From Chryseobacterium sp. FH2 (lineage in GTDB: Bacteria; Bacteroidota; Bacteroidia; Flavobacteriales; Weeksellaceae), in assembly GCF_001045455.1 (NCBI RefSeq), contig NZ_LFNE01000014.1, positions 1 through 64,000 of the forward strand: a stretch of 64,000 bases of DNA, written 5' to 3'. Shown here piece after piece: positions 1-64,000 of the stretch (positions are counted from its first letter, which is position 1; each line of letters opens with the position of its first letter). The translations under genes and the position numbers were made by a program. The notes under the pieces are model-generated. The model was not told the DNA's origin. It worked only from the letters and a program-made list of their open reading frames with translations, and searched no databases.

Positions 1-314
1 GCTGATGAGCTTGAAAAAGAAGGCATTTCTTGTGAGGTGATCAATATCCACACAATTAAGCCTTTAGATGAAGAAATCATCTTAAAATCAGTTGAAAAAA
101 CAGGTAAAATTGTAACTGCAGAAGAACACAACTATTTAGGTGGTTTAGGTGAATCTGTTGCAGGAATGCTAAAAAAAGAAAAAGGCCTACAAGACAGGAA
201 TTTGTAGCTGTAAATGACACTTTTGGAGAATCTGCAACACCTGCTGAATTGATGAAGAAATATAAAATTGATGCAGAAGCGGTGAAAGAAGCGGTGAAAA
301 GAATTTTAGCTTAA
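1..314 (+). pseudogene. Transketolase C-terminal domain, 5'-truncated and frameshifted
   Basis: The 5' part lies outside the window. Frame 1 reads a transketolase C-terminal domain (motifs VINIHTIKPLD and AEEHNYLGGLGE) and hits TAG at 205-207. The expected tail, containing PTRQEFVAVNDTFGESATP, continues in frame 3 from base 186 to TAA at 312-314. One missing A in the A-rich run at about 175-185 would restore a single frame (KEKRPTRQEFVAVND). Flavobacteria often carry transketolase as two genes, N-terminal and C-terminal halves, and this would be the second one. Transketolase moves two-carbon units in the pentose phosphate pathway with thiamine diphosphate. A real break in so central a gene is unlikely unless a paralog exists, so a base-call error in the homopolymer is my first guess. 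Confidence 0.8.
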
Positions 315-337
315 ATAAAATTGAAACTTACATACAT

Positions 338-365
338 AAAAAGTCCTCAAAATTGAGGACTTTTT
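338..365 (+). terminator. Rho-independent terminator after the transketolase gene
   Basis: The arms AAAAAGTCCTCAA (338-350) and TTGAGGACTTTTT (353-365) are perfectly complementary around AA, which by itself is too short a loop, so the innermost pairs must open. The stem is followed by more T. It sits 24 bases after the transketolase stop and can also serve the minus-strand regulator that ends at 410. Confidence 0.85.
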
Positions 366-409
366 TATTATTATTAAATAAAATAACTCAATTATTATTT
401 TTATTTTAA

Positions 410-775
410 TTATTCTTCTTTATTTAAAAGGCTTTTCAGTAAAGCAATTTGATCATCTTTGTCTTTCAGCCTTTGTTCATATTGTTCTATAAGTTTATCC
501 GAAATATAATTATTTATTGTAGTCACTTTACTAATGGCGCTTGCGTCACCTAAAGTATTATTAAAAATACTATCTCCGGTTTCATCGTTCATAAGATCGT
601 AAATATCCGCTTCATAAAAATTTGAAATTTTCAATAGATTTTCTATCCCGGGTTTAGTCAGATCACTTTCCCATTTATTGTAAGCAGTTTGAGAAACGTC
701 TAACTCATGCGCAACCTGCATCTGAGATAAGTTTTTCTGTTGGCGCATATGACGTAGTTTGGTTCCTAAGGACAT
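410..775 (-). CDS. XRE-family helix-turn-helix transcriptional regulator
   Basis: A 121-aa DNA-binding protein. Residues 5-60 form a Cro/C1-type helix-turn-helix (LRHMRQQKNLSQMQVAHEL, then VSQTAYNKWE). A linker follows, and the last 35 residues (EQYEQRLKDKDDQIALLKSL) look like a short coiled coil for oligomerisation. Such regulators usually bind two-fold operators and often control their own gene. Its start lies 45 bases from three tandem 21-bp repeats, the obvious candidate operator, and the next gene on the other side is the secreted protein at 972. The family assignment is firm. Ligand and targets cannot be read from the sequence. Confidence 0.85.
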   Translation of the reverse strand: MSLGTKLRHMRQQKNLSQMQVAHELDVSQTAYNKWESDLTKPGIENLLKISNFYEADIYDLMNDETGDSIFNNTLGDASAISKVTTINNYISDKLIEQYEQRLKDKDDQIALLKSLLNKEE

Positions 776-820
776 AAGAATAATTTTTCAGCTAATTTAA
801 TGTTTTTTAAACTCTAAAAA

Positions 821-883
821 TAAAACTTTTGTTTTTGATTTTAAAACTTTTGTTTTTGATTTTAAAACTTTTGTTTTAGAATG
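821..883. repeat. Three tandem 21-bp iterons between the XRE gene and the secreted-protein operon
   Basis: Copies start at 821, 842 and 863. Each begins TAAAACTTTTGTTTT. Copies 1 and 2 are identical over 21 bases, and copy 3 diverges after the first 15. The period is exactly two helical turns, so a bound protein would meet each copy on the same DNA face. The block lies between the regulator start (775) and the next start (972). No replication initiator gene is near, so an operator is more likely than an origin. Confidence 0.75.
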
Positions 884-910
884 TTAACCATAACATTTTT
901 AGTTTTGACA

Positions 911-930
911 TAAGTTCTCGAGAAAACTTA
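911..930. promoter_or_regulatory. Palindromic site upstream of the 972 gene
   Basis: TAAGTTCTCGAGAAAACTTA holds a perfect 10-bp palindrome (TTCTCGAGAA) flanked by TAAG and CTTA arms. It lies 41 bases before the start codon at 972 and just downstream of the iterons, so it could be an operator or a leader hairpin. No function is shown. Confidence 0.35.
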
Positions 931-971
931 AATGTGTAAAAAAATTATTTAAAATCTAAAATTACAATTTT

Positions 972-1652
972 ATGAAAAATTTTATCAGACTTATGTCATT
1001 ATTATTTATTTTAACAATAAACTTTACTAGTGCTCAAGAAGCATCAAGAAAAATTAAGGTTGCATGTTATACTACCTCATGCTGTTCTTTTCTTGGCTTT
1101 TTTGATGTTGATCTAATATCGACCACACACTGTCATTATATAACAACAAATAAAGATGGCTCTCAGCAACAATCCTACTCATCTACTTTTACAAGTAATA
1201 TACCTATTAAAGATGGAACTGTAAAATTAGACGAAAATGTAATCATGCCCCAGTTTAAAGACGAAGAAGGAACGGCATTAGTATTACCAAAAGGAGAATA
1301 CATAATTAAAAATAACGAAGTTGAATATAATTTATCAAAGATTAAGCACAATGCAGTATGCTGGTCAGAACATGTAACAGGAACAATTTTAGGGCATAAT
1401 GTGGATTATACAGTTAGTGTATGTGTATTTTATCCTACTATAGGAAAATTAACCAATCAAAAAGTTAGTGTTTCTCTTAAATTTGATCTTGACGAATCTC
1501 AAAGAGAAGAAATTAGAAAAAACAACAATATGATTACATTTAAAGAGAATACTGTAATTAAGAAAGGTGATATTGTATATACCATAAAAGCAGGAGACTA
1601 TTTTGTAAATGATAATGATGAAATTTATATTATCAATTCTTCAGTAAAATAA
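972..1652 (+). CDS. Secreted Cys-rich protein of unknown function
   Basis: A 226-aa protein that I do not recognise. Residues 1-21 are a signal peptide ending in FTSAQ, so it should reach the periplasm or the outside. The mature N-terminus has a cysteine cluster (ACYTTSCCSF, Cys32, 37 and 38, plus Cys54), and two further Cys lie in AVCWSEH and SVCVF. The rest looks beta-rich. It is the first gene of a tight set: 32 bases to a TlpA-like thioredoxin and then a second secreted protein. The Cys content together with the thioredoxin suggests redox handling of its disulfides. It may be controlled by the XRE regulator and iterons upstream. Confidence 0.75.
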   Translation: MKNFIRLMSLLFILTINFTSAQEASRKIKVACYTTSCCSFLGFFDVDLISTTHCHYITTNKDGSQQQSYSSTFTSNIPIKDGTVKLDENVIMPQFKDEEGTALVLPKGEYIIKNNEVEYNLSKIKHNAVCWSEHVTGTILGHNVDYTVSVCVFYPTIGKLTNQKVSVSLKFDLDESQREEIRKNNNMITFKENTVIKKGDIVYTIKAGDYFVNDNDEIYIINSSVK

Positions 1653-1684
1653 ATATTTACATATATTTATCAAAATTTACAAAA

Positions 1685-2221
1685 ATGAAAAAAATAATAG
1701 CCGTAATTTTAGTTCTTATAGTTGCGTTAATCTTAATTGGATCAAGATTTAGCTTTAAAATTGGGAATACTACAATAGGTAGAGCAACTGATGAAATAAG
1801 TATTCACAATGACAAAGATCTTACAAAAAGTTCTTTTCAGAAAAATTACCTGAATAAAGAAGAATTGATTATTGTTAATCTCTGGGCAACCTGGTGCAAA
1901 CCTTGTTTAGAAGAAATGCCAATCTTTGAAAAGATAGCTACAGAAAACAAAGACATTAAATTAGTTTTCTTATCTATTGATAAAGACAGCAATAAACTTC
2001 AATCTTATCTTTCCCAAAATAAAATTAATGATATAACTTTTGAGAATAGAAATTACAGAAAAGCTATTAGAAACTTTTTAGATGGAAAGAGCAAAGATAA
2101 CTTGGTTTATACAGATGCTGTTCCTAAAACTTACATCCTGAAAAATGGAAAAGTTATTCATACGGAAGAGGGTTCGATTGATTACCAAGAATTTTCTAAA
2201 AAATTAATATCACTCAAATAA
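1685..2221 (+). CDS. TlpA-family membrane-anchored thioredoxin-like protein
   Basis: A 178-aa protein with an N-terminal hydrophobic segment (residues 4-20) and no lipobox, so probably anchored in the inner membrane with the domain in the periplasm. The thioredoxin-fold domain starts near residue 55 and carries WATWCKPCLEEMP with the redox pair Cys71 and Cys74 (CKPC). The cis-proline region is probably AVPKTYIL. TlpA/ResA proteins usually reduce periplasmic disulfides, for example in cytochrome c maturation. No cytochrome genes are near; the neighbour 32 bases upstream is a Cys-rich secreted protein, a plausible client. The next gene starts only 7 bases after the stop. Confidence 0.88.
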   Translation: MKKIIAVILVLIVALILIGSRFSFKIGNTTIGRATDEISIHNDKDLTKSSFQKNYLNKEELIIVNLWATWCKPCLEEMPIFEKIATENKDIKLVFLSIDKDSNKLQSYLSQNKINDITFENRNYRKAIRNFLDGKSKDNLVYTDAVPKTYILKNGKVIHTEEGSIDYQEFSKKLISLK

Positions 2222-2228
2222 ATTAAAT

Positions 2229-2639
2229 GTGAAGATCAAATATTTTCTTATTTTCTTCATCTATGTTTTCCCATTATCATTACAATCCCAAAGTACAATA
2301 TCTGGTTTAGATAAAGGATTAGCAATAGGTAATATTCTAGTGCAGGGCTATATGGCTTTAAAAGGAAATGGTACAAAAAAAACAGATCCCAATGCTAAAA
2401 CGGTAGACAGTTTTTGTTTTAAAAACAAAATAGAAGAGAAAATTACCGTAAAAATCAATGGAAAAATAGAAGATGAGGAAATAAAAAAGGAATTCGTAAT
2501 ACAGAAAGACGAGAAAGAGTGTACATATAATTTACCAAAAGGTATTTACACTTATGAAGTTCTACTTTCCAGTAAAGACACCTACCAGAAGGGGGAATAC
2601 AAAGTTTCGGAAGAAACTTTAATGACAATAAATCATTAA
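2229..2639 (+). CDS. Small secreted protein of unknown function
   Basis: A 136-aa protein with a signal peptide (residues 1-20, ending LSLQSQS). The start is GTG, since the ATG two bases earlier runs straight into TGA. The mature part has a glycine-rich start (SGLDKGLAIGNILVQGYMAL), a charged middle with ITVKINGKIED, and two Cys (FCFKNK and KECTYN). The end (LPKGIYTYEVLL) looks like a beta domain. It is last in the three-gene set with the TlpA-like protein, 7 bases after it and before a clear terminator. No family recognised. Confidence 0.7.
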   Translation: MKIKYFLIFFIYVFPLSLQSQSTISGLDKGLAIGNILVQGYMALKGNGTKKTDPNAKTVDSFCFKNKIEEKITVKINGKIEDEEIKKEFVIQKDEKECTYNLPKGIYTYEVLLSSKDTYQKGEYKVSEETLMTINH

Positions 2640-2651
2640 TTATAATTTTCT

Positions 2652-2682
2652 AAACCGCTTTCATAATGAGAGCGGTTTTTTA
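2652..2682 (+). terminator. Terminator after the TlpA operon
   Basis: AAACCGCT (2652-2659) pairs with AGCGGTTT (2671-2678) and a T run follows. It closes the 972-2639 operon and overlaps the stop of the converging gene at 2680. Confidence 0.8.
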
Positions 2683-3057
2683 TGTAAAAAACTTCCACTT
2701 CGGAATAATAGCCAACATTCCGAATCCTGTGAAAAGGAAAAGGTTAGTAACATCCGTATAAAGGAATGTGGATAAATAATAATTGTGCATAAAGAAATGC
2801 AACACCAAAAGAGCAGGAAAGGCAAAGATTCCTATTTTCCGGTAAAAAAACATCAGAACCAGACTTATTACCATCAAAGCATCAATTGAGAAAATCACAT
2901 AGAAATACCATCTTGGAATATTCAAATATTCATGCTGAAGAAATTCGTCAAGGTCTATCCCGAATCCCATTATCGTAAACAGCATCAAAGCTGCAAATGC
3001 ACCGATAAAACCCCATCCTTTCTTAGGATTTTCATCAAAATAGCTGTACTCTTCCAT
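2680..3057 (-). CDS. Small integral membrane protein of unknown function
   Basis: A 125-aa protein with a short soluble N-terminus (MEEYSYFDENPKKGW) and about four hydrophobic segments: residues 17-33, 50-70, 72-92 and 100-118. A His/Asn/Tyr patch (LHFFMHNYYLS) lies between the last two. No signal peptide or family motif is recognised. It stands alone between two terminators, so it is probably transcribed by itself. Confidence 0.65.
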   Translation of the reverse strand: MEEYSYFDENPKKGWGFIGAFAALMLFTIMGFGIDLDEFLQHEYLNIPRWYFYVIFSIDALMVISLVLMFFYRKIGIFAFPALLVLHFFMHNYYLSTFLYTDVTNLFLFTGFGMLAIIPKWKFFT

Positions 3058-3070
3058 AACTACAAAAATA

Positions 3071-3100
3071 AAGAACTTATGAGAAATTTCATAAGTTCTT
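3071..3100 (-). terminator. Terminator of the Lrp gene
   Basis: Perfect 12-bp arms AAGAACTTATGA (3071-3082) and TCATAAGTTCTT (3089-3100) with a 6-base loop. It lies 25 bases downstream of the minus-strand Lrp stop. Confidence 0.7.
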
Positions 3101-3124
3101 TTATATAATTCGTTTAAAATTTGA

Positions 3125-3595
3125 TTAAATAGAAATAGCGTTAATCAGCCTGTTTTTATCACTTAAATATTCTTCCATAGAAATCATACTTTCAGTTCTC
3201 ATTACATCCTGAATATCATCTATTTGGTAGATAATTCTTTTAGCATCTTCCGTATTCTTAGCTCTTACTTTACAGAAAATATTATATTTTCCTGAAATAA
3301 CGCTTGCTTCAATTACGTTAGGAATACTTGTTAATTCTTTTAACACTTCTTGTGTACGGTTTGATTTTGTTAAAAGAATTCCGATGAAAGCCGTAAAGTG
3401 ATAGTCTAATTTACCGTAATCGATATTAAGAGATGATCCCAAAATAATACCCGCATCTTCCATTTTTTTCACTCTTACGTGAATTGTTCCAGCAGAAACG
3501 TCCATCTGCTTTGCAATCTCTGTAAAAGGCATTCTTGTGTTTTCTACTAAGAAATCAAGAATCTTCTTGTCTATTTCGTCCAGTTGATAGTTCAT
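3125..3595 (-). CDS. Lrp/AsnC-family transcriptional regulator
   Basis: A 156-aa regulator. Residues 1-60 are the AsnC-type helix-turn-helix (LDEIDKKILDFLVENTRM, then MDVSAGTIHVRVKKMEDAG). Residues 65-145 are the RAM effector-binding and oligomerisation domain (FIGILLTKSNRTQEVLKEL, VISGKYNIFCKV). Family members form octamers that sense amino acids and act on amino acid or central metabolism genes. It appears monocistronic, with its own terminator and an upstream TAAATTTG element. Length and both domains are typical. The ligand cannot be told. Confidence 0.92.
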   Translation of the reverse strand: MNYQLDEIDKKILDFLVENTRMPFTEIAKQMDVSAGTIHVRVKKMEDAGIILGSSLNIDYGKLDYHFTAFIGILLTKSNRTQEVLKELTSIPNVIEASVISGKYNIFCKVRAKNTEDAKRIIYQIDDIQDVMRTESMISMEEYLSDKNRLINAISI

Positions 3596-3639
3596 ATTAG
3601 TTAAATTACAATTTCCTTAAAAAATCAATGTATTTTTTG

Positions 3640-3647
3640 CAAATTTA
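3640..3647 (-). promoter_or_regulatory. Flavobacterial -7 element of the Lrp gene
   Basis: The minus strand reads TAAATTTG, matching TAnnTTTG, 45 bases before the Lrp start. I see no TTG at the usual distance upstream, so the promoter is only half supported. Confidence 0.4.
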
Positions 3648-3729
3648 TAAAAAATAATTTAACTAAAAAAATTATATCAAACATTAACAATAATTAACAC
3701 GGATGATAAAAATCATTAAAATATTCTAA

Positions 3730-6700
3730 CTATTTACCACCTGATTTTGTAGAATCTGTTTTTATTTCAACTTTTGATTCAGCTGTTTTTTTATCTTTTT
3801 TGTTCTTTTTAAACAAAGAATTGAAGCTCTTAGTCCATACCACCCCGCCTCCATAGGCTTGATTTGCAGAACCATTTGTTCCTGCTCCTGCAAGGCCCAT
3901 ACCAATGTTTGTAGGTTTAGAATATCCTCTTAGAATTAATCCTCCGTCATTCTTTCTGGAAACGTCATATTCTATTGAGCCTTCCCCCGATAGGTAATTA
4001 GCTTCTGTAGCCTCTGTTTTCGTCAAAGGAATCCCCAAACCTGTTTTCACTTTTATCCTTGGCGAAACAGCAAAGCTTACTCCCGCATTAGCCCTGTCTC
4101 CGGTATTTGAATATTGATCTCCTTTCACATAATTCAGGTCAATCTGAAACTCATTACTCATCGTATTAAGAACCGACCCCAATTGTTTTAAAAGCAGATT
4201 ATATCCAGAAGATTCTGCAACGCCTGCAACATCCACTTCAACTCCACCCGAATTAGAAACATTAAAGCTACTCAAAAGCAAAACAGAACCAAACTGAAGA
4301 ACTTTCTCCCCCTCCTGGCTCATTTTAGAAGCCAACGTCTCTTTTACCTGGCTGGAAACATCCATTGCGGTAAGATTTAAATCTACTTTAGGATCCGTAA
4401 GGCTTTGTGTAATATTGGCCTGTAATAATATACTGATTGGCTGTATACTTCCCATGTTCAAATACTGTCCTGCATTTGAAACCATTCTTATGTAATTGGC
4501 CGTTATATCAAGAGCAGGTTTCATAGCATCACCGTCCCAACGAATACTGCTTCCGTTCTGAATCTGGAAAGTTTTATTAAGGATTGCTTTAGAAACGAAG
4601 GTTCCGTTATCAACTTTATAGGTTCCGTTCATAGCAATATTTCCTTGCCTGTTCATTTGAAATCTTAGATTATTGGCAGTACCTTTTACAGTAATATTTC
4701 CTACATCATCACCTACAAGAACATTTACCGTCGTACCTTTATCAACGTCAAGATTGAAATCGATATTCATATTGGCCCCGCTTTTTTTCTTTTCTTCAAG
4801 GGTAATTAAACCGTCTTTACCCTCTTTTAAAAATCTTAACATCTTAAATTCTTCAACATTCGAAGTCGACCCCGAATTGAAAGTAAATGTACTTCCATTA
4901 AGCGCCTTCATATTAGGTGTTGAAATATTTAAAGCAGAAACCGGCCCGTCTACGTAGAGATCCCCCTGTCCGTAAACTCTTCCCCAGAACAAATCAAAAT
5001 CTTTCTGAGCAGTATTCAATACCAGTAAATTATCAGCTCTCATTACCAGGTTGACCCCCATTGATGAAAGTGTTTCAAACTGTATTGCCCCGGAAATGTT
5101 TCCATTTGAATTGGATCTTCCGTCATGTACTTCGATATTGTTAAGGATTGCCAATCCTTTTGATAAAGGAATAACTGTATCACCAAAAGAATAATCAACT
5201 CCCGTAAATAAAAGTTTTAGCCCAAATCCCTTTAAAGAAACATCTCCACTGTAATCAAGATCATTAAATTTTCCTGTTATTTTCAGGTCTCCGGTTGCTT
5301 TTCCTCTTAGATTTCCAAAAATAGTCTGTACAAACTGCTGGGCAAAGGCAACATCAAAATCCCGCATTTCTGCCGTCAGATCAATTACAGGTGTTGGTGT
5401 ATTATTATTAACAGTTCCCGTGACATGCAGGTTATTATTTCCAATTATTCCTGAAGAAGCAACTTTTATATCAATATCATAAACATTTAACGAAAAACTA
5501 TTGGTTGCGGAAACGGTAATATCACCCATATCATTTCCGTTCATCGTGATATCATCAATGGTCAAATCAACCAAAGGCTGAAGCGTGCTTTTATCCATTC
5601 TGATTTTAACAGAACCATTAGCCAAACCTTTAATGTTCATTCCGTTTCCTCCGGATTGCATTTCTAGAAGTTTTTCAATCGCAAAATCTTTGATATCTGC
5701 ATCTACATAAAAGTCTTTCGCATTTTTAAAGTCAGCTTCATTGATCAACAATGCACTATTATCTGAATAAATCCTCAGATTTCGAATTTCAAAATCACTT
5801 TTATTCTTTCTGTACGTAATAGAATGATCCAATTCAGGACTTGTGTCAATAGCCCAAACAACATCATTGAATTTAACTTCGGTAGGCTCAAATCTAAAAA
5901 CATAATCCCCTACTGTGTTGGTTGTCTGGTTGACATTGATTACATATTCTTTCAGCTGATCTTCGGAAGTATCTTCTGTATTTCCATGTTTAAATTTAGT
6001 AGCCAAATGAAGAATACTGTTGTTTTCATTTCTTCCACTCAGCGTAAAATCTTTGAAAACATTTTTATTGTAGACAACTTTGCCAATTTTCGCATACAAC
6101 TGTTCATCAAGATTAGCTGTATTTATTCTTACCATGACACTGTCAACCATCGCACTGTCTCTGGTAACTTTATCTCTAGTATCTATTTTATAATCAGGAT
6201 TTGCGGCAGCTAAAGCCTTATCCGCTTCGGTAATTTCCTCTTTCTTGGTCATTACATACTTTAACGTTGTAGCATCAAGATTTAAAATTAAATTATTCGA
6301 GTTTCCATCATATTCACCCTCCACTTTTGCACCTTGAGGTAATTTTAAATCAGGTAGGAAATAGCTTACCAAACCCTGCTGAACATCAAAATCCATTTTA
6401 AAACTCTGCCCTCTGTACAATTTTCTAGGCGGTGGGCCAACCAAGATTTTACCTAAACCATTTTCTACCATTCCGGCTAAATCGGCCAGATTATATCTTC
6501 CTGAAATTTTACCGCTTGCAGCTCCAGGAGCATCAACATCGATAACGCGGCTTCCTCCTTCAACAAAAGTTTTTAGCTTAGCATTGGGAATAATATATTT
6601 TTGAGTAGCTGTCGCAAAATTGATATTATTTGCTTCAACATCCAATGTCAAATCGTTAATAGAAGACATGGCCATTTTACCAACCACCTTTCCGCTTACA

Positions 6701-8526
6701 ATCTGGTTTCCGGGTTTATCGGTAAAATAATTCATGTTTAAATAATTAACATCAGCATCTATATTCATGGAAATTCTTGAAGTACTGAAGTCGATTAATC
6801 CCTTTATTGTCGCTTTTGCCTGCTCATCGTTTACAGTGATCAGTCCGTTGTATTTTTTGTGATCTAATAAACCATCCAAATAAAGATTATTAATTTCCTT
6901 ATTTAAGATTTCAATGCTTGCAATTTGGGATTTTGTCGTCAACCGCATTGTATTTACATCGAAACTTTGACCATTCACATCAAATTTACCGGAAATAAGA
7001 CCAACAGATTTATTTTTGGTAATTACAGAAGTATTTAAATCTCGTACTTCAGCAATTCCTGAATATTTCGGCATCGCACTACTGTAATCTGTAAGAGAGA
7101 ATTTCGTAATTTTGGCCTGTCCTATTCCTGTCATCAGATTTCCACTGGAAACATAGACTTGTTTAGGATTTACCCTTGCCGCCCCGTTATATTTCAATTT
7201 TCCAAAGTCATCAGCAAAATTCTTCATCTTTTTAGAAATAAATGAAGGCATCATTGCTTTTAGATCTTTATAGGTAAAATCTGTTGAAAGATCATTGGTT
7301 TCAATTAAAAAATTGCCCTTCAACAAATTATCAACTTTCATTGTTCTGGTAGCGATATTTACATCGGGGTTTCTTATAAGGAAGTTTTCAAGGTGAAATT
7401 TATTCAAAGGCCCTGTCATTTTACCGGAAATATTGAATGGTTTAAAATTATCCCAGTTTGTTACAAAATAGCTAATATCATATCCACTCAGCTGGCTTCC
7501 CTGCTGAAGATTCATATCCCAGCGAACCCTGTCTGCAAAACCCGCCCAAGAACCTTTGTGAAGATTAAATTTAATATCTCCCTGTAAAAGTGTGTGATCC
7601 GTATTTAATGTTAAATCTTTAAGTGAAAGAAAATCCTGAGTCATGGATAATTCCGTAGAGAAAGTGTCTACAAAATGAGATTTTCCCCATCTGTTTGTGA
7701 CAAATGAAAGATTATTGATTAATGCAGAAACGTTCGGTCCGTTTACTTTTACATTTGGAGCTTTAAGATTAAACTTTGTAGCAGTCAGCCATTTTCCGGC
7801 TTCTCCCGGTGAATTTAAATTCACAATAGAAACCTTAGAATCAAGAATCTGCACCCTGGAATCTAACTGAAAAGGAGGCTTTTTCGAGTCCTTTTTTTTG
7901 CCGCTGTCAAATAACTGGGTAAAACGGATAAAGTTTGAAATGCTGTCCCCTTTATAAGTAATGACTTTTATCTCGGCGTTTTTTAATGTTAAGGAATTAA
8001 AACTTAAAGAATTATTTTTTCCAATGTTTGTCGCTAAAGAAAACCAATCTGAATTAGCAGTAAATTCTTTTGCCGTAATAAAATCAAGCCCCTTATAATC
8101 TTTTATTTTTAAACCTTTAATTTTTACATCTCCAAAAAAATCTACTTCTACACTTTCGGTAGACATCTTTGCTTTAAAATCTTTATTTACAATCTGTAAA
8201 GCCTGATCTGCAGCCCATTGTTTCGTTACCGGCAGATTGATAATGATAAAAACAGCAGCAACAAGACCAAAACCAATCCAGAAAAGAATTAATAAGAGTT
8301 TCGCCCACCAAGAATAGCTTGTAACATCCTTCATTGCCTGTTTTCCAAACTCTTCTGCAGTTTCTACAGGATGATGAATAGCATCTGAAGCAAGTTCAGA
8401 CGCTTCCTTAACGGTCTCCTTTACAGCTCCTTCTACATTATCAACAGTTTTTTGTACCTGATTACCTAAGTTTTCAGCTACCGATTTTTTGTTCTCATTC
8501 TCGTTATTATTCTCTAACTTTGCCAT
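3730..8526 (-). CDS. tamB: TamB-like inner-membrane translocation/assembly protein (DUF490)
   Basis: A 1598-aa AsmA/TamB-type protein. I start it at MAKLENNNENEN (8526); a longer frame to 8619 would run into the divergent tsaD gene. After a charged N-terminal tail, one transmembrane helix spans about residues 75-98 (LLLILFWIGFGLVAAVF). The rest is a long repetitive beta-rich region facing the periplasm, ending in the conserved C-terminal TamB domain (FNLDVDKGTTVNVLVGDDVG, later KMSQEGEKVLQFGSVLLLSS). TamB-type proteins form a hydrophobic groove across the periplasm and are implicated in lipid transport and outer-membrane protein assembly. The gene is monocistronic and starts 4 bases from tsaD on the other strand. 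Confidence 0.9.
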   Translation of the reverse strand: MAKLENNNENENKKSVAENLGNQVQKTVDNVEGAVKETVKEASELASDAIHHPVETAEEFGKQAMKDVTSYSWWAKLLLILFWIGFGLVAAVFIIINLPVTKQWAADQALQIVNKDFKAKMSTESVEVDFFGDVKIKGLKIKDYKGLDFITAKEFTANSDWFSLATNIGKNNSLSFNSLTLKNAEIKVITYKGDSISNFIRFTQLFDSGKKKDSKKPPFQLDSRVQILDSKVSIVNLNSPGEAGKWLTATKFNLKAPNVKVNGPNVSALINNLSFVTNRWGKSHFVDTFSTELSMTQDFLSLKDLTLNTDHTLLQGDIKFNLHKGSWAGFADRVRWDMNLQQGSQLSGYDISYFVTNWDNFKPFNISGKMTGPLNKFHLENFLIRNPDVNIATRTMKVDNLLKGNFLIETNDLSTDFTYKDLKAMMPSFISKKMKNFADDFGKLKYNGAARVNPKQVYVSSGNLMTGIGQAKITKFSLTDYSSAMPKYSGIAEVRDLNTSVITKNKSVGLISGKFDVNGQSFDVNTMRLTTKSQIASIEILNKEINNLYLDGLLDHKKYNGLITVNDEQAKATIKGLIDFSTSRISMNIDADVNYLNMNYFTDKPGNQIVSGKVVGKMAMSSINDLTLDVEANNINFATATQKYIIPNAKLKTFVEGGSRVIDVDAPGAASGKISGRYNLADLAGMVENGLGKILVGPPPRKLYRGQSFKMDFDVQQGLVSYFLPDLKLPQGAKVEGEYDGNSNNLILNLDATTLKYVMTKKEEITEADKALAAANPDYKIDTRDKVTRDSAMVDSVMVRINTANLDEQLYAKIGKVVYNKNVFKDFTLSGRNENNSILHLATKFKHGNTEDTSEDQLKEYVINVNQTTNTVGDYVFRFEPTEVKFNDVVWAIDTSPELDHSITYRKNKSDFEIRNLRIYSDNSALLINEADFKNAKDFYVDADIKDFAIEKLLEMQSGGNGMNIKGLANGSVKIRMDKSTLQPLVDLTIDDITMNGNDMGDITVSATNSFSLNVYDIDIKVASSGIIGNNNLHVTGTVNNNTPTPVIDLTAEMRDFDVAFAQQFVQTIFGNLRGKATGDLKITGKFNDLDYSGDVSLKGFGLKLLFTGVDYSFGDTVIPLSKGLAILNNIEVHDGRSNSNGNISGAIQFETLSSMGVNLVMRADNLLVLNTAQKDFDLFWGRVYGQGDLYVDGPVSALNISTPNMKALNGSTFTFNSGSTSNVEEFKMLRFLKEGKDGLITLEEKKKSGANMNIDFNLDVDKGTTVNVLVGDDVGNITVKGTANNLRFQMNRQGNIAMNGTYKVDNGTFVSKAILNKTFQIQNGSSIRWDGDAMKPALDITANYIRMVSNAGQYLNMGSIQPISILLQANITQSLTDPKVDLNLTAMDVSSQVKETLASKMSQEGEKVLQFGSVLLLSSFNVSNSGGVEVDVAGVAESSGYNLLLKQLGSVLNTMSNEFQIDLNYVKGDQYSNTGDRANAGVSFAVSPRIKVKTGLGIPLTKTEATEANYLSGEGSIEYDVSRKNDGGLILRGYSKPTNIGMGLAGAGTNGSANQAYGGGVVWTKSFNSLFKKNKKDKKTAESKVEIKTDSTKSGGK

Positions 8527-8530
8527 TATT

Positions 8531-9547
8531 ATGAGCGACTCTATAATTTTAGGTATTGAATCGTCTTGCGACGATACATCAGCAGCTATCATCAAGGGAA
8601 ATGCTATTCTTTCGAACATCGCTGCGACTCAGGCAATCCATAAAGAATATGGCGGTGTGGTCCCTGAACTAGCATCGCGCGCGCATCAGCAAAATATCAT
8701 CCCCGTTGTTGAAAAATCTTTAACTAAAGCAAATATACAACAAAATGCAATTTCTGCTATAGGATTTACACGTGGACCCGGACTTTTGGGTTCTCTTCTT
8801 GTAGGAACTTCATTTGCTAAATCTTTGGCAATGAGTTTAGATGTTCCTTTAATTGAGGTAAACCACCTTCAGGCGCACATTTTAGCCCATTTCATTGAAG
8901 ATGCAAATCCTATGCCGCCAAAATTTCCGTTTTTATGTCTTACCGTAAGCGGAGGTCATACAATGATTGTTTTGGTAAAAGATTATTTTGATATGGAAAT
9001 CATAGGGAAAACCATTGACGATGCAGCAGGAGAAGCATTTGACAAGATTGGAAAAATTTTTGATTTAGATTATCCTGCAGGTCCGGTTATCGATAGACTA
9101 TCTAAGGAAGGAAATCCTGATGCTTTTAAATTTAATAAACCAAAATTAGAGAATTATGATTATTCTTTCAGCGGAATCAAGACTTCTGTATTATATTTTA
9201 TACAAAAAGAAGTTAAAAAAGACCCTGATTTTATTAAAAACAATATTAAGGATCTTTGTGCTTCCGTACAAAAAACAATCATTGAAATTTTAATGAATAA
9301 GCTTGAAAAAGCGGCAAAAGATTTAGATATAAAAGAAGTTGCAATTGCGGGGGGGGTTTCTGCAAATTCAGCGCTGAGAAAAGCTATGGAAAACAATCAT
9401 GAAAGATTAGGCTGGAATATTTACATCCCAAAATTTGAATATACTACTGACAACGCCGCAATGATTGCAATGGTTGCCCAATTAAAGTTTGAAAGAGGGG
9501 AATTTACTGATTTAAGAACCTCTGCAACTGCAAAATATGATTTATGA
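8531..9547 (+). CDS. tsaD: tRNA N6-adenosine threonylcarbamoyltransferase
   Basis: A 338-aa ASKHA-fold enzyme that moves threonylcarbamoyl from its adenylate onto A37 of ANN-decoding tRNAs (t6A), with partners TsaB and TsaE. Visible motifs: GIESSCDDTSAA at the N-terminus, the metal-binding pair His112/His116 in NHLQAHI, SGGHT, and AGGVSANS near the C-terminus. The start MSDSIILGIE at 8531 fits the family; an extension to 8489 would overlap the tamB start. A run of eight G (9349-9356) encodes Ala-Gly-Gly-Val and is in frame. The stop overlaps the next gene by ATGA, giving translational coupling. Confidence 0.97.
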   Translation: MSDSIILGIESSCDDTSAAIIKGNAILSNIAATQAIHKEYGGVVPELASRAHQQNIIPVVEKSLTKANIQQNAISAIGFTRGPGLLGSLLVGTSFAKSLAMSLDVPLIEVNHLQAHILAHFIEDANPMPPKFPFLCLTVSGGHTMIVLVKDYFDMEIIGKTIDDAAGEAFDKIGKIFDLDYPAGPVIDRLSKEGNPDAFKFNKPKLENYDYSFSGIKTSVLYFIQKEVKKDPDFIKNNIKDLCASVQKTIIEILMNKLEKAAKDLDIKEVAIAGGVSANSALRKAMENNHERLGWNIYIPKFEYTTDNAAMIAMVAQLKFERGEFTDLRTSATAKYDL

Positions 9548-9939
9548 AAATACTCTTAGAAGAAAAAATACTTGGAACACGTTCTAAAAAGAACTCAAAA
9601 TATTATTGGGTATTAGAAACTATTACAGGGAAGAATGATGTTCCGGAAAGTTCATTAGATTATTTCCCATCAAGTTCTGAAGGAGGATATATTCAGGATA
9701 TAAAAGACGAAATTCTAGAAAAAATAAATTCAGGGAATATTTTCAGTTTTCCTTATACTCCAAAAGAAGGAGATTATTTATCAATCAAAAACAATTTAAG
9801 AAAACAAGAATATTTAAATATCATTTTCATTAATAATAATTGGATGGAAGAAGTATTTGTATGCAGTTATAGAGATTGTGATACAGACATTTATAAAACA
9901 ATAAAAACAGGAGTTGCCATCTTAAGCCAGGATATATGA
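9544..9939 (+). CDS. Conserved-context small protein between tsaD and rsmE
   Basis: A 131-aa soluble protein without signal peptide or membrane segment. It starts inside the tsaD stop (ATGA overlap) and its own stop overlaps rsmE in the same way, so the three are translated as a unit. Recognisable stretches are KYYWVLETITG, SSSEGGYIQDI and IIFINNNWMEEVFVCSY. No catalytic motif seen. Its place between two RNA-modification enzymes hints at a link to translation, but that is only inference. Confidence 0.7.
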   Translation: MKILLEEKILGTRSKKNSKYYWVLETITGKNDVPESSLDYFPSSSEGGYIQDIKDEILEKINSGNIFSFPYTPKEGDYLSIKNNLRKQEYLNIIFINNNWMEEVFVCSYRDCDTDIYKTIKTGVAILSQDI

Positions 9940-10634
9940 AATTATTTTACGGGGAAATATCAGATGATAAAGTAATCATTCATGATGATGAACAACAGCA
10001 TATTGTAAAAGTTCTTCGAATGAAAAATGGTGAAGAAATTCATGTGACAGACGGAAAAGGCAATCTTGCTTCCGGAAAACTGATGATTGAAGGAAAGAAA
10101 GCAAATATCAATGTTTCTGAAATTAAAACAGGGCATCCTGATTTTAGCCCGAAACTTCACATTGCCATTGCTCCGACAAAAAATATTGACAGAATTGAAT
10201 TTTTTGTAGAAAAAGCTGTAGAAATGGGCATTTCTGAGATTACAATTCTACAGACTGAAAAAACAGAACGAAAGAATATTAATATAGACAAACTAAGAAA
10301 ACAGGCAATTGCTGCTTCCAAACAGAGCTTAAGATTTCATTTTCCTATCATAAATGATTCTGTCAGACTACAGGATTTCCTTAAAAGTATCAACGCAGAC
10401 AGTACTTTTGTCGCTCATTGCCATGAAAATCTGGAGAGAATGGAGCTTAAAGAAATCTCAAAACCAGGTCAAATTACATTCTTAATCGGTCCTGAAGGAG
10501 ATTTTTCTGAGAAAGAAATCTCTTATTTATCAGACAATAAAATAAAAGCCATATCACTTGGTAATCAAAGACTTAGAACAGAAACCGCAGGAATTTTCGT
10601 TGCAGCCTGGAATTATTTGAATATTTCAGTATAA
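9936..10634 (+). CDS. rsmE: 16S rRNA m3U1498 methyltransferase
   Basis: A 232-aa SPOUT-class methyltransferase that methylates N3 of U1498 in 16S rRNA using S-adenosylmethionine. The N-terminal PUA-like domain has QQHIVKVLRMKNGEEI. The trefoil-knot domain shows EKAVEMGISEITILQTEKTE, LIGPEGDFSEKE and the knot loop SLGNQRLRTETAG. Length is typical. It is the last gene of the tsaD operon and converges on trmH with only 16 bases between stops and no clear terminator. Confidence 0.95.
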   Translation: MKLFYGEISDDKVIIHDDEQQHIVKVLRMKNGEEIHVTDGKGNLASGKLMIEGKKANINVSEIKTGHPDFSPKLHIAIAPTKNIDRIEFFVEKAVEMGISEITILQTEKTERKNINIDKLRKQAIAASKQSLRFHFPIINDSVRLQDFLKSINADSTFVAHCHENLERMELKEISKPGQITFLIGPEGDFSEKEISYLSDNKIKAISLGNQRLRTETAGIFVAAWNYLNISV

Positions 10635-10650
10635 TTTTGTTAGCAATGAT

Positions 10651-11328
10651 TTAAAATAAATCTGTAAAATTGTTGTCTTTTACATATTTTTCAAAAATCT
10701 GCTGTCCGCTTCTCATCGAATTTACTGCCCAACGGATTTTCATTCTCAATAGCTTTTCTTCGTTTAGTTTATAATCGATATCAGATTTAAGGAGTTTTTG
10801 TTTCAATTCGTACATACAAATCGAAGCTGCAACCGAAACATTAAAACTTCTTGTAAAACCATACATCGGAATTGCTAACGTTTCGTCTGCAAAATCTAAA
10901 ATTTCCTGAGAAACACCCTCCATTTCAGTTCCGAAAACTAAAGCAATTGGTGTGGTAATTTTATATTCAGGCAACATTTCTGCATTATTTTCCAATGAAA
11001 CCGCAACAATTTTATAACCTCTGTCTCTAATGTTTTGAAAAGATTCCCTATTTCTTGGTAGTTTTTCAACTTCAACCCAAGTATCGGCGCCTTTTGTTAC
11101 GCGAAGATTGGGTTCGAAACTATACTCTTCCTGTAAAGCCACTACTTTATGAAAACCACAAGCCTCCACAGAACGTACAATCGCTGCGGCATTTCTGAAC
11201 TGATAGATGTCTTCTACCACAGGAAGTATAAAATCTGAACTTTCGGGTGCGAAATGTTCAATTTTTTGCAATCTTTCTTCTGTTAAAAACTGTTTTAAAT
11301 ACTCAAAAGTTTTTGCTAAATCTTTCAT
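10651..11328 (-). CDS. trmH: SpoU-family RNA 2'-O-methyltransferase, TrmH-like
   Basis: A 225-aa SPOUT methyltransferase. The three SpoU motifs are clear: NAAAIVRSVEACGF (motif 1), VFGTEMEGVS (motif 2) and IPMYGFTRSFNVSVAASI (motif 3). The C-terminal extension (KIRWAVNSMRSGQQIFEKY) and the length resemble TrmH, which methylates the ribose of G18 in tRNA, so that is the preferred call. An rRNA-directed SpoU enzyme is the alternative. It is divergent from the asparaginase gene and faces rsmE. Confidence 0.85.
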   Translation of the reverse strand: MKDLAKTFEYLKQFLTEERLQKIEHFAPESSDFILPVVEDIYQFRNAAAIVRSVEACGFHKVVALQEEYSFEPNLRVTKGADTWVEVEKLPRNRESFQNIRDRGYKIVAVSLENNAEMLPEYKITTPIALVFGTEMEGVSQEILDFADETLAIPMYGFTRSFNVSVAASICMYELKQKLLKSDIDYKLNEEKLLRMKIRWAVNSMRSGQQIFEKYVKDNNFTDLF

Positions 11329-11408
11329 TCATTTTCAAATCTTTGCAAATTAACGTAATTTTGAGGAATGAACCTGAACCAGGCTCAAAATCTTAATAAA
11401 AGTATTAC

Positions 11409-12425
11409 ATGAAACGTAAAGTCCTGCTAATTTATACCGGTGGAACCATCGGTATGGAAAAAGATTATGAAACCGGAAGCCTTCGAGCGTTTGATTTTGG
11501 AAATATTTTTGAAAAAATGCCCGAAATGAAGTTGATGGAATGTGAAGTTTTTGTACATCCTTTCGAAAAACCGCTGGATTCCTCTGATATGGGCCCCGAA
11601 GAATGGAAAGTTATCGCTCATTACATTCATAAAAACTATCAACACTATGACGGATTTTTGATTCTTCATGGAACTGACACCATGTCTTATACTGCTTCCG
11701 CACTGAGTTTCATGTTAAAAGGACTAACCAAACCGGTGATTTTAACAGGCTCACAACTTCCAATTGGTGATTTAAGGACGGATGCGAAAGAAAATCTTTT
11801 AACAAGTCTATATTATGCCAGTTTATATGAGAACAATAAAGCTGTTATTCAGGAAGTTGCAATTTATTTTGAATACAAATTATTAAGAGGAAACAGGACG
11901 TTGAAATATTCTGCAGAATATTTTGATGCATATTCCAGCCCCAACTACCCTATTCTTGGGCAATCCGGGGTTCATTTAAATATCATTAAAGAAAATCTCC
12001 ACCGCTGTGATCCCAGAATACAATTTCATGTAGATGATCATATTTCTGAAGATATTTTATTCTGGAGAATTTTTCCGGGAATGAAGCTTAATCATTTTAA
12101 AGAAATTCCGAAAATGAAAGTCCTTATTCTTCAGGTTTTTGGTTCCGGAACGATTTTCAGCAGTGAAAAGACGATGGAAACTCTTCAGGAAATCAGAAAT
12201 AACGGAACTGAAATAGTGGTGGTAAGCCAATGTATTTCAGGCGGAATATCATTTGGAAAATATGAAAACAGTAATATTTTTTCAAAAATAGGAGCTATCA
12301 GCGGAAAAGATATCACAGCCGAAAGCGCCATTACCAAAGCAATGCATTTAATTGATAATCCACATTATAAGGGTAGTTTTGCTGATAATTTTGCAAGAAG
12401 TCTCTGTGGAGAAATTTCAGAGTAA
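11409..12425 (+). CDS. ansA: Type I (cytoplasmic) L-asparaginase
   Basis: A 338-aa asparaginase hydrolysing L-asparagine to aspartate and ammonia. The first catalytic threonine lies in LLIYTGGTIGM (Thr13), the second in LILHGTDTMSYTA, and TGSQLP follows. There is no signal peptide, which fits the low-affinity cytoplasmic type. A TAATTTTG element (11356-11363) sits 45 bases upstream, though no TTG is well spaced before it. Monocistronic, followed by the tRNA-Ser gene. Confidence 0.93.
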   Translation: MKRKVLLIYTGGTIGMEKDYETGSLRAFDFGNIFEKMPEMKLMECEVFVHPFEKPLDSSDMGPEEWKVIAHYIHKNYQHYDGFLILHGTDTMSYTASALSFMLKGLTKPVILTGSQLPIGDLRTDAKENLLTSLYYASLYENNKAVIQEVAIYFEYKLLRGNRTLKYSAEYFDAYSSPNYPILGQSGVHLNIIKENLHRCDPRIQFHVDDHISEDILFWRIFPGMKLNHFKEIPKMKVLILQVFGSGTIFSSEKTMETLQEIRNNGTEIVVVSQCISGGISFGKYENSNIFSKIGAISGKDITAESAITKAMHLIDNPHYKGSFADNFARSLCGEISE

Positions 12426-12438
12426 ATTACATTAAGAG

Positions 12439-12469
12439 TTTGCAGATTCAATAAATTACCCTATTTTTG
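12439..12469 (+). promoter_or_regulatory. Promoter of tRNA-Ser
   Basis: TTG at 12439-12441, a 20-base spacer, then TATTTTTG at 12462-12469, matching the Bacteroidota consensus TTG-N(17-23)-TAnnTTTG. Transcription would begin just before the tRNA at 12483. Confidence 0.75.
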
Positions 12470-12482
12470 CAGTCTCGAATAA

Positions 12483-12569
12483 AGAAAGGTGTCCGAGTGG
12501 TTGAAGGAGCTACCCTGGAAAGGTAGTATACGGGTAACTGTATCGAGGGTTCGAATCCCTTCCTTTCTG
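12483..12569 (+). tRNA. tRNA-Ser (GGA)
   Basis: A type II tRNA of 87 nt. The acceptor AGAAAGG (12483-12489) pairs with CCTTTCT (12562-12568), with discriminator G. The anticodon arm CTACC/GGTAG holds loop CTGGAAA with anticodon GGA (12517-12519). A long variable arm and the T loop GGTTCGAATCC follow. CCA is not encoded. Confidence 0.97.
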
Positions 12570-12570
12570 C

Positions 12571-12609
12571 AAAAGACTTGTAAATCAATGATTTATGAGT
12601 CTTTTTTTG
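12571..12609 (+). terminator. Terminator of tRNA-Ser
   Basis: AAAAGACT (12571-12578) pairs with AGTCTTTT (12598-12605), with an inner TAAAT/ATTTA stem, followed by a T run. It starts 2 bases after the tRNA. Confidence 0.85.
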
Positions 12610-12685
12610 TTTTATAACACCTTTCCTAAAGCAGTTTTGATTTCTTTAAAACATAGTTTTTTTATACTTTACAACCGAAGAAGTA

Positions 12686-12803
12686 ATGGATAACATATTA
12701 GAAGAATTGGAAAAAGCAAAAAATGCTTAAGTTAGAAATGGTTCGTAATGAGGAAGGTGTAATAAATAATTCATCCTTACTCGAAAAACTATATTTAATT
12801 TAG
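12686..12803 (+). pseudogene. Possible remnant of a small gene (two short frames)
   Basis: A 14-codon frame (MDNILEELEKAKNA, 12686-12730) overlaps a 26-codon frame in another register (12723-12803, beginning MLKLEMVRNEEGVINNSS). Joined by a one-base shift they would make about 40 residues. This may be the leftover of a decayed gene. No family recognised, and chance is not excluded. The rest of the 12610-12837 spacer shows nothing else. Confidence 0.2.
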
Positions 12804-12830
12804 CCCAATCAAATTAATAGGGCTTTTATC
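12802..12830 (-). terminator. Weak hairpin after the acyltransferase gene
   Basis: AGCCC (12802-12806) pairs with GGGCT (12820-12824) across a 13-base loop, 14-36 bases past the minus-strand stop at 12838. The stem is short and the T tail is better on the plus strand, so the orientation is uncertain. Confidence 0.35.
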
Positions 12831-12837
12831 TTAATTC

Positions 12838-14685
12838 TTATTGTAAATACTCATTTAATTTCTCCTTAATAATGTCTTTATATTGATCACATCCGTAGCT
12901 TGTCAAATGATGTGTATCATACATATATGGAATGCCTGACTTGTTCACTTTTTGAATTGAAACATTTAATAAATTTATATATTTATTTTTCAAATGATCC
13001 TCTAAAAAAAGATTGACCTGATTATTTTTTCGAGATAATTCTAAATTTAACGGTTGATGAATGCTATACCTTTGTTCTAAATAATCTGTAGTCGGATAAT
13101 CAAAATAATACGTGTCAGTTTGTCCCAAATAAACAGTATCTACATTATATTGAGCAAAATATTTCTGGCTGAAATCTATTTTTAAGGCTAAGTCTTTGAT
13201 TGGATACCCTGAATAGTTAGAATTTATTATAACCAGTTTCACTTTATCCTTTATTTTTGGAAAATAATCTACAAAAAAGTAATTAAAAAACTCCCTTGGC
13301 CCTTCAAAATTAGTTTTTGAGTCTATCATAGGGTACGTAGCATCTGTAGTTACTTGTATAAATTGATATTTATCTTTATCAATTATTTCCTCTATCATTT
13401 CTGACATCATTCCTGCATGACTATCTCCCAACAGTATTACTACAGAATCTTTTTTTATTTTAAGATTTGACAAATCATATTCATTAAAACGGTCTTCTCC
13501 ATTTTTATGGCCTTTGATAAAATTATATTGTTTAGTTGCCTCCTCACTATACTTATAATCTGACGCACAAAAAATTAAATTTTTCATATAATTATTTGCA
13601 GGAAGCTCTTTGTACAGTTTCGTAACAATAAAAGATACCGTAAATAATATAAAACTTGTAATTAAAATAGGTTTTATTTTGTTATCGCTGGTTTTTTTCT
13701 CTATAGAATAATATGAAATTATTGCAAATATAAACGACAGACAAATAAACAATACCTTATATCTCAATCTGTCATTTAATGCAAAGTACATGCTTATCAC
13801 CCAAAAAGGCCAATGCCATAAATACAAAGAATATGATATATCTCCGACAAACCTGACTAGCTTGTTATTAAAAAATTTTAAATCAATATTTATCAGAAGT
13901 ATGATTGCAGTTGATACAACCGGAATTATTGTCAGTAAAGAAGGCCATACAACCTTATACTCCTTAATGAGATAGATACAGCTAAAAATAACAAGTAAGC
14001 ATAAAGCCAGTATTACTTTTTTTAAATTTAAATTTATTTTTTTAAACCTGCCTTCAAAAAGAAATGCCAAACCTCCAAACATCATTTCCCAAGCTCTTGG
14101 GTAGAACATAAAAAATGAAAACGATCTGTCAGCTTTACTATGTAGCAGCATTGAGATTAACGAAATTATTATCATCAAACAAAAAAATAATATAAATTTA
14201 TTTTTATTGTTTACATAAAATTTCCTTATTAACATCAGTATTAATGGATAAATCATGTAAAACTGCCATTCCACCGATAAAGACCATGTGTGCAAAAGAA
14301 AATTAAATTGAGAAGCAGTATCAAAGTAATTACTATTTAAATAGTAAAAAATATTAGAGAAAAAAAGACTGCTGGAATAAAAATATTTTAGATAATTAAT
14401 AATTTGAGTAGGTATTAATAATCCAATTATTAATGCAAAAAATGAAATCATAGCAAGTAATGCCGGAAATATTCTTACTACTCTTTTTTTATAAAATGAT
14501 AAAAGGTCGAAGTTATCATTCTTAAAGCCGGAAAGCACAATTCTAGTCATTAGATAGCCTGAGATCACAAAGAAAATATCTACCCCTATAAAACCTCCTG
14601 AAAAATATCTTAATTTGAAATGAAAAAATAAAACTGCCAATACAGAAATAGCTCTTAGAAGGGAAATATCGTTTCTAAACTTCAT
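12838..14685 (-). CDS. OafA/YrhL-type membrane O-acyltransferase with SGNH domain
   Basis: A 615-aa protein. Residues 1-350 are an acyltransferase-3 domain with about ten membrane helices. It begins FRNDISLLRAISVLAVLFFH, with the catalytic-type Arg-Ala and His, then GGFIGVDIFFVISGY and LLHTWSLSVEWQFY. The C-terminal part is a periplasmic SGNH hydrolase-like domain (LLGDSHAGMMSEM near residue 420, DTHHLTSYG near the end). Such two-domain enzymes O-acetylate surface polysaccharides or O-antigen. No glycan genes are adjacent, so it acts as a lone decoration gene. A TATATTTG element lies just upstream at 14700-14707. Confidence 0.9.
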   Translation of the reverse strand: MKFRNDISLLRAISVLAVLFFHFKLRYFSGGFIGVDIFFVISGYLMTRIVLSGFKNDNFDLLSFYKKRVVRIFPALLAMISFFALIIGLLIPTQIINYLKYFYSSSLFFSNIFYYLNSNYFDTASQFNFLLHTWSLSVEWQFYMIYPLILMLIRKFYVNNKNKFILFFCLMIIISLISMLLHSKADRSFSFFMFYPRAWEMMFGGLAFLFEGRFKKINLNLKKVILALCLLVIFSCIYLIKEYKVVWPSLLTIIPVVSTAIILLINIDLKFFNNKLVRFVGDISYSLYLWHWPFWVISMYFALNDRLRYKVLFICLSFIFAIISYYSIEKKTSDNKIKPILITSFILFTVSFIVTKLYKELPANNYMKNLIFCASDYKYSEEATKQYNFIKGHKNGEDRFNEYDLSNLKIKKDSVVILLGDSHAGMMSEMIEEIIDKDKYQFIQVTTDATYPMIDSKTNFEGPREFFNYFFVDYFPKIKDKVKLVIINSNYSGYPIKDLALKIDFSQKYFAQYNVDTVYLGQTDTYYFDYPTTDYLEQRYSIHQPLNLELSRKNNQVNLFLEDHLKNKYINLLNVSIQKVNKSGIPYMYDTHHLTSYGCDQYKDIIKEKLNEYLQ

Positions 14686-15009
14686 ACATTTTGTTTAAGC
14701 AAATATAATTTTTTTTAACTTTATAGAAAGTACTATTTAACAATTTGAGTATAAAGAAACATTAAAATGTTGACTGGTTTATGACTAAACAATATTTCTA
14801 CTGGGATCTTTTGTATAGCAGGAATCTTTTACATCATTTGAATAACTTAGTTTTACTTCTCTTATCAATCATTTTTTGTCGTTTAGAATCATGATAATTT
14901 AATATTAGAAAAAATCCCAGCCACGAAGGCTGGGTTCATTGTTTGAAAAATAAGCTAACAAAATGTTCAAACAATACAATTTAGTATATGAATGTTTGGT
15001 GTATTAGTT
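14686..15009. other. Intergenic region, 324 bases
   Basis: No coding frame seen. It holds the TATATTTG element for the acyltransferase (14700-14707, minus strand) and the terminator of the gene at 15010 (14916-14934). The middle part is plain AT-rich sequence. Confidence 0.5.
14916..14934 (-). terminator. Terminator downstream of the 15010 gene
   Basis: CCCAGCC/GGCTGGG with a 5-base loop. On the minus strand it is followed by ATTTTTTC. It is about 75 bases beyond the stop at 15010. Confidence 0.8.
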
Positions 15010-15714
15010 TTAATTACAAATGGTGAGGAAGTTATGATTTTTCATATGCAACTTAATTGTAGCTTCGGATCTTAAAACAGAATATGAGCTATATTCAAAA
15101 GCTTTTACAGCTTTCAGTTTTTGATCAATAAAATCTGCAATCCTTACAATAGAAAAGTGAAAATTTCTATATAAAGAAATATCAACTGTACAGCCGTAAT
15201 AAGGCAGAAAAGCTTTTAAAAAGGGAATCGTTTTCTGATGTTGCTCATAATGTAAACAATATCCGGTTTGTTCTTTTGAGGTGATAATTTCATGATTATT
15301 AATATAATTCAACACATTTTCTTTTTCTTTATTCAATCCTTTTTTGTAAAAGTATGTATTGATTTTATCTAAAACATGCTGAGCATATTCCATCATCGTA
15401 ATGGTTTTCCATTCTGAAATGTTATTAATTCCGGGAGGTAAGGGCTTGGATTGTTTTCCGTTTTCAAAATCCACACAGAAAGAAATACCAAAATTTTCGA
15501 AGTAAGGAAAGAAACAGTGCTTAACCTTTATTACAGCATCCGGCTGAAGTTTATCTTCCGAGAAATTGTAGCATAAATAAGGTCTGTACAACTCAGCCTG
15601 ACTTTTCAGAAAGTCAATTTCATTTGTATTATCGTAATGCTCAAACCATTTTTCAAGATTGTCGTAATAATCTTTTTCAAATTCTCTGTAGCTTATATAA
15701 AATGGTAATTCCAT
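15010..15714 (-). CDS. Cytoplasmic protein of unknown function
   Basis: A 234-aa soluble protein without signal peptide or membrane helix. It begins MELPFYISYREFEKDYYDNL and is rich in aromatic and acidic residues. There are scattered His/Cys (VKHCFFPYF, TGYCLHYEQHQ, LPYYGCTVDI) but no motif I can assign. It stands alone between a terminator and the M20 peptidase gene. No family recognised. Confidence 0.65.
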   Translation of the reverse strand: MELPFYISYREFEKDYYDNLEKWFEHYDNTNEIDFLKSQAELYRPYLCYNFSEDKLQPDAVIKVKHCFFPYFENFGISFCVDFENGKQSKPLPPGINNISEWKTITMMEYAQHVLDKINTYFYKKGLNKEKENVLNYINNHEIITSKEQTGYCLHYEQHQKTIPFLKAFLPYYGCTVDISLYRNFHFSIVRIADFIDQKLKAVKAFEYSSYSVLRSEATIKLHMKNHNFLTICN

Positions 15715-15845
15715 AGCTTTAATGATTTAATATTGCAAAGCTATAGGTGTAAAGCGACAAAACTTGACGTGTTATTTTTAATTAAATATTTTTTTCCTTT
15801 GTTTTTAAAAAGAAATTTAATGTAAGGGATTTTATAAAAAAAAAT

Positions 15846-17378
15846 TTACTTATCATAATTCTTCATAATGTATTCGAAGTAGTGAATCATTTTCATATAG
15901 TTTTCTATACTTATATATTCATTGGTACTATGGATGCTTTGCTGTTCAGAATTATTAATTTTTATCGGCATAAACCGGTAAATATTTTTACTCACAATCT
16001 GATATTTGTAAGCATCTGTTCCGCCAACAGTAAGATAAGGTGTTACTATGGCAGTCGGATGAATTTCTTTAATCGCAGCCTGAATCATTCGAAAAGCTTT
16101 TGTATTAGTCGGAGAAACCGCAGAAGCTTCTCTGGTATTATCTATTTCCTCAACTTCCACATCAAAACCTTCACACGCTTTTGCAATATGATCTTTCACC
16201 TCTTTTACCGTATTTCCGGGAAGAAGTCTGAAATTAACCACAAATTCAACTTCAGGAGAAAGTACATTTGTACCATCACTACCTTTCATCATGGTAAGTG
16301 CAGTTGTAGTACGAACTAAAGCATTGGTAGAGTTATTCTTAGTCAGCTGAGATAACAAAACCGGCTTTAAAAGCCACTGATTTGAAATAGCCAATCTGTT
16401 TGCAAATGGCATCGAACCTCCGATGTTATCAAAAAATTCATGAATAAGCGGGGTAATAACAGGTTTCATCTGGTGATCTTCTAAACGCTGCATAATAACT
16501 GCTGCTTTCCCGATAGCACTTTCCATTGGTGGCATAGAAGAATGGCCTCCCAGCCCTTTTACTTGAATTTTTGCGGATAAAAATCCTTTTTCTGCACAAC
16601 CAATGACAGCAACATCGGAATCAATCCCTGCAATACTTCCTTTCTGTAGTACCAGACCTCCTTCATCATATACAGCATCGAATTTTAATCCTTTCTGTTT
16701 AAAATAATTTGCAATCTGTGTAGCGCCTTTTTGTCCGCCAACCTCTTCATCAAAGCCAAAAGCCAGATAAATATCCCTTTTCAAAACATTATTATTTCTA
16801 ATCATGCTGTTCATAGATTCCATCAAAGAAAACAGCATCCCTTTCATGTCCATAGTTCCTCTTCCATAGATTCTTCCATTAGCCACTGCCCCGGCAAAAG
16901 GAGCAAAATCCCAATCTTCGGCAACTTTTGTCACAGCAGGTAAAGGTTTATCATCCGGTCTGAAAATATTTTGCTCATTTGATTTTACATCCGCATCTCC
17001 AGGAGGCACAACATCAATGTGGGAAAGAAATAAGATCGGTTCGAGATTTGGCTGGCTACCTTTTAGTCTAAAAACTAATCCGTATTTATTGATTTCATAA
17101 TTCTCTGTATTCTGATATACCAGAGGATAAGATTTTTTCAAATATTCTTTAAATGCATCGAAAGTGGAATAATCAAAATCGCCTAATTCTCCTGTAGAAA
17201 CTGTTGGTATTTTGATCCCTCCTGCGAATCTTTGAACGACAGAATCATTTTTCGCTGCTTTCCAGCCTTCTTTGGCTTCTGAATCAACTTTTTTAAATGG
17301 GTAAGTGGCTGTTTTTATCAGAAGAATTGCCATCAAAACAATTGCAGCACCGAGAATAATGAATAAAAGCTTTTTCAT
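15846..17378 (-). CDS. M20-family metallopeptidase, membrane-anchored
   Basis: A 510-aa zinc peptidase. I start it at MKKLLFIILGAA (17378), which gives one N-terminal membrane anchor (residues 3-22); a longer frame to 17426 adds an unlikely hydrophobic extension. Family motifs are clear: FLSHIDVVPPGD with the first metal His, GRGTMDMKG with the bridging Asp, DEEVGGQKGA with the catalytic Glu, and GGTDAYKY near the end. Length and motif layout resemble the carboxypeptidase S/PM20D1 branch, which cleaves or conjugates N-acyl amino acids and dipeptides. Substrate unknown. The dimerisation domain (KGLGGHSSMPP) is present. Confidence 0.9.
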   Translation of the reverse strand: MKKLLFIILGAAIVLMAILLIKTATYPFKKVDSEAKEGWKAAKNDSVVQRFAGGIKIPTVSTGELGDFDYSTFDAFKEYLKKSYPLVYQNTENYEINKYGLVFRLKGSQPNLEPILFLSHIDVVPPGDADVKSNEQNIFRPDDKPLPAVTKVAEDWDFAPFAGAVANGRIYGRGTMDMKGMLFSLMESMNSMIRNNNVLKRDIYLAFGFDEEVGGQKGATQIANYFKQKGLKFDAVYDEGGLVLQKGSIAGIDSDVAVIGCAEKGFLSAKIQVKGLGGHSSMPPMESAIGKAAVIMQRLEDHQMKPVITPLIHEFFDNIGGSMPFANRLAISNQWLLKPVLLSQLTKNNSTNALVRTTTALTMMKGSDGTNVLSPEVEFVVNFRLLPGNTVKEVKDHIAKACEGFDVEVEEIDNTREASAVSPTNTKAFRMIQAAIKEIHPTAIVTPYLTVGGTDAYKYQIVSKNIYRFMPIKINNSEQQSIHSTNEYISIENYMKMIHYFEYIMKNYDK

Positions 17379-17458
17379 GATGATTATAATTTGTGTGTGG
17401 ATAACAAATATAATGAAGAAAACCAAGTTTTACTACTAATATTCACCATATTTCATAC

Positions 17459-19195
17459 TTAAATAGGATTTAATTTAGAAAAAGCACCTTTACTTTCAAG
17501 TTCCTGTCTTCTCTTCCTTATAAAATCTGTAGGCCGAATACCGTTAATTTCATAGAATAAATCAGAAAAATTCTGCCTTGAAGCGATTCCGCATTCCTGA
17601 GCTAGAGTCTCGATTCTATATTTTAAATATTCTTTATTTTCAAACAAAAGTTTAGTAATATAATTGATTCTTAGTTCACTCAAATATTTGTTAAAATTAG
17701 AACCTTTGCAGTCATTAATTACCTGAGAAAGATATTTGGAATTTGTGCCAAACTGATTAGCAAGTTTATGTATGGTAAGCCCTTTTTGAGTAAATTCTTT
17801 TTTATCTTCAAAAACTTTCAATTTACGAAGTAACTCTTCGATTTTTTCTTCATCTAAACCAGTTTTCTTTTCTTCAAAAATCTGTGGATTTGAAATTTTG
17901 CCCTCTTTTAAATTACCTTCATTATTTCTAAGCTTTTTTTCAAGCAAATCATATTTTTGCTGAATATTTTTTTCTTTTTTATATCTGATAATTAGTAAAA
18001 TAACCAGACCAGCTGCCAAAATAATCAAACTAATAATAACAAAGTTTCCCCGGGAATTTACTTTTTCAAGCTTATTTTTTTCATCTAAAAGATTTTTTGT
18101 ATCATATTCTTTATGAATTTTCGCAGAAAGGTAACTAAAGTCTGTAGATATTATACTGTCAGCCTTTAAAAGCTGGCTGGTATAATATAATTGTTGAGAC
18201 TGATTTTTTTCTTTTTTATAGTAGTTAATCAATATCTCATAATTTTCCCTTACCTCCGGAAGGATAAACTGATATTTTTGGAATATGGAATCAACTTTTT
18301 TGAAGTTTGACAGCGCCTGATTGTTATTTTTTAGACTGAAAAAACTTTTACCCAAATAAAAATAGTTTACTGAAAGTGAAGCAAAATCATCCGTCTTTTT
18401 GATAGGAATTAAAGATTCATTTAAATTTTGGACTGCAGTTTTAAAATCACTTTTTTGATATTCTAGAATCCCGTTGCTTAATTGAAAATAACCTTTTTCC
18501 TGACTATAATCTTCATTATTTTTCACTTCTCTTAACCCTTTTTGAATCAAAGAATCTGCTTCTTTAAACTGTTTTAGATTTCGATAACAGATAATCAGCC
18601 GGTGTAAGCTATTGAGATATCCTTTCTTATTGTTAAAAATTTCATTAGGATGAAGTTTTTCTTTTGTTTTTAGATAATAATGATTAATACATTGTCTGAA
18701 AATCCTTGACGCTTCTTCATCATATCCCAAATAGCTTTTTACAACACCAATATGATATAAATTCTGGTATTTCAGGAAACTGTTTCCAGTATTTTTAGAA
18801 TATTCATAGGCCTTGAGATATTCATTAAGTGCAGGCTGAAATCTTTTATAATTGTAGTAATAAATGACTCCTTTATCAATATATGCCGTGCTTATTAAAT
18901 CATTATCACCTGATAATTTTGCAGCATAGATCATACTGTCTGCATATTTTAGCTTTTCCTCATCTGAACCAGAATAAAAGATCCCGTCTTTATAGCCCTG
19001 AACTAATTTTGTATAGTCTTTCTCTTTTTTAGCTTTATTGATATAGGGTTTGATATAGGGAAAGGCCCTACTGTCATTTTCTTCCAGGTTTTCATAGTTT
19101 TTTCTCAGTTTATAATATTCACTATACATTTCTTTTTGAGAAAAAGAAAGTTTAAAAATTATTATAAATAATAGAAAAAATAGTTTTTTATTCAC
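17459..19195 (-). CDS. TPR sensor with C-terminal AraC-type helix-turn-helix
   Basis: A 578-aa membrane regulator. It has an N-terminal signal segment (LFFLLFIIIFKLSFSQ), then tetratricopeptide-like helices over residues 60-350, a transmembrane helix near 385-405 (VIISLIILAAGLVILLIIRY), a coiled linker and an AraC-family DNA-binding domain over the last 110 residues (LTIHKLANQFGTNSKYLSQV, then IETLAQECGIASRQNFSDLF). This layout, a periplasmic TPR sensor fused to a cytoplasmic activator, is common in flavobacteria, but ligands are unknown. It is divergent from the peptide/HTTM cassette, with a perfect 18-bp palindrome between them, so that cassette is a likely target. Confidence 0.88.
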   Translation of the reverse strand: MNKKLFFLLFIIIFKLSFSQKEMYSEYYKLRKNYENLEENDSRAFPYIKPYINKAKKEKDYTKLVQGYKDGIFYSGSDEEKLKYADSMIYAAKLSGDNDLISTAYIDKGVIYYYNYKRFQPALNEYLKAYEYSKNTGNSFLKYQNLYHIGVVKSYLGYDEEASRIFRQCINHYYLKTKEKLHPNEIFNNKKGYLNSLHRLIICYRNLKQFKEADSLIQKGLREVKNNEDYSQEKGYFQLSNGILEYQKSDFKTAVQNLNESLIPIKKTDDFASLSVNYFYLGKSFFSLKNNNQALSNFKKVDSIFQKYQFILPEVRENYEILINYYKKEKNQSQQLYYTSQLLKADSIISTDFSYLSAKIHKEYDTKNLLDEKNKLEKVNSRGNFVIISLIILAAGLVILLIIRYKKEKNIQQKYDLLEKKLRNNEGNLKEGKISNPQIFEEKKTGLDEEKIEELLRKLKVFEDKKEFTQKGLTIHKLANQFGTNSKYLSQVINDCKGSNFNKYLSELRINYITKLLFENKEYLKYRIETLAQECGIASRQNFSDLFYEINGIRPTDFIRKRRQELESKGAFSKLNPI

Positions 19196-19350
19196 AATGA
19201 GTGTTTATTAAGACATACATTCTAATCAAAAATACACAAAAATTGTTAAAATTTATCAAACATTATGGAATTAATACAGATAATTAACATCTGATTAAAA
19301 ACAGCAACAAAACACTGGTAATCAACACAATAATAATGTCCCAATTCATG

Positions 19351-19368
19351 AATTAAGACGTCTTAATT
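19351..19368. promoter_or_regulatory. Perfect 18-bp palindrome in the divergent promoter region
   Basis: AATTAAGACGTCTTAATT is its own reverse complement. It lies between the TPR-AraC regulator (start 19195) and the lipoprotein (start 19478). A shorter palindrome, CCTGGCCAGG, follows at 19443-19452. Both look like protein-binding sites. Confidence 0.55.
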
Positions 19369-19477
19369 TCTGAATAGTGACAACAAGTATTTTTTTTCTT
19401 ATCATTTTGCCTATAAATTCGAAATCAGAAATCAAACTAAAACCTGGCCAGGGATAACCTTTAATTCAGAAATCAAT

Positions 19478-19723
19478 ATGAAAAAGATTATCTCTTTAAA
19501 GATCATCTCTTTATTTGCTATAATAGTTTTATCTGCAGGTTTACAATCCTGCAGACAGGATGACGAAAATGACTTACCAAGGTTTGAAGAAAAATCCCGT
19601 GGTAAAAGCTCTAATATAATGAGCAAGGATAGTGACCAATCTACTTCAAGAGATTCTATCAGTAAAGCTGAAGAAGAAGATCCTCCGGTAAAAAACGGCA
19701 CTCACTGGAGAATAAAAAAATAA
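19478..19723 (+). CDS. Small lipoprotein of unknown function
   Basis: An 81-aa protein with a lipoprotein signal peptide (residues 1-24) and lipobox LQSC; the Cys would be acylated. The mature part is about 55 residues, highly charged and probably unstructured (RQDDENDLPRFEEKS, then KAEEEDPPVKNGTHWRIKK). First gene of a same-strand cluster that runs to 22415; the next start is 92 bases on. Its signal peptide and charge profile argue for a real gene despite its size. Function unknown. Confidence 0.65.
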   Translation: MKKIISLKIISLFAIIVLSAGLQSCRQDDENDLPRFEEKSRGKSSNIMSKDSDQSTSRDSISKAEEEDPPVKNGTHWRIKK

Positions 19724-19814
19724 TTTATCATCCACTTATTTTGTAGTGCGCAATACAAAAAAATGGCTTATAAATAAATCGAAAAATAACTATCAACTTT
19801 CAAATTTAATTAAC

Positions 19815-20108
19815 ATGAAAAAAGCAATTCTTTTAGCAGGTGGAGTTATCACTCTAACGCTTATGTCTTTCGCTGATACGAAAAACACAGACATCATCGA
19901 AGTAAACGGTAATGTAATTACTGTAAAAAACACTGAGAAAGTTTCTAAAGAAGATTTAGAATTTTTAAGTAAAAACGTTGTGGGATGGACTTACTGCGAC
20001 TATCAGTCTGAGCTAAGTACCTGTACTACAAAAAACAGAACTTTCCCGGATGAGCCTACGACACCTGTGCTTACTCAATTAAACAAAATCATCAACAAGT
20101 ATCAGTAA
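19815..20108 (+). CDS. Small secreted peptide with a Cys pair
   Basis: A 97-aa precursor. I start it at MKKAILLAGG, which opens a signal peptide (residues 1-20, ending LMSFADT); a start at 19746 would put 23 polar residues in front. The mature part is about 75 residues with exactly two cysteines (YCDYQSELSTC, 8 residues apart), able to form one disulfide. The tail is TPVLTQLNKIINKYQ. A hairpin follows the gene, then a membrane protein and an HTTM/SdpB-like protein. That setting suggests an exported, processed or signalling peptide, by analogy only. No family recognised. Confidence 0.7.
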   Translation: MKKAILLAGGVITLTLMSFADTKNTDIIEVNGNVITVKNTEKVSKEDLEFLSKNVVGWTYCDYQSELSTCTTKNRTFPDEPTTPVLTQLNKIINKYQ

Positions 20109-20118
20109 ATACTTTTTC

Positions 20119-20140
20119 AGGATGCTCATAAGAGCATCCT
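20119..20140 (+). terminator. Hairpin after the small secreted peptide gene
   Basis: Perfect AGGATGCTC (20119-20127)/GAGCATCCT (20132-20140) with loop ATAA. The T tail is weak (GTTATTT), so it may partly terminate or protect the peptide mRNA, allowing more peptide than downstream membrane protein. Confidence 0.6.
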
Positions 20141-20165
20141 GTTATTTCCATCAAACTAACAGGTA

Positions 20166-20681
20166 ATGAAGAATACATATTTTGAATATATAATATTCTC
20201 TGTAATAGTTTTAAAGGTAATAATTACAGGAATAACAACGACTACTCAGTCTTTCTGTGACTTTTATAAATATGAAAACCCCATTCAGACAAAAGGATTT
20301 AAGTATGAAAAGTTGGTTTCTTCTTATACAGGTTTTGATACTGGATATGGTTTTTTTGCGCCGAACGTTTCAAGCAATTTTTTAATAATATCTGAAAATA
20401 CCCAAACCGGTAATTCATATATTTCTACAGATTTGTTAAGTACAAAAGAAGGTAAGTTGAGATTTGCAAACCTCAATGACGTATATATCAAAAATGTAAC
20501 AACTAAAGATAAAAATATACCTGAATTAAAAATCAATCATATTCTTTTAAAACAAGTAAACAAAAATTTTAAGAAAAAATATGGAAATAATATAATTACT
20601 TACGCTTATTTATATGACCAACCCACACTGGACAGTAATAAAAAAGAAACAAGATTAATAAAAATCGACAGTATAAAATGA
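20166..20681 (+). CDS. Single-pass membrane protein preceding HTTM gene (possible SdpA-like)
   Basis: A 171-aa protein with one N-terminal membrane helix (residues 7-25, EYIIFSVIVLKVIITGI) and an outward-facing domain. GYGFFAPNVSSNF resembles the FFxPNP-type signature often seen in partners of HTTM proteins and in SdpA-like proteins. Its last 4 bases overlap the start of the HTTM gene (ATGA), so the two are co-translated. In Bacillus, SdpA and the HTTM-type SdpB are both needed to mature the SdpC toxin. Equating this protein with SdpA is inference from size, topology and neighbour. Confidence 0.6.
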   Translation: MKNTYFEYIIFSVIVLKVIITGITTTTQSFCDFYKYENPIQTKGFKYEKLVSSYTGFDTGYGFFAPNVSSNFLIISENTQTGNSYISTDLLSTKEGKLRFANLNDVYIKNVTTKDKNIPELKINHILLKQVNKNFKKKYGNNIITYAYLYDQPTLDSNKKETRLIKIDSIK

Positions 20682-21604
20682 AAGATTCTCTACACATATT
20701 TTTTAACAAAAATTTCGATCCGAATTTTCTTGTTTTTTTCAGAATAAGTATTGGAGCAATTTTATTGGTTCATTTCCTTTCTGTTTGGAGTGATTTTGAG
20801 TTATTGTATGGTAGTAACAGCATTATTCCGGTTGAAATACATGGGGCATTTTATGATTATAACATCATACCTTACAGCAAAATAGAAGCATTCTTATCAG
20901 AATATTCTCAAAATCCGGGGCTTATTTTCAAATACATCTATATCACCCTTACAATATTTGTAATTTTAGGCTTTTTTAGTAGAATATCAGCATTAGCATT
21001 ATTATTTTTACAGATTTCTTTTGTAAAAACCGCTTCATTATTTTTTTATGGTGCTGATTTTTTTTCAAGCATGTCTTTATTTTATATTTTTATATTTCCG
21101 ACGAGCAGTTATTTTTCTGTTCAGCAAAGATATTTACCTAAAACAATCTTCAATCTTCCAATACAATCTTTAAACATCAGCAAAAGGATTATCCAGCTAC
21201 ATCTGTGTATTGCCTACTTTTTTTCAGGACTTGATAAAATATTGGGATTCAATTGGTGGAACGGGGAATCAATGTGGAAATCATTAAACCTTCCAAATTT
21301 CACACACTTTATACATCTGCCTTCAATTTTTAACGAAAATTTCAGATATTTTTATATTGCAGGAGGATGGCTGATCATTATAATAGAAATTTTATATCCT
21401 ATCTTTATAAATATCAGCAAAACCAGAAAACTTTGGTTTACCCTGACGATTCTAATGCATATCGGAATTATCATTAGCTTTAATCTTTTCTTCTTCTCTG
21501 CAATAATGATTATATGGAATTTAACATCTTATTACTTTAACTATTATGAAAAGGACGAACCTTATGAACAAAATGTATTTACTACCAGTATTTCTAATCA
21601 GTAA
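20678..21604 (+). CDS. HTTM/SdpB-like multi-pass membrane protein
   Basis: A 308-aa protein with about seven hydrophobic helices. The fingerprint IIQLHLCIAYFFSGLDKI followed by WWNGESMWKSL is typical of HTTM-domain proteins, the fold of vitamin K-dependent gamma-carboxylase and of SdpB. The N-terminus (FFRISIGAILLVHF) also fits. Bacterial members act in maturation or export of small peptides in the Sdp system; others are uncharacterised. No carboxylase activity can be claimed. It overlaps both neighbours: 4 bases with the SdpA-like gene and 41 bases with the GLPGLI gene. Confidence 0.8.
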   Translation: MKDSLHIFFNKNFDPNFLVFFRISIGAILLVHFLSVWSDFELLYGSNSIIPVEIHGAFYDYNIIPYSKIEAFLSEYSQNPGLIFKYIYITLTIFVILGFFSRISALALLFLQISFVKTASLFFYGADFFSSMSLFYIFIFPTSSYFSVQQRYLPKTIFNLPIQSLNISKRIIQLHLCIAYFFSGLDKILGFNWWNGESMWKSLNLPNFTHFIHLPSIFNENFRYFYIAGGWLIIIIEILYPIFINISKTRKLWFTLTILMHIGIIISFNLFFFSAIMIIWNLTSYYFNYYEKDEPYEQNVFTTSISNQ

Positions 21605-22415
21605 TTTTATTTTTGCACAATCTTATAAGGTTTTCTATGAAATGCAGTGGAAGAATAAAACTGATGTTCCAAAACATGAGGAACTTTGCACTTTGATAAC
21701 CAATGAAAAAGGTAAATCTTATTTCCAGGCCTACGAAAATTTCAGGAGAGATTCTGCTCATACCAAAATGGTGAATGATTATTTTGCCAACAAAGCCCAG
21801 GGTTTAAAAGTAAGTGATGGAAATTCCAATGCAAAATTCCGCTCTTTGGTAATTAAAGACATTTCTCAAAGTAACATTACCGTGGAAGAACGCTTTTTCA
21901 CCAGTATTTTCTCTACAAATTATAGCTCTTGTAAACAAAACTGGAAGCTGGTAAACGATAAAGCAATGACAATTTTAGGATATAAGACCAATATGGCTTT
22001 TACTGAGTTTGGAGGAAGAAAATGGACAGCCTGGTATACAACGGAAATCCCGATAAGTGACGGACCTTATAAATTTTACGGATTACCGGGATTAATTTTA
22101 AAAATAACAGATTCTGAGAATATATATAATTTCGAAGTGAAGGGAATAGTAAAAGAAAAAAATGACCTCGAACAAAGGAATTTCACCTATGACCAGCCAA
22201 TGAATATTTCACCAAAACAATGGGATGCGTTTTGGAAAAAATATATAAAACAACCCTCGGTTATTTTTGAAAATTTAAATACATCCCAAACTACTTATGT
22301 CATCAATGGAAAAGATGTCAACAGTAAAGAAGTAAAAGATTCCTACGATAAAAAAGAATGGGAAATACTGAAAAACTTTGAAAGCCCAATAGAACTAAAA
22401 CCTAGTTGCCTTTAA
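21564..22415 (+). CDS. GLPGLI family secreted protein
   Basis: I start it at MNKMYLLPVFLISNFIFAQ, a clean signal peptide; a start at 21546 adds six residues in front. About 283 aa, with the family signature YGLPGLILKI in the middle, preceded by KWTAWYTTEIPISDGPYKF. GLPGLI proteins are found in Bacteroidota in many copies. They are secreted and their function is unknown; some sit near TonB-dependent receptors. Here it overlaps the end of the HTTM gene by 41 bases, which ties it to that cassette. Last gene before a strong terminator. Confidence 0.9.
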   Translation: MNKMYLLPVFLISNFIFAQSYKVFYEMQWKNKTDVPKHEELCTLITNEKGKSYFQAYENFRRDSAHTKMVNDYFANKAQGLKVSDGNSNAKFRSLVIKDISQSNITVEERFFTSIFSTNYSSCKQNWKLVNDKAMTILGYKTNMAFTEFGGRKWTAWYTTEIPISDGPYKFYGLPGLILKITDSENIYNFEVKGIVKEKNDLEQRNFTYDQPMNISPKQWDAFWKKYIKQPSVIFENLNTSQTTYVINGKDVNSKEVKDSYDKKEWEILKNFESPIELKPSCL

Positions 22416-22477
22416 AAAAAACTTCTCAATAATAAAAACTAATAACCATGAAAATTTAACATTTACATGGTAAAACA

Positions 22478-22507
22478 AAGGGTTCAGATCTTATGATCTG
22501 AACCCTT
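22478..22507. terminator. Bidirectional terminator
   Basis: AAGGGTTCAGATC and GATCTGAACCCTT form a perfect 13-bp stem with loop TTAT. It lies between two converging units: the HTTM/GLPGLI cassette and the RND efflux operon. Confidence 0.85.
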
Positions 22508-22532
22508 CTTCATAACGATTTAAAAGTCTCCT

Positions 22533-23975
22533 CTACTTCCAGCCTCCTCCTAAACTCTTATAAATATCAACAACTGTACTTAGTTGTTTTTCTTTTGCTT
22601 CTACCAATTCCATTTTTGCATCCAATGCATCTCTCTGGTTCATTAAAACTTCCAGGTAATCTGCTCTTGAATTTCTGAATAATTGGTTGGCAATGTCTAT
22701 TGATTGATCCAATGCCTTATTTTCTTCAGATTTCAATTGATAATACTGATCAATATTCTTGATCTTTGACATCATATTTGCTACATCCAGATAAGCATTT
22801 AAAATAGTCTTATCATACTCATACAAAGCCTGAATCTGTCTTGCGTCTGCTGTTTGGAAATTAGCTTTGATAGCGCTTTTATTAATCAGTGGTCCCGCCA
22901 ATTCTCCTGCCAAACTTGAGGCAATTGATTCCGGTAACTTTACTAAATAAGAAGGTTTAAAAGCTTCTAATCCCAATGTTGCAGAGATTTCCAACGAAGG
23001 ATAAAACTCTTTTCTTGCTGCTTCCACATCAAGTTTTGATGATTTTAATTCCAATTCAGCCTGTTTGATATCGGGACGGTTCGCCAATAACTGTGAAGGA
23101 ATTCCTGTATAGACTGTTTGCGGAACCATTGACATAAAACTCTCTTTCGTTCTTACAATCGGTTGAGGATATCTTCCCAACAAAGCATTCATTTGGTTTT
23201 CTTTTTCCGTAATCTGCTGACGAATCGTATATTCTGAAGCTTTTGATTTTGCTAGTTCCGCCTCAAATTTCTTCACAGCCAGCTCAGTAGTTGCTGCCGC
23301 TTCTTTCTGAATTTTAGATATTTCTAAGGCTTTCTTTTGAAGTTCTATATATTTTTGAATAATCTCAAGTTGATTATCCAGCGATAATAATTCATAATAA
23401 TTATCTGCAACCTCAGCAATTAAACTCGAAAGAACAAAATTCTTCCCTTCAACCGTTGAAAGATAATGAGCAACTGCAGATTCTTTTTCTGTTTTAAGTT
23501 TTTTCCAGATATCGATCTCCCAATTTGCCATGATTCCTCCTTCGAAATTCCCCAGCGGATCCGGCATTTCTTTTCCGGGTTCTATTTCAGTTGTCGCATC
23601 ACCCGCTCCTTCGCTCGTATAACGTCCTGCTTTACTTACTCCCGCCCCAAGCTTTGCTGCAACAGTAGGTGTTAGCTTTCCTTTTTTATAAAGAACATTG
23701 CTTTTTGCAATTTCAATTTCCTGTAGAGTAATTAACAGTTCCTGATTATTTTTTAAAGCTGTTTCTATTAAAACAACCAGGTTAGGATCTGTAAAAAACT
23801 GTCTCCAAGGTGTCATTCCGCTGTTATTATTAGTATCTGACTGTTCTTCCTGATTAAAATTCTGAGGAATATTTTCTTTTACCTCATCTTTTATAACGGT
23901 CGCCATAGGCGCCTTACAGCTTGCTAAAACAAGCGATAAAGCAATGGTTGCTATATATTTATTATAAATCTTCAT
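22533..23975 (-). CDS. Outer-membrane efflux lipoprotein, TolC/NodT family
   Basis: A 480-aa outer-membrane channel subunit. I start it at MKIYNKYIATIAL (23975); MTNM at 23984 is the alternative. The signal peptide ends in lipobox LVLASC. Two TolC-type repeats are visible: the first with GKLTPTVAAKLGAG and ADNYYELLSLDNQLEII, the second with LLANRPDIKQAELELKSS and RADYLEVLMNQRDAL. It would trimerise and open a duct through the outer membrane for the RND pump encoded just upstream, whose stop it overlaps. Third gene of the operon. Confidence 0.95.
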   Translation of the reverse strand: MKIYNKYIATIALSLVLASCKAPMATVIKDEVKENIPQNFNQEEQSDTNNNSGMTPWRQFFTDPNLVVLIETALKNNQELLITLQEIEIAKSNVLYKKGKLTPTVAAKLGAGVSKAGRYTSEGAGDATTEIEPGKEMPDPLGNFEGGIMANWEIDIWKKLKTEKESAVAHYLSTVEGKNFVLSSLIAEVADNYYELLSLDNQLEIIQKYIELQKKALEISKIQKEAAATTELAVKKFEAELAKSKASEYTIRQQITEKENQMNALLGRYPQPIVRTKESFMSMVPQTVYTGIPSQLLANRPDIKQAELELKSSKLDVEAARKEFYPSLEISATLGLEAFKPSYLVKLPESIASSLAGELAGPLINKSAIKANFQTADARQIQALYEYDKTILNAYLDVANMMSKIKNIDQYYQLKSEENKALDQSIDIANQLFRNSRADYLEVLMNQRDALDAKMELVEAKEKQLSTVVDIYKSLGGGWK

Positions 23976-26900
23976 GTTTGTCATCGTGTTGATAAGGTTC
24001 TGTTTGTTCTGTTAAAGGATTTTCTTCTTCATATCTCGCTAATCTGGATTTATCTGCAATTGTTCCAAAGATGTAGTACAATCCCGGGATAATCATTAAC
24101 CCGAAAATAGTTCCGATAAGCATTCCCCCCGCAGCGGCTGTACCAATCGTTCTGTTACCCACAGCTCCTGGTCCGGTTGCCATTACCAACGGAATCAATC
24201 CCGCAATAAATGCAAACGACGTCATTAAAATCGGACGGAAACGAATAGCAGCCCCTTCAATGGCGGCTTTTACAACAGGGATACCTTCTTCAGCTTTCTT
24301 CTGTACGGCAAATTCTACAATCAACACTGCATTTTTACCTAAAAGGCCAATCAACATGACCATTGCCACCTGCGCATAGATATTGTTTTCCAGTCCTAAT
24401 AATTTTAAACATAAAAATGCCCCGAAAATACCCGTTGGCAATGATAAGATTACCGGTAACGGAAGAATAAAACTTTCATACTGTGCAGAAAGAATTAAAT
24501 AAACAAAACCCAGACACACCAGGAAAATAAATACAGCTTCATTTCCCCGGCTTACCTCATCTTTAGAGATCCCTGCCCAATCGATACCAAAACCTCTCGG
24601 AAGGGTTTTATCTGCAACTTCCTGAATAGCCTTAATGGCTTGCCCGGAGCTGTAACCCGGCGCCGGAGTACCACTTACTTCTGAAGAGTTGTACATATTA
24701 TGTCTCGTGATTTCAGATAAACCATATACTTTTTCCAATCTCATGAAATCTGAATATGGAACCATTTGCTCCTTATCATTTTTAACGTATAACTTTAATA
24801 AATCACTTGGCAGCGCACGATATTGAGGTCCCGCCTGGACAATTACTTTATACGGCCTGTCAAATCGGATGAAACTCGTCTCGTAGTTTGAACCAATCAA
24901 GGTTGATAAATTATCCATTGCATTTTCAATGGAAACTCCTTTTTGCTCCGCCAAATCATTATCAATTTTTAGCATATACTGAGGAAAACTCGCAGAATAA
25001 AAAGTAAATGCAGAACCCAGTTCAGGTCGTTTTTTCAATTCCTTTACAAAATCATTACTCACTTTTTCCATTTTCTGATAATCCCCACTTCCCGCTTTAT
25101 CTAAAAGACGAAGTTCAAAACCTCCCGCAGCTCCATATCCCGGAATGGATGGAGGTTGGAAAAATTCAATATTCGCACCCGGAATATTTTTAGCCTTTTC
25201 TTCAAGTTTTTCAATGATTTCCGCAGCAGATTCTTTACGATCTTCCCAGCTTTTAAGGTTAATCAAACAAGTTCCTGAGTTGGAACCTGTACCTTCTGTC
25301 AGGATTTCATATCCTGCCAATGAAGAAACAGACTGTACTCCATCAATACCTTCGGATTCTCTTAATAATTCTTTAGCAATCTGATTCGTTCTTTCCAGCG
25401 TGGAACCCGGAGGGGTCTGAATAATTGCATAAATCATCCCTTGATCCTCACTTGGAATAAACCCTGAAGGAAGAGAATTGCTCAGGAAGAATGTACAAGC
25501 ACAAAATGCTAATAACAGTGGTAATGTAAATGCTTTTTTAGTAACCGTTTTATTCAAAAGCTTCTCGTATTTTCCTGCCCCCTTTGTAAATAAATTGTTG
25601 AATTTATCTAAGAAAATAGTAATCGGAGTTCTCTTTTTAGCTTTTCCGTGATTATTTTTTAGAATTAAAGCACATAAAGCCGGCGTCAATGTCAAAGCTA
25701 CAACTCCCGAGAGTATAATTGCAGAAGCCATTGTAATGGAGAACTGGCGATAGAATACCCCAACCGGCCCGGACATAAACGCAATCGGTATGAATACTGA
25801 TGCCATTACCAGGGTAATTGCGATAATTGCACCACTGATTTCATGCATTGCTTCCTCGGTTGCCTTTAATGGCGAAAGTCCTTTTTCTTCCATCTTGGCG
25901 TGGACGGCTTCTATTACCACAATCGCATCATCGACGACGACACCAATTGCCATTACCAAGGCAAAGAGTGAAATCATGTTTAAAGTAATTCCAAAAGCGG
26001 ACATCACAGCAAAAGTACCTACCAATGAAACAGGAACCGCCAAAGCAGGAATTAATGTAGAGCGCCAGTCTCCCAGGAATAGAAATACCACAATTGCCAC
26101 CAAAACAAAAGCTTCAAATAAAGTATGAACAACCTTTTCAATAGAGGCATCCAAAAATCTTGAAACGTCATAACTAATGTCATAATGCATTCCTTTCGGG
26201 AAAGAGTTTTTCTGCAGGTCAGCCATCAAAGCTTTTACATTTTTAATAACGTCACTTGCATTTGAACCATATGACTGCTTTACGGTAATAGCTGCAGAAG
26301 GTTTCCCGTTTAATGTAGAATAAATGTCATACATCGAAGAACCGAATTCTATATCCGCAACGTCTTTTAACCTTACAAATTCTCCTGCAGATTTTGCTTT
26401 TAATATAATATTTCCATAATCCTTTTCATTATTAAAACGACCAGGATATTTTAAAATATACTCAAATGACTGGGAACGCTTTCCTGAACTTTCTCCTGTT
26501 TTACCCGGAGATGCTTCCAGACTTTGCTGATTTAAAGCTTCCATTACCTCATCTGCTGAAATATTATATGCCGTTAACCGATCAGGTTTCAGCCAGATAC
26601 GCATTGCATATTCTCTTGTTCCCAAAATGTCTGCAAAGCCTACCCCACTTACCCTTCTCAATTCAGACATTACATTGATATCGGCATAGTTGAAAAGGAA
26701 CTTTTGGTCAGATTTCGGATCATCACTGTATAAATTAATATACATCAACATATTGGGCTCTTCACGGGTAATTTTCACCCCTTCACGCACTACCAAAGGA
26801 GGAAGTTTATTTACTACCGAAGATACACGGTTCTGAACATTTACGGCTGCTACGTTAGGATCGGTTCCCAAGTCAAAAACCACCTGGATGGAAGCTTCCC

Positions 26901-27156
26901 CGTCATTTCCGGCATCAGAAGTCATATATTTCATCCCCGGAACACCATTAAGACCTCTTTCCAGCGGGATGACTACGGATTTGATCAACAATTCGTTGTT
27001 CGCACCCGGATATTCTGCGGTGATGTTTACTTTTGGTGGTGAAATTGACGGGAATTGTGTTATAGGAAGTTTTACCAATGATAGAACTCCCATAAATACG
27101 ATAATCAATGAGATTACGATAGACAGAACAGGTCTGCGAATGAATTTCTTAAACAT
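23962..27156 (-). CDS. RND multidrug efflux transporter (HAE1/AcrB type)
   Basis: A 1064-aa inner-membrane pump, full length for the family. Twelve helices and two large periplasmic loops can be traced. The proton-relay pair Asp-Asp lies in AIGVVVDDAIVVIE of TM4, and GKNAVLIVEFA is in TM10. The N-terminus (FIRRPVLSIVISLIIVFMG) is typical. It exports drugs, detergents or lipids using the proton gradient, as a trimer with the adaptor and channel of the same operon. Substrates cannot be read from sequence. The adaptor gene ends 20 bases upstream. Confidence 0.96.
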   Translation of the reverse strand: MFKKFIRRPVLSIVISLIIVFMGVLSLVKLPITQFPSISPPKVNITAEYPGANNELLIKSVVIPLERGLNGVPGMKYMTSDAGNDGEASIQVVFDLGTDPNVAAVNVQNRVSSVVNKLPPLVVREGVKITREEPNMLMYINLYSDDPKSDQKFLFNYADINVMSELRRVSGVGFADILGTREYAMRIWLKPDRLTAYNISADEVMEALNQQSLEASPGKTGESSGKRSQSFEYILKYPGRFNNEKDYGNIILKAKSAGEFVRLKDVADIEFGSSMYDIYSTLNGKPSAAITVKQSYGSNASDVIKNVKALMADLQKNSFPKGMHYDISYDVSRFLDASIEKVVHTLFEAFVLVAIVVFLFLGDWRSTLIPALAVPVSLVGTFAVMSAFGITLNMISLFALVMAIGVVVDDAIVVIEAVHAKMEEKGLSPLKATEEAMHEISGAIIAITLVMASVFIPIAFMSGPVGVFYRQFSITMASAIILSGVVALTLTPALCALILKNNHGKAKKRTPITIFLDKFNNLFTKGAGKYEKLLNKTVTKKAFTLPLLLAFCACTFFLSNSLPSGFIPSEDQGMIYAIIQTPPGSTLERTNQIAKELLRESEGIDGVQSVSSLAGYEILTEGTGSNSGTCLINLKSWEDRKESAAEIIEKLEEKAKNIPGANIEFFQPPSIPGYGAAGGFELRLLDKAGSGDYQKMEKVSNDFVKELKKRPELGSAFTFYSASFPQYMLKIDNDLAEQKGVSIENAMDNLSTLIGSNYETSFIRFDRPYKVIVQAGPQYRALPSDLLKLYVKNDKEQMVPYSDFMRLEKVYGLSEITRHNMYNSSEVSGTPAPGYSSGQAIKAIQEVADKTLPRGFGIDWAGISKDEVSRGNEAVFIFLVCLGFVYLILSAQYESFILPLPVILSLPTGIFGAFLCLKLLGLENNIYAQVAMVMLIGLLGKNAVLIVEFAVQKKAEEGIPVVKAAIEGAAIRFRPILMTSFAFIAGLIPLVMATGPGAVGNRTIGTAAAGGMLIGTIFGLMIIPGLYYIFGTIADKSRLARYEEENPLTEQTEPYQHDDKHEDL

Positions 27157-27176
27157 ACTACTTCATTTAAAGAGTC

Positions 27177-28262
27177 CTACTCTGCTTTTAATTTCAATGA
27201 CTGAAGAACTTTTTTCGGATCCTGGAATTTGGTCTGAACTTTTTGATCATCTTTCACTTTTTGTACTCCTTCCAGCAAGATTTTGTCGTTTTCTGAAATC
27301 CCTGACGCAATAACATATACATCAGGAAGTTCATAAGCAACTTTTATATTTTTAGACTTCGCGACACCATTTTTATCAATCACGAAAACATACTTTTGAT
27401 CCTGAATTTCGTATGTCGCTTTCTGAGGAATAATTAAAGCATTTTTTAATGGTAAAGTCATTTGTACTTTTCCGGTTTCTCCGTTCCTTAATAATTTCTC
27501 AGGATTCGGAAATTTGGCTCTGAATGCAATATTTCCTGTTTCATTATCAAATTCACCTTCAATGGTTTGAATTTTACCTTTCTGGGGAAGGGCTTCCCCG
27601 TTTGCCATAATCAAAGTTACCTCATCACTTCCCCTGTCTGCAGCATGCATCTGATAACTCAAATATTCGGGTTCGGAAACATTGAAATAACTGTAAACAT
27701 CGTTGTTATCAGACAGTGAGGTTAACAAATCTCCTTCGTCTACCAAACTCCCCAATTTCAATGGAAGCCTATTGATTACTCCTGAAAACGGAGCTTTAAT
27801 ATCAGTAAATGATAGATGGATTTGAGCCAGTTTTGCTTCTGCATTTGCAGCGTCTAATTTAGCTTTTGCCATTGCTCTTTCATTTTTGGAAACAATATTG
27901 TTGTTTGCCAAAGTACTTGCATTTTTCAGCTCAATGGTAGCCTGCTCTACTTCAGCTTTGGCTTTTAATAATTCTGCCTGGTACAATTGGGGCATGATTC
28001 GGAATAAAGTCTGTCCTGCATGAACATACTGACCTTCATCCACATAGATTTTCTCCAGAAAACCTTTTTCCTGTGCGCGAACTTCAATGTTCTTTACAGA
28101 CCGAATCTGAGCTACATACTCTTTATTGATTACCGTATCCATTTTCACAGCAGAGGTAACCGGATAAATTGTAACTTCTTCCCTTTCTTCTTTCTTTTTG
28201 TTACAACTAACAACAAATAAGAGGACACTTAGCATAATGCTTGAGACAACTCTTTTCATCAT
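27177..28262 (-). CDS. RND efflux periplasmic adaptor (membrane fusion protein)
   Basis: A 361-aa lipoprotein (lipobox LFVVSC, Cys20). It has the usual adaptor order: a biotinyl-lipoyl half-motif (VRAQEKGFLEKIYVDEGQYV), an alpha-hairpin (LYQAELLKAKAEVEQATIEL), the second lipoyl half (DIKAPFSGVINRLPLKLGSL), then beta-barrel and membrane-proximal domains (NGETGKVQMTLPLKNALIIP). It bridges the RND pump and the TolC-like channel. First gene of the operon. No regulator is adjacent, so control is not evident. Confidence 0.95.
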   Translation of the reverse strand: MMKRVVSSIMLSVLLFVVSCNKKKEEREEVTIYPVTSAVKMDTVINKEYVAQIRSVKNIEVRAQEKGFLEKIYVDEGQYVHAGQTLFRIMPQLYQAELLKAKAEVEQATIELKNASTLANNNIVSKNERAMAKAKLDAANAEAKLAQIHLSFTDIKAPFSGVINRLPLKLGSLVDEGDLLTSLSDNNDVYSYFNVSEPEYLSYQMHAADRGSDEVTLIMANGEALPQKGKIQTIEGEFDNETGNIAFRAKFPNPEKLLRNGETGKVQMTLPLKNALIIPQKATYEIQDQKYVFVIDKNGVAKSKNIKVAYELPDVYVIASGISENDKILLEGVQKVKDDQKVQTKFQDPKKVLQSLKLKAE

Positions 28263-28366
28263 AATTTTAGAGTTTAATATTTTAAATCGTTTATGAAAAA
28301 TTTAGAAATGGTAATAAGTATAGTTACGATGTGATGATTACCGGCAAACACAACGCAGAATATTTC

Positions 28367-28385
28367 CTGCTCATCTCATGAGCAG
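28367..28385 (-). terminator. Hairpin between the small membrane protein and the efflux operon
   Basis: CTGCTCAT/ATGAGCAG with a 3-base loop, 25 bases past the stop at 28410. There is no good T tail, so it could be a weak terminator or an attenuator ahead of the efflux operon. Confidence 0.45.
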
Positions 28386-28409
28386 AAAAGCAATCAAAGA
28401 AATAAATTT

Positions 28410-28802
28410 TTAAATTCTTATCGAACGGATCAAGATAAACGTTTTAACAGTAGAAAAATTTGAAATAAAACCATATACGGCAGATTTCAACTGTTTTTTG
28501 CTTCGTAAACCGAAAACATAAATCAAACTGAAAACACTTGCAAAAACGACAATCGTCTGGAAAGTATCCGAAAACTGAAAATCATCTTCCGCAAGTTCTA
28601 ACGAATAAGCATTACCCGAATCATCAGGAGCTTGCTGCATTGAAAGTTTTTCGTAAGTTTGGTTTAAACGGTTTACTTTTTTGGGCATATTATGAGAAGT
28701 ATGACCAGAATAGTCGTTTCGCAGAGTTTTGACATTAATTTTGCTTTCCACTACAAACAGCAGAAAAAGACTAGTCAAAAAGTATACGATATAGTTTCTC
28801 AT
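28410..28802 (-). CDS. Small membrane protein of unknown function
   Basis: A 130-aa protein from the start MRNYIVYFLTSLFLLF (28802); an upstream ATG at 28823 adds seven unlikely residues. It has one N-terminal hydrophobic segment, a polar middle (GHTSHNMPKKVNRLNQTYEKL), a second membrane helix near residues 85-105 (FQTIVVFASVFSLIYVFGL) and a basic tail. It lies 147 bases upstream of the efflux operon on the same strand. The position suggests co-expression, but a hairpin separates them. No family recognised. Confidence 0.5.
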   Translation of the reverse strand: MRNYIVYFLTSLFLLFVVESKINVKTLRNDYSGHTSHNMPKKVNRLNQTYEKLSMQQAPDDSGNAYSLELAEDDFQFSDTFQTIVVFASVFSLIYVFGLRSKKQLKSAVYGFISNFSTVKTFILIRSIRI

Positions 28803-29332
28803 TTTGAAGGCACAAATGTACATTTAGTTCTATATACAAACATAATAGATTAACAAAATTTAACTCTCCTTTAAATTACCTGAAATCGCACCAGTTCCCA
28901 ATTTTCAGAAAAAAAACAGGTTTGCCCGAAAGAAACAAAATCAAAAAAAACAGCAAACTGTTTAATATCATTTCTGCAAAAAGCTTTATACCAACAGATA
29001 TTAATCTTATTTTATTAATTTAAAAATAAAACATGTAAATATTGTCTATATTTAGTAAACGCATCCCACAAATATGAAATATAGTTAACAATATCATTTT
29101 ATTACGAAACTATTCATAATATTACTTATATTTAATGAAAATTTAGCTAAAATATGATGAATAAAATTACATAATCAAAAATACCCAAAAACATATTCAG
29201 AATAACACTCCCCAACAACCTAAAAACATTATCCTATGAATAAAAAATTAAAAATAAGGGCACCAGATTCTTAAACTATGTAAAAACTTAGTACACCCCA
29301 CAATACATCTATAACTATGAAATATTTTAATT
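28803..29332. other. Intergenic region, 530 bases
   Basis: Very AT-rich; stops in every frame and no credible gene. It must hold the promoter of the minus-strand gene at 28802 and of the secreted protein at 29333, which appears to have a long leader. No strong TTG/TAnnTTTG pair and no clear hairpin found. Confidence 0.5.
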
Positions 29333-30331
29333 ATGAAAAACAAACTATCAACATTAGGATTTGTATTTGTATCAATTCTTTCATTTGCTCAAGTAGGCAT
29401 TAATACATCCAATCCACAAAACACTTTCCACATCGACGGAGCAAAAGATAATCCAGCTACAGGCACTCCCTCAGCAACAGAACAAGCCAATGACTTTATC
29501 GTAACAAGCACCGGAAGTACAGGAATCGGAACTAACGCACCAGATGTTTCTGCGATTTTAGACATCACTTCACAAAACAAGGGGATTTTAGGCCCCAGAA
29601 TCAGCCTTACATCATCTACAATGCAGCTAAGTGGTAATCCGAATGCGACAGGCCTGCTAATTTATAACACAGGGCCTGTACTGAATCCCGGTTATTATTT
29701 CTGGAATGGAACGGAATGGAGGGTCTTCAACACCTCATCAGGCGGCGGGGGCGGTACAACAAATATTGCAACTGTTGAGAGTATCGCAGTAATGGGGCCA
29801 TTAACAGCTACCACAGACAACGGAAGAGCCGGATACGCCATTTCCATCAATACTCCTGACGGAAAATTTTCCGTACGTTGTTTTATACCTACAGGTACTG
29901 CATTTGCAGATGTAAATTTACAAATCAGAAACAACAGCTCATCTACAGTAGACATCATTTCAAACGGACATTATTTATGGTCCGGAGCAGGTGGATATAT
30001 GCAAAACCAATTAAGACTACCTGCCGGAGCGTGGGCCGGAGACAATGCTACCTCCAGCCAAGCGCTTATAGATGCCACAATCGGAGCAAGAATACAAACC
30101 GCTTCAACTAATCCCTACTGGGCAGATCCTGGAGTATACGCAGGAGGCATGCCTGAACAAAGAATCTATTCCTGGACAACCAACGACGGTGCTGACAAAT
30201 CTTTCTACAAAATGTATTTCATGATGGGCTCATCCACTCCCGCAAGCATAGGGAATGCAACAACATGCCCAGCAGGAACCTGCTCAACCACAAAAGCATT
30301 TTTTACTATCGATCAGATTACCGCACCTTAA
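29333..30331 (+). CDS. Secreted protein with VGIGT-type repeat N-terminus
   Basis: A 332-aa secreted protein (signal peptide 1-19, ending SILSFAQ). The mature start [20 protein letters not shown] is near-identical to that of the 31657 protein. A second repeat ([16 protein letters not shown]) follows, and [19 protein letters not shown] resembles a common flavobacterial cell-surface module. A Gly-rich linker near residue 135 leads to a C-terminal domain with a Cys pair ([11 protein letters not shown]). No T9SS sorting domain is evident. VGIGT repeats occur in tail-fibre-like and adhesin-like proteins, so a surface role is inferred. Confidence 0.8.
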
Positions 30332-30373
30332 AACAAAATTTTTGAAAATTTATATGACAATTAAAAAATCAAA

Positions 30374-30398
30374 GGAGTATTTCAATACTCCTTTTTTT
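30374..30398 (+). terminator. Terminator of the 29333 gene
   Basis: GGAGTAT/ATACTCC with loop TTCA, extended by AAA/TTT, followed by seven T. A strong rho-independent terminator. Confidence 0.9.
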
Positions 30399-30565
30399 AT
30401 TGAGATTCTTAAGATTCTTCAATCTCTAATTACCCATTTACCACGATAAAAAACCTTTTAATATTTTGTTATTTTATGAAAAATTAACATATATAATTAA
30501 AAAATAGTTGTAAATTTATACAGAACTAATATAAAAATTCATGAATCACCTAACCACCTATTATT

Positions 30566-30958
30566 ATGAAAAAATTATTACAATTAATTACCATGGGACT
30601 CTTTGTCCTTTTTGCAGTAGCGTGTAGGCACTCTAAAGAAGCAGAAACGGTAACCAGCACTTCGATAGCCGACACTGAACCTAAAGATGTCATAAAAGAC
30701 GTTTTCACAGACGAAGACGGGGCACAGATGGAAGTTTCTATCAACAATACAGACAATACCGCAATCATACACTTGGAAGGCAAAACCTATGAACTGAAAA
30801 AAAGCAGGGAGCTTCCTGAATACACTGCCTCAAATGCTGAATATCAATATTCAAACATAAAAGGAAGAGTTACTTTCTTAAAGAAGGACTATGATATGGT
30901 AATGTTTCGAAACAAAAAAGATCAACCTTCCGCTTCCAGCAAAATGGCTTCATACTAA
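30566..30958 (+). CDS. Lipoprotein, possibly MliC-like lysozyme inhibitor
   Basis: A 130-aa lipoprotein (lipobox FAVAC, Cys20). The second half (AIIHLEGKTYELKKSRE, then YSNIKGRVTFLKKDYDMVMF) follows the layout of MliC/PliC-type inhibitors of C-type lysozyme, whose core is x-L-x-G-x-x-Y-x-L ... A-x-Y ... F-x-x-K. The conserved Cys of classical MliC are not obvious, so the call is tentative. The META lipoprotein gene begins 29 bases later; MliC and META domains are often neighbours or fused in Gram-negatives, which supports it. Confidence 0.55.
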   Translation: MKKLLQLITMGLFVLFAVACRHSKEAETVTSTSIADTEPKDVIKDVFTDEDGAQMEVSINNTDNTAIIHLEGKTYELKKSRELPEYTASNAEYQYSNIKGRVTFLKKDYDMVMFRNKKDQPSASSKMASY

Positions 30959-30987
30959 ATGTCTTTACCAACCCATATTAAATAACT

Positions 30988-31416
30988 ATGAAAAATTTAT
31001 ATAAATACCTGACAATCACCATTTTAGCCGTGTTTTTAAGCTCTTGTGCTAATAAACCTTCATCTCCAAGCAATGATATTACCGGAAAAACATGGAAACT
31101 TACTGAACTAAACGGTAAACCCATCATCCTTAAAAACCCTAAAAGCAATCCTTATTTCAAACTTAACATGTCTGATATGCGATATGAAGGAAATGGTGGC
31201 TGCAATGGAGTTGGCGGGACATTTGAAATAAAACAAGATATAATGCGAATCAAGTTTAATCAGGGGATGTCTACAATGATGGCCTGTGAGGATTTGGATA
31301 TCGAAAACGCATATGTAAAAGCTTTACTTGCCGCAGACAATTATTCGGTAAACGGGAATACTCTTACTCTGAACAAGGCGAGAATGGCACCTTTAGCAAA
31401 ATTTGTTTTACAATAA
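30988..31416 (+). CDS. META-domain (HslJ-like) lipoprotein
   Basis: A 142-aa lipoprotein (lipobox LSSC, Cys19). Residues 30-140 form a META domain: TGKTWKLTELNGKPI at the start, then YEGNGGCNGVGGTFEI and FNQGMSTMMACEDLDIENAY, the conserved G-CN and T-M-AC signatures. HslJ-like proteins are heat-inducible or linked to resistance to toxic compounds; their biochemical role is unknown. It forms a short unit with the MliC-like gene. Confidence 0.9.
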   Translation: MKNLYKYLTITILAVFLSSCANKPSSPSNDITGKTWKLTELNGKPIILKNPKSNPYFKLNMSDMRYEGNGGCNGVGGTFEIKQDIMRIKFNQGMSTMMACEDLDIENAYVKALLAADNYSVNGNTLTLNKARMAPLAKFVLQ

Positions 31417-31526
31417 TATAATCCTGAATAAAACACATCATCATAAAGAGCGTTTTTGTAATATACAGAGGCGCTTAATTTATATACTTCAGCATTTAAT
31501 CGGTTTAAAATAAAGTATATTGAATA

Positions 31527-31562
31527 TAAAAAAAGCTTCTATAATATTATAAAAGCTTTTTT
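31527..31562. terminator. Bidirectional terminator between converging genes
   Basis: AAAAGCTT (31531-31538) and AAGCTTTT (31553-31560) with an inner TATAATATTATA stem and A/T flanks. It serves the META gene and the converging 31657 gene. Confidence 0.8.
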
Positions 31563-31656
31563 ACTCATCTAAAAACAGCAGCAACAAAAGAGCGCAAAAA
31601 AATATTAAAGCATTCTTTTTCTACATCTATAAAATAAACTTTCTCTTTTTTTTGTG

Positions 31657-33003
31657 TTATTTAATTGCAGTTGCATATATTGAGCTTTCGGACCACGTAC
31701 CTCCAAAACTTTTGATAATGGTCGTAGCAACAGGACTACCTCCTACAACTGTATTACCTACAATATATCTGTATGTTTTAGGAGCATTAGTTTTATTTTC
31801 AATAAAAACAATACCCTGAGCCACATCAAATTGTTGAGAGTGTCCAGGCGAAGCCGGTCCTTGTACTTTAAAACTCATTAATGAGGGTGATTTCACATCA
31901 GGAGACTGTGTAGCCGTACTTCCTAATGCCGGATTTCCTTCTCCGAAAGTACTTCTAACAAACATCCAGTCATCTGTATCTAAAATCCCAACCACTTGGG
32001 TAAGCTGAGTAATAGTAACTGCCCATTTTCCCGGTGGCAATGTAATAGATCTTCCTGTATATCTTAAGGTCATAACTCCCGCAAAAGGAATATCTATTCC
32101 TGCACCTGTTATAATATCTCCTACCACAGTTTCAGAAGCCGGAGTTTTCCATTCTGCAGTACCATTACTGTCAGTAGCAGTCAATACCGAACCTACAGGA
32201 ACTGAACCGCCCGTTGCATTTTCAAATCTTCTTGTACCAATAGCATGGAAATTAGCTTGTGGATTTGTAGTACCCACGCCTACTCTGCCATTCTTGTTCA
32301 ATGTCATCAATGCATTTCCGTCAGTGGGAACTCCTGCAAAAAGCTGTAAAACATTTTGAGCTGCTCCAAATCCATAAAAGTCATCTCCGGCTACACTGTT
32401 CCAGATCGCCAGTTTTTTCCCCGCAGATGTTCCTAAATCCAGCAAGTTGTTTGGCGTAGTAGTACCAATTCCAACATTTCCTGTTTCTGAAATTCTTATT
32501 CTCTCTCTTCCGGAAGTACTCAACCTTAAATCTGTTGATATATTACTTCCGTCACCCTGATAGTACGAAGTAATCCTCGACCCGCTGGTATAAATATAAT
32601 TATTATTAACTCTCGGGATAAATGTTACAGCCCCTATCGGATCATCTTTGACTAAATTTGTTGGTGCTGAATAAGTACCATTTGCTCCTGTAAAATAAAT
32701 TGCAGGCAATTTAGAAGTTCCAAATCCTCTAAATGTAAAATCATTTATTGATCCTTCACCTTGATTATCCGCCACTATTTCAAATTTAGCCGCAGGATTT
32801 ATTGTCCCGATGCCAACATTCCCATTTTTGAGTACTACAAAATCATTTGATTGTTGAGCGGAAGTAGGAACTCCTGTAAGGACATTATCTTTTGCTCCGT
32901 CTACATGAAAAGCACCCTGAGGGTTAGCTGTGCTGATTCCAATTTGGGCAACTGCCATGCCAGAAAGCGTCATCATAGACAATATTAAAATGCTTTTTTT
33001 CAT
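31657..33003 (-). CDS. Secreted protein with four VGIGT-type repeats
   Basis: A 448-aa secreted protein (signal peptide 1-20, ending SGMAVAQ). Four copies of a short module can be read: IGISTANPQGAFHVDG (21-36), VGIGTINPAAKFEIV (63-77), VGIGTTTPNNLLDLG (177-191) and VGVGTTNPQANFHAIG (241-256). A serine/glycine-rich linker and a C-terminal beta-rich domain follow. The first module closely matches the 29333 protein, so the two are paralogs encoded on opposite strands 1.3 kb apart. Such modules are known from fibre-like surface proteins. Function not known. Confidence 0.8.
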   Translation of the reverse strand: MKKSILILSMMTLSGMAVAQIGISTANPQGAFHVDGAKDNVLTGVPTSAQQSNDFVVLKNGNVGIGTINPAAKFEIVADNQGEGSINDFTFRGFGTSKLPAIYFTGANGTYSAPTNLVKDDPIGAVTFIPRVNNNYIYTSGSRITSYYQGDGSNISTDLRLSTSGRERIRISETGNVGIGTTTPNNLLDLGTSAGKKLAIWNSVAGDDFYGFGAAQNVLQLFAGVPTDGNALMTLNKNGRVGVGTTNPQANFHAIGTRRFENATGGSVPVGSVLTATDSNGTAEWKTPASETVVGDIITGAGIDIPFAGVMTLRYTGRSITLPPGKWAVTITQLTQVVGILDTDDWMFVRSTFGEGNPALGSTATQSPDVKSPSLMSFKVQGPASPGHSQQFDVAQGIVFIENKTNAPKTYRYIVGNTVVGGSPVATTIIKSFGGTWSESSIYATAIK

Positions 33004-33090
33004 TTTTTCCAGTGTTTGTAATATTTATTTATACTCTAGTTTTTTTGATAATCTATTTTTAAATCATCCGGTTTTATTGAATTGTTAGGT

Positions 33091-33137
33091 AAAAAATAAC
33101 AGGGTTGGCTGTGAAAGCACTTGCCCTGTTATTTTTT
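33091..33137. repeat. Palindromic intergenic repeat, copy 1
   Basis: Perfect 14-bp arms AAAAAATAACAGGG (33091-33104) and CCCTGTTATTTTTT (33124-33137) with a 19-base loop that itself can pair GTG/CAC. It lies 88 bases upstream of the 31657 gene start. The A/T flanks let it terminate in either direction. An imperfect second copy follows 136 bases away. Confidence 0.7.
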
Positions 33138-33226
33138 TACATAAACAACTCATTTTTTTTCATCTATCTGTTTTTAATGTTCCGAGGGAAAGGAACAGTC
33201 AATTATCATTTCCATTCTGTTGCAGT

Positions 33227-33273
33227 GTAAATAACAGATTGATTGTGGGAACACTTTCGCCCTGTTATTTTAC
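33227..33273. repeat. Palindromic intergenic repeat, copy 2
   Basis: GTAAATAACAG pairs with CTGTTATTTTAC, with one bulge. Its right side CCCTGTTATTTT and the phase AATAACAG match copy 1, and the flanking TTTCAT...AATGTT also recurs, as in an old tandem duplication of about 136 bp. On the minus strand it could also encode a decayed protein end (SVIYTATEWK, stop) resembling the SSIYATAIK end of the 31657 protein. Confidence 0.55.
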
Positions 33274-33970
33274 ACAACACAACAAAATTTTCATATTGTG
33301 TTTATTTTTAGAATGTTGAGGTTAATCGGCTGCAGTAGCTGCCATAAAATTTTAGTGACAATTTTAAAGTTGTCTTCAAAATATTAACCTGGCAATGTTT
33401 TTCTGGTTTGCGCTCATCTTATTTTTCATTTTTTTAGTGTTTAAATATTAATTATTCATCTACATGTTTTCAACCCTAAGCTATCATTAGACTGACAGAC
33501 TTTAATTGTTTTTTAAGATAAATAACCAACTTGTTTTACATTTTAAAATTTCATTTGGGAATTGTGTTTCTAGAATCGTTATCTTTTACAGTAAATCAAG
33601 ATTCGTCTTTTTGGTAAAGCAATACTCTTTAAAAATTCAATAATTGTATTCATTTTCTTTCAATATAAATTTTAGTGTCTGACTAATTTTTTTTAATTTC
33701 CTGAACAGTTTCTTACACTTGTTTTCCAAAGTTATCCGGAACTGTATCGTTCGTGAAACTTCGTTGCAAATGTAGAACCAATACCGCAAAAAAAGCATAC
33801 TGCAAAATCACTTCAACGCCATAAAATACTATAAAACAACATCTTAAATAAACAACAACAGTAGATATGAAGTATAGAAAAAGAAAGAAAACATTCTATA
33901 AAATGTAGAGTTATTATCAAAAAAGAAGCAACATCATTTTTTTGGCATACCTGAAAAAAAGATAATAAAA
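33274..33970. other. Intergenic region, about 700 bases
   Basis: No credible gene in either strand. A TACATTTG element on the minus strand (33767-33774) could drive a very long leader for the 31657 gene or a small RNA, but no TTG lies at the right spacing. The rest is AT-rich without clear structure. Confidence 0.45.
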
Positions 33971-34228
33971 TTATGATTTTCTGAAGATCATATAACAAAT
34001 AAGCAGGGATACATTAAGAAGTACGGCAAATGAGTTTGATAAAATGATAGGAAGCTCATCTTTTATGAAACCATACCAGACCCATAAAGAAAGACCAGAA
34101 ATAAGAACTAGAAGCATTAACCAAGAGATATCATCTACATTTTTCTTCCTCAAAACTTTTACAAGCTGAGGAACTGAAGCTGCAGAAGTAAGCGTACCCG
34201 CAATGATACCTAAAATACTTTCGTTCAT
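33971..34228 (-). CDS. SemiSWEET-type sugar transporter
   Basis: An 85-aa protein with three membrane helices: residues 3-22, 36-54 and 62-80. The PQ-loop signature SAASVPQLVKVLR is in helix 1. SemiSWEETs are half-size relatives of SWEETs. They work as dimers and move sugars down their gradient through the inner membrane. The length is exactly typical. It stands alone, and no sugar-use genes nearby suggest the substrate. Confidence 0.93.
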   Translation of the reverse strand: MNESILGIIAGTLTSAASVPQLVKVLRKKNVDDISWLMLLVLISGLSLWVWYGFIKDELPIILSNSFAVLLNVSLLICYMIFRKS

Positions 34229-34643
34229 CGTTTAATATTTGTTCAAAATTATAGCTTTAATATAAGAAATTTTGCAACATCAAAATAAAGTATTTAATAA
34301 TTAAATTTTCTAAAAACATTTCTACAATCTGCAGCTTATCATTTTAAAATGAATATCATATATCAATTTTGAAAAATTATCAAAAAATTATCAATATGTA
34401 TAAATAAAATACACGTAATATTATTTAATTTTATAGAATTATAAACAAATCAAAATTACACTCAAATGCAAAAGTAGGGAATGAAACAAACAGAAAGTAA
34501 TTTAACCCTTTAATAATCAAATTATTAAAACAACAAAAACACCTTGTTTATATTAAGAATAAATACATAATAATACAATTAAAATATTATATTTACATAA
34601 TAATGTGGATAAAATTTAATTTTGCAAACTAAAAGACGCAGAT
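34229..34643. other. Intergenic region, 415 bases, with promoter of the TPR-LuxR gene
   Basis: AT-rich with no gene. TAATTTTG at 34617-34624 is a good -7 element 20 bases before the start codon at 34644; no TTG at the proper distance. Nothing else recognised. Confidence 0.45.
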
Positions 34644-36062
34644 ATGTTCCCAAATCCTTATTTTAAAAAAGCGTTATATGCTCTGTTAATATTATTTATT
34701 GCAAAATTTTCTGCACAGACATATTCTATAAAACAGCTTGACAGCTTGACAGAGAAATACCGAATTGACGGCGATATCAATAAAAGTATTGAACTCAATA
34801 AAAAAGCTCTGCAACAATACCAAAAACAAAATGACAAACATGGTATCATTGCCACCCAAATCAATATGGGGGGGCTTTTGTGGTTTCTTCATAAATATAA
34901 AGAAAGCCTGGAGTATCTGGAAAGTGCAGAAAATAATCTGAGAAAGATTAAGGATTTATCACTGTGCGCTAAGCTATATGGTGAATACGGTAGAAATTAT
35001 GCTTCTTTGGGGCTTTTGCAGCAATCGAACACTAATTTGGACTGGTCAATTATTTTTGCAAAAAAAATAGAGGACAGAAGAGAACGTGAAAAACTTCTTT
35101 ACTTTTATTACACGTGGAAACTTGCTAATTTTGAGGAGCTCAAAAAAATTGATTCTATTAATTTTTATCAAAAAAAACGTCTCGAATTAACTGCCCAGCC
35201 TCTTACCTTTGTGCATATTGCAGAAAAACATCTTAAAAATAATGATTTGGACACTGCTGAGTATTACCTTAACAAAGCTTTAGAACTTACCGGGGATTTT
35301 AGCCTTTATCAAAGATCCATGACTTTATCAGCTTATGGTAAACTCTATACACAAAAACAAGATTATAAAAAAGCATTAAATTATTATTTACAGTCTCTTG
35401 CTATTTCTGAGCAACTTTCCCGAAAAACAGATATTAAAAGTACTTATAAAGCCATTTCAGACACCTATAAACAGCTTAATGATATCGAGAAAAAGAATGA
35501 ATACCTGGAGAAATATTCCGATATAAAAGACAGTATTGATCAATCAGAAAGAGAAGCTCTCAGCCTTCCTATTGACAAAATTATTCAGGAAGAAAATCAA
35601 AAAGAACAGAAAGAAAAAATAAAATATATAGGTTTGGCTTTGGCAATAGCTACAATATCTATTGTTACGATTTTTTTATTGGTAAGAAGACATCTGAAAA
35701 AGCAAAAGCAAACTGAAGAAATAATCATTGAAACCTTGCATGAAACCGGTGAGCTTAAAGTAAAACTTAATGAAGCCTTTGAAGAACTGTCGAAACTTGC
35801 CATGACAAATGATCCTTTTTTCCTTACCCGTTTCAAGGAAGTATATCCTGAATTTTATGAAACTCTTACCACCAGGTATCCCCATCTTACGGCAAACGAC
35901 ATTAAGTTTTCTGCATTTTTGAGATTAAATCTTTCTACAAAAACGATTGCTCAATACAAAAATATCTCGGTAAGAACCATTGAATCCAGAAAATACCGAT
36001 TACGAAAAAAATTAGACCTTGCTTCAGATGTTGACCTTAATAAGTGGATGATGGATTTATAA
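34644..36062 (+). CDS. TPR sensor with C-terminal LuxR-type helix-turn-helix
   Basis: A 472-aa membrane regulator. It has a signal segment (residues 9-25), then TPR-like helices over about 30-300 (for example NDKHGIIATQINMGGLLWFL, DYKKALNYYLQSLAI), a transmembrane helix near 324-345 (IGLALAIATISIVTIFLLV), a coiled linker and a LuxR/GerE-like DNA-binding end (LTANDIKFSAFLRLNLSTKT, then ISVRTIESRKYRLRKKL). The design parallels the AraC-type sensor at 17459. Stimulus and targets are unknown. The candidate structured RNA lies directly downstream, past a terminator. Confidence 0.88.
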   Translation: MFPNPYFKKALYALLILFIAKFSAQTYSIKQLDSLTEKYRIDGDINKSIELNKKALQQYQKQNDKHGIIATQINMGGLLWFLHKYKESLEYLESAENNLRKIKDLSLCAKLYGEYGRNYASLGLLQQSNTNLDWSIIFAKKIEDRREREKLLYFYYTWKLANFEELKKIDSINFYQKKRLELTAQPLTFVHIAEKHLKNNDLDTAEYYLNKALELTGDFSLYQRSMTLSAYGKLYTQKQDYKKALNYYLQSLAISEQLSRKTDIKSTYKAISDTYKQLNDIEKKNEYLEKYSDIKDSIDQSEREALSLPIDKIIQEENQKEQKEKIKYIGLALAIATISIVTIFLLVRRHLKKQKQTEEIIIETLHETGELKVKLNEAFEELSKLAMTNDPFFLTRFKEVYPEFYETLTTRYPHLTANDIKFSAFLRLNLSTKTIAQYKNISVRTIESRKYRLRKKLDLASDVDLNKWMMDL

Positions 36063-36088
36063 AATCTGTTTAAAAATTCATTTTACCG

Positions 36089-36118
36089 AAACCTCTAAAT
36101 TTTTTTAGAGGTTTTTTT
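36089..36118 (+). terminator. Terminator of the TPR-LuxR gene
   Basis: AAACCTCTAAA (36089-36099)/TTTAGAGGTTT (36104-36114) with a 4-base loop and a T run. It ends the regulator's transcript, so the structures further on need their own promoter. Confidence 0.9.
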
Positions 36119-36213
36119 GAATTATTTATATAAAAACCTAATTTTTCCAGTACTTAAAATTCACTTCAAAATTTATATAAATATTTGATAACCAATTATT
36201 TATACATACTAAG

Positions 36214-36257
36214 TATTTTTGCAGTAATGGATTATTCTAAAATTGACCATACATTTG
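36214..36257 (+). promoter_or_regulatory. Candidate -7 elements ahead of the structured intergenic region
   Basis: TATTTTTG at 36214-36221 and TACATTTG at 36250-36257 both match TAnnTTTG on the plus strand. Neither has TTG at the consensus distance (the nearest spacers are 26-28 bases), so these are weak promoter candidates. Confidence 0.35.
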
Positions 36258-36315
36258 TACCATCATTCTCAAGTTAGTATAAAACACAAGTTTTGTTCCC
36301 TGATAAGGATTCAGT

Positions 36316-36350
36316 GAGTGAGCATACAGGCGACAATAAAATGCTCACTC
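36316..36350 (+). other. Intergenic hairpin
   Basis: GAGTGAGCAT (36316-36325) pairs perfectly with ATGCTCACTC (36341-36350) across a 15-base loop. It has only a short T tail. It may be the first domain of the RNA proposed for 36432-36652 or a separate terminator. Confidence 0.45.
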
Positions 36351-36431
36351 ATTTAAGAAATAAGATCCGATTAGTTTATAAATTTACTTATTATTTTATG
36401 TTTGAAATAATATTATAATAATAAGTAGATT

Positions 36432-36652
36432 GAAATAGGAATGTAAATGCCTTTTGGAAATTCATCCCGTTCCAGCGGTGTTTGCATCCTATTTTTTAAC
36501 AAAAAAAATGTAAAAATTTAATTATTAATAATAAGGGAAGTAGAAATGCAAAAGGGACTAATATATAGAATTCATCCCGACTTCATTAGTCCCGTTTTGC
36601 TTTCAAATTAAATTTTAACTTGAATCACCCTGTTTGCAGGGTGATTTTTTTG
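36432..36652 (+). ncRNA. Candidate structured RNA with twin hairpins sharing an apical sequence
   Basis: No gene lies here. Hairpin 1 (36432-36495): arms 36433-36451 and 36477-36494 pair over 18 bp with one bulged A and three G-U pairs, then TGGAA/TTCCA closes an apical loop. Hairpin 2 (36543-36604): arms 36543-36562 and 36585-36604 pair over 19 bp with two bulges, and GAA/TTC can close its loop. The stems differ in sequence, yet both loops contain AATTCATCCCG (36459-36469 and 36569-36579), exactly 110 bases apart. A strong terminator ends the block, and T tracts favour the plus strand. Different stems around a constant loop suggest RNA function. No known family recognised. Confidence 0.45.
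36623..36652 (+). terminator. Strong terminator closing the twin-hairpin region
   Basis: AATCACCCTG/CAGGGTGATT with loop TTTG, followed by a T run on the plus strand only. Since no plus-strand gene lies between 36062 and here, it implies an untranslated transcript. Confidence 0.85.
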
Positions 36653-36754
36653 TTTACAATAAATTTATTATACTTATAATTTTTCAATTTAAATGTTAAA
36701 ACTTGTATTCTGGACAACCTTAATCTGAGTTTTATGTTTCTCTGCTTCAATTTG

Positions 36755-37789
36755 TTATTTAAATCTATCCAATGAAATCTCCTCTTGCAAAGGGATATCT
36801 TTTTCTATAAAATCATATAAACTTTTAGAAAAATAGCAGCCATTCAGAATTCCTCTCGCCCCTAAACCGTTAAAAACATAAAAATTATTATGTTCAGCAT
36901 GCCTTCCAATGATGGGCCTTCTGTCTTTCACCGTAGGCCTGAATCCAAAATTCACCTCGCTTATTTCAAAATCGTAAGGATAAATTTCAGATAAACCCTT
37001 TATAAGCTGATCTACAGCAGAATCATCTATATGATGGTGAAGCTGCTCCCTATCATAAGTTCCGCCATAAAAATATAAATCATTATTGGCAGGGAAAAAA
37101 AAGTGTTTTTTCTTAATTGTAATATTTTGAAAAACCCCTGTTGAAAGTTTTACTTTAATGTGATGCCCCTTATTTGGATTTACAGGAATTCCGGCAAAAA
37201 ACGGATTTCCGATAACTCCCATTCCTTCACAAAAAATTATATTTTTAAAATTAAAATCCTTATAAGAAGATTCAGCAATATCAATTTTAGAATAATCAAA
37301 CTTTTCTCTAATTAATTTTGAAGTATTTTCAAAATAATTGAATAAACCAGTGAAAAACCCATTAACATCTAATCTGGCAGATTGATTTACCTTTCCAGTA
37401 TTAAAGTCGTTTTTTACCACCTCTAAATGAGCAAAATTTTTATCTAAAAAATTAATAAGTTCATTATTTTCTGATTTTTTCAGCCAGAGCTGTTGCTCAT
37501 TTTCATCATGAAAAATTCTGTGAATAGGAGCTTCAATTAGATAATTCTTTCCTGTGTAACTTTCAATTTCTTTTAAAGAATCTCGTAAAAAATCAATTTG
37601 TTCCTGGGCTTTCCAAAATGTAGTAAATTTTTTCAATACCACAGGGTTTATAATTCCCGCAGAAACCTGGGACGCACTCTTTCTTTCTTCAGAAAAAATC
37701 ACAAAAGATTTCTCATTTTTTATTAATTGATGTGCAAAGAAAAGCCCTGCATATCCATCTCCTACTATTATATAATCTACTTTTTTCAT
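36755..37789 (-). CDS. FAD-dependent oxidoreductase (DAO superfamily)
   Basis: A 344-aa flavoprotein from MKKVDYIIVGDGYAG (37789); a frame to 37858 would overlap the gldN end. The dinucleotide-binding motif is GDGYAG near residue 10. The substrate-domain part shows FCEGMGVIGNPFF and PVNPNKGHHIKV, and the C-terminal FAD contact is VFNGLGARGIL. This is the D-amino-acid-oxidase-like fold, which oxidises amines or amino acids. The exact substrate is unknown. Only 8 bases separate its start codon from the gldN terminator, so it may depend on read-through from the gld operon. Confidence 0.85.
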   Translation of the reverse strand: MKKVDYIIVGDGYAGLFFAHQLIKNEKSFVIFSEERKSASQVSAGIINPVVLKKFTTFWKAQEQIDFLRDSLKEIESYTGKNYLIEAPIHRIFHDENEQQLWLKKSENNELINFLDKNFAHLEVVKNDFNTGKVNQSARLDVNGFFTGLFNYFENTSKLIREKFDYSKIDIAESSYKDFNFKNIIFCEGMGVIGNPFFAGIPVNPNKGHHIKVKLSTGVFQNITIKKKHFFFPANNDLYFYGGTYDREQLHHHIDDSAVDQLIKGLSEIYPYDFEISEVNFGFRPTVKDRRPIIGRHAEHNNFYVFNGLGARGILNGCYFSKSLYDFIEKDIPLQEEISLDRFK

Positions 37790-37797
37790 AAATAAAA

Positions 37798-37823
37798 AAA
37801 CCTGAGTAAAAGTACTCAGGTTT
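37798..37823 (-). terminator. Terminator of the gldKLMN operon, abutting the next start codon
   Basis: AAACCTGAGTA/TACTCAGGTTT with a 4-base loop; the minus strand continues with a T run directly into the ATG at 37789. No room remains for a separate promoter between them, which suggests partial read-through or attenuation. Confidence 0.85.
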
Positions 37824-37845
37824 TGTATAAATATCAAGTGAAATC

Positions 37846-38784
37846 TTAGTAATTCCACATATCATTTTCCATTTGAAGAATTTGCTCCTTAATTCTGTCG
37901 CTTTCCTCCAATTGTTCGTCAGCATTTCTAGGAATATAATCTTTGATAGTTCCATCTCCTAAACCGCTTGAAGACTTATAAATGATTGAAGAGAATCTTC
38001 TTGCATTGATAAGGTCATCGAAAGACAAATCAGCTGATGAATTTTTTCTGTTATACACAAAATTGTTCGCTAAAATATCTCTTGCACTTGGATAATAGAT
38101 CCAGAATAAGTCAATAAGCTCATCTGCTCCAGCCAAAGGCTGCCCGTCTGGTCCTGTTCTACCCTGTACAGCAGGATCCGGCCCCATAGCAGCAAGACCC
38201 AAAGGTCTGTACTTCATTTGCCCGTCTCTCTTATCGATAAACCACATACCCATAATTTTAAGAACTTTTACTTTATCGGTAGTTGTCTTGAAAATATCAG
38301 TATATTCCTTTTTCTCCTGTTCAGTCAATTGTCTTCCAGAGTTAAGGATATCAATAGCAGCATCAGAAACTCTTACACTTTCCAATCTCTTCTGAATTCC
38401 ATCCGGAGAAAGTTTAGTTACAAAGTTTTCGTCATCATATACTTCCTGGATTTTACCAGTAATTGCTGCATCTAATAATAATTGGTATAATGATCTTGTT
38501 TGAGTAGCCAATAAACCATCTGGATTATCATAATAGAATGGTTGGTTGATCTTATCATTCATATCAATGATTTCCCAAACAAACATACTTTTTAAGATAT
38601 CTTTATCATCAACAAAGCCATATTCTAAAGGCTTCACGGTTTTATCAATAACAGTGTCTCCTACTTTCTGTTTGTTTTCCTCTCTCATTCTTCTGAACTC
38701 TTCCGGAGAAGATGCATTCAAAATAGTCTGGGAAAATACAAACCCTGAAACTAATACTAAAAGACTGCCTATATATTTTTTCAT
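37846..38784 (-). CDS. gldN: Gliding motility/T9SS protein GldN
   Basis: A 312-aa periplasmic protein (signal peptide 1-19, ending GFVFSQ). GldN and GldK form the ring under the outer membrane that belongs to the T9SS core complex and, in gliding species, to the motility apparatus. Typical parts are MFVWEIIDMNDKINQPFYY, VLKIMGMWFIDKRDGQM and IYYPSARDIL. Last gene of gldK-gldL-gldM-gldN, 24 bases after gldM, and followed by a terminator. Order and lengths match the operon in other flavobacteria. Confidence 0.95.
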   Translation of the reverse strand: MKKYIGSLLVLVSGFVFSQTILNASSPEEFRRMREENKQKVGDTVIDKTVKPLEYGFVDDKDILKSMFVWEIIDMNDKINQPFYYDNPDGLLATQTRSLYQLLLDAAITGKIQEVYDDENFVTKLSPDGIQKRLESVRVSDAAIDILNSGRQLTEQEKKEYTDIFKTTTDKVKVLKIMGMWFIDKRDGQMKYRPLGLAAMGPDPAVQGRTGPDGQPLAGADELIDLFWIYYPSARDILANNFVYNRKNSSADLSFDDLINARRFSSIIYKSSSGLGDGTIKDYIPRNADEQLEESDRIKEQILQMENDMWNY

Positions 38785-38808
38785 AATACTATTTTAAACT
38801 TATTAATC

Positions 38809-40401
38809 TTAATTAATATTGATAACAATAGGAGAAATATTTTTAATTTGTTGACTACCTAAACCTGTAGCTGTTGCTTTAATATCAAATATGTAAACAA
38901 CATCTCCTGTTCTCAAGTTTTTAACTAATCCAGCTGCTTCATCTAAGCTGCTACCTTTAATTAGTAACGCTGCTCTACCAGGAACTTTCACCATAAACTG
39001 ATTAACAGTGAATGAAACCGGGAAATCGAAGTCCGGGATAGCCGCTTGTACAGACTGATTAGGTACTGAAGATGCAGGCATAGACAATACATTCTGACCT
39101 CTCATCTGTCCTTGTGGCGGTGGTACATTCTTAATTCTATACTCAAATACCTGGGAAACAGTTTTACCATAAGGGTCTGTTCCAGATAATGTTAATTTAA
39201 CACTATTTCCAGTGGTAGGAGTAACAATCCATTTACCAGCACCCGCACCTTTTACCACTGCACCAGGAGCAGATAATGAAAGTTTAGAATTGTCAGCTCC
39301 CAAGATAGAACCAGATACAGGGTTTTCAAGTCCTCTATACATTACGTTCATCTTATCAGCAGATAATAATAATCCTTTCTCCATCTTCACTTCTCTTGGT
39401 CCGGCGATTACGTTATAAGTATGTGTCCAAGGGAAAGTCTGAGGTTTACCAGAAGCATCAGTCAATGTAATGTTTCCACTTAAAGTATGCTCACCAATAC
39501 CATTACCAGAAATAGCAATAGTTCCTTTTCCATTTTCTACCTTGCTTACACCGGTAATAGCAATCTTATTACTGTTAGAATAAGTACCTAGCATAACTTT
39601 CACTTCAGCCTGTTTACCAGCCTGAATATCAATAGGTCCAGAAACGATAGGTTCATAACTTGTAAATTTAATGCTGGCATCCACTTTTTCCTGAAGCAAT
39701 AATGCTAACGCATCAGATTGTACATTTCTAGCATCATTCTGGATAATTTCAAGATTTGATATTGCCGCAATAAGTGGCTGGTGATAAAATTTGTTCTGAA
39801 ACCAAGTTTTACCGTTTGGAGATTTTCCTTGAGGATATTCGGCAATGATAGATTTATTAGCTCTATCTACTAAATCCTGAAGTTGAGCATTTTTTCCAAA
39901 AGTGACATTAATATAATTTCTTACATCATCCATTTTAGCTTTCAAATCCATAGCACCTTTTGTAGGAGAATTTTCATCTCCATCTTTAAAGAAGTAACTC
40001 ATCGTTGCTTCATTATTGTTAAGTGCTGCAAAATTTTCGCTTACATCAATATCTTTTCCTGTTTTAGGATCTTTATCATGAAATTCTGATTGCTTCTTAA
40101 GAGTTGTCTTAATATCATCAGAAGCTTTTACTAATGCATCTACCTTTGCTTTCAAAACTTTATACTGCTCCCAAGGCGTAGCATAAGTATCAGGTACTTG
40201 CTGTGCTTTAGCTTCAAGAGTTCTCTCGAAAATCTTTTCGTTTTTCTTTTCAGTTAAAGTTCTTGTTTCATTAAGAGCTTTAGTAGAGTCATAATATGAT
40301 CTAATGATTTCTGCATCAATATTTAGGGCCATCATCGCGATGAACACCAAATACATCAGGTTGATCATCTTCTGACGAGGGGTCTGTTTTCCTTGTGCCA
40401 T
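38809..40401 (-). CDS. gldM: Gliding motility/T9SS motor protein GldM
   Basis: A 530-aa protein with one N-terminal membrane helix (residues 12-30, MINLMYLVFIAMMALNIDA) and a long periplasmic region of four domains. It dimerises and runs from the inner membrane, where it sits in the GldL ring, to the GldK/GldN ring. Arg9, before the helix (TPRQKM), matches the residue said to face the GldL glutamate in the motor. The GldL-GldM motor uses proton flow to drive secretion and gliding. Third gene of the operon. Confidence 0.96.
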   Translation of the reverse strand: MAQGKQTPRQKMINLMYLVFIAMMALNIDAEIIRSYYDSTKALNETRTLTEKKNEKIFERTLEAKAQQVPDTYATPWEQYKVLKAKVDALVKASDDIKTTLKKQSEFHDKDPKTGKDIDVSENFAALNNNEATMSYFFKDGDENSPTKGAMDLKAKMDDVRNYINVTFGKNAQLQDLVDRANKSIIAEYPQGKSPNGKTWFQNKFYHQPLIAAISNLEIIQNDARNVQSDALALLLQEKVDASIKFTSYEPIVSGPIDIQAGKQAEVKVMLGTYSNSNKIAITGVSKVENGKGTIAISGNGIGEHTLSGNITLTDASGKPQTFPWTHTYNVIAGPREVKMEKGLLLSADKMNVMYRGLENPVSGSILGADNSKLSLSAPGAVVKGAGAGKWIVTPTTGNSVKLTLSGTDPYGKTVSQVFEYRIKNVPPPQGQMRGQNVLSMPASSVPNQSVQAAIPDFDFPVSFTVNQFMVKVPGRAALLIKGSSLDEAAGLVKNLRTGDVVYIFDIKATATGLGSQQIKNISPIVININ

Positions 40402-40456
40402 TCTCTTTTCTTTGTTTTTTGATTAAGTAGTTAAATTTTAGAAATGGTCTGGGGAA

Positions 40457-41152
40457 TTAAGATTTCATTGCAGTTAACATACCGCCATAAACTCTGTTTA
40501 AGTTATTTAAGTTAGATGTTAAACCTTGTAATTCTTGGTTGAATTTTTCTGATTGTTCAGCAGATTTTTGCATATCCGCTACATATTTACTTGCAAGCTC
40601 TGATTGTCTCTTACCACTTTCCAACTGCATAGCATATAAAGCATTCATACTTTCCATGTGCTGAGCAGCTTTATTTAATTGCTCATTATATTTATGTGTA
40701 GAAGCAGAAACATCCACAGTTTGATTGATTTGATCTACTGAATTTGAAAACTTATCAATACCCGTTCTTAATCTATCAAATAATTGAACATCTAATTTTG
40801 CATCAGCCAGCATTTTATCTAATTTATTTGAAAGAGAATTCTCTAATTCAGCAAACTGAGCTGCTGCTGCATTTTTAGAAGATACATTAGAATGCAATGG
40901 GTTTGGGTTTGCATGTTTATCTAACAATTCTGGATAAACGTTTTCCCAAGCATAAGACTCCTCAGATTTCGGTGGGTCGAATGCGAAGATAATGAAGATA
41001 ATAGCTTCAGTAATAAGCCCCACTGTAAGAGCCATGTTACCATTGATTGGTCCCAAAGTGATGTGAGTAATCTTAAGCCAAGCTCCAAGAATTACAATTG
41101 CAGCACCGAATGAATAAAAGAAATTCATCCACGCATCTTTAGTCTTAAACAT
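40457..41152 (-). CDS. gldL: Gliding motility/T9SS motor protein GldL
   Basis: A 231-aa inner-membrane protein with two helices near residues 11-28 and 40-58 and a cytoplasmic coiled-coil tail (residues 95-230). The second helix carries Glu49 (VGLITEAIIFIIFAF), the position known as the proton-path glutamate of the GldL-GldM motor. GldL forms a pentamer around the GldM dimer. Second gene of the operon, with 55-57-base gaps to its neighbours. Confidence 0.96.
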   Translation of the reverse strand: MFKTKDAWMNFFYSFGAAIVILGAWLKITHITLGPINGNMALTVGLITEAIIFIIFAFDPPKSEESYAWENVYPELLDKHANPNPLHSNVSSKNAAAAQFAELENSLSNKLDKMLADAKLDVQLFDRLRTGIDKFSNSVDQINQTVDVSASTHKYNEQLNKAAQHMESMNALYAMQLESGKRQSELASKYVADMQKSAEQSEKFNQELQGLTSNLNNLNRVYGGMLTAMKS

Positions 41153-41209
41153 ATAAGTTAGTTTTTTTTAATGTTAATGTTAGTAAATAATTTTTATCGA
41201 AAATGTTTT

Positions 41210-42628
41210 TTATCTGTTTACTCTTCTTGGTTTAACAGCAGCTTCAGGAATATCCTGTACCGTTCTAAATCCGATATAACTTCTCGCAGAATCCTTTCTT
41301 TCCCAATCTCTAGCACCTGTCATAAGCATATAGCCTACATCTTTCCAAGAGCCGCCTCTTACTGATTTTTTAGTATCAGTTTTGTCCTTAGTAGAAGGAT
41401 TCAAAGTAGAAGAGAATCCGTATGAAGAATTGTTATATCCTGATTCTGTCCATTCAGAAACGTTCCCTGCCATGTCAAATAACCCAAATCCATTTTTCTT
41501 AAATTTCTTTACTGGAGCTGTATATGTATAAGTACCTTTTTTATCATCTTCCATATAATTACCTCTCTTCGGTTTGAAGTTTGCAAGGTAACAACCTCTG
41601 TCATCCATTAAATAAGGACCTCCCCAAGGGTAAGTTGCATTTTGCATACCTCCTCTTGCAGCGTATTCCCATTCAACTTCTGTTGGAAGACGGAATTGTA
41701 ATGGTCTTTGTTTTCTTCTTTTTAAGCTTTCATTGTAATCAGACTTTAATTTAGATCTGAAATTACAGTAAGCTCTGGCCTGATCCCAAGTCACACCAAC
41801 AACCGGATAATCTTTATAAGCTTTATGCCAAAAGTATTGTTCAAATAAAGGCTCGTTATAAGCAAAATGGAAATCTTTTACCCAAACAGTCGTATCTGGA
41901 TAGATGGCAATACTTTCACTTTTTAGGTAATTTACACCTCTTTCGTTATCAGCGATTGCAGCATCCATATCACCCCATCTGTAAGTATATTTTAATTTAC
42001 TAACGTCAAGGATTCTTTCATTACCGATTCTGGAAGAAGCAGGTAAGTACATAGATTCTAATACTTCTGCGTATTCAACATCAGGATACTTAGTTGTACT
42101 CCAGTGTAAAGGAATTTTCCAATCCAATCTTTTATTTGGATCGTAAGTACCTTCGTCTCTACCACCCTGACCTTCTAAATATTCCTGATATGGTGTTAAA
42201 TTTTCTTCTTTTTTTGCAAGGTATGCATAATCACCTATTGCAGCGCCTCTTCCTCCGCCTTCACCACCTTCTCCGGCAGCTTCAGCAAGTAAAGTTCTGG
42301 CGATAGAATCTCTTACGTAGTTGATAAATACCCTGTACTCTGCATTGGTAGTCTCTGCCTCATCCATAAAGAAGGAAGAAACAGTTACTGTTTTCAGTGA
42401 AGCTTTCTCAGGAGTGTTTGTCATATCCTGATCTGCCAGACCTACAATGAAAGAACCTGCAGGGATACCAACCATTCCGTATGGTCTTTCCGCAACAAAT
42501 GATTTCGTTTTTTCTCTTGGTATCAATTCTCCTTTTGTTCCCGGTTTCCCTACAGAAGAGCTACCACCACCTGAACAAGATACCGATGCTACCGACGCAG
42601 ACAATAATAAAAGAAATATCCTTTTCAT
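41210..42628 (-). CDS. gldK: Gliding motility/T9SS lipoprotein GldK
   Basis: A 472-aa lipoprotein (lipobox SVSC, Cys19). It has a formylglycine-generating-enzyme-like (SUMF1) fold: IPAGSFIVG, PVVGVTWDQARAYCNF, LPTEVEWEYAARGGM, GLFDMAGNVSEWTESGY and SVRGGSWKD. In GldK this fold is structural, and it pairs with GldN in the ring below the outer membrane. First gene of the operon, 108 bases after the glmS stop. Confidence 0.96.
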   Translation of the reverse strand: MKRIFLLLLSASVASVSCSGGGSSSVGKPGTKGELIPREKTKSFVAERPYGMVGIPAGSFIVGLADQDMTNTPEKASLKTVTVSSFFMDEAETTNAEYRVFINYVRDSIARTLLAEAAGEGGEGGGRGAAIGDYAYLAKKEENLTPYQEYLEGQGGRDEGTYDPNKRLDWKIPLHWSTTKYPDVEYAEVLESMYLPASSRIGNERILDVSKLKYTYRWGDMDAAIADNERGVNYLKSESIAIYPDTTVWVKDFHFAYNEPLFEQYFWHKAYKDYPVVGVTWDQARAYCNFRSKLKSDYNESLKRRKQRPLQFRLPTEVEWEYAARGGMQNATYPWGGPYLMDDRGCYLANFKPKRGNYMEDDKKGTYTYTAPVKKFKKNGFGLFDMAGNVSEWTESGYNNSSYGFSSTLNPSTKDKTDTKKSVRGGSWKDVGYMLMTGARDWERKDSARSYIGFRTVQDIPEAAVKPRRVNR

Positions 42629-42736
42629 GTTAATTTTTATAATTAAGCCGTAAATATATAATTTTTTTAAGAAACTTTTAAGATTTTTTTTGAAATAACG
42701 GAAGAAATCTAAATTTATTTTATTTCAAACAATTTT

Positions 42737-44590
42737 TTATTCTACTGTTACAGATTTTGCAAGGTTTCTCGGTTGGTCTACATTAGCACCTCTGTATACA
42801 GCTATATAATATGCTAACAGCTGTAAAGGCACCGATGCAACGATTGGAGAGAAACATTCTGAGGTCTCAGGTATTTCTATCACATAATCCGCCATTTCAC
42901 TTACCTGTTGATCTCCTTTATTTACTACAGCAATAACTTTTCCTTTTCTAGCCTTAATTTCCTGAACATTACTTACAATCTTATCATAGTGTCCTTTTTT
43001 AGGGGCAATAATAACGATTGGCATATTTTCATCAATTAAAGCAATTGGCCCGTGCTTCATTTCTGCTGCAGGATATCCTTCTGCATGTATATAAGAAATT
43101 TCTTTAAGCTTCAAAGCTCCTTCTAAAGCAGCAGGATAATTATATCCTCTACCCAGATACAGGAAGTTTGTAGCATCTACGAAATCTTTAGCAATATTTT
43201 GAGTTACCTCATGAGTAGTATTTAATACTTCTTCAATTTTTTTAGGGATAGCGTCCAATTCTGAAATTAAGCTCATAAATTCAGCATTTCCTAAGTTACC
43301 ATTATGCTTACCTAATTTAAATGCAATCAGTGTAAGAATAGTAAGCTGAGCCGTGAAAGCTTTTGTAGAAGCCACTCCGATTTCAGGACCTGCATGAGTA
43401 TAAGAACCAGCATCTGTAATTCTGGCAATAGAAGAATCTACCACGTTACAAATACCATAAATAAATGCTCCTTTTTCTTTTGCCAATTTTAAAGCAGCCA
43501 TTGTATCTGCTGTTTCCCCTGATTGAGAAATTGCAATAACAACATCTTTATCTGTAATAATTGGATTTCTGTATCTAAATTCAGAAGCGTATTCTACCTC
43601 CACAGGTACTCTTGCATACTCTTCAATCAGATATTCTCCGATAAGACCTGCATGCCAAGAAGTTCCACAAGCGATGATGATAATTCTGTTAGCATTTTTG
43701 AATTTTTCAATATAATCCCAGATTCCTGCCATTTTGATGATTCCCTCATCTACCAGTAACCTCCCTCTCATCGTATCATGAACAGATTTTGGCTGTTCAA
43801 AAATTTCTTTAAGCATAAAATGCTCGTAACCACCCTTTTCAATCTGCTCTAAACTCAGCTTAAGTCTCTGAATTTCCGGCTCAATTTTAGAGTTATCATT
43901 AATGGTACGGATGTCGACTCCTTTTTCCAAAGAAATTGTAGCCATATGTCCTTCTTCCAAATAGATAGCTTCTTTTGTAAACTCAACAAAAGGAGAGGCA
44001 TCTGAAGCAATGAAATATTCTTTTTCTCCAATACCGATTGCTAAAGGAGAACCTAATCTGCCCACAACCAAAATTCCCGGATAATCTTCGTGCATTACCG
44101 TAATTGCATATGCTCCATAAACTTCATTAAGAGCAAATCTTACAGCTGTCGGAAAATCCATCTCAGAATTAAGATCCATAAAATACTGAACAAGATTTAC
44201 TAACACTTCAGTATCTGTCTCAGATTTAAAATCAAATCCTTTTTCTTTAAGCATTGTTTTAATGGTGTCATAATTTTCAATAATACCATTGTGAACAAGT
44301 GCTATTTTTCCGTTGTTTGATACATGCGGGTGAGAGTTTCTATCACTGGGAACTCCATGAGTAGCCCAACGAGTATGTCCCATTCCTATTCTAGCCGTAC
44401 CTTTTAACTGGCTGGAAATATTAACAAGATCATCTACTTTCCCTTTTGTTTTTTCAACCTCAAATTTATTATTTGTGTTTTCAAGGACAATTCCTGCACT
44501 ATCATAACCCCTGTATTCTAATCTTCTAAGACCATTGATTACTATATCGTAAGCATCCTGAAATCCTGTATATCCTACTATTCCGCACAT
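42737..44590 (-). CDS. glmS: Glutamine-fructose-6-phosphate aminotransferase
   Basis: A 617-aa enzyme that makes glucosamine-6-phosphate from fructose-6-phosphate and glutamine, the entry to peptidoglycan and LPS amino sugars. The glutaminase domain starts MCGIVGYTG with Cys2 as nucleophile. Two SIS domains follow (IIACGTSWHAGLIGEYL, then LYLGRGYNYPAALEGALKL). It ends DQPRNLAKSVTVE as expected, so it is complete. It follows the DUF4270 gene by 24 bases. Confidence 0.98.
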   Translation of the reverse strand: MCGIVGYTGFQDAYDIVINGLRRLEYRGYDSAGIVLENTNNKFEVEKTKGKVDDLVNISSQLKGTARIGMGHTRWATHGVPSDRNSHPHVSNNGKIALVHNGIIENYDTIKTMLKEKGFDFKSETDTEVLVNLVQYFMDLNSEMDFPTAVRFALNEVYGAYAITVMHEDYPGILVVGRLGSPLAIGIGEKEYFIASDASPFVEFTKEAIYLEEGHMATISLEKGVDIRTINDNSKIEPEIQRLKLSLEQIEKGGYEHFMLKEIFEQPKSVHDTMRGRLLVDEGIIKMAGIWDYIEKFKNANRIIIIACGTSWHAGLIGEYLIEEYARVPVEVEYASEFRYRNPIITDKDVVIAISQSGETADTMAALKLAKEKGAFIYGICNVVDSSIARITDAGSYTHAGPEIGVASTKAFTAQLTILTLIAFKLGKHNGNLGNAEFMSLISELDAIPKKIEEVLNTTHEVTQNIAKDFVDATNFLYLGRGYNYPAALEGALKLKEISYIHAEGYPAAEMKHGPIALIDENMPIVIIAPKKGHYDKIVSNVQEIKARKGKVIAVVNKGDQQVSEMADYVIEIPETSECFSPIVASVPLQLLAYYIAVYRGANVDQPRNLAKSVTVE

Positions 44591-44614
44591 ATTTCTGATA
44601 AGTGTTTTTTAAGT

Positions 44615-46156
44615 TTATTTTGTTCCGTAGATTACTTTCAATTGAATATTATTTTCATTATTAGGATCTGTTCCTACGAAAACAGCCCTGTCTCTAGCGT
44701 AAGCTCTTGATGTATATTGTTGACCAGCAAGCGTTCCTGAAGAATTTAACAAGAAACTTCCCATATCGATTTTAAAAAATTTGTCTTTATATTCTTCTCC
44801 CCCTTCTACAATATCTTTTAGTGATTGAGTAACCGTAAAATCATAATGTGTTGGATTTTTATCCAAATCATAAGCTTTATAAATAGAGAAGTTATTAGAA
44901 CTTGAAATATTCAATAAATCGTTCGTAAAAGTAAATTTCTCTTTACCATCAACTATATCTCTTTGTGTAATTGTAAATACAGTTGGTTTATAATATTTAC
45001 TTGTCCATTCAGAATCAGTATATATTCTGATTTTAGCACTGATGATTGCTGCTTTATCTTTTTGATATAAAACTTTCAACTTATCAATTGTTTCTTTAGG
45101 AAATTTAACTCCAATTGAAGCACCTCCCATTCCTTGGGTATATAGCAACTTATCTCCAGTATCCTTATTACTTGCTGCAATTGCAGCAGTGTATGTAGCT
45201 GGCCTATTGTAAACATAATTCCCAATATGCGTATTTCCAGAACCTAAAGCAAATGTATATGTATTGGCTGTTTTTGTAGTAGTACCATTTTCAGTTTTAT
45301 CGTACTTATAGTACATCGTTAATTCCAATCCGTTCGGATCAAATTGCATTAAATATCCATCATCTTCAGCAACAGAAATTCTTAACCCTCTGAAATATCT
45401 GATAAAATTTGAAACATCTTTTAGTTCAGGTTGACCTTTCTTTGCAATAATTTTATTTTGAAAGAAAGTAGAATCTAATTTAATTCTCGTTCCTACCGCA
45501 GATGAAGTATAAATTGAAGATGCATCTGAATCCTTAGTAATCGTTACTAAATTAACATTCCCATCAAAAGTTTTTGAACCAATTTCCTGTCCATAAGCAT
45601 AAGCTTTACCTGAACTTGCTTTATCAGCATATCCATCTAAGAAATCCGTGACTTCATTTACTTTAATAGTCATCGATTTTTTAGCATTACCATATTTATT
45701 TACAGGATAAGTATCAACCACTTTCTTAGCAGCAATATTTCCTGCCGGATCTGGATGCATATAATCTTCATTGGTGGTGGTGGTAACAGAATCCGTAGCA
45801 TAAGTTGGCTTAATTACCAAAACAACAGAATCCACAACTGCATTTGCTCCGAAATCCGGATCATATGTGGATAATCTCAGTTGTGTAAGGTAAGAAGCTT
45901 TCTGCATCCCAAACTTTCCTTCCTTAAAAGCTCCGAGAACCGCAGAATTTAATCTTGATGCATCACTTTGAATGGTATCAAGATTATCAATATTATATGC
46001 TATAAGAGGAAAAGATTCTTCATTACCCTGTGCAGCTCCATCTTGAAATAATTGCTCTCCCAAAGAATCCGGATCTGGTTCGCAATTATAAAGCAATACA
46101 CTTCCAAAAATCGCCAAAAAAAAGATGACGAAAGTTCTTTTAATACTATAAGTCAT
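44615..46156 (-). CDS. DUF4270 family lipoprotein
   Basis: A 513-aa lipoprotein (lipobox LLYNC, Cys25), followed by EPDPDSLGEQLF, which is typical of DUF4270. Long beta-rich mature part: FGMQKASYLTQLRLS, SVVLVIKPTYATDS, GMGGASIGVKFP and YTSRAYARDRAVFVG. DUF4270 is a Bacteroidota surface-lipoprotein family of unknown function. It sits 13 bases after the GlgA-like gene and 24 before glmS. From memory, the block panC, glgA-like, DUF4270, glmS recurs in flavobacteria, which suggests an envelope-related role. Confidence 0.88.
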   Translation of the reverse strand: MTYSIKRTFVIFFLAIFGSVLLYNCEPDPDSLGEQLFQDGAAQGNEESFPLIAYNIDNLDTIQSDASRLNSAVLGAFKEGKFGMQKASYLTQLRLSTYDPDFGANAVVDSVVLVIKPTYATDSVTTTTNEDYMHPDPAGNIAAKKVVDTYPVNKYGNAKKSMTIKVNEVTDFLDGYADKASSGKAYAYGQEIGSKTFDGNVNLVTITKDSDASSIYTSSAVGTRIKLDSTFFQNKIIAKKGQPELKDVSNFIRYFRGLRISVAEDDGYLMQFDPNGLELTMYYKYDKTENGTTTKTANTYTFALGSGNTHIGNYVYNRPATYTAAIAASNKDTGDKLLYTQGMGGASIGVKFPKETIDKLKVLYQKDKAAIISAKIRIYTDSEWTSKYYKPTVFTITQRDIVDGKEKFTFTNDLLNISSSNNFSIYKAYDLDKNPTHYDFTVTQSLKDIVEGGEEYKDKFFKIDMGSFLLNSSGTLAGQQYTSRAYARDRAVFVGTDPNNENNIQLKVIYGTK

Positions 46157-46169
46157 TAAAATGTGTTTT

Positions 46170-46940
46170 TTAATAAAGTTTATTTATTGAATCTATATCT
46201 AAATATTCCGATTTAGGAGTAGCAGTTTCGTTGAAAGCTTTGTCTAAATCTTCATTTAAAAACTCATCTCCTTTCACTACCATATCCACATATTCCATAC
46301 TTTCAATCACAAAGTTTTGAAAGGTTGGGTTATCTAACGCTTTTAAACCAGAAATATTATCAAATTTTAATTTTTCATCGACATTTTTGCTGAATCCAGC
46401 GTCTTTCTCATTGTATAAAGAAAGAATGATCTTCGCGTCTTTGAAGTAACTGTCAGATTCGTAATAAGTTTTAAGGTATAAAGGCACGAATGAAGTCATC
46501 CATCCGTTTAAATGAATCACGTCAGGAACCCAGTTAAGTTTTTTAATTGTCTCAATTACTCCTCTGGCAAAGAAAATAGCTCTCTCGTCATTATCGTCGA
46601 AAGCTGTTCCGTCATCTTCAAAATAATATTGTTTTCTTTTGAAATATTCTTCGTTATCTATAAAATAGACCTGAAGTCTTTCCCCCGGAAGAGACGCTAC
46701 TTTAATAATTAGAGGCTGATCCAGGTCATTAATGATAATATTCATTCCTGAAAGGCGGATAACCTCGTGCAGTTGGAATTTTCTTTCACTTATTTGTCCA
46801 AATCTTGGCATAAAAACTCTTACATCATTGCCTTCATTGTGCATCTTAAGTGCCATTTTGTTTACGACTGCAGCCATATTTGTATCTTCCTGATATGGAT
46901 ACATCTCTGTAGTAATGTACAGTATCTTTTGATTCGGCAT
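46170..46940 (-). CDS. Truncated glycogen synthase-like protein (GT5 N-terminal domain only)
   Basis: A 256-aa protein resembling only the N-terminal Rossmann half of GlgA (usual length about 480). It has YITTEMYPYQED at the start, RVFMPRFGQISE, PDVIHLNGWMTSFVPLYL and IILSLYNEKD. The ADP-glucose lysine motif KTGGL is replaced (EDTNM, residues 18-22), and the C-terminal catalytic half is absent. It is therefore unlikely to be a working glycogen synthase. It ends cleanly before DUF4270 with no trace of a missing half, so this short form is probably stable. Divergent from panC. Confidence 0.85.
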   Translation of the reverse strand: MPNQKILYITTEMYPYQEDTNMAAVVNKMALKMHNEGNDVRVFMPRFGQISERKFQLHEVIRLSGMNIIINDLDQPLIIKVASLPGERLQVYFIDNEEYFKRKQYYFEDDGTAFDDNDERAIFFARGVIETIKKLNWVPDVIHLNGWMTSFVPLYLKTYYESDSYFKDAKIILSLYNEKDAGFSKNVDEKLKFDNISGLKALDNPTFQNFVIESMEYVDMVVKGDEFLNEDLDKAFNETATPKSEYLDIDSINKLY

Positions 46941-47079
46941 AAAACTTCTATCTAATTTTTGTATAATTGCTTAATGTGCAAAATTACAAAAAAACATCCA
47001 ACATTAATTTAATTAACATTTTTTTACGAAAATATCTATTTTCAAATTATCAAAACCACACTTAATTATATGATATTTT

Positions 47080-47098
47080 TAGTATTTTTGAAATACTA
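47080..47098. promoter_or_regulatory. Inverted repeat over the panC -7 element
   Basis: TAGTATTTTTGAAATACTA is an 8+8 inverted repeat with centre TTG. It contains TATTTTTG (47083-47090), a TAnnTTTG element 21 bases before the panC start. A protein bound there would block the promoter. Confidence 0.45.
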
Positions 47099-47110
47099 TT
47101 AAAATAAACT

Positions 47111-47959
47111 ATGGAAGTTTTAAAAAATAAGAAAACTCTTCAGGATTTCATTGAAAGACAGAAAGAAATGGGCAAAAGAATTGGCTTTGCACCTACAATG
47201 GGAGCTTTACATAACGGGCATTTATCACTTTATAAAAAAGCAAAAGAAGAAAATGATCTTGTAATTTCTTCAATTTTTGTAAACCCCACTCAATTTAACA
47301 ATTCTGAAGACTTAGAAAAGTACCCTAGAGATATCAACAGAGATATTTTAATCCTTCAAAACTCGGAATTGGTAGATGCAGTTTATATTCCGGAAGTGGC
47401 TGATATCTATCCTGAAAAAGCAGAAAGTCAACATTACGATTTTGATGGGCTGGAAAATGAAATGGAAGGAAAATCAAGGCCGGGTCATTTTGACGGGGTA
47501 GGAACGGTGGTAGAAGAACTTTTCAGACAAGTAAAACCAGACAATGCTTATTTTGGTGAAAAAGATTTTCAACAATTAGCTATTATTAAAAAAATGGTTG
47601 AAAAGAAAAAACTTCCGGTTACAATACAAGGAGTTGCAATTTATAGAGCAGAAAACGGATTAGCTTTAAGCTCAAGGAATCAAAGATTGCATGAAGACAG
47701 AAAAGAGGCATCAAAAGTCATTTATGAGACCTTAAAAAAGGTGAATGATTGGTTCAGGGTCATTACCATTCCCGAAATAAAACTGAGGGTACAGGATATT
47801 TTTGACAATCAGCAAGGAATGCAACTAGAATATTTCCTGATTGCAGATGAAGACACTTTAAAAGAAACTGATTTTTTCTATAAAGACAGAAATTTCAGAG
47901 CATTTATCGTAGTCGTTGTAGATGGAGTCAGACTGATCGACAATATGCATTTGGACTAA
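47111..47959 (+). CDS. panC: Pantothenate synthetase
   Basis: A 282-aa ATP-dependent ligase joining pantoate and beta-alanine to pantothenate, the coenzyme A precursor. Motifs: FAPTMGALHNGHLSLYKKA (HIGH-like), FVNPTQFN, KSRPGHFDGVGTVV, NAYFGEKDFQQLAII (pantoyl-adenylate binding) and LALSSRNQRL (KMSKS-like). Length is typical. Divergent from the GlgA-like gene; an inverted repeat overlaps its promoter. Confidence 0.98.
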   Translation: MEVLKNKKTLQDFIERQKEMGKRIGFAPTMGALHNGHLSLYKKAKEENDLVISSIFVNPTQFNNSEDLEKYPRDINRDILILQNSELVDAVYIPEVADIYPEKAESQHYDFDGLENEMEGKSRPGHFDGVGTVVEELFRQVKPDNAYFGEKDFQQLAIIKKMVEKKKLPVTIQGVAIYRAENGLALSSRNQRLHEDRKEASKVIYETLKKVNDWFRVITIPEIKLRVQDIFDNQQGMQLEYFLIADEDTLKETDFFYKDRNFRAFIVVVVDGVRLIDNMHLD

Positions 47960-48097
47960 TTCAGGATATTTTTAAGATTTAAATAATTTTCATCCAAAAT
48001 TTCGTGTTGTTTATTTACTAAACAGCACTTTTTAATTTATCCAATTAAATAGATCAATCGTAAAAATTTCAGATTCATAATCTTAGAGCAAAAAAAT

Positions 48098-48122
48098 CGA
48101 AGGCTTCTTGAGGAAGCCTTCG
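48098..48122 (-). terminator. Terminator of tRNA-Lys copy 1
   Basis: Perfect CGAAGGCTTC/GAAGCCTTCG with a 5-base loop; the minus strand continues ATTTTTTTG. It lies 55 bases after the tRNA 3' end. Confidence 0.9.
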
Positions 48123-48177
48123 AAACACCAAATCACAAAATATTAATATGAAAAAAATTTACTTTTCAGTAAACTTG

Positions 48178-48250
48178 TGACCCGGCTGGGATTCGAACCC
48201 AGGACCCATACATTAAAAGTGTATTGCTCTACCAGCTGAGCTACCGAGTC
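48178..48250 (-). tRNA. tRNA-Lys (TTT), copy 1
   Basis: A 73-nt tRNA. The minus strand begins GACTCGGTAGCTCAG; the acceptor GACTCGG pairs with CCGGGTC and the discriminator is A. The anticodon arm ATACA/TGTAT holds loop CTTTTAA with anticodon TTT. The T loop is GGTTCGAATCC. CCA is not encoded. Its own promoter and terminator flank it. Confidence 0.98.
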
Positions 48251-48305
48251 GGTCACTTTGTCAACGAAATACATTTTAAAAATGCCTTTCATTTTTTAAG
48301 AGATG

Positions 48306-48334
48306 CAAAGATACATTATTTTTTGTTCCTGCAA
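48306..48334 (-). promoter_or_regulatory. Promoter of tRNA-Lys copy 1
   Basis: On the minus strand TTG (48334-48332), an 18-base spacer and TATCTTTG (48313-48306) fit the flavobacterial consensus. It lies between the terminator of the upstream tRNA unit and copy 1. Confidence 0.8.
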
Positions 48335-48351
48335 AATTTATTTTTAAAAAT

Positions 48352-48376
48352 CAAAGGCTTCTTGCGGAAGCCTTTG
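48352..48376 (-). terminator. Terminator of the tRNA-Lys/tRNA-Leu/tRNA-Lys unit
   Basis: Perfect CAAAGGCTTC/GAAGCCTTTG with loop TTGCG on the plus strand; the minus strand continues with ATTTTTAAAAA. Confidence 0.88.
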
Positions 48377-48431
48377 AAACACCAAATCACAAAATATTAA
48401 TATGAAAAAAATTTACTTTTCAGTAAACTTG

Positions 48432-48504
48432 TGACCCGGCTGGGATTCGAACCCAGGACCCATACATTAAAAGTGTATTGCTCTACCAGCTGAGCTACCG
48501 AGTC
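48432..48504 (-). tRNA. tRNA-Lys (TTT), copy 2
   Basis: 73 nt, identical in sequence to copy 1, anticodon TTT. It is last in a unit that begins with copy 3 and tRNA-Leu, ending at the 48352-48376 terminator. Confidence 0.98.
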
Positions 48505-48581
48505 GGCCACAATTGTAATGATAAATATAGAATTAAATCCTAATTAATCATACGAATTATTTTATTTTTTTTTCTGCAGTG

Positions 48582-48664
48582 TGCCTGCGACTGGACTCGA
48601 ACCAGCACATCCTTAGGAAACCACCCCCTCAAGATGGCGTGTCTACCAATTTCACCACGCAGGC
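48582..48664 (-). tRNA. tRNA-Leu (GAG)
   Basis: An 83-nt type II tRNA. The acceptor GCCTGCG pairs with CGCAGGC; anticodon arm CCATC/GGTGG with loop TTGAGGG, anticodon GAG. The variable arm is long and the T loop is GGTTCGAGTCC. It lies between two tRNA-Lys genes, 33 bases from copy 3, and is probably co-transcribed with both. Confidence 0.97.
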
Positions 48665-48697
48665 AATAAAATTACAAATCCAGTAATTTCTTGCTAG

Positions 48698-48770
48698 TGA
48701 CCCGGCTGGGATTCGAACCCAGGACCCATACATTAAAAGTGTATTGCTCTACCAGCTGAGCTACCGAGTC
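48698..48770 (-). tRNA. tRNA-Lys (TTT), copy 3
   Basis: 73 nt, the same sequence as copies 1 and 2. First gene of the Lys-Leu-Lys unit, 53 bases after a consensus promoter. This copy has no private terminator. Confidence 0.98.
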
Positions 48771-48823
48771 GGCCACTTTATCAATGATTAACACTGTAAT
48801 AATGTCCCTCATTTTTAGTGGTG

Positions 48824-48852
48824 CAAAGATATGAGTTTTTTCTTTATCTCAA
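48824..48852 (-). promoter_or_regulatory. Promoter of the tRNA Lys-Leu-Lys unit
   Basis: On the minus strand TTG (48852-48850), an 18-base spacer and TATCTTTG (48831-48824): the same elements and spacing as the copy 1 promoter. It lies 33 bases from the divergent aroK start. Confidence 0.82.
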
Positions 48853-48884
48853 AACTTTTTCGCAAATTTGTTTAAAAAAAATTC

Positions 48885-49400
48885 ATGATAATTTCACTGG
48901 TCGGATACATGGGGTGTGGCAAATCTCACATTTCCAAAATATTAAGCGAAAAATTAAATTTTAAATTAATTGATCTAGATAAAGAGATTTTTAGACGAAA
49001 TAAATTAACCATTCCTGAAATTTTCGAAAAAAAGGGAGAAATTTACTTTAGAAAGCTAGAAAGAGAGGCGTTGGAAGAAATACTGGCGAGCGAGGAGAAT
49101 GTAGTTTTAAGCCTGGGTGGAGGAACTCCGGTTTATTATAATAACATGGAAATTATTAATCACAACTCTAAAAGTATATTTTTAAGAGCTTCTGTTGCTA
49201 CTTTATCAGAGAGGCTTTCAAAACAGAAAGAAAAAAGACCATTAATTGCAAATATTTCTGATGAAAATCTTCCAGAGTTTATCGCTAAACATTTATTCGA
49301 AAGAAACGAATTTTACAGTAAAGCACAATTTAGTATCAATACAGATGCACGTACACCTGAAGCTATCGCTGCTGAAATAATAGAAAAGCTCTATCACTAG
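48885..49400 (+). CDS. aroK: Shikimate kinase
   Basis: A 171-aa P-loop kinase that phosphorylates shikimate at O3 on the way to chorismate and aromatic amino acids. It has the Walker A motif GYMGCGKS, the substrate part LIDLDKEIFRR, FRKLEREALEEIL, the Walker B-like LSLGGGTP and the lid KEKRPLI. Length is typical. Divergent from the tRNA unit; its stop lies within its own terminator hairpin. Confidence 0.97.
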   Translation: MIISLVGYMGCGKSHISKILSEKLNFKLIDLDKEIFRRNKLTIPEIFEKKGEIYFRKLEREALEEILASEENVVLSLGGGTPVYYNNMEIINHNSKSIFLRASVATLSERLSKQKEKRPLIANISDENLPEFIAKHLFERNEFYSKAQFSINTDARTPEAIAAEIIEKLYH

Positions 49401-49411
49401 AGCTTTTTATT
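49384..49411 (+). terminator. Terminator overlapping the aroK stop
   Basis: AAAAGCTCTA (49384-49393)/TAGAGCTTTT (49398-49407) with loop TCAC and a T tail. The stop codon TAG (49398-49400) is part of the stem. It also lies at the end of the converging S4-domain gene. Confidence 0.8.
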
Positions 49412-49416
49412 TTAAA

Positions 49417-49863
49417 TTAATCTTCATTTTTCTGGTTTTCAGAATCGTCACCTGTTTCGCCAAAGAAATCATCCCAGTCTGTAAAATCGCTTTCAACATC
49501 ATTTTCAGCATAACCATCGATATCACGCCTGTCTTTTTTGGTGGGCCTTCCCTCTCCTTTTATTCTATAGTAATTTTGGGAGGCTTTACGAAGTTTTAAT
49601 AATTCGTATTGTTCTTTATCTGTCACATCTTTGATATGAAGCGGAACAAGCTTGGCTCCCATTCTGCTTTTCGGAATCTGGAGAACTTTAATCTTATAGT
49701 CAATTTGATTTTTTCTGATCTTAATTACATCCCCTTCCTTTACCTCTTTTGATGACTTTACGGCAGACGTTCCTATAGAAACTCTGTTCTTTTTAATCTC
49801 CTCTGCTGCAATACTTCTCGTCTTATAAAAACGAATGCTCCATAAAAATTTATCTATTCTCAT
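49417..49863 (-). CDS. hslR: S4-domain RNA-binding protein, Hsp15-like
   Basis: A 148-aa protein. The S4 fold is at the N-terminus (MRIDKFLWSIRFYKTRSIAA, then VSIGTSAVKSSKEVKEGDVI). The middle is basic (LLKLRKASQNYYRIKGEGRP) and the tail is very acidic. Hsp15 binds free 50S subunits with stalled peptidyl-tRNA and helps rescue them. The acidic extension is longer than in the E. coli protein, and it may bind something else. Divergent from the lipoprotein gene at 49919. Confidence 0.88.
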   Translation of the reverse strand: MRIDKFLWSIRFYKTRSIAAEEIKKNRVSIGTSAVKSSKEVKEGDVIKIRKNQIDYKIKVLQIPKSRMGAKLVPLHIKDVTDKEQYELLKLRKASQNYYRIKGEGRPTKKDRRDIDGYAENDVESDFTDWDDFFGETGDDSENQKNED

Positions 49864-49918
49864 AATTTTTTATACTTTTGCCGTTATATTATTTGTAAAG
49901 TAATTAAAGTTTTTTGAA

Positions 49919-50677
49919 ATGAAAAAAATATTTTTATATATCCTTGCGGGTTCATTGTGCTTCACTGCATGTAAAAAAGATGATGATGATACGGCTACTT
50001 ATGTTGAGCCAGAAGACATTGCAACACAAAATTCGTATGACGATCAGTCTATCCAAAAGTTTTTAGATGCAAATTATTTGGATACTCAGGGAAATATAAA
50101 AACATTCAGTGCAACAGATACTGCAGATGATCATTATAAAAAATTATCTGAATTAGACCCAATAAAACTGGCTTCAGGAGTTGTATACATTGTAAGACCA
50201 GGGGCACAGCCTATAGATATTGACCCAAGCAATCCAGGTAAAACAATCGGTGCTACAGACATTACAACTACTATGATGAGAGCTAAAACTTATCTTGCAG
50301 CAGATACAAACGGTGAGGTAGCCTTTATTTCGCCTGTAGATATGACCGGTTACAATACAGTTGATGGTTCTGGTTCTCCCGTGGTAGATCCTAAGTTTTA
50401 TTACATATCTGAGCAAGATCCTTTAATTACAGATGCTTCCACAGATGCTGCAAAACAACCAAGCTACTATGTAATTGAAGGTTATAACGAAGCTTTGCAA
50501 AAATTCAAGGCATTTGACCAAGGAAATGGAGCTCCTTATAACTTACAAGGAGTAATTATTGTTCCTTCAAGAGCTGCTTTTGCGAGAGATTCACATTATA
50601 ATTATAGTGGATATTCTTTCAGAAACAGAACTTTTGTTTTCAACTTCCAAGTTTACAAAACAGAAGCAAGACCATAA
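49919..50677 (+). CDS. Lipoprotein, possibly FKBP-like
   Basis: A 252-aa lipoprotein (lipobox CFTAC, Cys18) followed by an acidic run KKDDDDT. The core shows DDQSIQKFLDANYLDTQGNI and SGVVYIVRPG; the end (LQGVIIVPSRAAFARD, then FRNRTFVFNFQVYK) resembles the closing strands of FKBP-type prolyl isomerases such as the gliding lipoprotein GldI. The match is by shape and short motifs, so an isomerase role is tentative. Monocistronic with its own terminator. Confidence 0.6.
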   Translation: MKKIFLYILAGSLCFTACKKDDDDTATYVEPEDIATQNSYDDQSIQKFLDANYLDTQGNIKTFSATDTADDHYKKLSELDPIKLASGVVYIVRPGAQPIDIDPSNPGKTIGATDITTTMMRAKTYLAADTNGEVAFISPVDMTGYNTVDGSGSPVVDPKFYYISEQDPLITDASTDAAKQPSYYVIEGYNEALQKFKAFDQGNGAPYNLQGVIIVPSRAAFARDSHYNYSGYSFRNRTFVFNFQVYKTEARP

Positions 50678-50694
50678 TTTATTAAATAGAAATA

Positions 50695-50726
50695 AAAAAA
50701 CGCTTCAAATTATTGAAGCGTTTTTT
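50695..50726. terminator. Bidirectional terminator
   Basis: CGCTTCAA (50701-50708)/TTGAAGCG (50713-50720) with loop ATTA and A/T runs on both sides. It serves the lipoprotein gene and the converging FMN protein gene. Confidence 0.9.
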
Positions 50727-50730
50727 ATTT

Positions 50731-52248
50731 TTAAGACCTGGCTTTCTGCTTTACATTTCCTAAAATATCCGGGAAATACAAATCTGCCAAATGGTCAAAC
50801 TCATCCCCTCTCATAAACATTGTAGCATCAATTTCTTCATAAGAACTTTTTCCTGCTGCCGCGATTAATTCATTACAGGTATGCAGTGTATTCTTATGGA
50901 AATGGTATACTCTTTCTGCTTTGTCGGTCACATCAAGGCCCTTAATCAACATTTTATCCTGTGTTGCAACTCCTGTCGGGCACATGTTATTATTACATCT
51001 CAATGCCTGAATACAACCTAAAGAGAACATAAAGCCTCTCGCATTATTACACATATCAGCACCCATTGCAATAGCTCGTAAAATATCTAAACTTGTCAGA
51101 ACTTTTCCGCTGGCAATCACTCTTAATTTATCTCTTACATTATAACTATTCAATGTTCTATTAACAAAAATCAAAGCAGGCTCCAAAGGCATCCCCACTC
51201 CATCAGAAAATTCCGGCGGTGCAGCTCCTGTTCCTCCTTCTGCTCCATCAATAGTAATAAAATCAGGATAAATTTTCAACACATTCATCTGAACGCAGAT
51301 ATCTTCAAATTCTTTAGTATCACCAATACATAACTTAAACCCGACCGGTTTTCCACCTGAAAGTTCTCTTAACTGCTGAACAAACCTCAACAATTCTGCA
51401 GCATTAGAAAAAGCAGAATGAGATGGTGGAGAAATAATTGTCATGCCTGGTGTCACGTGACGGATTTTTGCAATTTCAGGGGTATTTTTCACTCCCGGTA
51501 AAACTCCTCCGTGACCAGGTTTTGCTCCTTGAGACAGTTTAATTTCAATCATCTTCACACTTGGAAGGTTTGAATATTTTGTAAACAATTCAGGATTAAA
51601 TTTGCCTTCTTCATCTCTGCACCCAAAATATCCTGTCCCGATTTGCCAGCAAAGATCTCCTCCTTCCAAATGATGGGGAGAAATCCCTCCTTCACCCGTA
51701 TTATGATAAAAATTTCCTTTTTTAGCACCTCTATTTAACGAAATCTGTGCTCTGTCACTCAACGCACCGAAGCTCATCGCCGAAATATTAAATAATGACG
51801 CATGATAAGGCTGCGAACATTGCTCGCCTCCTACCCAAACTCTGGGTAATTCTTCTGACGGAGATTTAGCATAGATGGAATGCTTAATCCCTTCGTATTT
51901 TCTATGATTAACTTCTAACTGTGTTCCAAAAGGGACCGTATCACTCAAATTTTTTGAACGTCTGTAGACTGCAGAACGCTGATTTCTGGGAAAAGGTTTT
52001 CCGTCCGTCTCTCTTTCGATAAAATATTGCTGCATTTCAGGTGAAATACTCTCGAAAAAGTACCTGAAGTACCCAATGACAGGAAAATTCCTCAAAATAG
52101 CGTGTTTTGACTGATAAGCGTTGTACACGCCCAATGCATAGAAAGCGGATAGCAGAATGGGTATCCAATAATGCGCTCTGATTAGCAATGCTACAATCCA
52201 CGTAGCAATGACTAATACAATTCCCCAAGATAAAAACTTATCTCTCAT
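50731..52248 (-). CDS. FMN-binding glutamate synthase-related protein
   Basis: A 505-aa protein with an N-terminal membrane region (residues 8-45, WGIVLVIATWIVALLI), then the FMN/synthase domain of glutamate synthase. Motifs: NISAMSFGALSDRAQISLNR, NTGEGGISP, LSQGAKPGHGGVLPG, TIDGAEGGTGAAP and GADMCNNARGFMFSLGC. Three Cys in CIQALRCNNNMCPTG have the spacing of the 3Fe-4S cluster. It lacks the glutaminase domain, so ammonia or another donor must be used, or the reaction differs. These stand-alone membrane-tethered forms are widespread and uncharacterised. Confidence 0.9.
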   Translation of the reverse strand: MRDKFLSWGIVLVIATWIVALLIRAHYWIPILLSAFYALGVYNAYQSKHAILRNFPVIGYFRYFFESISPEMQQYFIERETDGKPFPRNQRSAVYRRSKNLSDTVPFGTQLEVNHRKYEGIKHSIYAKSPSEELPRVWVGGEQCSQPYHASLFNISAMSFGALSDRAQISLNRGAKKGNFYHNTGEGGISPHHLEGGDLCWQIGTGYFGCRDEEGKFNPELFTKYSNLPSVKMIEIKLSQGAKPGHGGVLPGVKNTPEIAKIRHVTPGMTIISPPSHSAFSNAAELLRFVQQLRELSGGKPVGFKLCIGDTKEFEDICVQMNVLKIYPDFITIDGAEGGTGAAPPEFSDGVGMPLEPALIFVNRTLNSYNVRDKLRVIASGKVLTSLDILRAIAMGADMCNNARGFMFSLGCIQALRCNNNMCPTGVATQDKMLIKGLDVTDKAERVYHFHKNTLHTCNELIAAAGKSSYEEIDATMFMRGDEFDHLADLYFPDILGNVKQKARS

Positions 52249-52299
52249 GAATGTAGTATTTAAAGTTAAAATAAATTTAGTCGAAATTTTGCAAAGAGA

Positions 52300-53646
52300 C
52301 TATGCTTTTGCTAAAAAACTTTCGTAAGAAGATTGCACAGAAACCGTGCCATCTGACAGGATTTTTTCTAAATTCAGAAATTCAATTTGGTTTACAGATG
52401 CCTGGTCAAAATCTTTTTGTACTCTCACATAGTTTTCCGTGAAACCATACATTTTGCCGTCTTTATTTTCGTGTTCCCAAAGGACAGGAAGCGTTTTGCC
52501 TAACTGAGTTTGATAAAATGCCATTTTTTTCTTTTCAGAAAGGATTCTAAGCATTTTGTTGCGTCTTTTTCTTTCAGGTATAGGAACAATGCCTTCCATT
52601 CCTGCAGCCTCCGTATTTTCTCTTTCAGAATAAGTGAATACGTGTAAATAAGTAATCGGAAGACTATTCAGGAAATTATATGTTTCCATGAATCTATCTT
52701 CTGTCTCTCCCGGGAAACCAACGATAACATCTACACCGATAGCCGCATCAGGCATTACCTCGCGGATTTTGCTTACTCTGTCGCTATATAATTTTGTAAG
52801 ATAACGACGTTTCATTTTTTTCAGTAAATCATCACTTCCCGATTGCAACGGAATATGAAAATGCGGAACAAAGCTTTTACTTTTAGAAACCAATTCGATA
52901 CTTTCATCCTTCAAAAGATTCGGTTCGATAGAAGAAATACGGATTCTTTCGATTCCATCCACTTGGTCTAATTTTGAAATTAAATCCAAGAAAGTATGTT
53001 CATGTCTTTTGTTTCCAAACTCGCCTTTACCATAATCACCGATATTGACACCCGTCAAAACAATCTCCTTGATATCTCTTTCAGCAATTTCTTTGGCGTT
53101 TTTCAATACATTTTCGATAGTATCAGACCGGGAAATCCCTCTTGCTAAAGGAATTGTGCAGTACGTACATTTATAATCACACCCATCCTGAACTTTCAGA
53201 AAAGCTCTGGTCCTGTCTCCAATAGAGTAGCTCCCGATAAAGAAGTCGGTTTCTTCAATTTCACAAGAATGAACGATACCTTCACTTTCAGATTTCTCCA
53301 AATCATCAAGATAACTTAAAATATTGAATTTCTCTTTGGCTCCTAAAACCAAATCAACACCCTCAATTTGTGAAATTTCTTCAGGCTTCAACTGTGCATA
53401 ACATCCTACAATCACTACTAACCCTTCAGGGTTGGCTTTCATAGCTCTTTTCACATGAAGCTTACATTCACGATCTGCATTTTCAGTTACCGAACAGGTA
53501 TTAATAACATAAATATTCGCCTTTTCATCAAAGCTTACCTTATCGTAACCTGCATCTGTTAATTGACGGGCAATAGTAGATGTTTCCGCAAAATTTAATT
53601 TGCAGCCAAGGGTGTGAAATGCGGCTGTTCTTTGAAAAGTTGACAT
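52300..53646 (-). CDS. mtaB: tRNA t6A37 methylthiotransferase
   Basis: A 448-aa radical-SAM enzyme that turns t6A37 into ms2t6A37 in tRNAs reading ANN codons. The N-terminal MTTase domain has FHTLGCKLNFAE, NTCSVTENAD and VIVGCYAQ, whose three Cys hold one 4Fe-4S cluster. The radical SAM motif is CDYKCTYC. A C-terminal TRAM part follows. Length and the THK-like N-terminus fit MtaB rather than MiaB or RimO. It acts on the product of TsaD, encoded in this window. Confidence 0.92.
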   Translation of the reverse strand: MSTFQRTAAFHTLGCKLNFAETSTIARQLTDAGYDKVSFDEKANIYVINTCSVTENADRECKLHVKRAMKANPEGLVVIVGCYAQLKPEEISQIEGVDLVLGAKEKFNILSYLDDLEKSESEGIVHSCEIEETDFFIGSYSIGDRTRAFLKVQDGCDYKCTYCTIPLARGISRSDTIENVLKNAKEIAERDIKEIVLTGVNIGDYGKGEFGNKRHEHTFLDLISKLDQVDGIERIRISSIEPNLLKDESIELVSKSKSFVPHFHIPLQSGSDDLLKKMKRRYLTKLYSDRVSKIREVMPDAAIGVDVIVGFPGETEDRFMETYNFLNSLPITYLHVFTYSERENTEAAGMEGIVPIPERKRRNKMLRILSEKKKMAFYQTQLGKTLPVLWEHENKDGKMYGFTENYVRVQKDFDQASVNQIEFLNLEKILSDGTVSVQSSYESFLAKA

Positions 53647-53804
53647 TATTTACTCCTGAATTTAATGGGTGCAAAGATAGTAATTTTAATATTATTTCTA
53701 AATTGATTCAATCTATTGATGATATTCATCACGAACTTCGGAGCTATTTTGAAAACAAACAGGCGAAGAGTTTGCATCAAAATCATTTACCGAAAGCTTA
53801 TTTT

Positions 53805-54300
53805 TCATTTCATATTAAACTCTTGTGATTTATTTCTTGCAATAGAAAATGTTTCCCAATCCTCATTTTTCATCATTTTAGCAACATAAACGATTTGCCC
53901 GATATGAAGGATAATGAGCCAGTTGACGAAAAACCGCATCTAAAACAGAATGAGCTTCACCTCTGATATAAATGGTGGATTCTAAATTTTCATCATTAAT
54001 CTGACTCAAGGCATCGAAAAGGCATTTCCAGCCTTCTTCCCAATAATCAAGAATTTCCTGCCTCGTTTCGAAAGTATTGATAAATTCTTCATCACGGTTT
54101 CGTTCAGGTTTTTCGCCATCTTCCGTTAAAAAATTAGTCCATCTTGAAAGCATATTTCCTGCAATATGTTTTACAATAACCGCAATTGAATTGCTCTCTT
54201 CATTGAATTGCCAGAAAAGCTGTTCATCTGAAAGCTGTTCAAATGATTTATCACCAAGCTTTTTATAGTATTCAAAACGTTTTATAAATAAATCTTTCAT
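53805..54300 (-). pseudogene. DUF1572 (DinB-like) protein with a frameshift
   Basis: The unbroken frame (53878-54300, 140 aa) has the family start FIKRFEYYKKLGDKSFEQL, the first metal His in VIVKHIAGNMLSRW, and RDEEF. It derails after RQLAHY into YRANRLCC and stops. Shifting by one base at about 53906-53910 restores HIGQIVYVAKMMKN and reads on to a stop at 53805, about 164 residues in all, the family's normal length. One extra T in CCTTC would explain it. DinB-like proteins are four-helix bundles with a metal-binding His triad, often thiol-dependent transferases. Either a recent null allele or a sequencing indel. Confidence 0.8.
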
Positions 54301-54387
54301 AATTCAACATTGAACATCTAAGTTAAAAATTTTTATGTTGAGATTATTCAATCCACTTTACTTCTTTCAAAACAGTCAGAAAAAAAA

Positions 54388-54419
54388 TAAAAAGCCGACA
54401 CTCTCGCGACGGCTTTTTG
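54388..54419 (-). terminator. Terminator of the T9SS cargo gene
   Basis: AAAAAGCCG and CGGCTTTTT pair around an inner CTC/GAG-like stretch, with A/T runs outside. It is 17 bases past the stop at 54436. Confidence 0.8.
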
Positions 54420-54435
54420 TTTTTATAACAGTAAA

Positions 54436-56532
54436 TTATTCCCTGTTTTTTACCATGACCCATCCCGAATATTTGATAAGCGTATTCTTTTTATTATTTT
54501 CATTCCATGTTACGGAATACCAGTAAGTCCCGGTTGGAATCTTTTTACCGGCAGTCGTACCATCCCATTTATACCCTCGAAGTTTATCAGCCTGAAAAAT
54601 TTTTGTTCCGTATCTGTCAAAAATATTAAATACTAAATTCTGCTTATTTCCTAAAGCCGAATAGTCTATTACATCATTTACTCCATCACCATTTGGCGTA
54701 ATAACGTTGGTAAGATTCGGAACAACAATATCTACATCAATAGGTTCACAATCATAAGCATCTTTTACATATACCGTATGATCTCCTCTTGTGACATTAT
54801 TGAAAACATTCGAATCCTGCCAATTGACATTATCCATAGAATACTTGTAAGGTGCAGTACCTCCTATTATATTTACTGTAACAACATTCGTAGCGATATC
54901 AATGGTTGAAATAACCGGCTGTTCAGAAGGAATGATTTTTACAGTCTGTGTAGCAATACAGTCTCCAGTTTTTAGTTTCACCCAATAGATACCCACTCCT
55001 ACATTGCTGATAGACTGAGTTGTTGCCCCCGTACTCCATTCATAACCATTAAATCCCACTCCTGCGTCCAGTGTCGTTTTATCTTCTATACAAATAATTT
55101 TATCTTTTAATACAGAAGAATAAACTGGCGGAATAACCGTTAAACTCACTTTGGCAATAGCATAACATCCATTAGAATTGGTAACTTTTATATAAGCTAC
55201 CCCGTTTGGAGCAATATATCCTGATGGATTTCCGATGGCATTGGTGCTGTTGACAGCATCTGTCAATGATGGATAATATGTTTTGATAACTCCACTTTGG
55301 GATGTTACAAGCGCTGCAGTAAGGTTAAAAGAGGCCGTTGCAGGGTTTGTTTCTATAAAGCACGATCTCAGGGCCGCATCATTTACCACAACTACCGGAT
55401 GAAATTTAAGCGTAATCACCGCAGTTCCTGTACATTCATATTGGGAGGTTATTTTAACATAAACTGTGCCTTCGGCGGAAACATAAGCAGACGGATTTAA
55501 AATTTCGCCGGTCCCGGTATTAAGGGCATTCATCGTAGGATAATATTTCTTAATCACTGTAGGATCTGCATATACAGCCGCCGACGTAAGATCAAATGTC
55601 GCCGTTCCCGCATTGTTATTATTACAGCTATACAGCGTAACATTCGTACCTGTAATATTTCCTTGTTTAAACTTAAAAGCTCCGACCTGTCTGCAAGAAT
55701 TAATAGGGTTATTAGGATTTGTAGGATCAAGATAATGAATACTATAATAATATATAGTCGTCATATTAACTGTTTGCGGTGTCAAAATAGGGTTGGCTCC
55801 CGAAAGCGCATCGTTTTGTGATGTATGATAACTTATCAGGAAATTAGGATTATTATTGATAATGCCTGCTGATAAAGAATTGAAATCAAAAATTGCAGGA
55901 TTGGTACAAACAATTACTTCTCTAGGATCTGCAGGATTTGCCGCCGGATTACCGGGAGGAGTAAAAGGATGAGGCTGTAAAGCAGGATCTGTAAATGGCG
56001 AGGCCAAAGTTGCACTTCCACCCCAGGTCAAAGAAAACGGAGCCGTTGTAGTGCTGCCTGCTCCCACCCAGTTATCTATATATAAATAATAAGTTTCTCC
56101 CGGTAAAACATCCAAATATTTACAATAAGGTGTAGTTGATCCACCGGCAGCGTTGGTAATTGTACTCGTCATATTCAATCCTGTAGAGGCTCCAACGTTA
56201 ATTACAGTAGCAGCGTTGCAACGTATTGGTGAACCCAAACTGCCACAGACAACATTAGGGCCGTAAACTGCCCAGTCATAATCTGCATTCGGATCATTGG
56301 GAACCAGATCAAAAGTAAGTGTACCTCCGGTCGCAATAGTAATTTTATACCATATAGAATTATGCTCGCCCGTTATTAGACAGCCGCCTAAATTCTCATT
56401 GACAGCGCCAATTCCTGTAGGAGAATAAGTAATACTTGAATTTCCACAAACTGTCAAAGCAGTTGAGCAATCCGCTTGAGAAAAAAATGTTTGTGATATG
56501 AATAAGAGAATAAAGAGTAAAGTTTTTTTCAT
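54436..56532 (-). CDS. T9SS type B sorting domain-containing secreted protein
   Basis: A 698-aa secreted protein (signal peptide 1-18, ending QTFFSQ). The N-terminal part looks like a carbohydrate- or cell-binding beta domain (LVPNDPNADYDWAVYGP, then GETYYLYIDNWVG). Several PKD/SprB-like repeats follow. The last 90 residues are the gliding-associated type B C-terminal domain (TPNGDGVNDVIDY, FNIFDRYGTKIFQAD, YKWDGT, GTYWYSVTW), the export signal recognised by the T9SS. It is thus a client of the GldKLMN system encoded 12-18 kb away. Likely role in adhesion or surface attachment. No catalytic motif. Confidence 0.93.
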   Translation of the reverse strand: MKKTLLFILLFISQTFFSQADCSTALTVCGNSSITYSPTGIGAVNENLGGCLITGEHNSIWYKITIATGGTLTFDLVPNDPNADYDWAVYGPNVVCGSLGSPIRCNAATVINVGASTGLNMTSTITNAAGGSTTPYCKYLDVLPGETYYLYIDNWVGAGSTTTAPFSLTWGGSATLASPFTDPALQPHPFTPPGNPAANPADPREVIVCTNPAIFDFNSLSAGIINNNPNFLISYHTSQNDALSGANPILTPQTVNMTTIYYYSIHYLDPTNPNNPINSCRQVGAFKFKQGNITGTNVTLYSCNNNNAGTATFDLTSAAVYADPTVIKKYYPTMNALNTGTGEILNPSAYVSAEGTVYVKITSQYECTGTAVITLKFHPVVVVNDAALRSCFIETNPATASFNLTAALVTSQSGVIKTYYPSLTDAVNSTNAIGNPSGYIAPNGVAYIKVTNSNGCYAIAKVSLTVIPPVYSSVLKDKIICIEDKTTLDAGVGFNGYEWSTGATTQSISNVGVGIYWVKLKTGDCIATQTVKIIPSEQPVISTIDIATNVVTVNIIGGTAPYKYSMDNVNWQDSNVFNNVTRGDHTVYVKDAYDCEPIDVDIVVPNLTNVITPNGDGVNDVIDYSALGNKQNLVFNIFDRYGTKIFQADKLRGYKWDGTTAGKKIPTGTYWYSVTWNENNKKNTLIKYSGWVMVKNRE

Positions 56533-56693
56533 ATATAATTTTTTTCAAGGTTATTAGAATTTAGATAAAATCAAAATGACGAATATCAAATATAAACATT
56601 TTCCAATCAAAAATAAAAATATTCAAAAAAAATTACACTTTTAAATGTGAAAAATTTAAAATTATACGATTTTTCAGCAAAAAACAATAAAAG

Positions 56694-57491
56694 CTATTTG
56701 ATACTTGTAATGTTTCCGCAAAGATTCTCAAGGTGAAAAATCTTATGGAACGGGCTTTTTACCTCATTTAAGTGTTCTTTATCCTGAATAAAAGTATACC
56801 GGGATGCGATAGAATTCATATCTGAAACAATAACAAGCCAACATTCATCCACAGAAGTATCATAATAAGGAAATTTTTCGTTTTTCTTTTCAATGAGTTC
56901 CAAGATTTTTTCAGAACATAATTCATCAAACAGATTCATATTATATTCATGAGTAATGAAAACATTTCTACGATGGAAAGATTTTCTTATACTTTTTACA
57001 CACCCGAAAGGTTTTCCCTTTTTAATACTTTTATAGATATTTAAGATAATTTCCTCATGATTTTCCAGAGTCTCTAGTTTAATATTTGGGTAGAACTCTA
57101 AAAAATAAACACCACGATATTTCGTAGTGTCCTCTTGTTCTAATACTATTTCCGCCTGACGGAAAATTTTGTTTAAATTGCTTTCAACCTTTTTCATTTC
57201 AAGATGGTTGATAACTTCAGTCAATTCGATTCCAATTTTTTTGTCGTTGAATTTTGCAATGAAGTCGGGGCTTTCACAGGTTAAATCTTCAAATTTAACT
57301 TCAGGAAAATGATGCATAAAAGAATTCAGTAACAAAATCTCTGCTTTTTTCTTATACTTTTCACGGTCGTGAAGCGGAGATTCATCTATGGTACGGTGAT
57401 ACTTCTCTATCGGCTTTTTTTTCAAATGTCGGTTCAGGTAATATAAGCTCAGATTTTTAATTAAATCTTCATCAGAAAATGCCTTTTTCAT
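56694..57491 (-). CDS. Unknown protein with PD-(D/E)XK nuclease-like core
   Basis: I start it at MKKAFSDEDLIKN (57491), giving 265 aa; an upstream ATG at 57521 adds ten residues. Residues 45-100 read as a restriction-endonuclease-like core: an N-terminal helix (KKAEILLLNSFMHHF), then SPDFIAKFNDKKIGIELTEV with Asp76 and Glu89 at catalytic-type spacing. The usual Lys after the Glu is replaced by Thr (ELT), a known variant. The rest is mixed helix and strand with aromatic residues. No partner gene is adjacent, so a defence role is not supported. Fold call tentative. Confidence 0.55.
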   Translation of the reverse strand: MKKAFSDEDLIKNLSLYYLNRHLKKKPIEKYHRTIDESPLHDREKYKKKAEILLLNSFMHHFPEVKFEDLTCESPDFIAKFNDKKIGIELTEVINHLEMKKVESNLNKIFRQAEIVLEQEDTTKYRGVYFLEFYPNIKLETLENHEEIILNIYKSIKKGKPFGCVKSIRKSFHRRNVFITHEYNMNLFDELCSEKILELIEKKNEKFPYYDTSVDECWLVIVSDMNSIASRYTFIQDKEHLNEVKSPFHKIFHLENLCGNITSIK

Positions 57492-57693
57492 GTGTTGGTT
57501 TTTTATCGTTATGGAACACATAAAACTTCTCTCATCACTTATTGAAGTTTTTGATTATCAAAAATTTACACTTAAAGATAAGTAAAATAAACTATTCATC
57601 CGACACTTTTAAAAATAATTTATCGTATAATTAACATTAAGTTTATTTTCATATTTAATACCTTTGAGCCTTTCAAATATAAAACTGTGATGT

Positions 57694-59358
57694 ATGGATT
57701 TTAAAAATTTTAAAATACCTTTTAGCGTAGCCCCTCAATATTCTAAAAAAGTTGCCTATTTCTCGATGGAATTTGCCATTGAGCAGGTTTTAAAAATATA
57801 TTCAGGAGGTCTTGGTTTTTTGGCAGGCTCTCATATGAGAAGTGCTTATAACCTTCAACAAGACCTTGTGGGAATCGGGATTCTGTGGAAATTTGGTTAC
57901 TATGATCAGGCAAGAAACCATGATCAGACTTTACAACCTACATGGACAAGAAAAATGTACAGCTTCCTTGAAGATACAGGAATAAAGTTTCAGATTGAAA
58001 TTCACAGCGCACCGGTTTGGGTAAAAGTTTGGTATCTTGATCCTGAAATTTTTCATACAGCACCGATGTTTTTCCTTTCAACGGATGTTCCCGAAAATGA
58101 TCATATTTCAAAAACAATCTGCCATAAATTATATGATGCCAATGAATCTACTAAACTTGCACAATATATTTTATTAGGAAAAGGCGGTGCAAAATTGTTA
58201 GATGAGATGAATATTGAAAGAGATATTTATCATTTAAACGAAGCTCACGGACTTCCCGCGGCATTTCATTTACTGAAAAAATACAATGGAGATATAAACA
58301 AGGTTAAAGAAAAGCTTGTTTTCACCACTCATACACCGGAAGAGGCAGGAAATGAGAAACATAATCTAAAATTGTGTTATGACATGTCCTATTTTTCAGG
58401 TTTCAGCATGGAAGACGTAAAAAGTATTGAAGGTTCTGATGATGATCGTTTCAATCACTCACTTTGTGCTTTGAAAATGGCGAAAGTGGCAAATGGTGTT
58501 TCTCAGCTTCACGGTGTCGTTTCCAGAGCAATGTGGAGTAAATATCCCGGAATTTGCGAAATAACTTCGATTACCAACGCCCAAGAATTCAAATATTGGG
58601 CTGATAAACCTCTTTACAATGCAAAAGACGAGAACAATGAAACATTATTTGATTACCGTAAAAAACATTTAAAGAAGAGACTTTTCAAAATTGTAGCTGA
58701 CCAGACCGGAAATTTATTTAATCCCAATGTTTTCACAATCGTTTGGGCGAGAAGATTTGCAGGCTACAAACGTGCCGATCTGTTGTTGCATGATAAAGAC
58801 CGATTTTACAGGTTGCTGAACCACCCGAAATATCCCGTCCAGATTATTTGGGCAGGAAAGCCTTATCCAATGGATTATTCTGCGATTTCTACATTTAATA
58901 CATTAGTGGAAGAAAGTAAAAATCATAAAAATATGGCCGTTCTTACAGGCTACGAACTTTCATTGAGCAAATCTTTAAAACAAGGTTCAGATTTATGGTT
59001 AAACAATCCGAGAGTTCCCAGAGAAGCTTCCGGAACCTCAGGTATGACGGCATCTATGAACGGTTCTATCAACCTTTCAACTGATGACGGATGGATTCCT
59101 GAATTTGCAAAACACGGTGAAAACTCATTCGTAGTTCCAAAAGCTGATTATATGAATATGAGTATTTATGAACAGGACAATTATGATTTAAACAAATTAT
59201 ATGAAATCCTCGAAAAGGAAATCCTTCCTACCTATTATGATAATCCGGACAGATGGAGAAAAATTCAGCACAATTCAATGAATGATGTAAAAGATCAATT
59301 CAACAGTGATAGAATGGCAGATGAATATTATAAAATTCTTTACAATTATCAAGGATAG
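57694..59358 (+). CDS. Alpha-glucan phosphorylase family protein lacking the PLP lysine
   Basis: A 554-aa GT35 relative of the short bacterial/archaeal type. Motifs: GGLGFLAGSHMRSAYNL, VFTTHTPEEAGNE, VWARRFAGYKRADLL and WLNNPRVPREASGTSGMTAS. In active phosphorylases the last reads GT(S/G)xMK, and that Lys binds pyridoxal phosphate; here it is Thr452. PLP phosphate is needed for phosphorolysis, so glycogen breakdown by the usual route is doubtful. It may be regulatory or use another glycosyl chemistry. Promoter element TACCTTTG at 57659-57666. Followed by a strong terminator, so monocistronic. Confidence 0.82.
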   Translation: MDFKNFKIPFSVAPQYSKKVAYFSMEFAIEQVLKIYSGGLGFLAGSHMRSAYNLQQDLVGIGILWKFGYYDQARNHDQTLQPTWTRKMYSFLEDTGIKFQIEIHSAPVWVKVWYLDPEIFHTAPMFFLSTDVPENDHISKTICHKLYDANESTKLAQYILLGKGGAKLLDEMNIERDIYHLNEAHGLPAAFHLLKKYNGDINKVKEKLVFTTHTPEEAGNEKHNLKLCYDMSYFSGFSMEDVKSIEGSDDDRFNHSLCALKMAKVANGVSQLHGVVSRAMWSKYPGICEITSITNAQEFKYWADKPLYNAKDENNETLFDYRKKHLKKRLFKIVADQTGNLFNPNVFTIVWARRFAGYKRADLLLHDKDRFYRLLNHPKYPVQIIWAGKPYPMDYSAISTFNTLVEESKNHKNMAVLTGYELSLSKSLKQGSDLWLNNPRVPREASGTSGMTASMNGSINLSTDDGWIPEFAKHGENSFVVPKADYMNMSIYEQDNYDLNKLYEILEKEILPTYYDNPDRWRKIQHNSMNDVKDQFNSDRMADEYYKILYNYQG

Positions 59359-59370
59359 AGCATAAAAAGT

Positions 59371-59402
59371 AAAATCCGCGAAATTACTTTCGCGGATTTT
59401 TA
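59371..59402. terminator. Terminator of the phosphorylase gene
   Basis: AAAATCCGCGAAA/TTTCGCGGATTTT, a perfect 13-bp stem with loop TTAC, T-rich on the plus side and A-rich before. It serves the converging gene at 59410 too. Confidence 0.92.
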
Positions 59403-59409
59403 TTTTAAA

Positions 59410-59595
59410 TTAATCTTTTTTCTTTTTAGGTACTTTCAAACCTTTTTCCCTAGCTTCAGAAATACCGATGGCTACCGCCTGTTTTCTGCTTTTCACTTTT
59501 TCTCCGGAAGAGGATTTCAGTTTCCCTTCCTTGAATTCGTGCATTACTTTTCCTACTTTGTCCTGAGCCTTTTCTGAATATTTTGTCTTGCTCAT
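59410..59595 (-). CDS. DUF6496 domain small basic protein
   Basis: A 61-aa lysine-rich protein, no signal peptide. KYSEKAQDKVGKVMHEFKEG and SRKQAVAIGISEAREKGLK match the DUF6496 pattern found widely in bacteria, often near stress genes. The charge suggests nucleic acid binding. Function unknown. It follows the 59608 gene by 12 bases and may be its operon partner. Confidence 0.8.
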   Translation of the reverse strand: MSKTKYSEKAQDKVGKVMHEFKEGKLKSSSGEKVKSRKQAVAIGISEAREKGLKVPKKKKD

Positions 59596-59607
59596 GATAT
59601 TTTATTT

Positions 59608-60081
59608 TTAAGATTTTGGTAAGGCTACACCTATTTCATAAACATTTGCATTCTTCAAATATTTTGAACGCTCTCTGGAAGTCACCGATTCAAAATGATC
59701 ATTTTTAATCACAATAATCGGGTCTTCTGCATTTTCAATTTCAAAACTCGCTAAATATCTCTCATCCGGCGGAGACTGCTGTAATTTTGCTTTAATTTTC
59801 TGCAGTTCGTCTGCATATTTCCGAAATCCCGGATCTGATGAATGAATAAACTTATATTCCTCTCCTGCATCTACAAAATAATGGAGCTTTTTTTCAATTA
59901 AACCAGCTTCATCACTAATATTGGGATTATCATTTCCATCTTTAAAGCCTACTTCCACCAAAGTTCCCCCTTTTTTCTGTGCGCATTCTTCAGCATCATT
60001 AAAACTAGAAAAACCGGTATATATAATTTGGTCATTTAAAACATATCGGTTCAGTTTTTGGTTAAAGGCATTCGTTTCCAT
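59608..60081 (-). CDS. Small cytoplasmic protein of unknown function
   Basis: A 157-aa soluble protein with no signal peptide or helix. It starts METNAFNQKLNRYVLNDQII and holds TLVEVGFKDGNDNPNISDEA, VDAGEEYKFIHSSDPGF and IIVIKNDHFESVTSRERSKY. No motif recognised. It leads a two-gene unit with the DUF6496 gene. Confidence 0.65.
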   Translation of the reverse strand: METNAFNQKLNRYVLNDQIIYTGFSSFNDAEECAQKKGGTLVEVGFKDGNDNPNISDEAGLIEKKLHYFVDAGEEYKFIHSSDPGFRKYADELQKIKAKLQQSPPDERYLASFEIENAEDPIIVIKNDHFESVTSRERSKYLKNANVYEIGVALPKS

Positions 60082-60200
60082 AATTATTATTTGATTTGAT
60101 TATACTTTATGATATTCAATTTTGTTGCCAAAAGCTAAGTTTAAATTGCTTTTTTTAGCATTTATAAAATTATTATATTTGAAATCTTTTAAAATTAGAA

Positions 60201-62330
60201 ATGAAAAAATTCTTACTAACGCTTACAGTTGCTGTGGCATTTCAAAATTTATCTGCACAGGAAATCACTTTAGATAAAATATATTCAGGATATTACCGCG
60301 GAAAAGGCATTGCCGGAATCACTTCCATGAAAAACGGTGAAAATTATTTGGTTATTGAACCTACAGGAATCGCCAAATATTCTTACAAAACTTCTCAAAA
60401 GGAAGGAAATATTGTTGACGGACAATTCGAAAGCTATGAGTTTTCTGATGATGAGTCTAAAATCCTTTTATTAAAGGAAAGCCAGCCGATTTACAGACAT
60501 TCTTTCTTAGGAAAATTTGATGTAAAAGATTTAAAGTCGGGAAAAGTAATCAGTTTAAATGACGGAAAGTTGGTTCAGGAACCAAGATTCTCTCCAGATG
60601 CAACGAAAGTAGCTTTCATTTCTGAGAATAATTTATATTATCAGGATTTAAATTCAGAAAAAATTACACAAATAACTGAACACGGAGTTAAAAATAAAAT
60701 ATTAAACGGTCTTGCAGATTGGGTGTATGAAGAAGAGTTCGGACACGCAAGATTGTATGAATGGACAAAAAACTCTGATGCTATTGTTTTCGTCAAATTA
60801 GATGAAACTGAAGTTCCGGAAATTTATATTCCAATCTATGGAAAATCTTTGTATCCTCAGGAGATGCGTTACAAATATCCAAAAGCAGGAGAAAAAAACT
60901 CTGTTGTTTCAGCACATATTTATCAATTAAACGACGGTAAAAAAACAAAAGTTAACTTAGATAACTTCAAGCATTATTATATTCCAAATGTTGTACAGAC
61001 AGCAAAACCGGACGAAATTGTTTTGATTACTTCTGAAAGAATCCAAAATGCCTCTGATGTTTTAAAAGTCAACACAAAAACAGGAACTGTTCAGAAACTT
61101 TTTACAGAAACGGATGAAAAATGGATTGATACCGACAGCCCGACACTGGAATTTTTAGAGGACGATTCTTTCCTTTGGGGCTCTGAAAGAGACGGAAACC
61201 GCCATTTATACTGGTATGACAAGGATGGAAAACTGAAAAAACAGGTTACAAAAGGAAACTGGGAAGTAACTGATTATTATGGGTTTAATCCAAAATCAAA
61301 AGAAATCTACGTTCAGACCACAGAAAAAGGAAGTATCAATAAGGTTGTTTCTAAAATCAATATTGAAAACGGAAAATCTCAGTTGATTTCAAATGGAGAA
61401 GGGAATAATTCCGCAAATTTCAGTAAAAACTATAATTATTTTATTGAAACTTCTTCTACTGCTTCAAAACCTTACACTTTTGTTTTAAAAGACGGAAACG
61501 GAAAAGTAGTAAAAGAGCTCCAAAACAATAATGAGCAGCTTCAGAAATTAAAAGCGGATAATTTTGTTGAAAAAGAATTTATCACGATACCAAATGAAGC
61601 AGGAGATCAAATGAACGCTTGGGTTATGAAGCCTAAAAATTTTGATAAAAATAAAAAATATCCGTTATTCATGTTCCAATATTCGGGACCTGGTTCTCAA
61701 CAGGTTGCCAATTCTTGGGATAACGGAAACACTTTATGGTTCAACCATTTAGTTCAAAAAGGGTACATCGTTGCTTGTGTTGACGGCCGTGGAACTGGTT
61801 ATAAAGGTGCTAAATTCAAAAAAGTAACGTATATGAATTTAGGGAAATATGAAATCGAAGACCAAATTACCGCTGCAAAATGGTTCGGCAACCAATCTTA
61901 CATCGATAAATCAAGAATCGGAATGTTCGGATGGAGTTTTGGTGGTTATATGACGAGTCTGGCGATGACAAAAGGAGCTGATGTTTTCAAAGCGGGAATC
62001 GCTGTAGCACCGGTTACAAACTGGAGGTATTATGATTCGGTTTATACAGAAAGATTTATGAGAACTCCCCAGGAAAATGCTGATGGATATGATAAAAACT
62101 CACCAACAGAATACGCTAATTTATTAAAAGGAAAATTCTTATTAATTCACGGAACGGCTGATGATAATGTACATTTCCAAAATTCTATGGAATTTTCTGA
62201 AGCGTTGATTCAAAACAAAAAACAGTTTGATTTCATGGCTTATCCTGATAAAAACCACGGAATTTATGGCGGACAGACAAGACCTCAGCTGTATCAGAAA
62301 ATGACGGATTTTATTCTTGAAAATTTGTAA
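60201..62330 (+). CDS. Dipeptidyl peptidase IV-like S9 serine peptidase
   Basis: A 709-aa secreted peptidase (signal peptide 1-19, ending NLSAQ). An N-terminal beta-propeller (LADWVYEEEFGHARLYEW, with the Glu pair that grips the substrate amino terminus) precedes an alpha/beta-hydrolase domain with catalytic Ser in GWSFGGY, Asp in GTADDNVHF and His in DKNHGIYGG. DPP-IV-type enzymes release X-Pro or X-Ala dipeptides from peptides in the periplasm. The next gene is a POT dipeptide carrier, so product uptake may be coupled. Promoter-like TATATTTG at 60174-60181, with TTG 24 bases before it. Confidence 0.95.
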   Translation: MKKFLLTLTVAVAFQNLSAQEITLDKIYSGYYRGKGIAGITSMKNGENYLVIEPTGIAKYSYKTSQKEGNIVDGQFESYEFSDDESKILLLKESQPIYRHSFLGKFDVKDLKSGKVISLNDGKLVQEPRFSPDATKVAFISENNLYYQDLNSEKITQITEHGVKNKILNGLADWVYEEEFGHARLYEWTKNSDAIVFVKLDETEVPEIYIPIYGKSLYPQEMRYKYPKAGEKNSVVSAHIYQLNDGKKTKVNLDNFKHYYIPNVVQTAKPDEIVLITSERIQNASDVLKVNTKTGTVQKLFTETDEKWIDTDSPTLEFLEDDSFLWGSERDGNRHLYWYDKDGKLKKQVTKGNWEVTDYYGFNPKSKEIYVQTTEKGSINKVVSKINIENGKSQLISNGEGNNSANFSKNYNYFIETSSTASKPYTFVLKDGNGKVVKELQNNNEQLQKLKADNFVEKEFITIPNEAGDQMNAWVMKPKNFDKNKKYPLFMFQYSGPGSQQVANSWDNGNTLWFNHLVQKGYIVACVDGRGTGYKGAKFKKVTYMNLGKYEIEDQITAAKWFGNQSYIDKSRIGMFGWSFGGYMTSLAMTKGADVFKAGIAVAPVTNWRYYDSVYTERFMRTPQENADGYDKNSPTEYANLLKGKFLLIHGTADDNVHFQNSMEFSEALIQNKKQFDFMAYPDKNHGIYGGQTRPQLYQKMTDFILENL

Positions 62331-62371
62331 AAAATAAAATATGGGCTTCTCCCGATTTAGCCTGAAAATAC

Positions 62372-62403
62372 AATCCCTTTCAAAAATTTTGAGAGGGATT
62401 TTT
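62372..62403 (+). terminator. Terminator between the S9 peptidase and POT genes
   Basis: AATCCCT (62372-62378)/AGGGATT (62394-62400) with an inner AAAA/TTTT stem and a T tail. It makes the two genes separate units. Confidence 0.8.
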
Positions 62404-62495
62404 ATATTTATATCATTAATCATTTTGGGAAAATTCAATTTATTTTATCAATTAAAATTAAAAACTTATTTTTGGGAAACTTGAAATTTGAAAAT

Positions 62496-64000
62496 ATGAA
62501 GACTAAACATCCTAAAGGATTGCCTTTCCTCTTCTTTACCGAAATGTGGGAACGTTTCGGATACTATTTAATTCTCGGAATTTTTGTACTGTACGTTATT
62601 GAGCCAACCGGCCTGAAGGGAGGTTTGGGGCTACCTGATAAAACAGCAGACGATATTTTCGGAACGTATATCGCTTTGACTTATTTGACTCCTTTTATCG
62701 GAGGTTTTTTGGCAGACAGAGTTTTAGGATATATTAAATCCATTTACTTGGGAGGAATTTTAATGGCTGCCGGATATATCGGGATGGGTGTTTTCAAAGA
62801 TCTGACTTTATTTTATACTTCATTAGCTTTAATTATCATCGGAAATGGTTTCTTTAAGCCTACAATTTCTACATTATTAGGAAATTTATATTCTGAAGAA
62901 CCTTATAAAGCCAATAAAGATTCCGGATATAATATTTTTTACATGGGCATCAATATTGGAGCGTTTATTTGCAATATTATTGCAGCTTTCATGCGGAATA
63001 AATTCGGTTGGGGCGAAGCCTTTATCACTGCAGGAGTCGGAATGTTGATCGGAATGGTCATTTTTACAGTAGGTAGAAAACACTATATCCATGCCGCACA
63101 AATGAAGCCCGTACAGGAAGGTGATACAAAGCTTTCTGAAATTTTGATTAAAGTTTTCCTGCCTGCTATTATTGCCGGAGTAATTGGCTGGGTTATCCCC
63201 GGAAATATTTTCGGAAGTGACAGTACTGATGCCTTTATTTTTGCTTGTATACCTGTTATTTACTTTTATGCTTCTCTTTATTTCAAAGCAAAACCAGAAG
63301 AAAAATCATCAATTGGAGCTTTATTATCTGTATTTTTAATTAGCATGTTTTTCTGGGCAGTTTTCAAACAAAACGGAACAGCGTTGACCAGATGGGCCAA
63401 TTATTATACCGACAGGAGCGTTCCTGCAGCTTTGGAAAAACCGTTGGAAAGTATCTATATGGTTGACGGAAAAGGTTATGAAGACAAAGAAGTTTCTGTT
63501 TATGATGATCAATACCAATCTCAAAAAGACAAGGACGGAAATACCATTAAAGAAAAAGGAAAAGATATTTATTTTAAAAATATATCGCCTGAACAACGTG
63601 CTGAATTAGAAAAAAATCCTGAAAAAAAGGTTTATTTATACAATACAGAATTATTCCAATCCATCAATCCGTTTTGGGTAATTGCTTTAACACCTGTTGT
63701 TGTTGGTTTCTGGGCATTATTGAGAAGAAAAGGAAAAGAACCTTTAACTCCTACAAAAATTGTTTTAGGACTATTTATCTCAGGATTATCCTGCCTGGTA
63801 ATGGTTCTTGCAGTTTGGGCCGGAGATAATGGAGCTGTAAAAGTTTCACCTTGGTGGTTGGTTGCGGGTTACGGAGTCATCACAGTGGGAGAACTTTGTC
63901 TTTCTCCGATGGGATTATCCTTTGTTTCTAAGCTTTCCCCGGCAAGAATCACAGCTTTGATGATGGGAGGTTTTTTCTTGGCAAATTCAGTTGGTAACAA
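62496..64000 (+). CDS. POT/PTR2-family proton-coupled peptide transporter, 3'-truncated
   Basis: The frame opens at ATG 62496 and runs off the window after about 501 codons. It starts KTKHPKGLPFLFFTEMWERF, the POT signature with the E-x-x-E-R-F-type motif, then GGFLADRVLGY, GNGFFKPTISTLLGNLY and YMGINIGAF. About twelve helices are visible, with a long soluble insertion around residues 295-375 (EDKEVSVYDDQYQSQKDKDG) that is larger than usual. Later LSPMGLSFVSKLSPAR fits the family's second half. POT carriers import di- and tripeptides. TATTTTTG at 62467-62474 is a likely -7 element. Confidence 0.93.
   Translation, partial: MKTKHPKGLPFLFFTEMWERFGYYLILGIFVLYVIEPTGLKGGLGLPDKTADDIFGTYIALTYLTPFIGGFLADRVLGYIKSIYLGGILMAAGYIGMGVFKDLTLFYTSLALIIIGNGFFKPTISTLLGNLYSEEPYKANKDSGYNIFYMGINIGAFICNIIAAFMRNKFGWGEAFITAGVGMLIGMVIFTVGRKHYIHAAQMKPVQEGDTKLSEILIKVFLPAIIAGVIGWVIPGNIFGSDSTDAFIFACIPVIYFYASLYFKAKPEEKSSIGALLSVFLISMFFWAVFKQNGTALTRWANYYTDRSVPAALEKPLESIYMVDGKGYEDKEVSVYDDQYQSQKDKDGNTIKEKGKDIYFKNISPEQRAELEKNPEKKVYLYNTELFQSINPFWVIALTPVVVGFWALLRRKGKEPLTPTKIVLGLFISGLSCLVMVLAVWAGDNGAVKVSPWWLVAGYGVITVGELCLSPMGLSFVSKLSPARITALMMGGFFLANSVGN

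Follow-up and report, generated by a model that had tools for sequence, protein, structure and literature searches.

The window analysed here comprises the first 64,000 nucleotides of contig NZ_LFNE01000014.1 of Chryseobacterium sp. FH2, read on the forward strand, and the locus of interest lies between two of its protein-coding genes. The plus-strand gene at 34644-36062 codes for a TPR protein that ends in a LuxR/sigma-70-region-4-like HTH, as judged from its open reading frame and Pfam matches (TPR_12, 7e-17; Sigma70_r4_2, 3e-4, and GerE, 5e-4, the latter two under their curated cut-offs); the protein also shows a weak match, far under the cut-off, to the NCBIfam model of the SusR regulator. 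This gene is the 5' neighbour of the RNA proposed below and is set apart from it by a terminator-like site at 36088-36118 (plus strand). On the other side, outside the RNA, is a convergent minus-strand gene (36755-37858) for an FAD-dependent oxidoreductase of the DAO family (Pfam DAO, 8.5e-24), beyond which lie open reading frames that we take to be gldN, gldM and gldL. Elsewhere in the window, at 48177-48770 on the minus strand, there are four tRNA genes, three tRNA-Lys(ttt) of equal model score with one tRNA-Leu(gag) among them.

The region between the two protein-coding genes contains two long plus-strand hairpins, B1 (36432-36495) and B2 (36543-36604). Both had been proposed in the initial annotation and both fold at these positions, each with the 11-mer AATTCATCCCG at its apex; the two plus-strand copies of this 11-mer (36459-36469 and 36569-36579) are spaced by exactly 110 bases, as had been claimed, whilst shuffled windows contain on average 0.02 exact 11-mer matches. 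The segment spanning both hairpins (36425-36610) has a fold z-score of -4.9, with none of 200 shuffles folding as well, and the longer segment 36200-36660 has a z-score of -7.8 (0 of 100 shuffles). A covariance model, R2, built from 17 hairpins of other genomes with the window hairpins left out, recovers B1 with 48.9 bits (E 2.9e-8) and B2 with 30.6 bits (E 2.9e-4), the next-best match in the 64-kb window having an E-value of 0.94; the E-values of such covariance models are rough. The statement that the two stems share almost no sequence holds for the upper stems, which differ freely, but not for the stem bases, which are paralogous (UAGRAAUGYAAA on the 5' side and UUUGC on the 3' side) and are matched by one model; when that model is built with both hairpins included, B1 and B2 score 55.6 and 54.5 bits, respectively. 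The RNA also extends past the segment in which it was first noted (36432-36604), gaining a conserved leader, a further hairpin, A, and an AT-rich stem. Hairpin A (AGTGAGTGAGCAT...ATGCTCACTCATT; 36313-36353, plus strand) is found both in the fold and by RNAalifold on 13 loci, where it comprises 11 pairs, seven with a double change, and a covariation term of only -0.04 kcal/mol. The AT-rich stem folds directly 5' of B1 (36381-36431, plus strand), and stems resembling it sit before a B hairpin in several relatives.

These elements are placed here in a proposed plus-strand RNA of ~390 nt (36264-36652), for which the fold z-score of -7.8, a promoter-like leader, a terminator and a bias of G-U over A-C pairs provide the evidence. 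The 5' end at 36264 is deduced from a -7-like box, TACATTTG (36250-36257, plus strand), which is conserved in the leader alignment and fits what we take to be the Bacteroidota -7 consensus, TAnnTTTG. Located 5' of this box is a TTGCAGTAA element (36219-36227, plus strand), conserved with variants in the leader alignment, which could possibly be an activator site; the exact TTGCAGTA occurs in five of the seven loci that were fetched by means of the TPR protein. The same alignment reveals CACTTCAA (36162-36169, without strand assignment), which partially repeats the TTGCAGTA site in near-inverted orientation, and the corresponding position in 12 aligned leaders reads (C/T)ACT(G/T)CA(A/T) in seven and TACTAC in the other five. 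Together, CACTTCAA and TTGCAGTA (36162-36227) form near-inverted half-sites 5' of the RNA promoter, of which TTGCAGTA is well kept in relatives and CACTTCAA only partly (7/12 leaders). It is a guess that CACTTCAA might act as an operator and equally, from gene position, that the adjacent TPR-HTH regulator might control the RNA promoter.

At the 3' end, the strong terminator previously placed at 36623-36652 was found as an intrinsic terminator at 36622-36652 (plus strand), with a stem of 11 pairs (36622-36647) followed by a U-run. No plus-strand gene had been seen between 36119 and it, in agreement with which no plus-strand open reading frame of at least 60 aa is present from the TPR gene to the terminator. 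The longest ATG-started small open reading frame within the RNA encodes 25 aa. Coding was considered as the source of the loop repeat and rejected, since the spacing of 110 nt is not a multiple of 3 and puts the loops out of frame, and the small reading frames do not exceed 25 aa. As the terminator-like site at 36088-36118, the promoter-like leader, the hairpins and the terminator at 36622-36652 all lie between two genes, an independent transcript of ~390 nt is likely, and the window RNA is probably free-standing.

When 148 Chryseobacterium genomes, including the strain's own, were searched at the DNA level, 11 others yielded matches of at least 64 bits to the leader or the hairpins (any match at E 0.001 was found in 37, mostly short). 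From these, 19 B hairpins of 11 genomes and the window were aligned (alignment A1), with the exclusion of five of the 24 listed folds (L019, L026, L029, L032 and L033) that are not in a B-type hairpin. Covariation had been put forward as the check on both stems and RNAalifold on A1 provides it, with 17 pairs, 14 of which have compensatory double changes. Paired cells amount to 92.0% in A1 versus 79.7% in shuffles and double-changed cells to 38 versus 11.9 in shuffles and 2-10 in slid controls, related sequences being counted several times in these pair counts, and none of 500 shuffles reaches any of five covariation measures. A larger alignment, A2, was assembled from 34 model matches and is biased towards the model; some of its matches are weak and at least one comes from the opposite strand. 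Its double-changed cells number 57 versus 5-16 when slid. Cells with G-U number 22 versus 3 with A-C in A1, and 33 versus 13 in A2, and the plus strand gives the more stable fold in 21 of 28 cases. The large excess of G-U (22) over A-C cells (3) identifies the plus-strand RNA as the selected molecule.

Within the apical 11-mer, conservation is focused on a heptamer, TCATCCC, found at 36462-36468 (plus strand) in B1, where it is unpaired in the minimum free energy (MFE) fold, and at 36572-36578 (plus strand) in B2, where its first two bases are paired in the MFE fold; both copies are kept in relatives. Across 22 intergenic segments (17.3 kb), TCATCCC occurs 28 times and is present in 20, the exact heptamer being absent from the other two, whilst dinucleotide shuffles of these segments contain it 0.5 times on average and four times at most, and its reverse complement does not occur in the 17.3 kb. 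Twelve downstream segments, 11 picked by DNA similarity and one (L084) by the model, account for 19 of the 28 copies, with one or two in each; the upstream-array segments were picked by model matches, a selection that favours the heptamer. In the MFE folds, 24 of the 28 copies are wholly unpaired. The shorter TCATCC is found at 33 sites in the 22 segments, 30 of them in folds below -12 kcal/mol and three in weak folds, and the 30 well-folded sites read TCATCCC in 28 cases, TCATCCA in one and TCATCCT in one. By comparison, the base 5' of the heptamer is T in 13, C in 13, G in three and A in one, and the base 3' of it G in 13, A in 11, T in four and C in two. As these flanking letters vary among relatives, selection holds seven loop bases and not the whole of AATTCATCCCG. 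The original argument, that a loop which stays constant while its stems change is what a functional RNA would show, is thus supported by loops that read TCATCCC in 28 of 30 cases, by neighbours that vary and by stems that covary; relatives in which the loop varies freely whilst the stems decay, the pattern that had been named as contrary evidence, were looked for and the opposite was seen.

The hairpins belong to one homologous locus with a restricted distribution. At E 0.01, the covariance model R1 matches 16 of 146 genomes of the genus (own included), from which G003, whose heptamer is paired in its hairpin, and G044, whose match overlaps the end of an open reading frame and has no TCATCCC loop, were dropped. 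With G301 and C. gambrini (L091) added to 13 genomes from R1, ~15 other Chryseobacterium genomes possess the hairpins, which in these relatives adjoin the same regulator gene or the position it formerly held; the genome counts of the different searches overlap, as some loci stem from the same genomes. Searches under strict filters, which lose weak matches, returned four of 197 genomes of the family, all in the genus (33 genera covered), and, using R2, one of 196 genomes of the order, the window's own (72 genera covered). When loci were fetched by the TPR protein alone, a TCATCCC hairpin was found within 1 kb in all seven with an identity of at least 59% (C. populi, C. sp. JUb7, C. limigenitum, C. 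daeguense, C. soldanellicola, C. polytrichastri and C. gambrini), most of these genomes being already among those found in the genome searches, and in none of the 28 TPR loci below 59% identity. Viral sequences gave 28 matches to a degenerate pattern and none to the model at E 1.

A second array of long hairpins is present in several relatives, where it follows two small HTH genes and precedes the TPR gene; among the folds listed, usually one of its hairpins carries the heptamer and the others have different loops. Arrays of this type are found in L070, L071, L072, L073, L075, L076, L077 and L080, 5' of the TPR gene or of the site that it would occupy. An array has at most four long hairpins, many of them followed by a U-run, and a linker like TTCATAATATTAAGTAA often separates them; their stem bases are similar and their loops differ, with TCATCCC in only some. 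In the window, the region 5' of the TPR gene (30000-36000) gives no outstanding match. The two small HTH genes before the arrays are exemplified by L070:2038-2496 and 2520-2870 and their orthologues, and relatives of the second are present in 95 of 98 genomes of the genus, often in many copies, some seemingly broken by stops. L080 and L081 yielded no intact TPR gene, and in them the arrays come after the HTH genes. In L080, a stretch at 4099 (reversed strand) reads like a TPR gene remnant and, as the hairpins are still present, the RNA seems to have outlived the gene there. Second TPR-HTH genes directly follow the RNA in L073 (5855-7273) and L078 (4996-6456), and in L091 a gene for a secreted VGIN-type protein does so; these differing following genes suggest that the RNA locus is modular.

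No known RNA class had been recognised at this locus from its sequence, in keeping with which an Rfam scan of the window reports five tRNAs only and no match at the gathering threshold here; a relaxed Rfam 15 scan of 36060-36760 gives sau-6072 as its best match, with 25.1 bits (gathering threshold 50), on the terminator. Among the matches listed from the literature on Chryseobacterium, Weeksellaceae and other flavobacterial/Bacteroidetes RNAs and on multi-hairpin RNAs, there is no description of this RNA. The family appears to be new, its kind, with many hairpins and one loop seed, being known from other phyla. The layout of several hairpins with a constant unpaired motif on variable stems is that of the alpha-r14/cuckoo RNAs of alphaproteobacteria, among which CcsR shares the CCUCCUCCC motif with alpha-r14, and it is found here in another phylum. 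In PMC10746234, alpha-r14 (NfeR1 of Sinorhizobium meliloti) is described as three hairpins with an identical ultraconserved unpaired motif and highly differing stems; that motif, CCUCCUCCC, by which members are recognised, is an anti-Shine-Dalgarno sequence, whereas the Chryseobacterium loops carry UCAUCCC. The four sRNAs CcsR1-4 are described as sharing a transcript with a gene for a small protein (PMC10746234, PMC10253847). Given the shared layout, the Chryseobacterium RNA may work likewise without being a member.

Further parallels can be drawn with LhrC, Rfp18 and FopS/GibS. The study PMC4132741, in which Rsm/Csr is also mentioned, presents LhrC of Listeria as a multicopy sRNA with redundant UCCC-bearing seed sites, two of three in loops, and a seed that binds a G-rich stretch 5' of the lapB start codon. 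The LhrC seed is CUCCC/UCCC, in two loops and a linker, and here UCCC lies inside the AUCCC of the loops; structure and phylum differ between the two. Rfp18 of Flavobacterium psychrophilum, according to PMC9723704, has several stem-loops, one of which is predicted to pair with all predicted targets, and its deletion lowers two protease mRNAs; as a flavobacterial sRNA with several stem-loops it could be a relative of the Chryseobacterium RNA. FopS/GibS of Bacteroides, an sRNA family whose shared seed blocks initiation near start codons, consists of separate sRNAs of ~65-70 nt that carry this seed towards their 5' end, and not of a loop motif on variable hairpins (PMC11697453).

With confidence only slightly better than even, we favour the interpretation that the locus encodes a free-standing multi-hairpin regulatory RNA whose UCAUCCC loops are a putative seed for mRNAs. 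A contact site is the best account of a heptamer that is kept and mostly unpaired, has free neighbours, sits on compensated stems and is repeated in one RNA, and a seed is preferred over a protein decoy because alpha-r14/NfeR1 and LhrC, built on the same plan, act by seeds. By this analogy, the RNA most likely acts in the manner of these trans-acting sRNAs, whose several hairpins carry copies of a single loop seed, with the difference that the seed is another and the phylum is the Bacteroidota. We infer both transcription of the RNA and the role of the loop in mRNA pairing. Transcription would be driven by the RNA's own promoter 3' of the TPR-LuxR-type regulator gene, and each B hairpin would display UCAUCCC open in the apical loop of a rigid, freely evolving stem. 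The seed could then pair with several mRNAs bearing GGGAUGA-like stretches, resulting in a block of translation or a change in stability, and the presence of several hairpins would permit redundant action or the engagement of several targets at once.

Target searches covered part of one genome and distant relatives, a scope in which a small target set would escape. GGGATGA has 360 sites in the strain's own genome versus 142 for the reversed pattern, a difference that codon use can explain. The 100 sites listed, with others in the stretches of sequence analysed, give 122 readings (108 distinct), 82 of them in the sense of an open reading frame, 30 antisense and 10 intergenic; three of the 122 lie near gene starts, as defined by simple calls of open reading frames, compared with 2.9 expected by area, and hence there is no enrichment. 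One GGGATGA site spans the start codon of a secreted VGIN-type gene. Such genes were rejected as targets, GGGATGA being found around the start in none and GGATGA in one of 30 relatives, a weak test in that the best identity was 46%. An extended target, CGGGATGAATT, was also considered, and the 11-mer itself has six sites in the genome, four of them outside the locus. At L032 and L033, the longer open stretch has the orientation of the loop sequence, and at L034 and L035 it has that of the complement, or target sense, the sites lying ~240 and ~910 bases inside a stop-to-stop stretch. The strain's own 16S rRNA gene (L208) holds the complement of the heptamer within GGGATGACGTCAA; the 16S rRNA was discarded as a target, as the varying loop flanks do not extend this match, which is probably a coincidence.

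Because GGGAUGA, the complement of UCAUCCC, contains AUG, it is conceivable that the loops cap start codons, in which case the RNA would be a Bacteroidota counterpart of the anti-Shine-Dalgarno sRNAs. The Bacteroidota make little use of Shine-Dalgarno sequences. The neighbouring arrays, with other loops on similar stem bases, would then form an exchangeable set of seeds. This special form of the seed interpretation is lowered by the lack of enrichment near starts among the sites examined, and we consider it decidedly unlikely.

The most serious alternative to an mRNA seed is that the UCAUCCC loops bind and titrate a regulatory RNA-binding protein, as do the loops of CsrB and RsmY, in which a GGA motif is repeated on variable stems and the partner is CsrA. 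The heptamer UCAUCCC of the Chryseobacterium plus strand is without GGA. A sponge would be laid out in this way, with copies of a short loop motif on variable stems; its flanks may vary and its stems need only be stems. Against a decoy, we know of no protein with a specificity for UCAUCCC, and one or two heptamer loops per downstream segment (12 segments) are few for a sponge. RRM proteins of the Bacteroidota such as RbpB bind sRNAs (PMC11697453), and a decoy retains an appreciable probability, well short of even. The hairpins might instead serve solely to terminate transcription or to insulate convergent or tandem genes from one another, their loops having no function, a proposal that accords with the U-runs behind many B hairpins and with the position of some next to the convergent oxidoreductase gene. 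It leaves unexplained a heptamer kept in 28 of 30 hairpins between free neighbours, and B2 of the window has no U-run and a separate terminator behind it; we therefore regard it as unlikely.

An element that acts as folded single-stranded DNA, in the manner of REP, attC or IS200-like sites with transposase-like HTH proteins as partners, would account for the upstream arrays that come after two small HTH genes in several relatives, and several weak matches of these small proteins, all under the curated cut-offs, are to transposase HTHs. Nevertheless, 22 G-U versus 3 A-C cells point to selection on one RNA strand, the retained model matches are all at one syntenic locus, and no TCATCCC lies within 900 bases downstream of the second HTH gene in the 16 loci that could be read of 24 others, leaving a DNA element very improbable. 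Two copies alone could represent a recent duplication with drift, but chance or a leftover repeat is refuted by the covariation, the heptamer counts, the loci fetched by protein and the test with the left-out model, and is scarcely credible.

Few sRNAs of the Flavobacteria have been characterised and, in our view of the field, how targets are chosen where Shine-Dalgarno sites are not used is an open matter. The RNA described here offers a repeated and nearly invariant seven-base contact site in environmental Chryseobacterium strains, for which one set of loop mutants could tell mRNA binding from protein binding. The findings further suggest that an arrangement known in alphaproteobacteria and partly in Listeria, with many stems bearing one motif, is present in the Bacteroidota.
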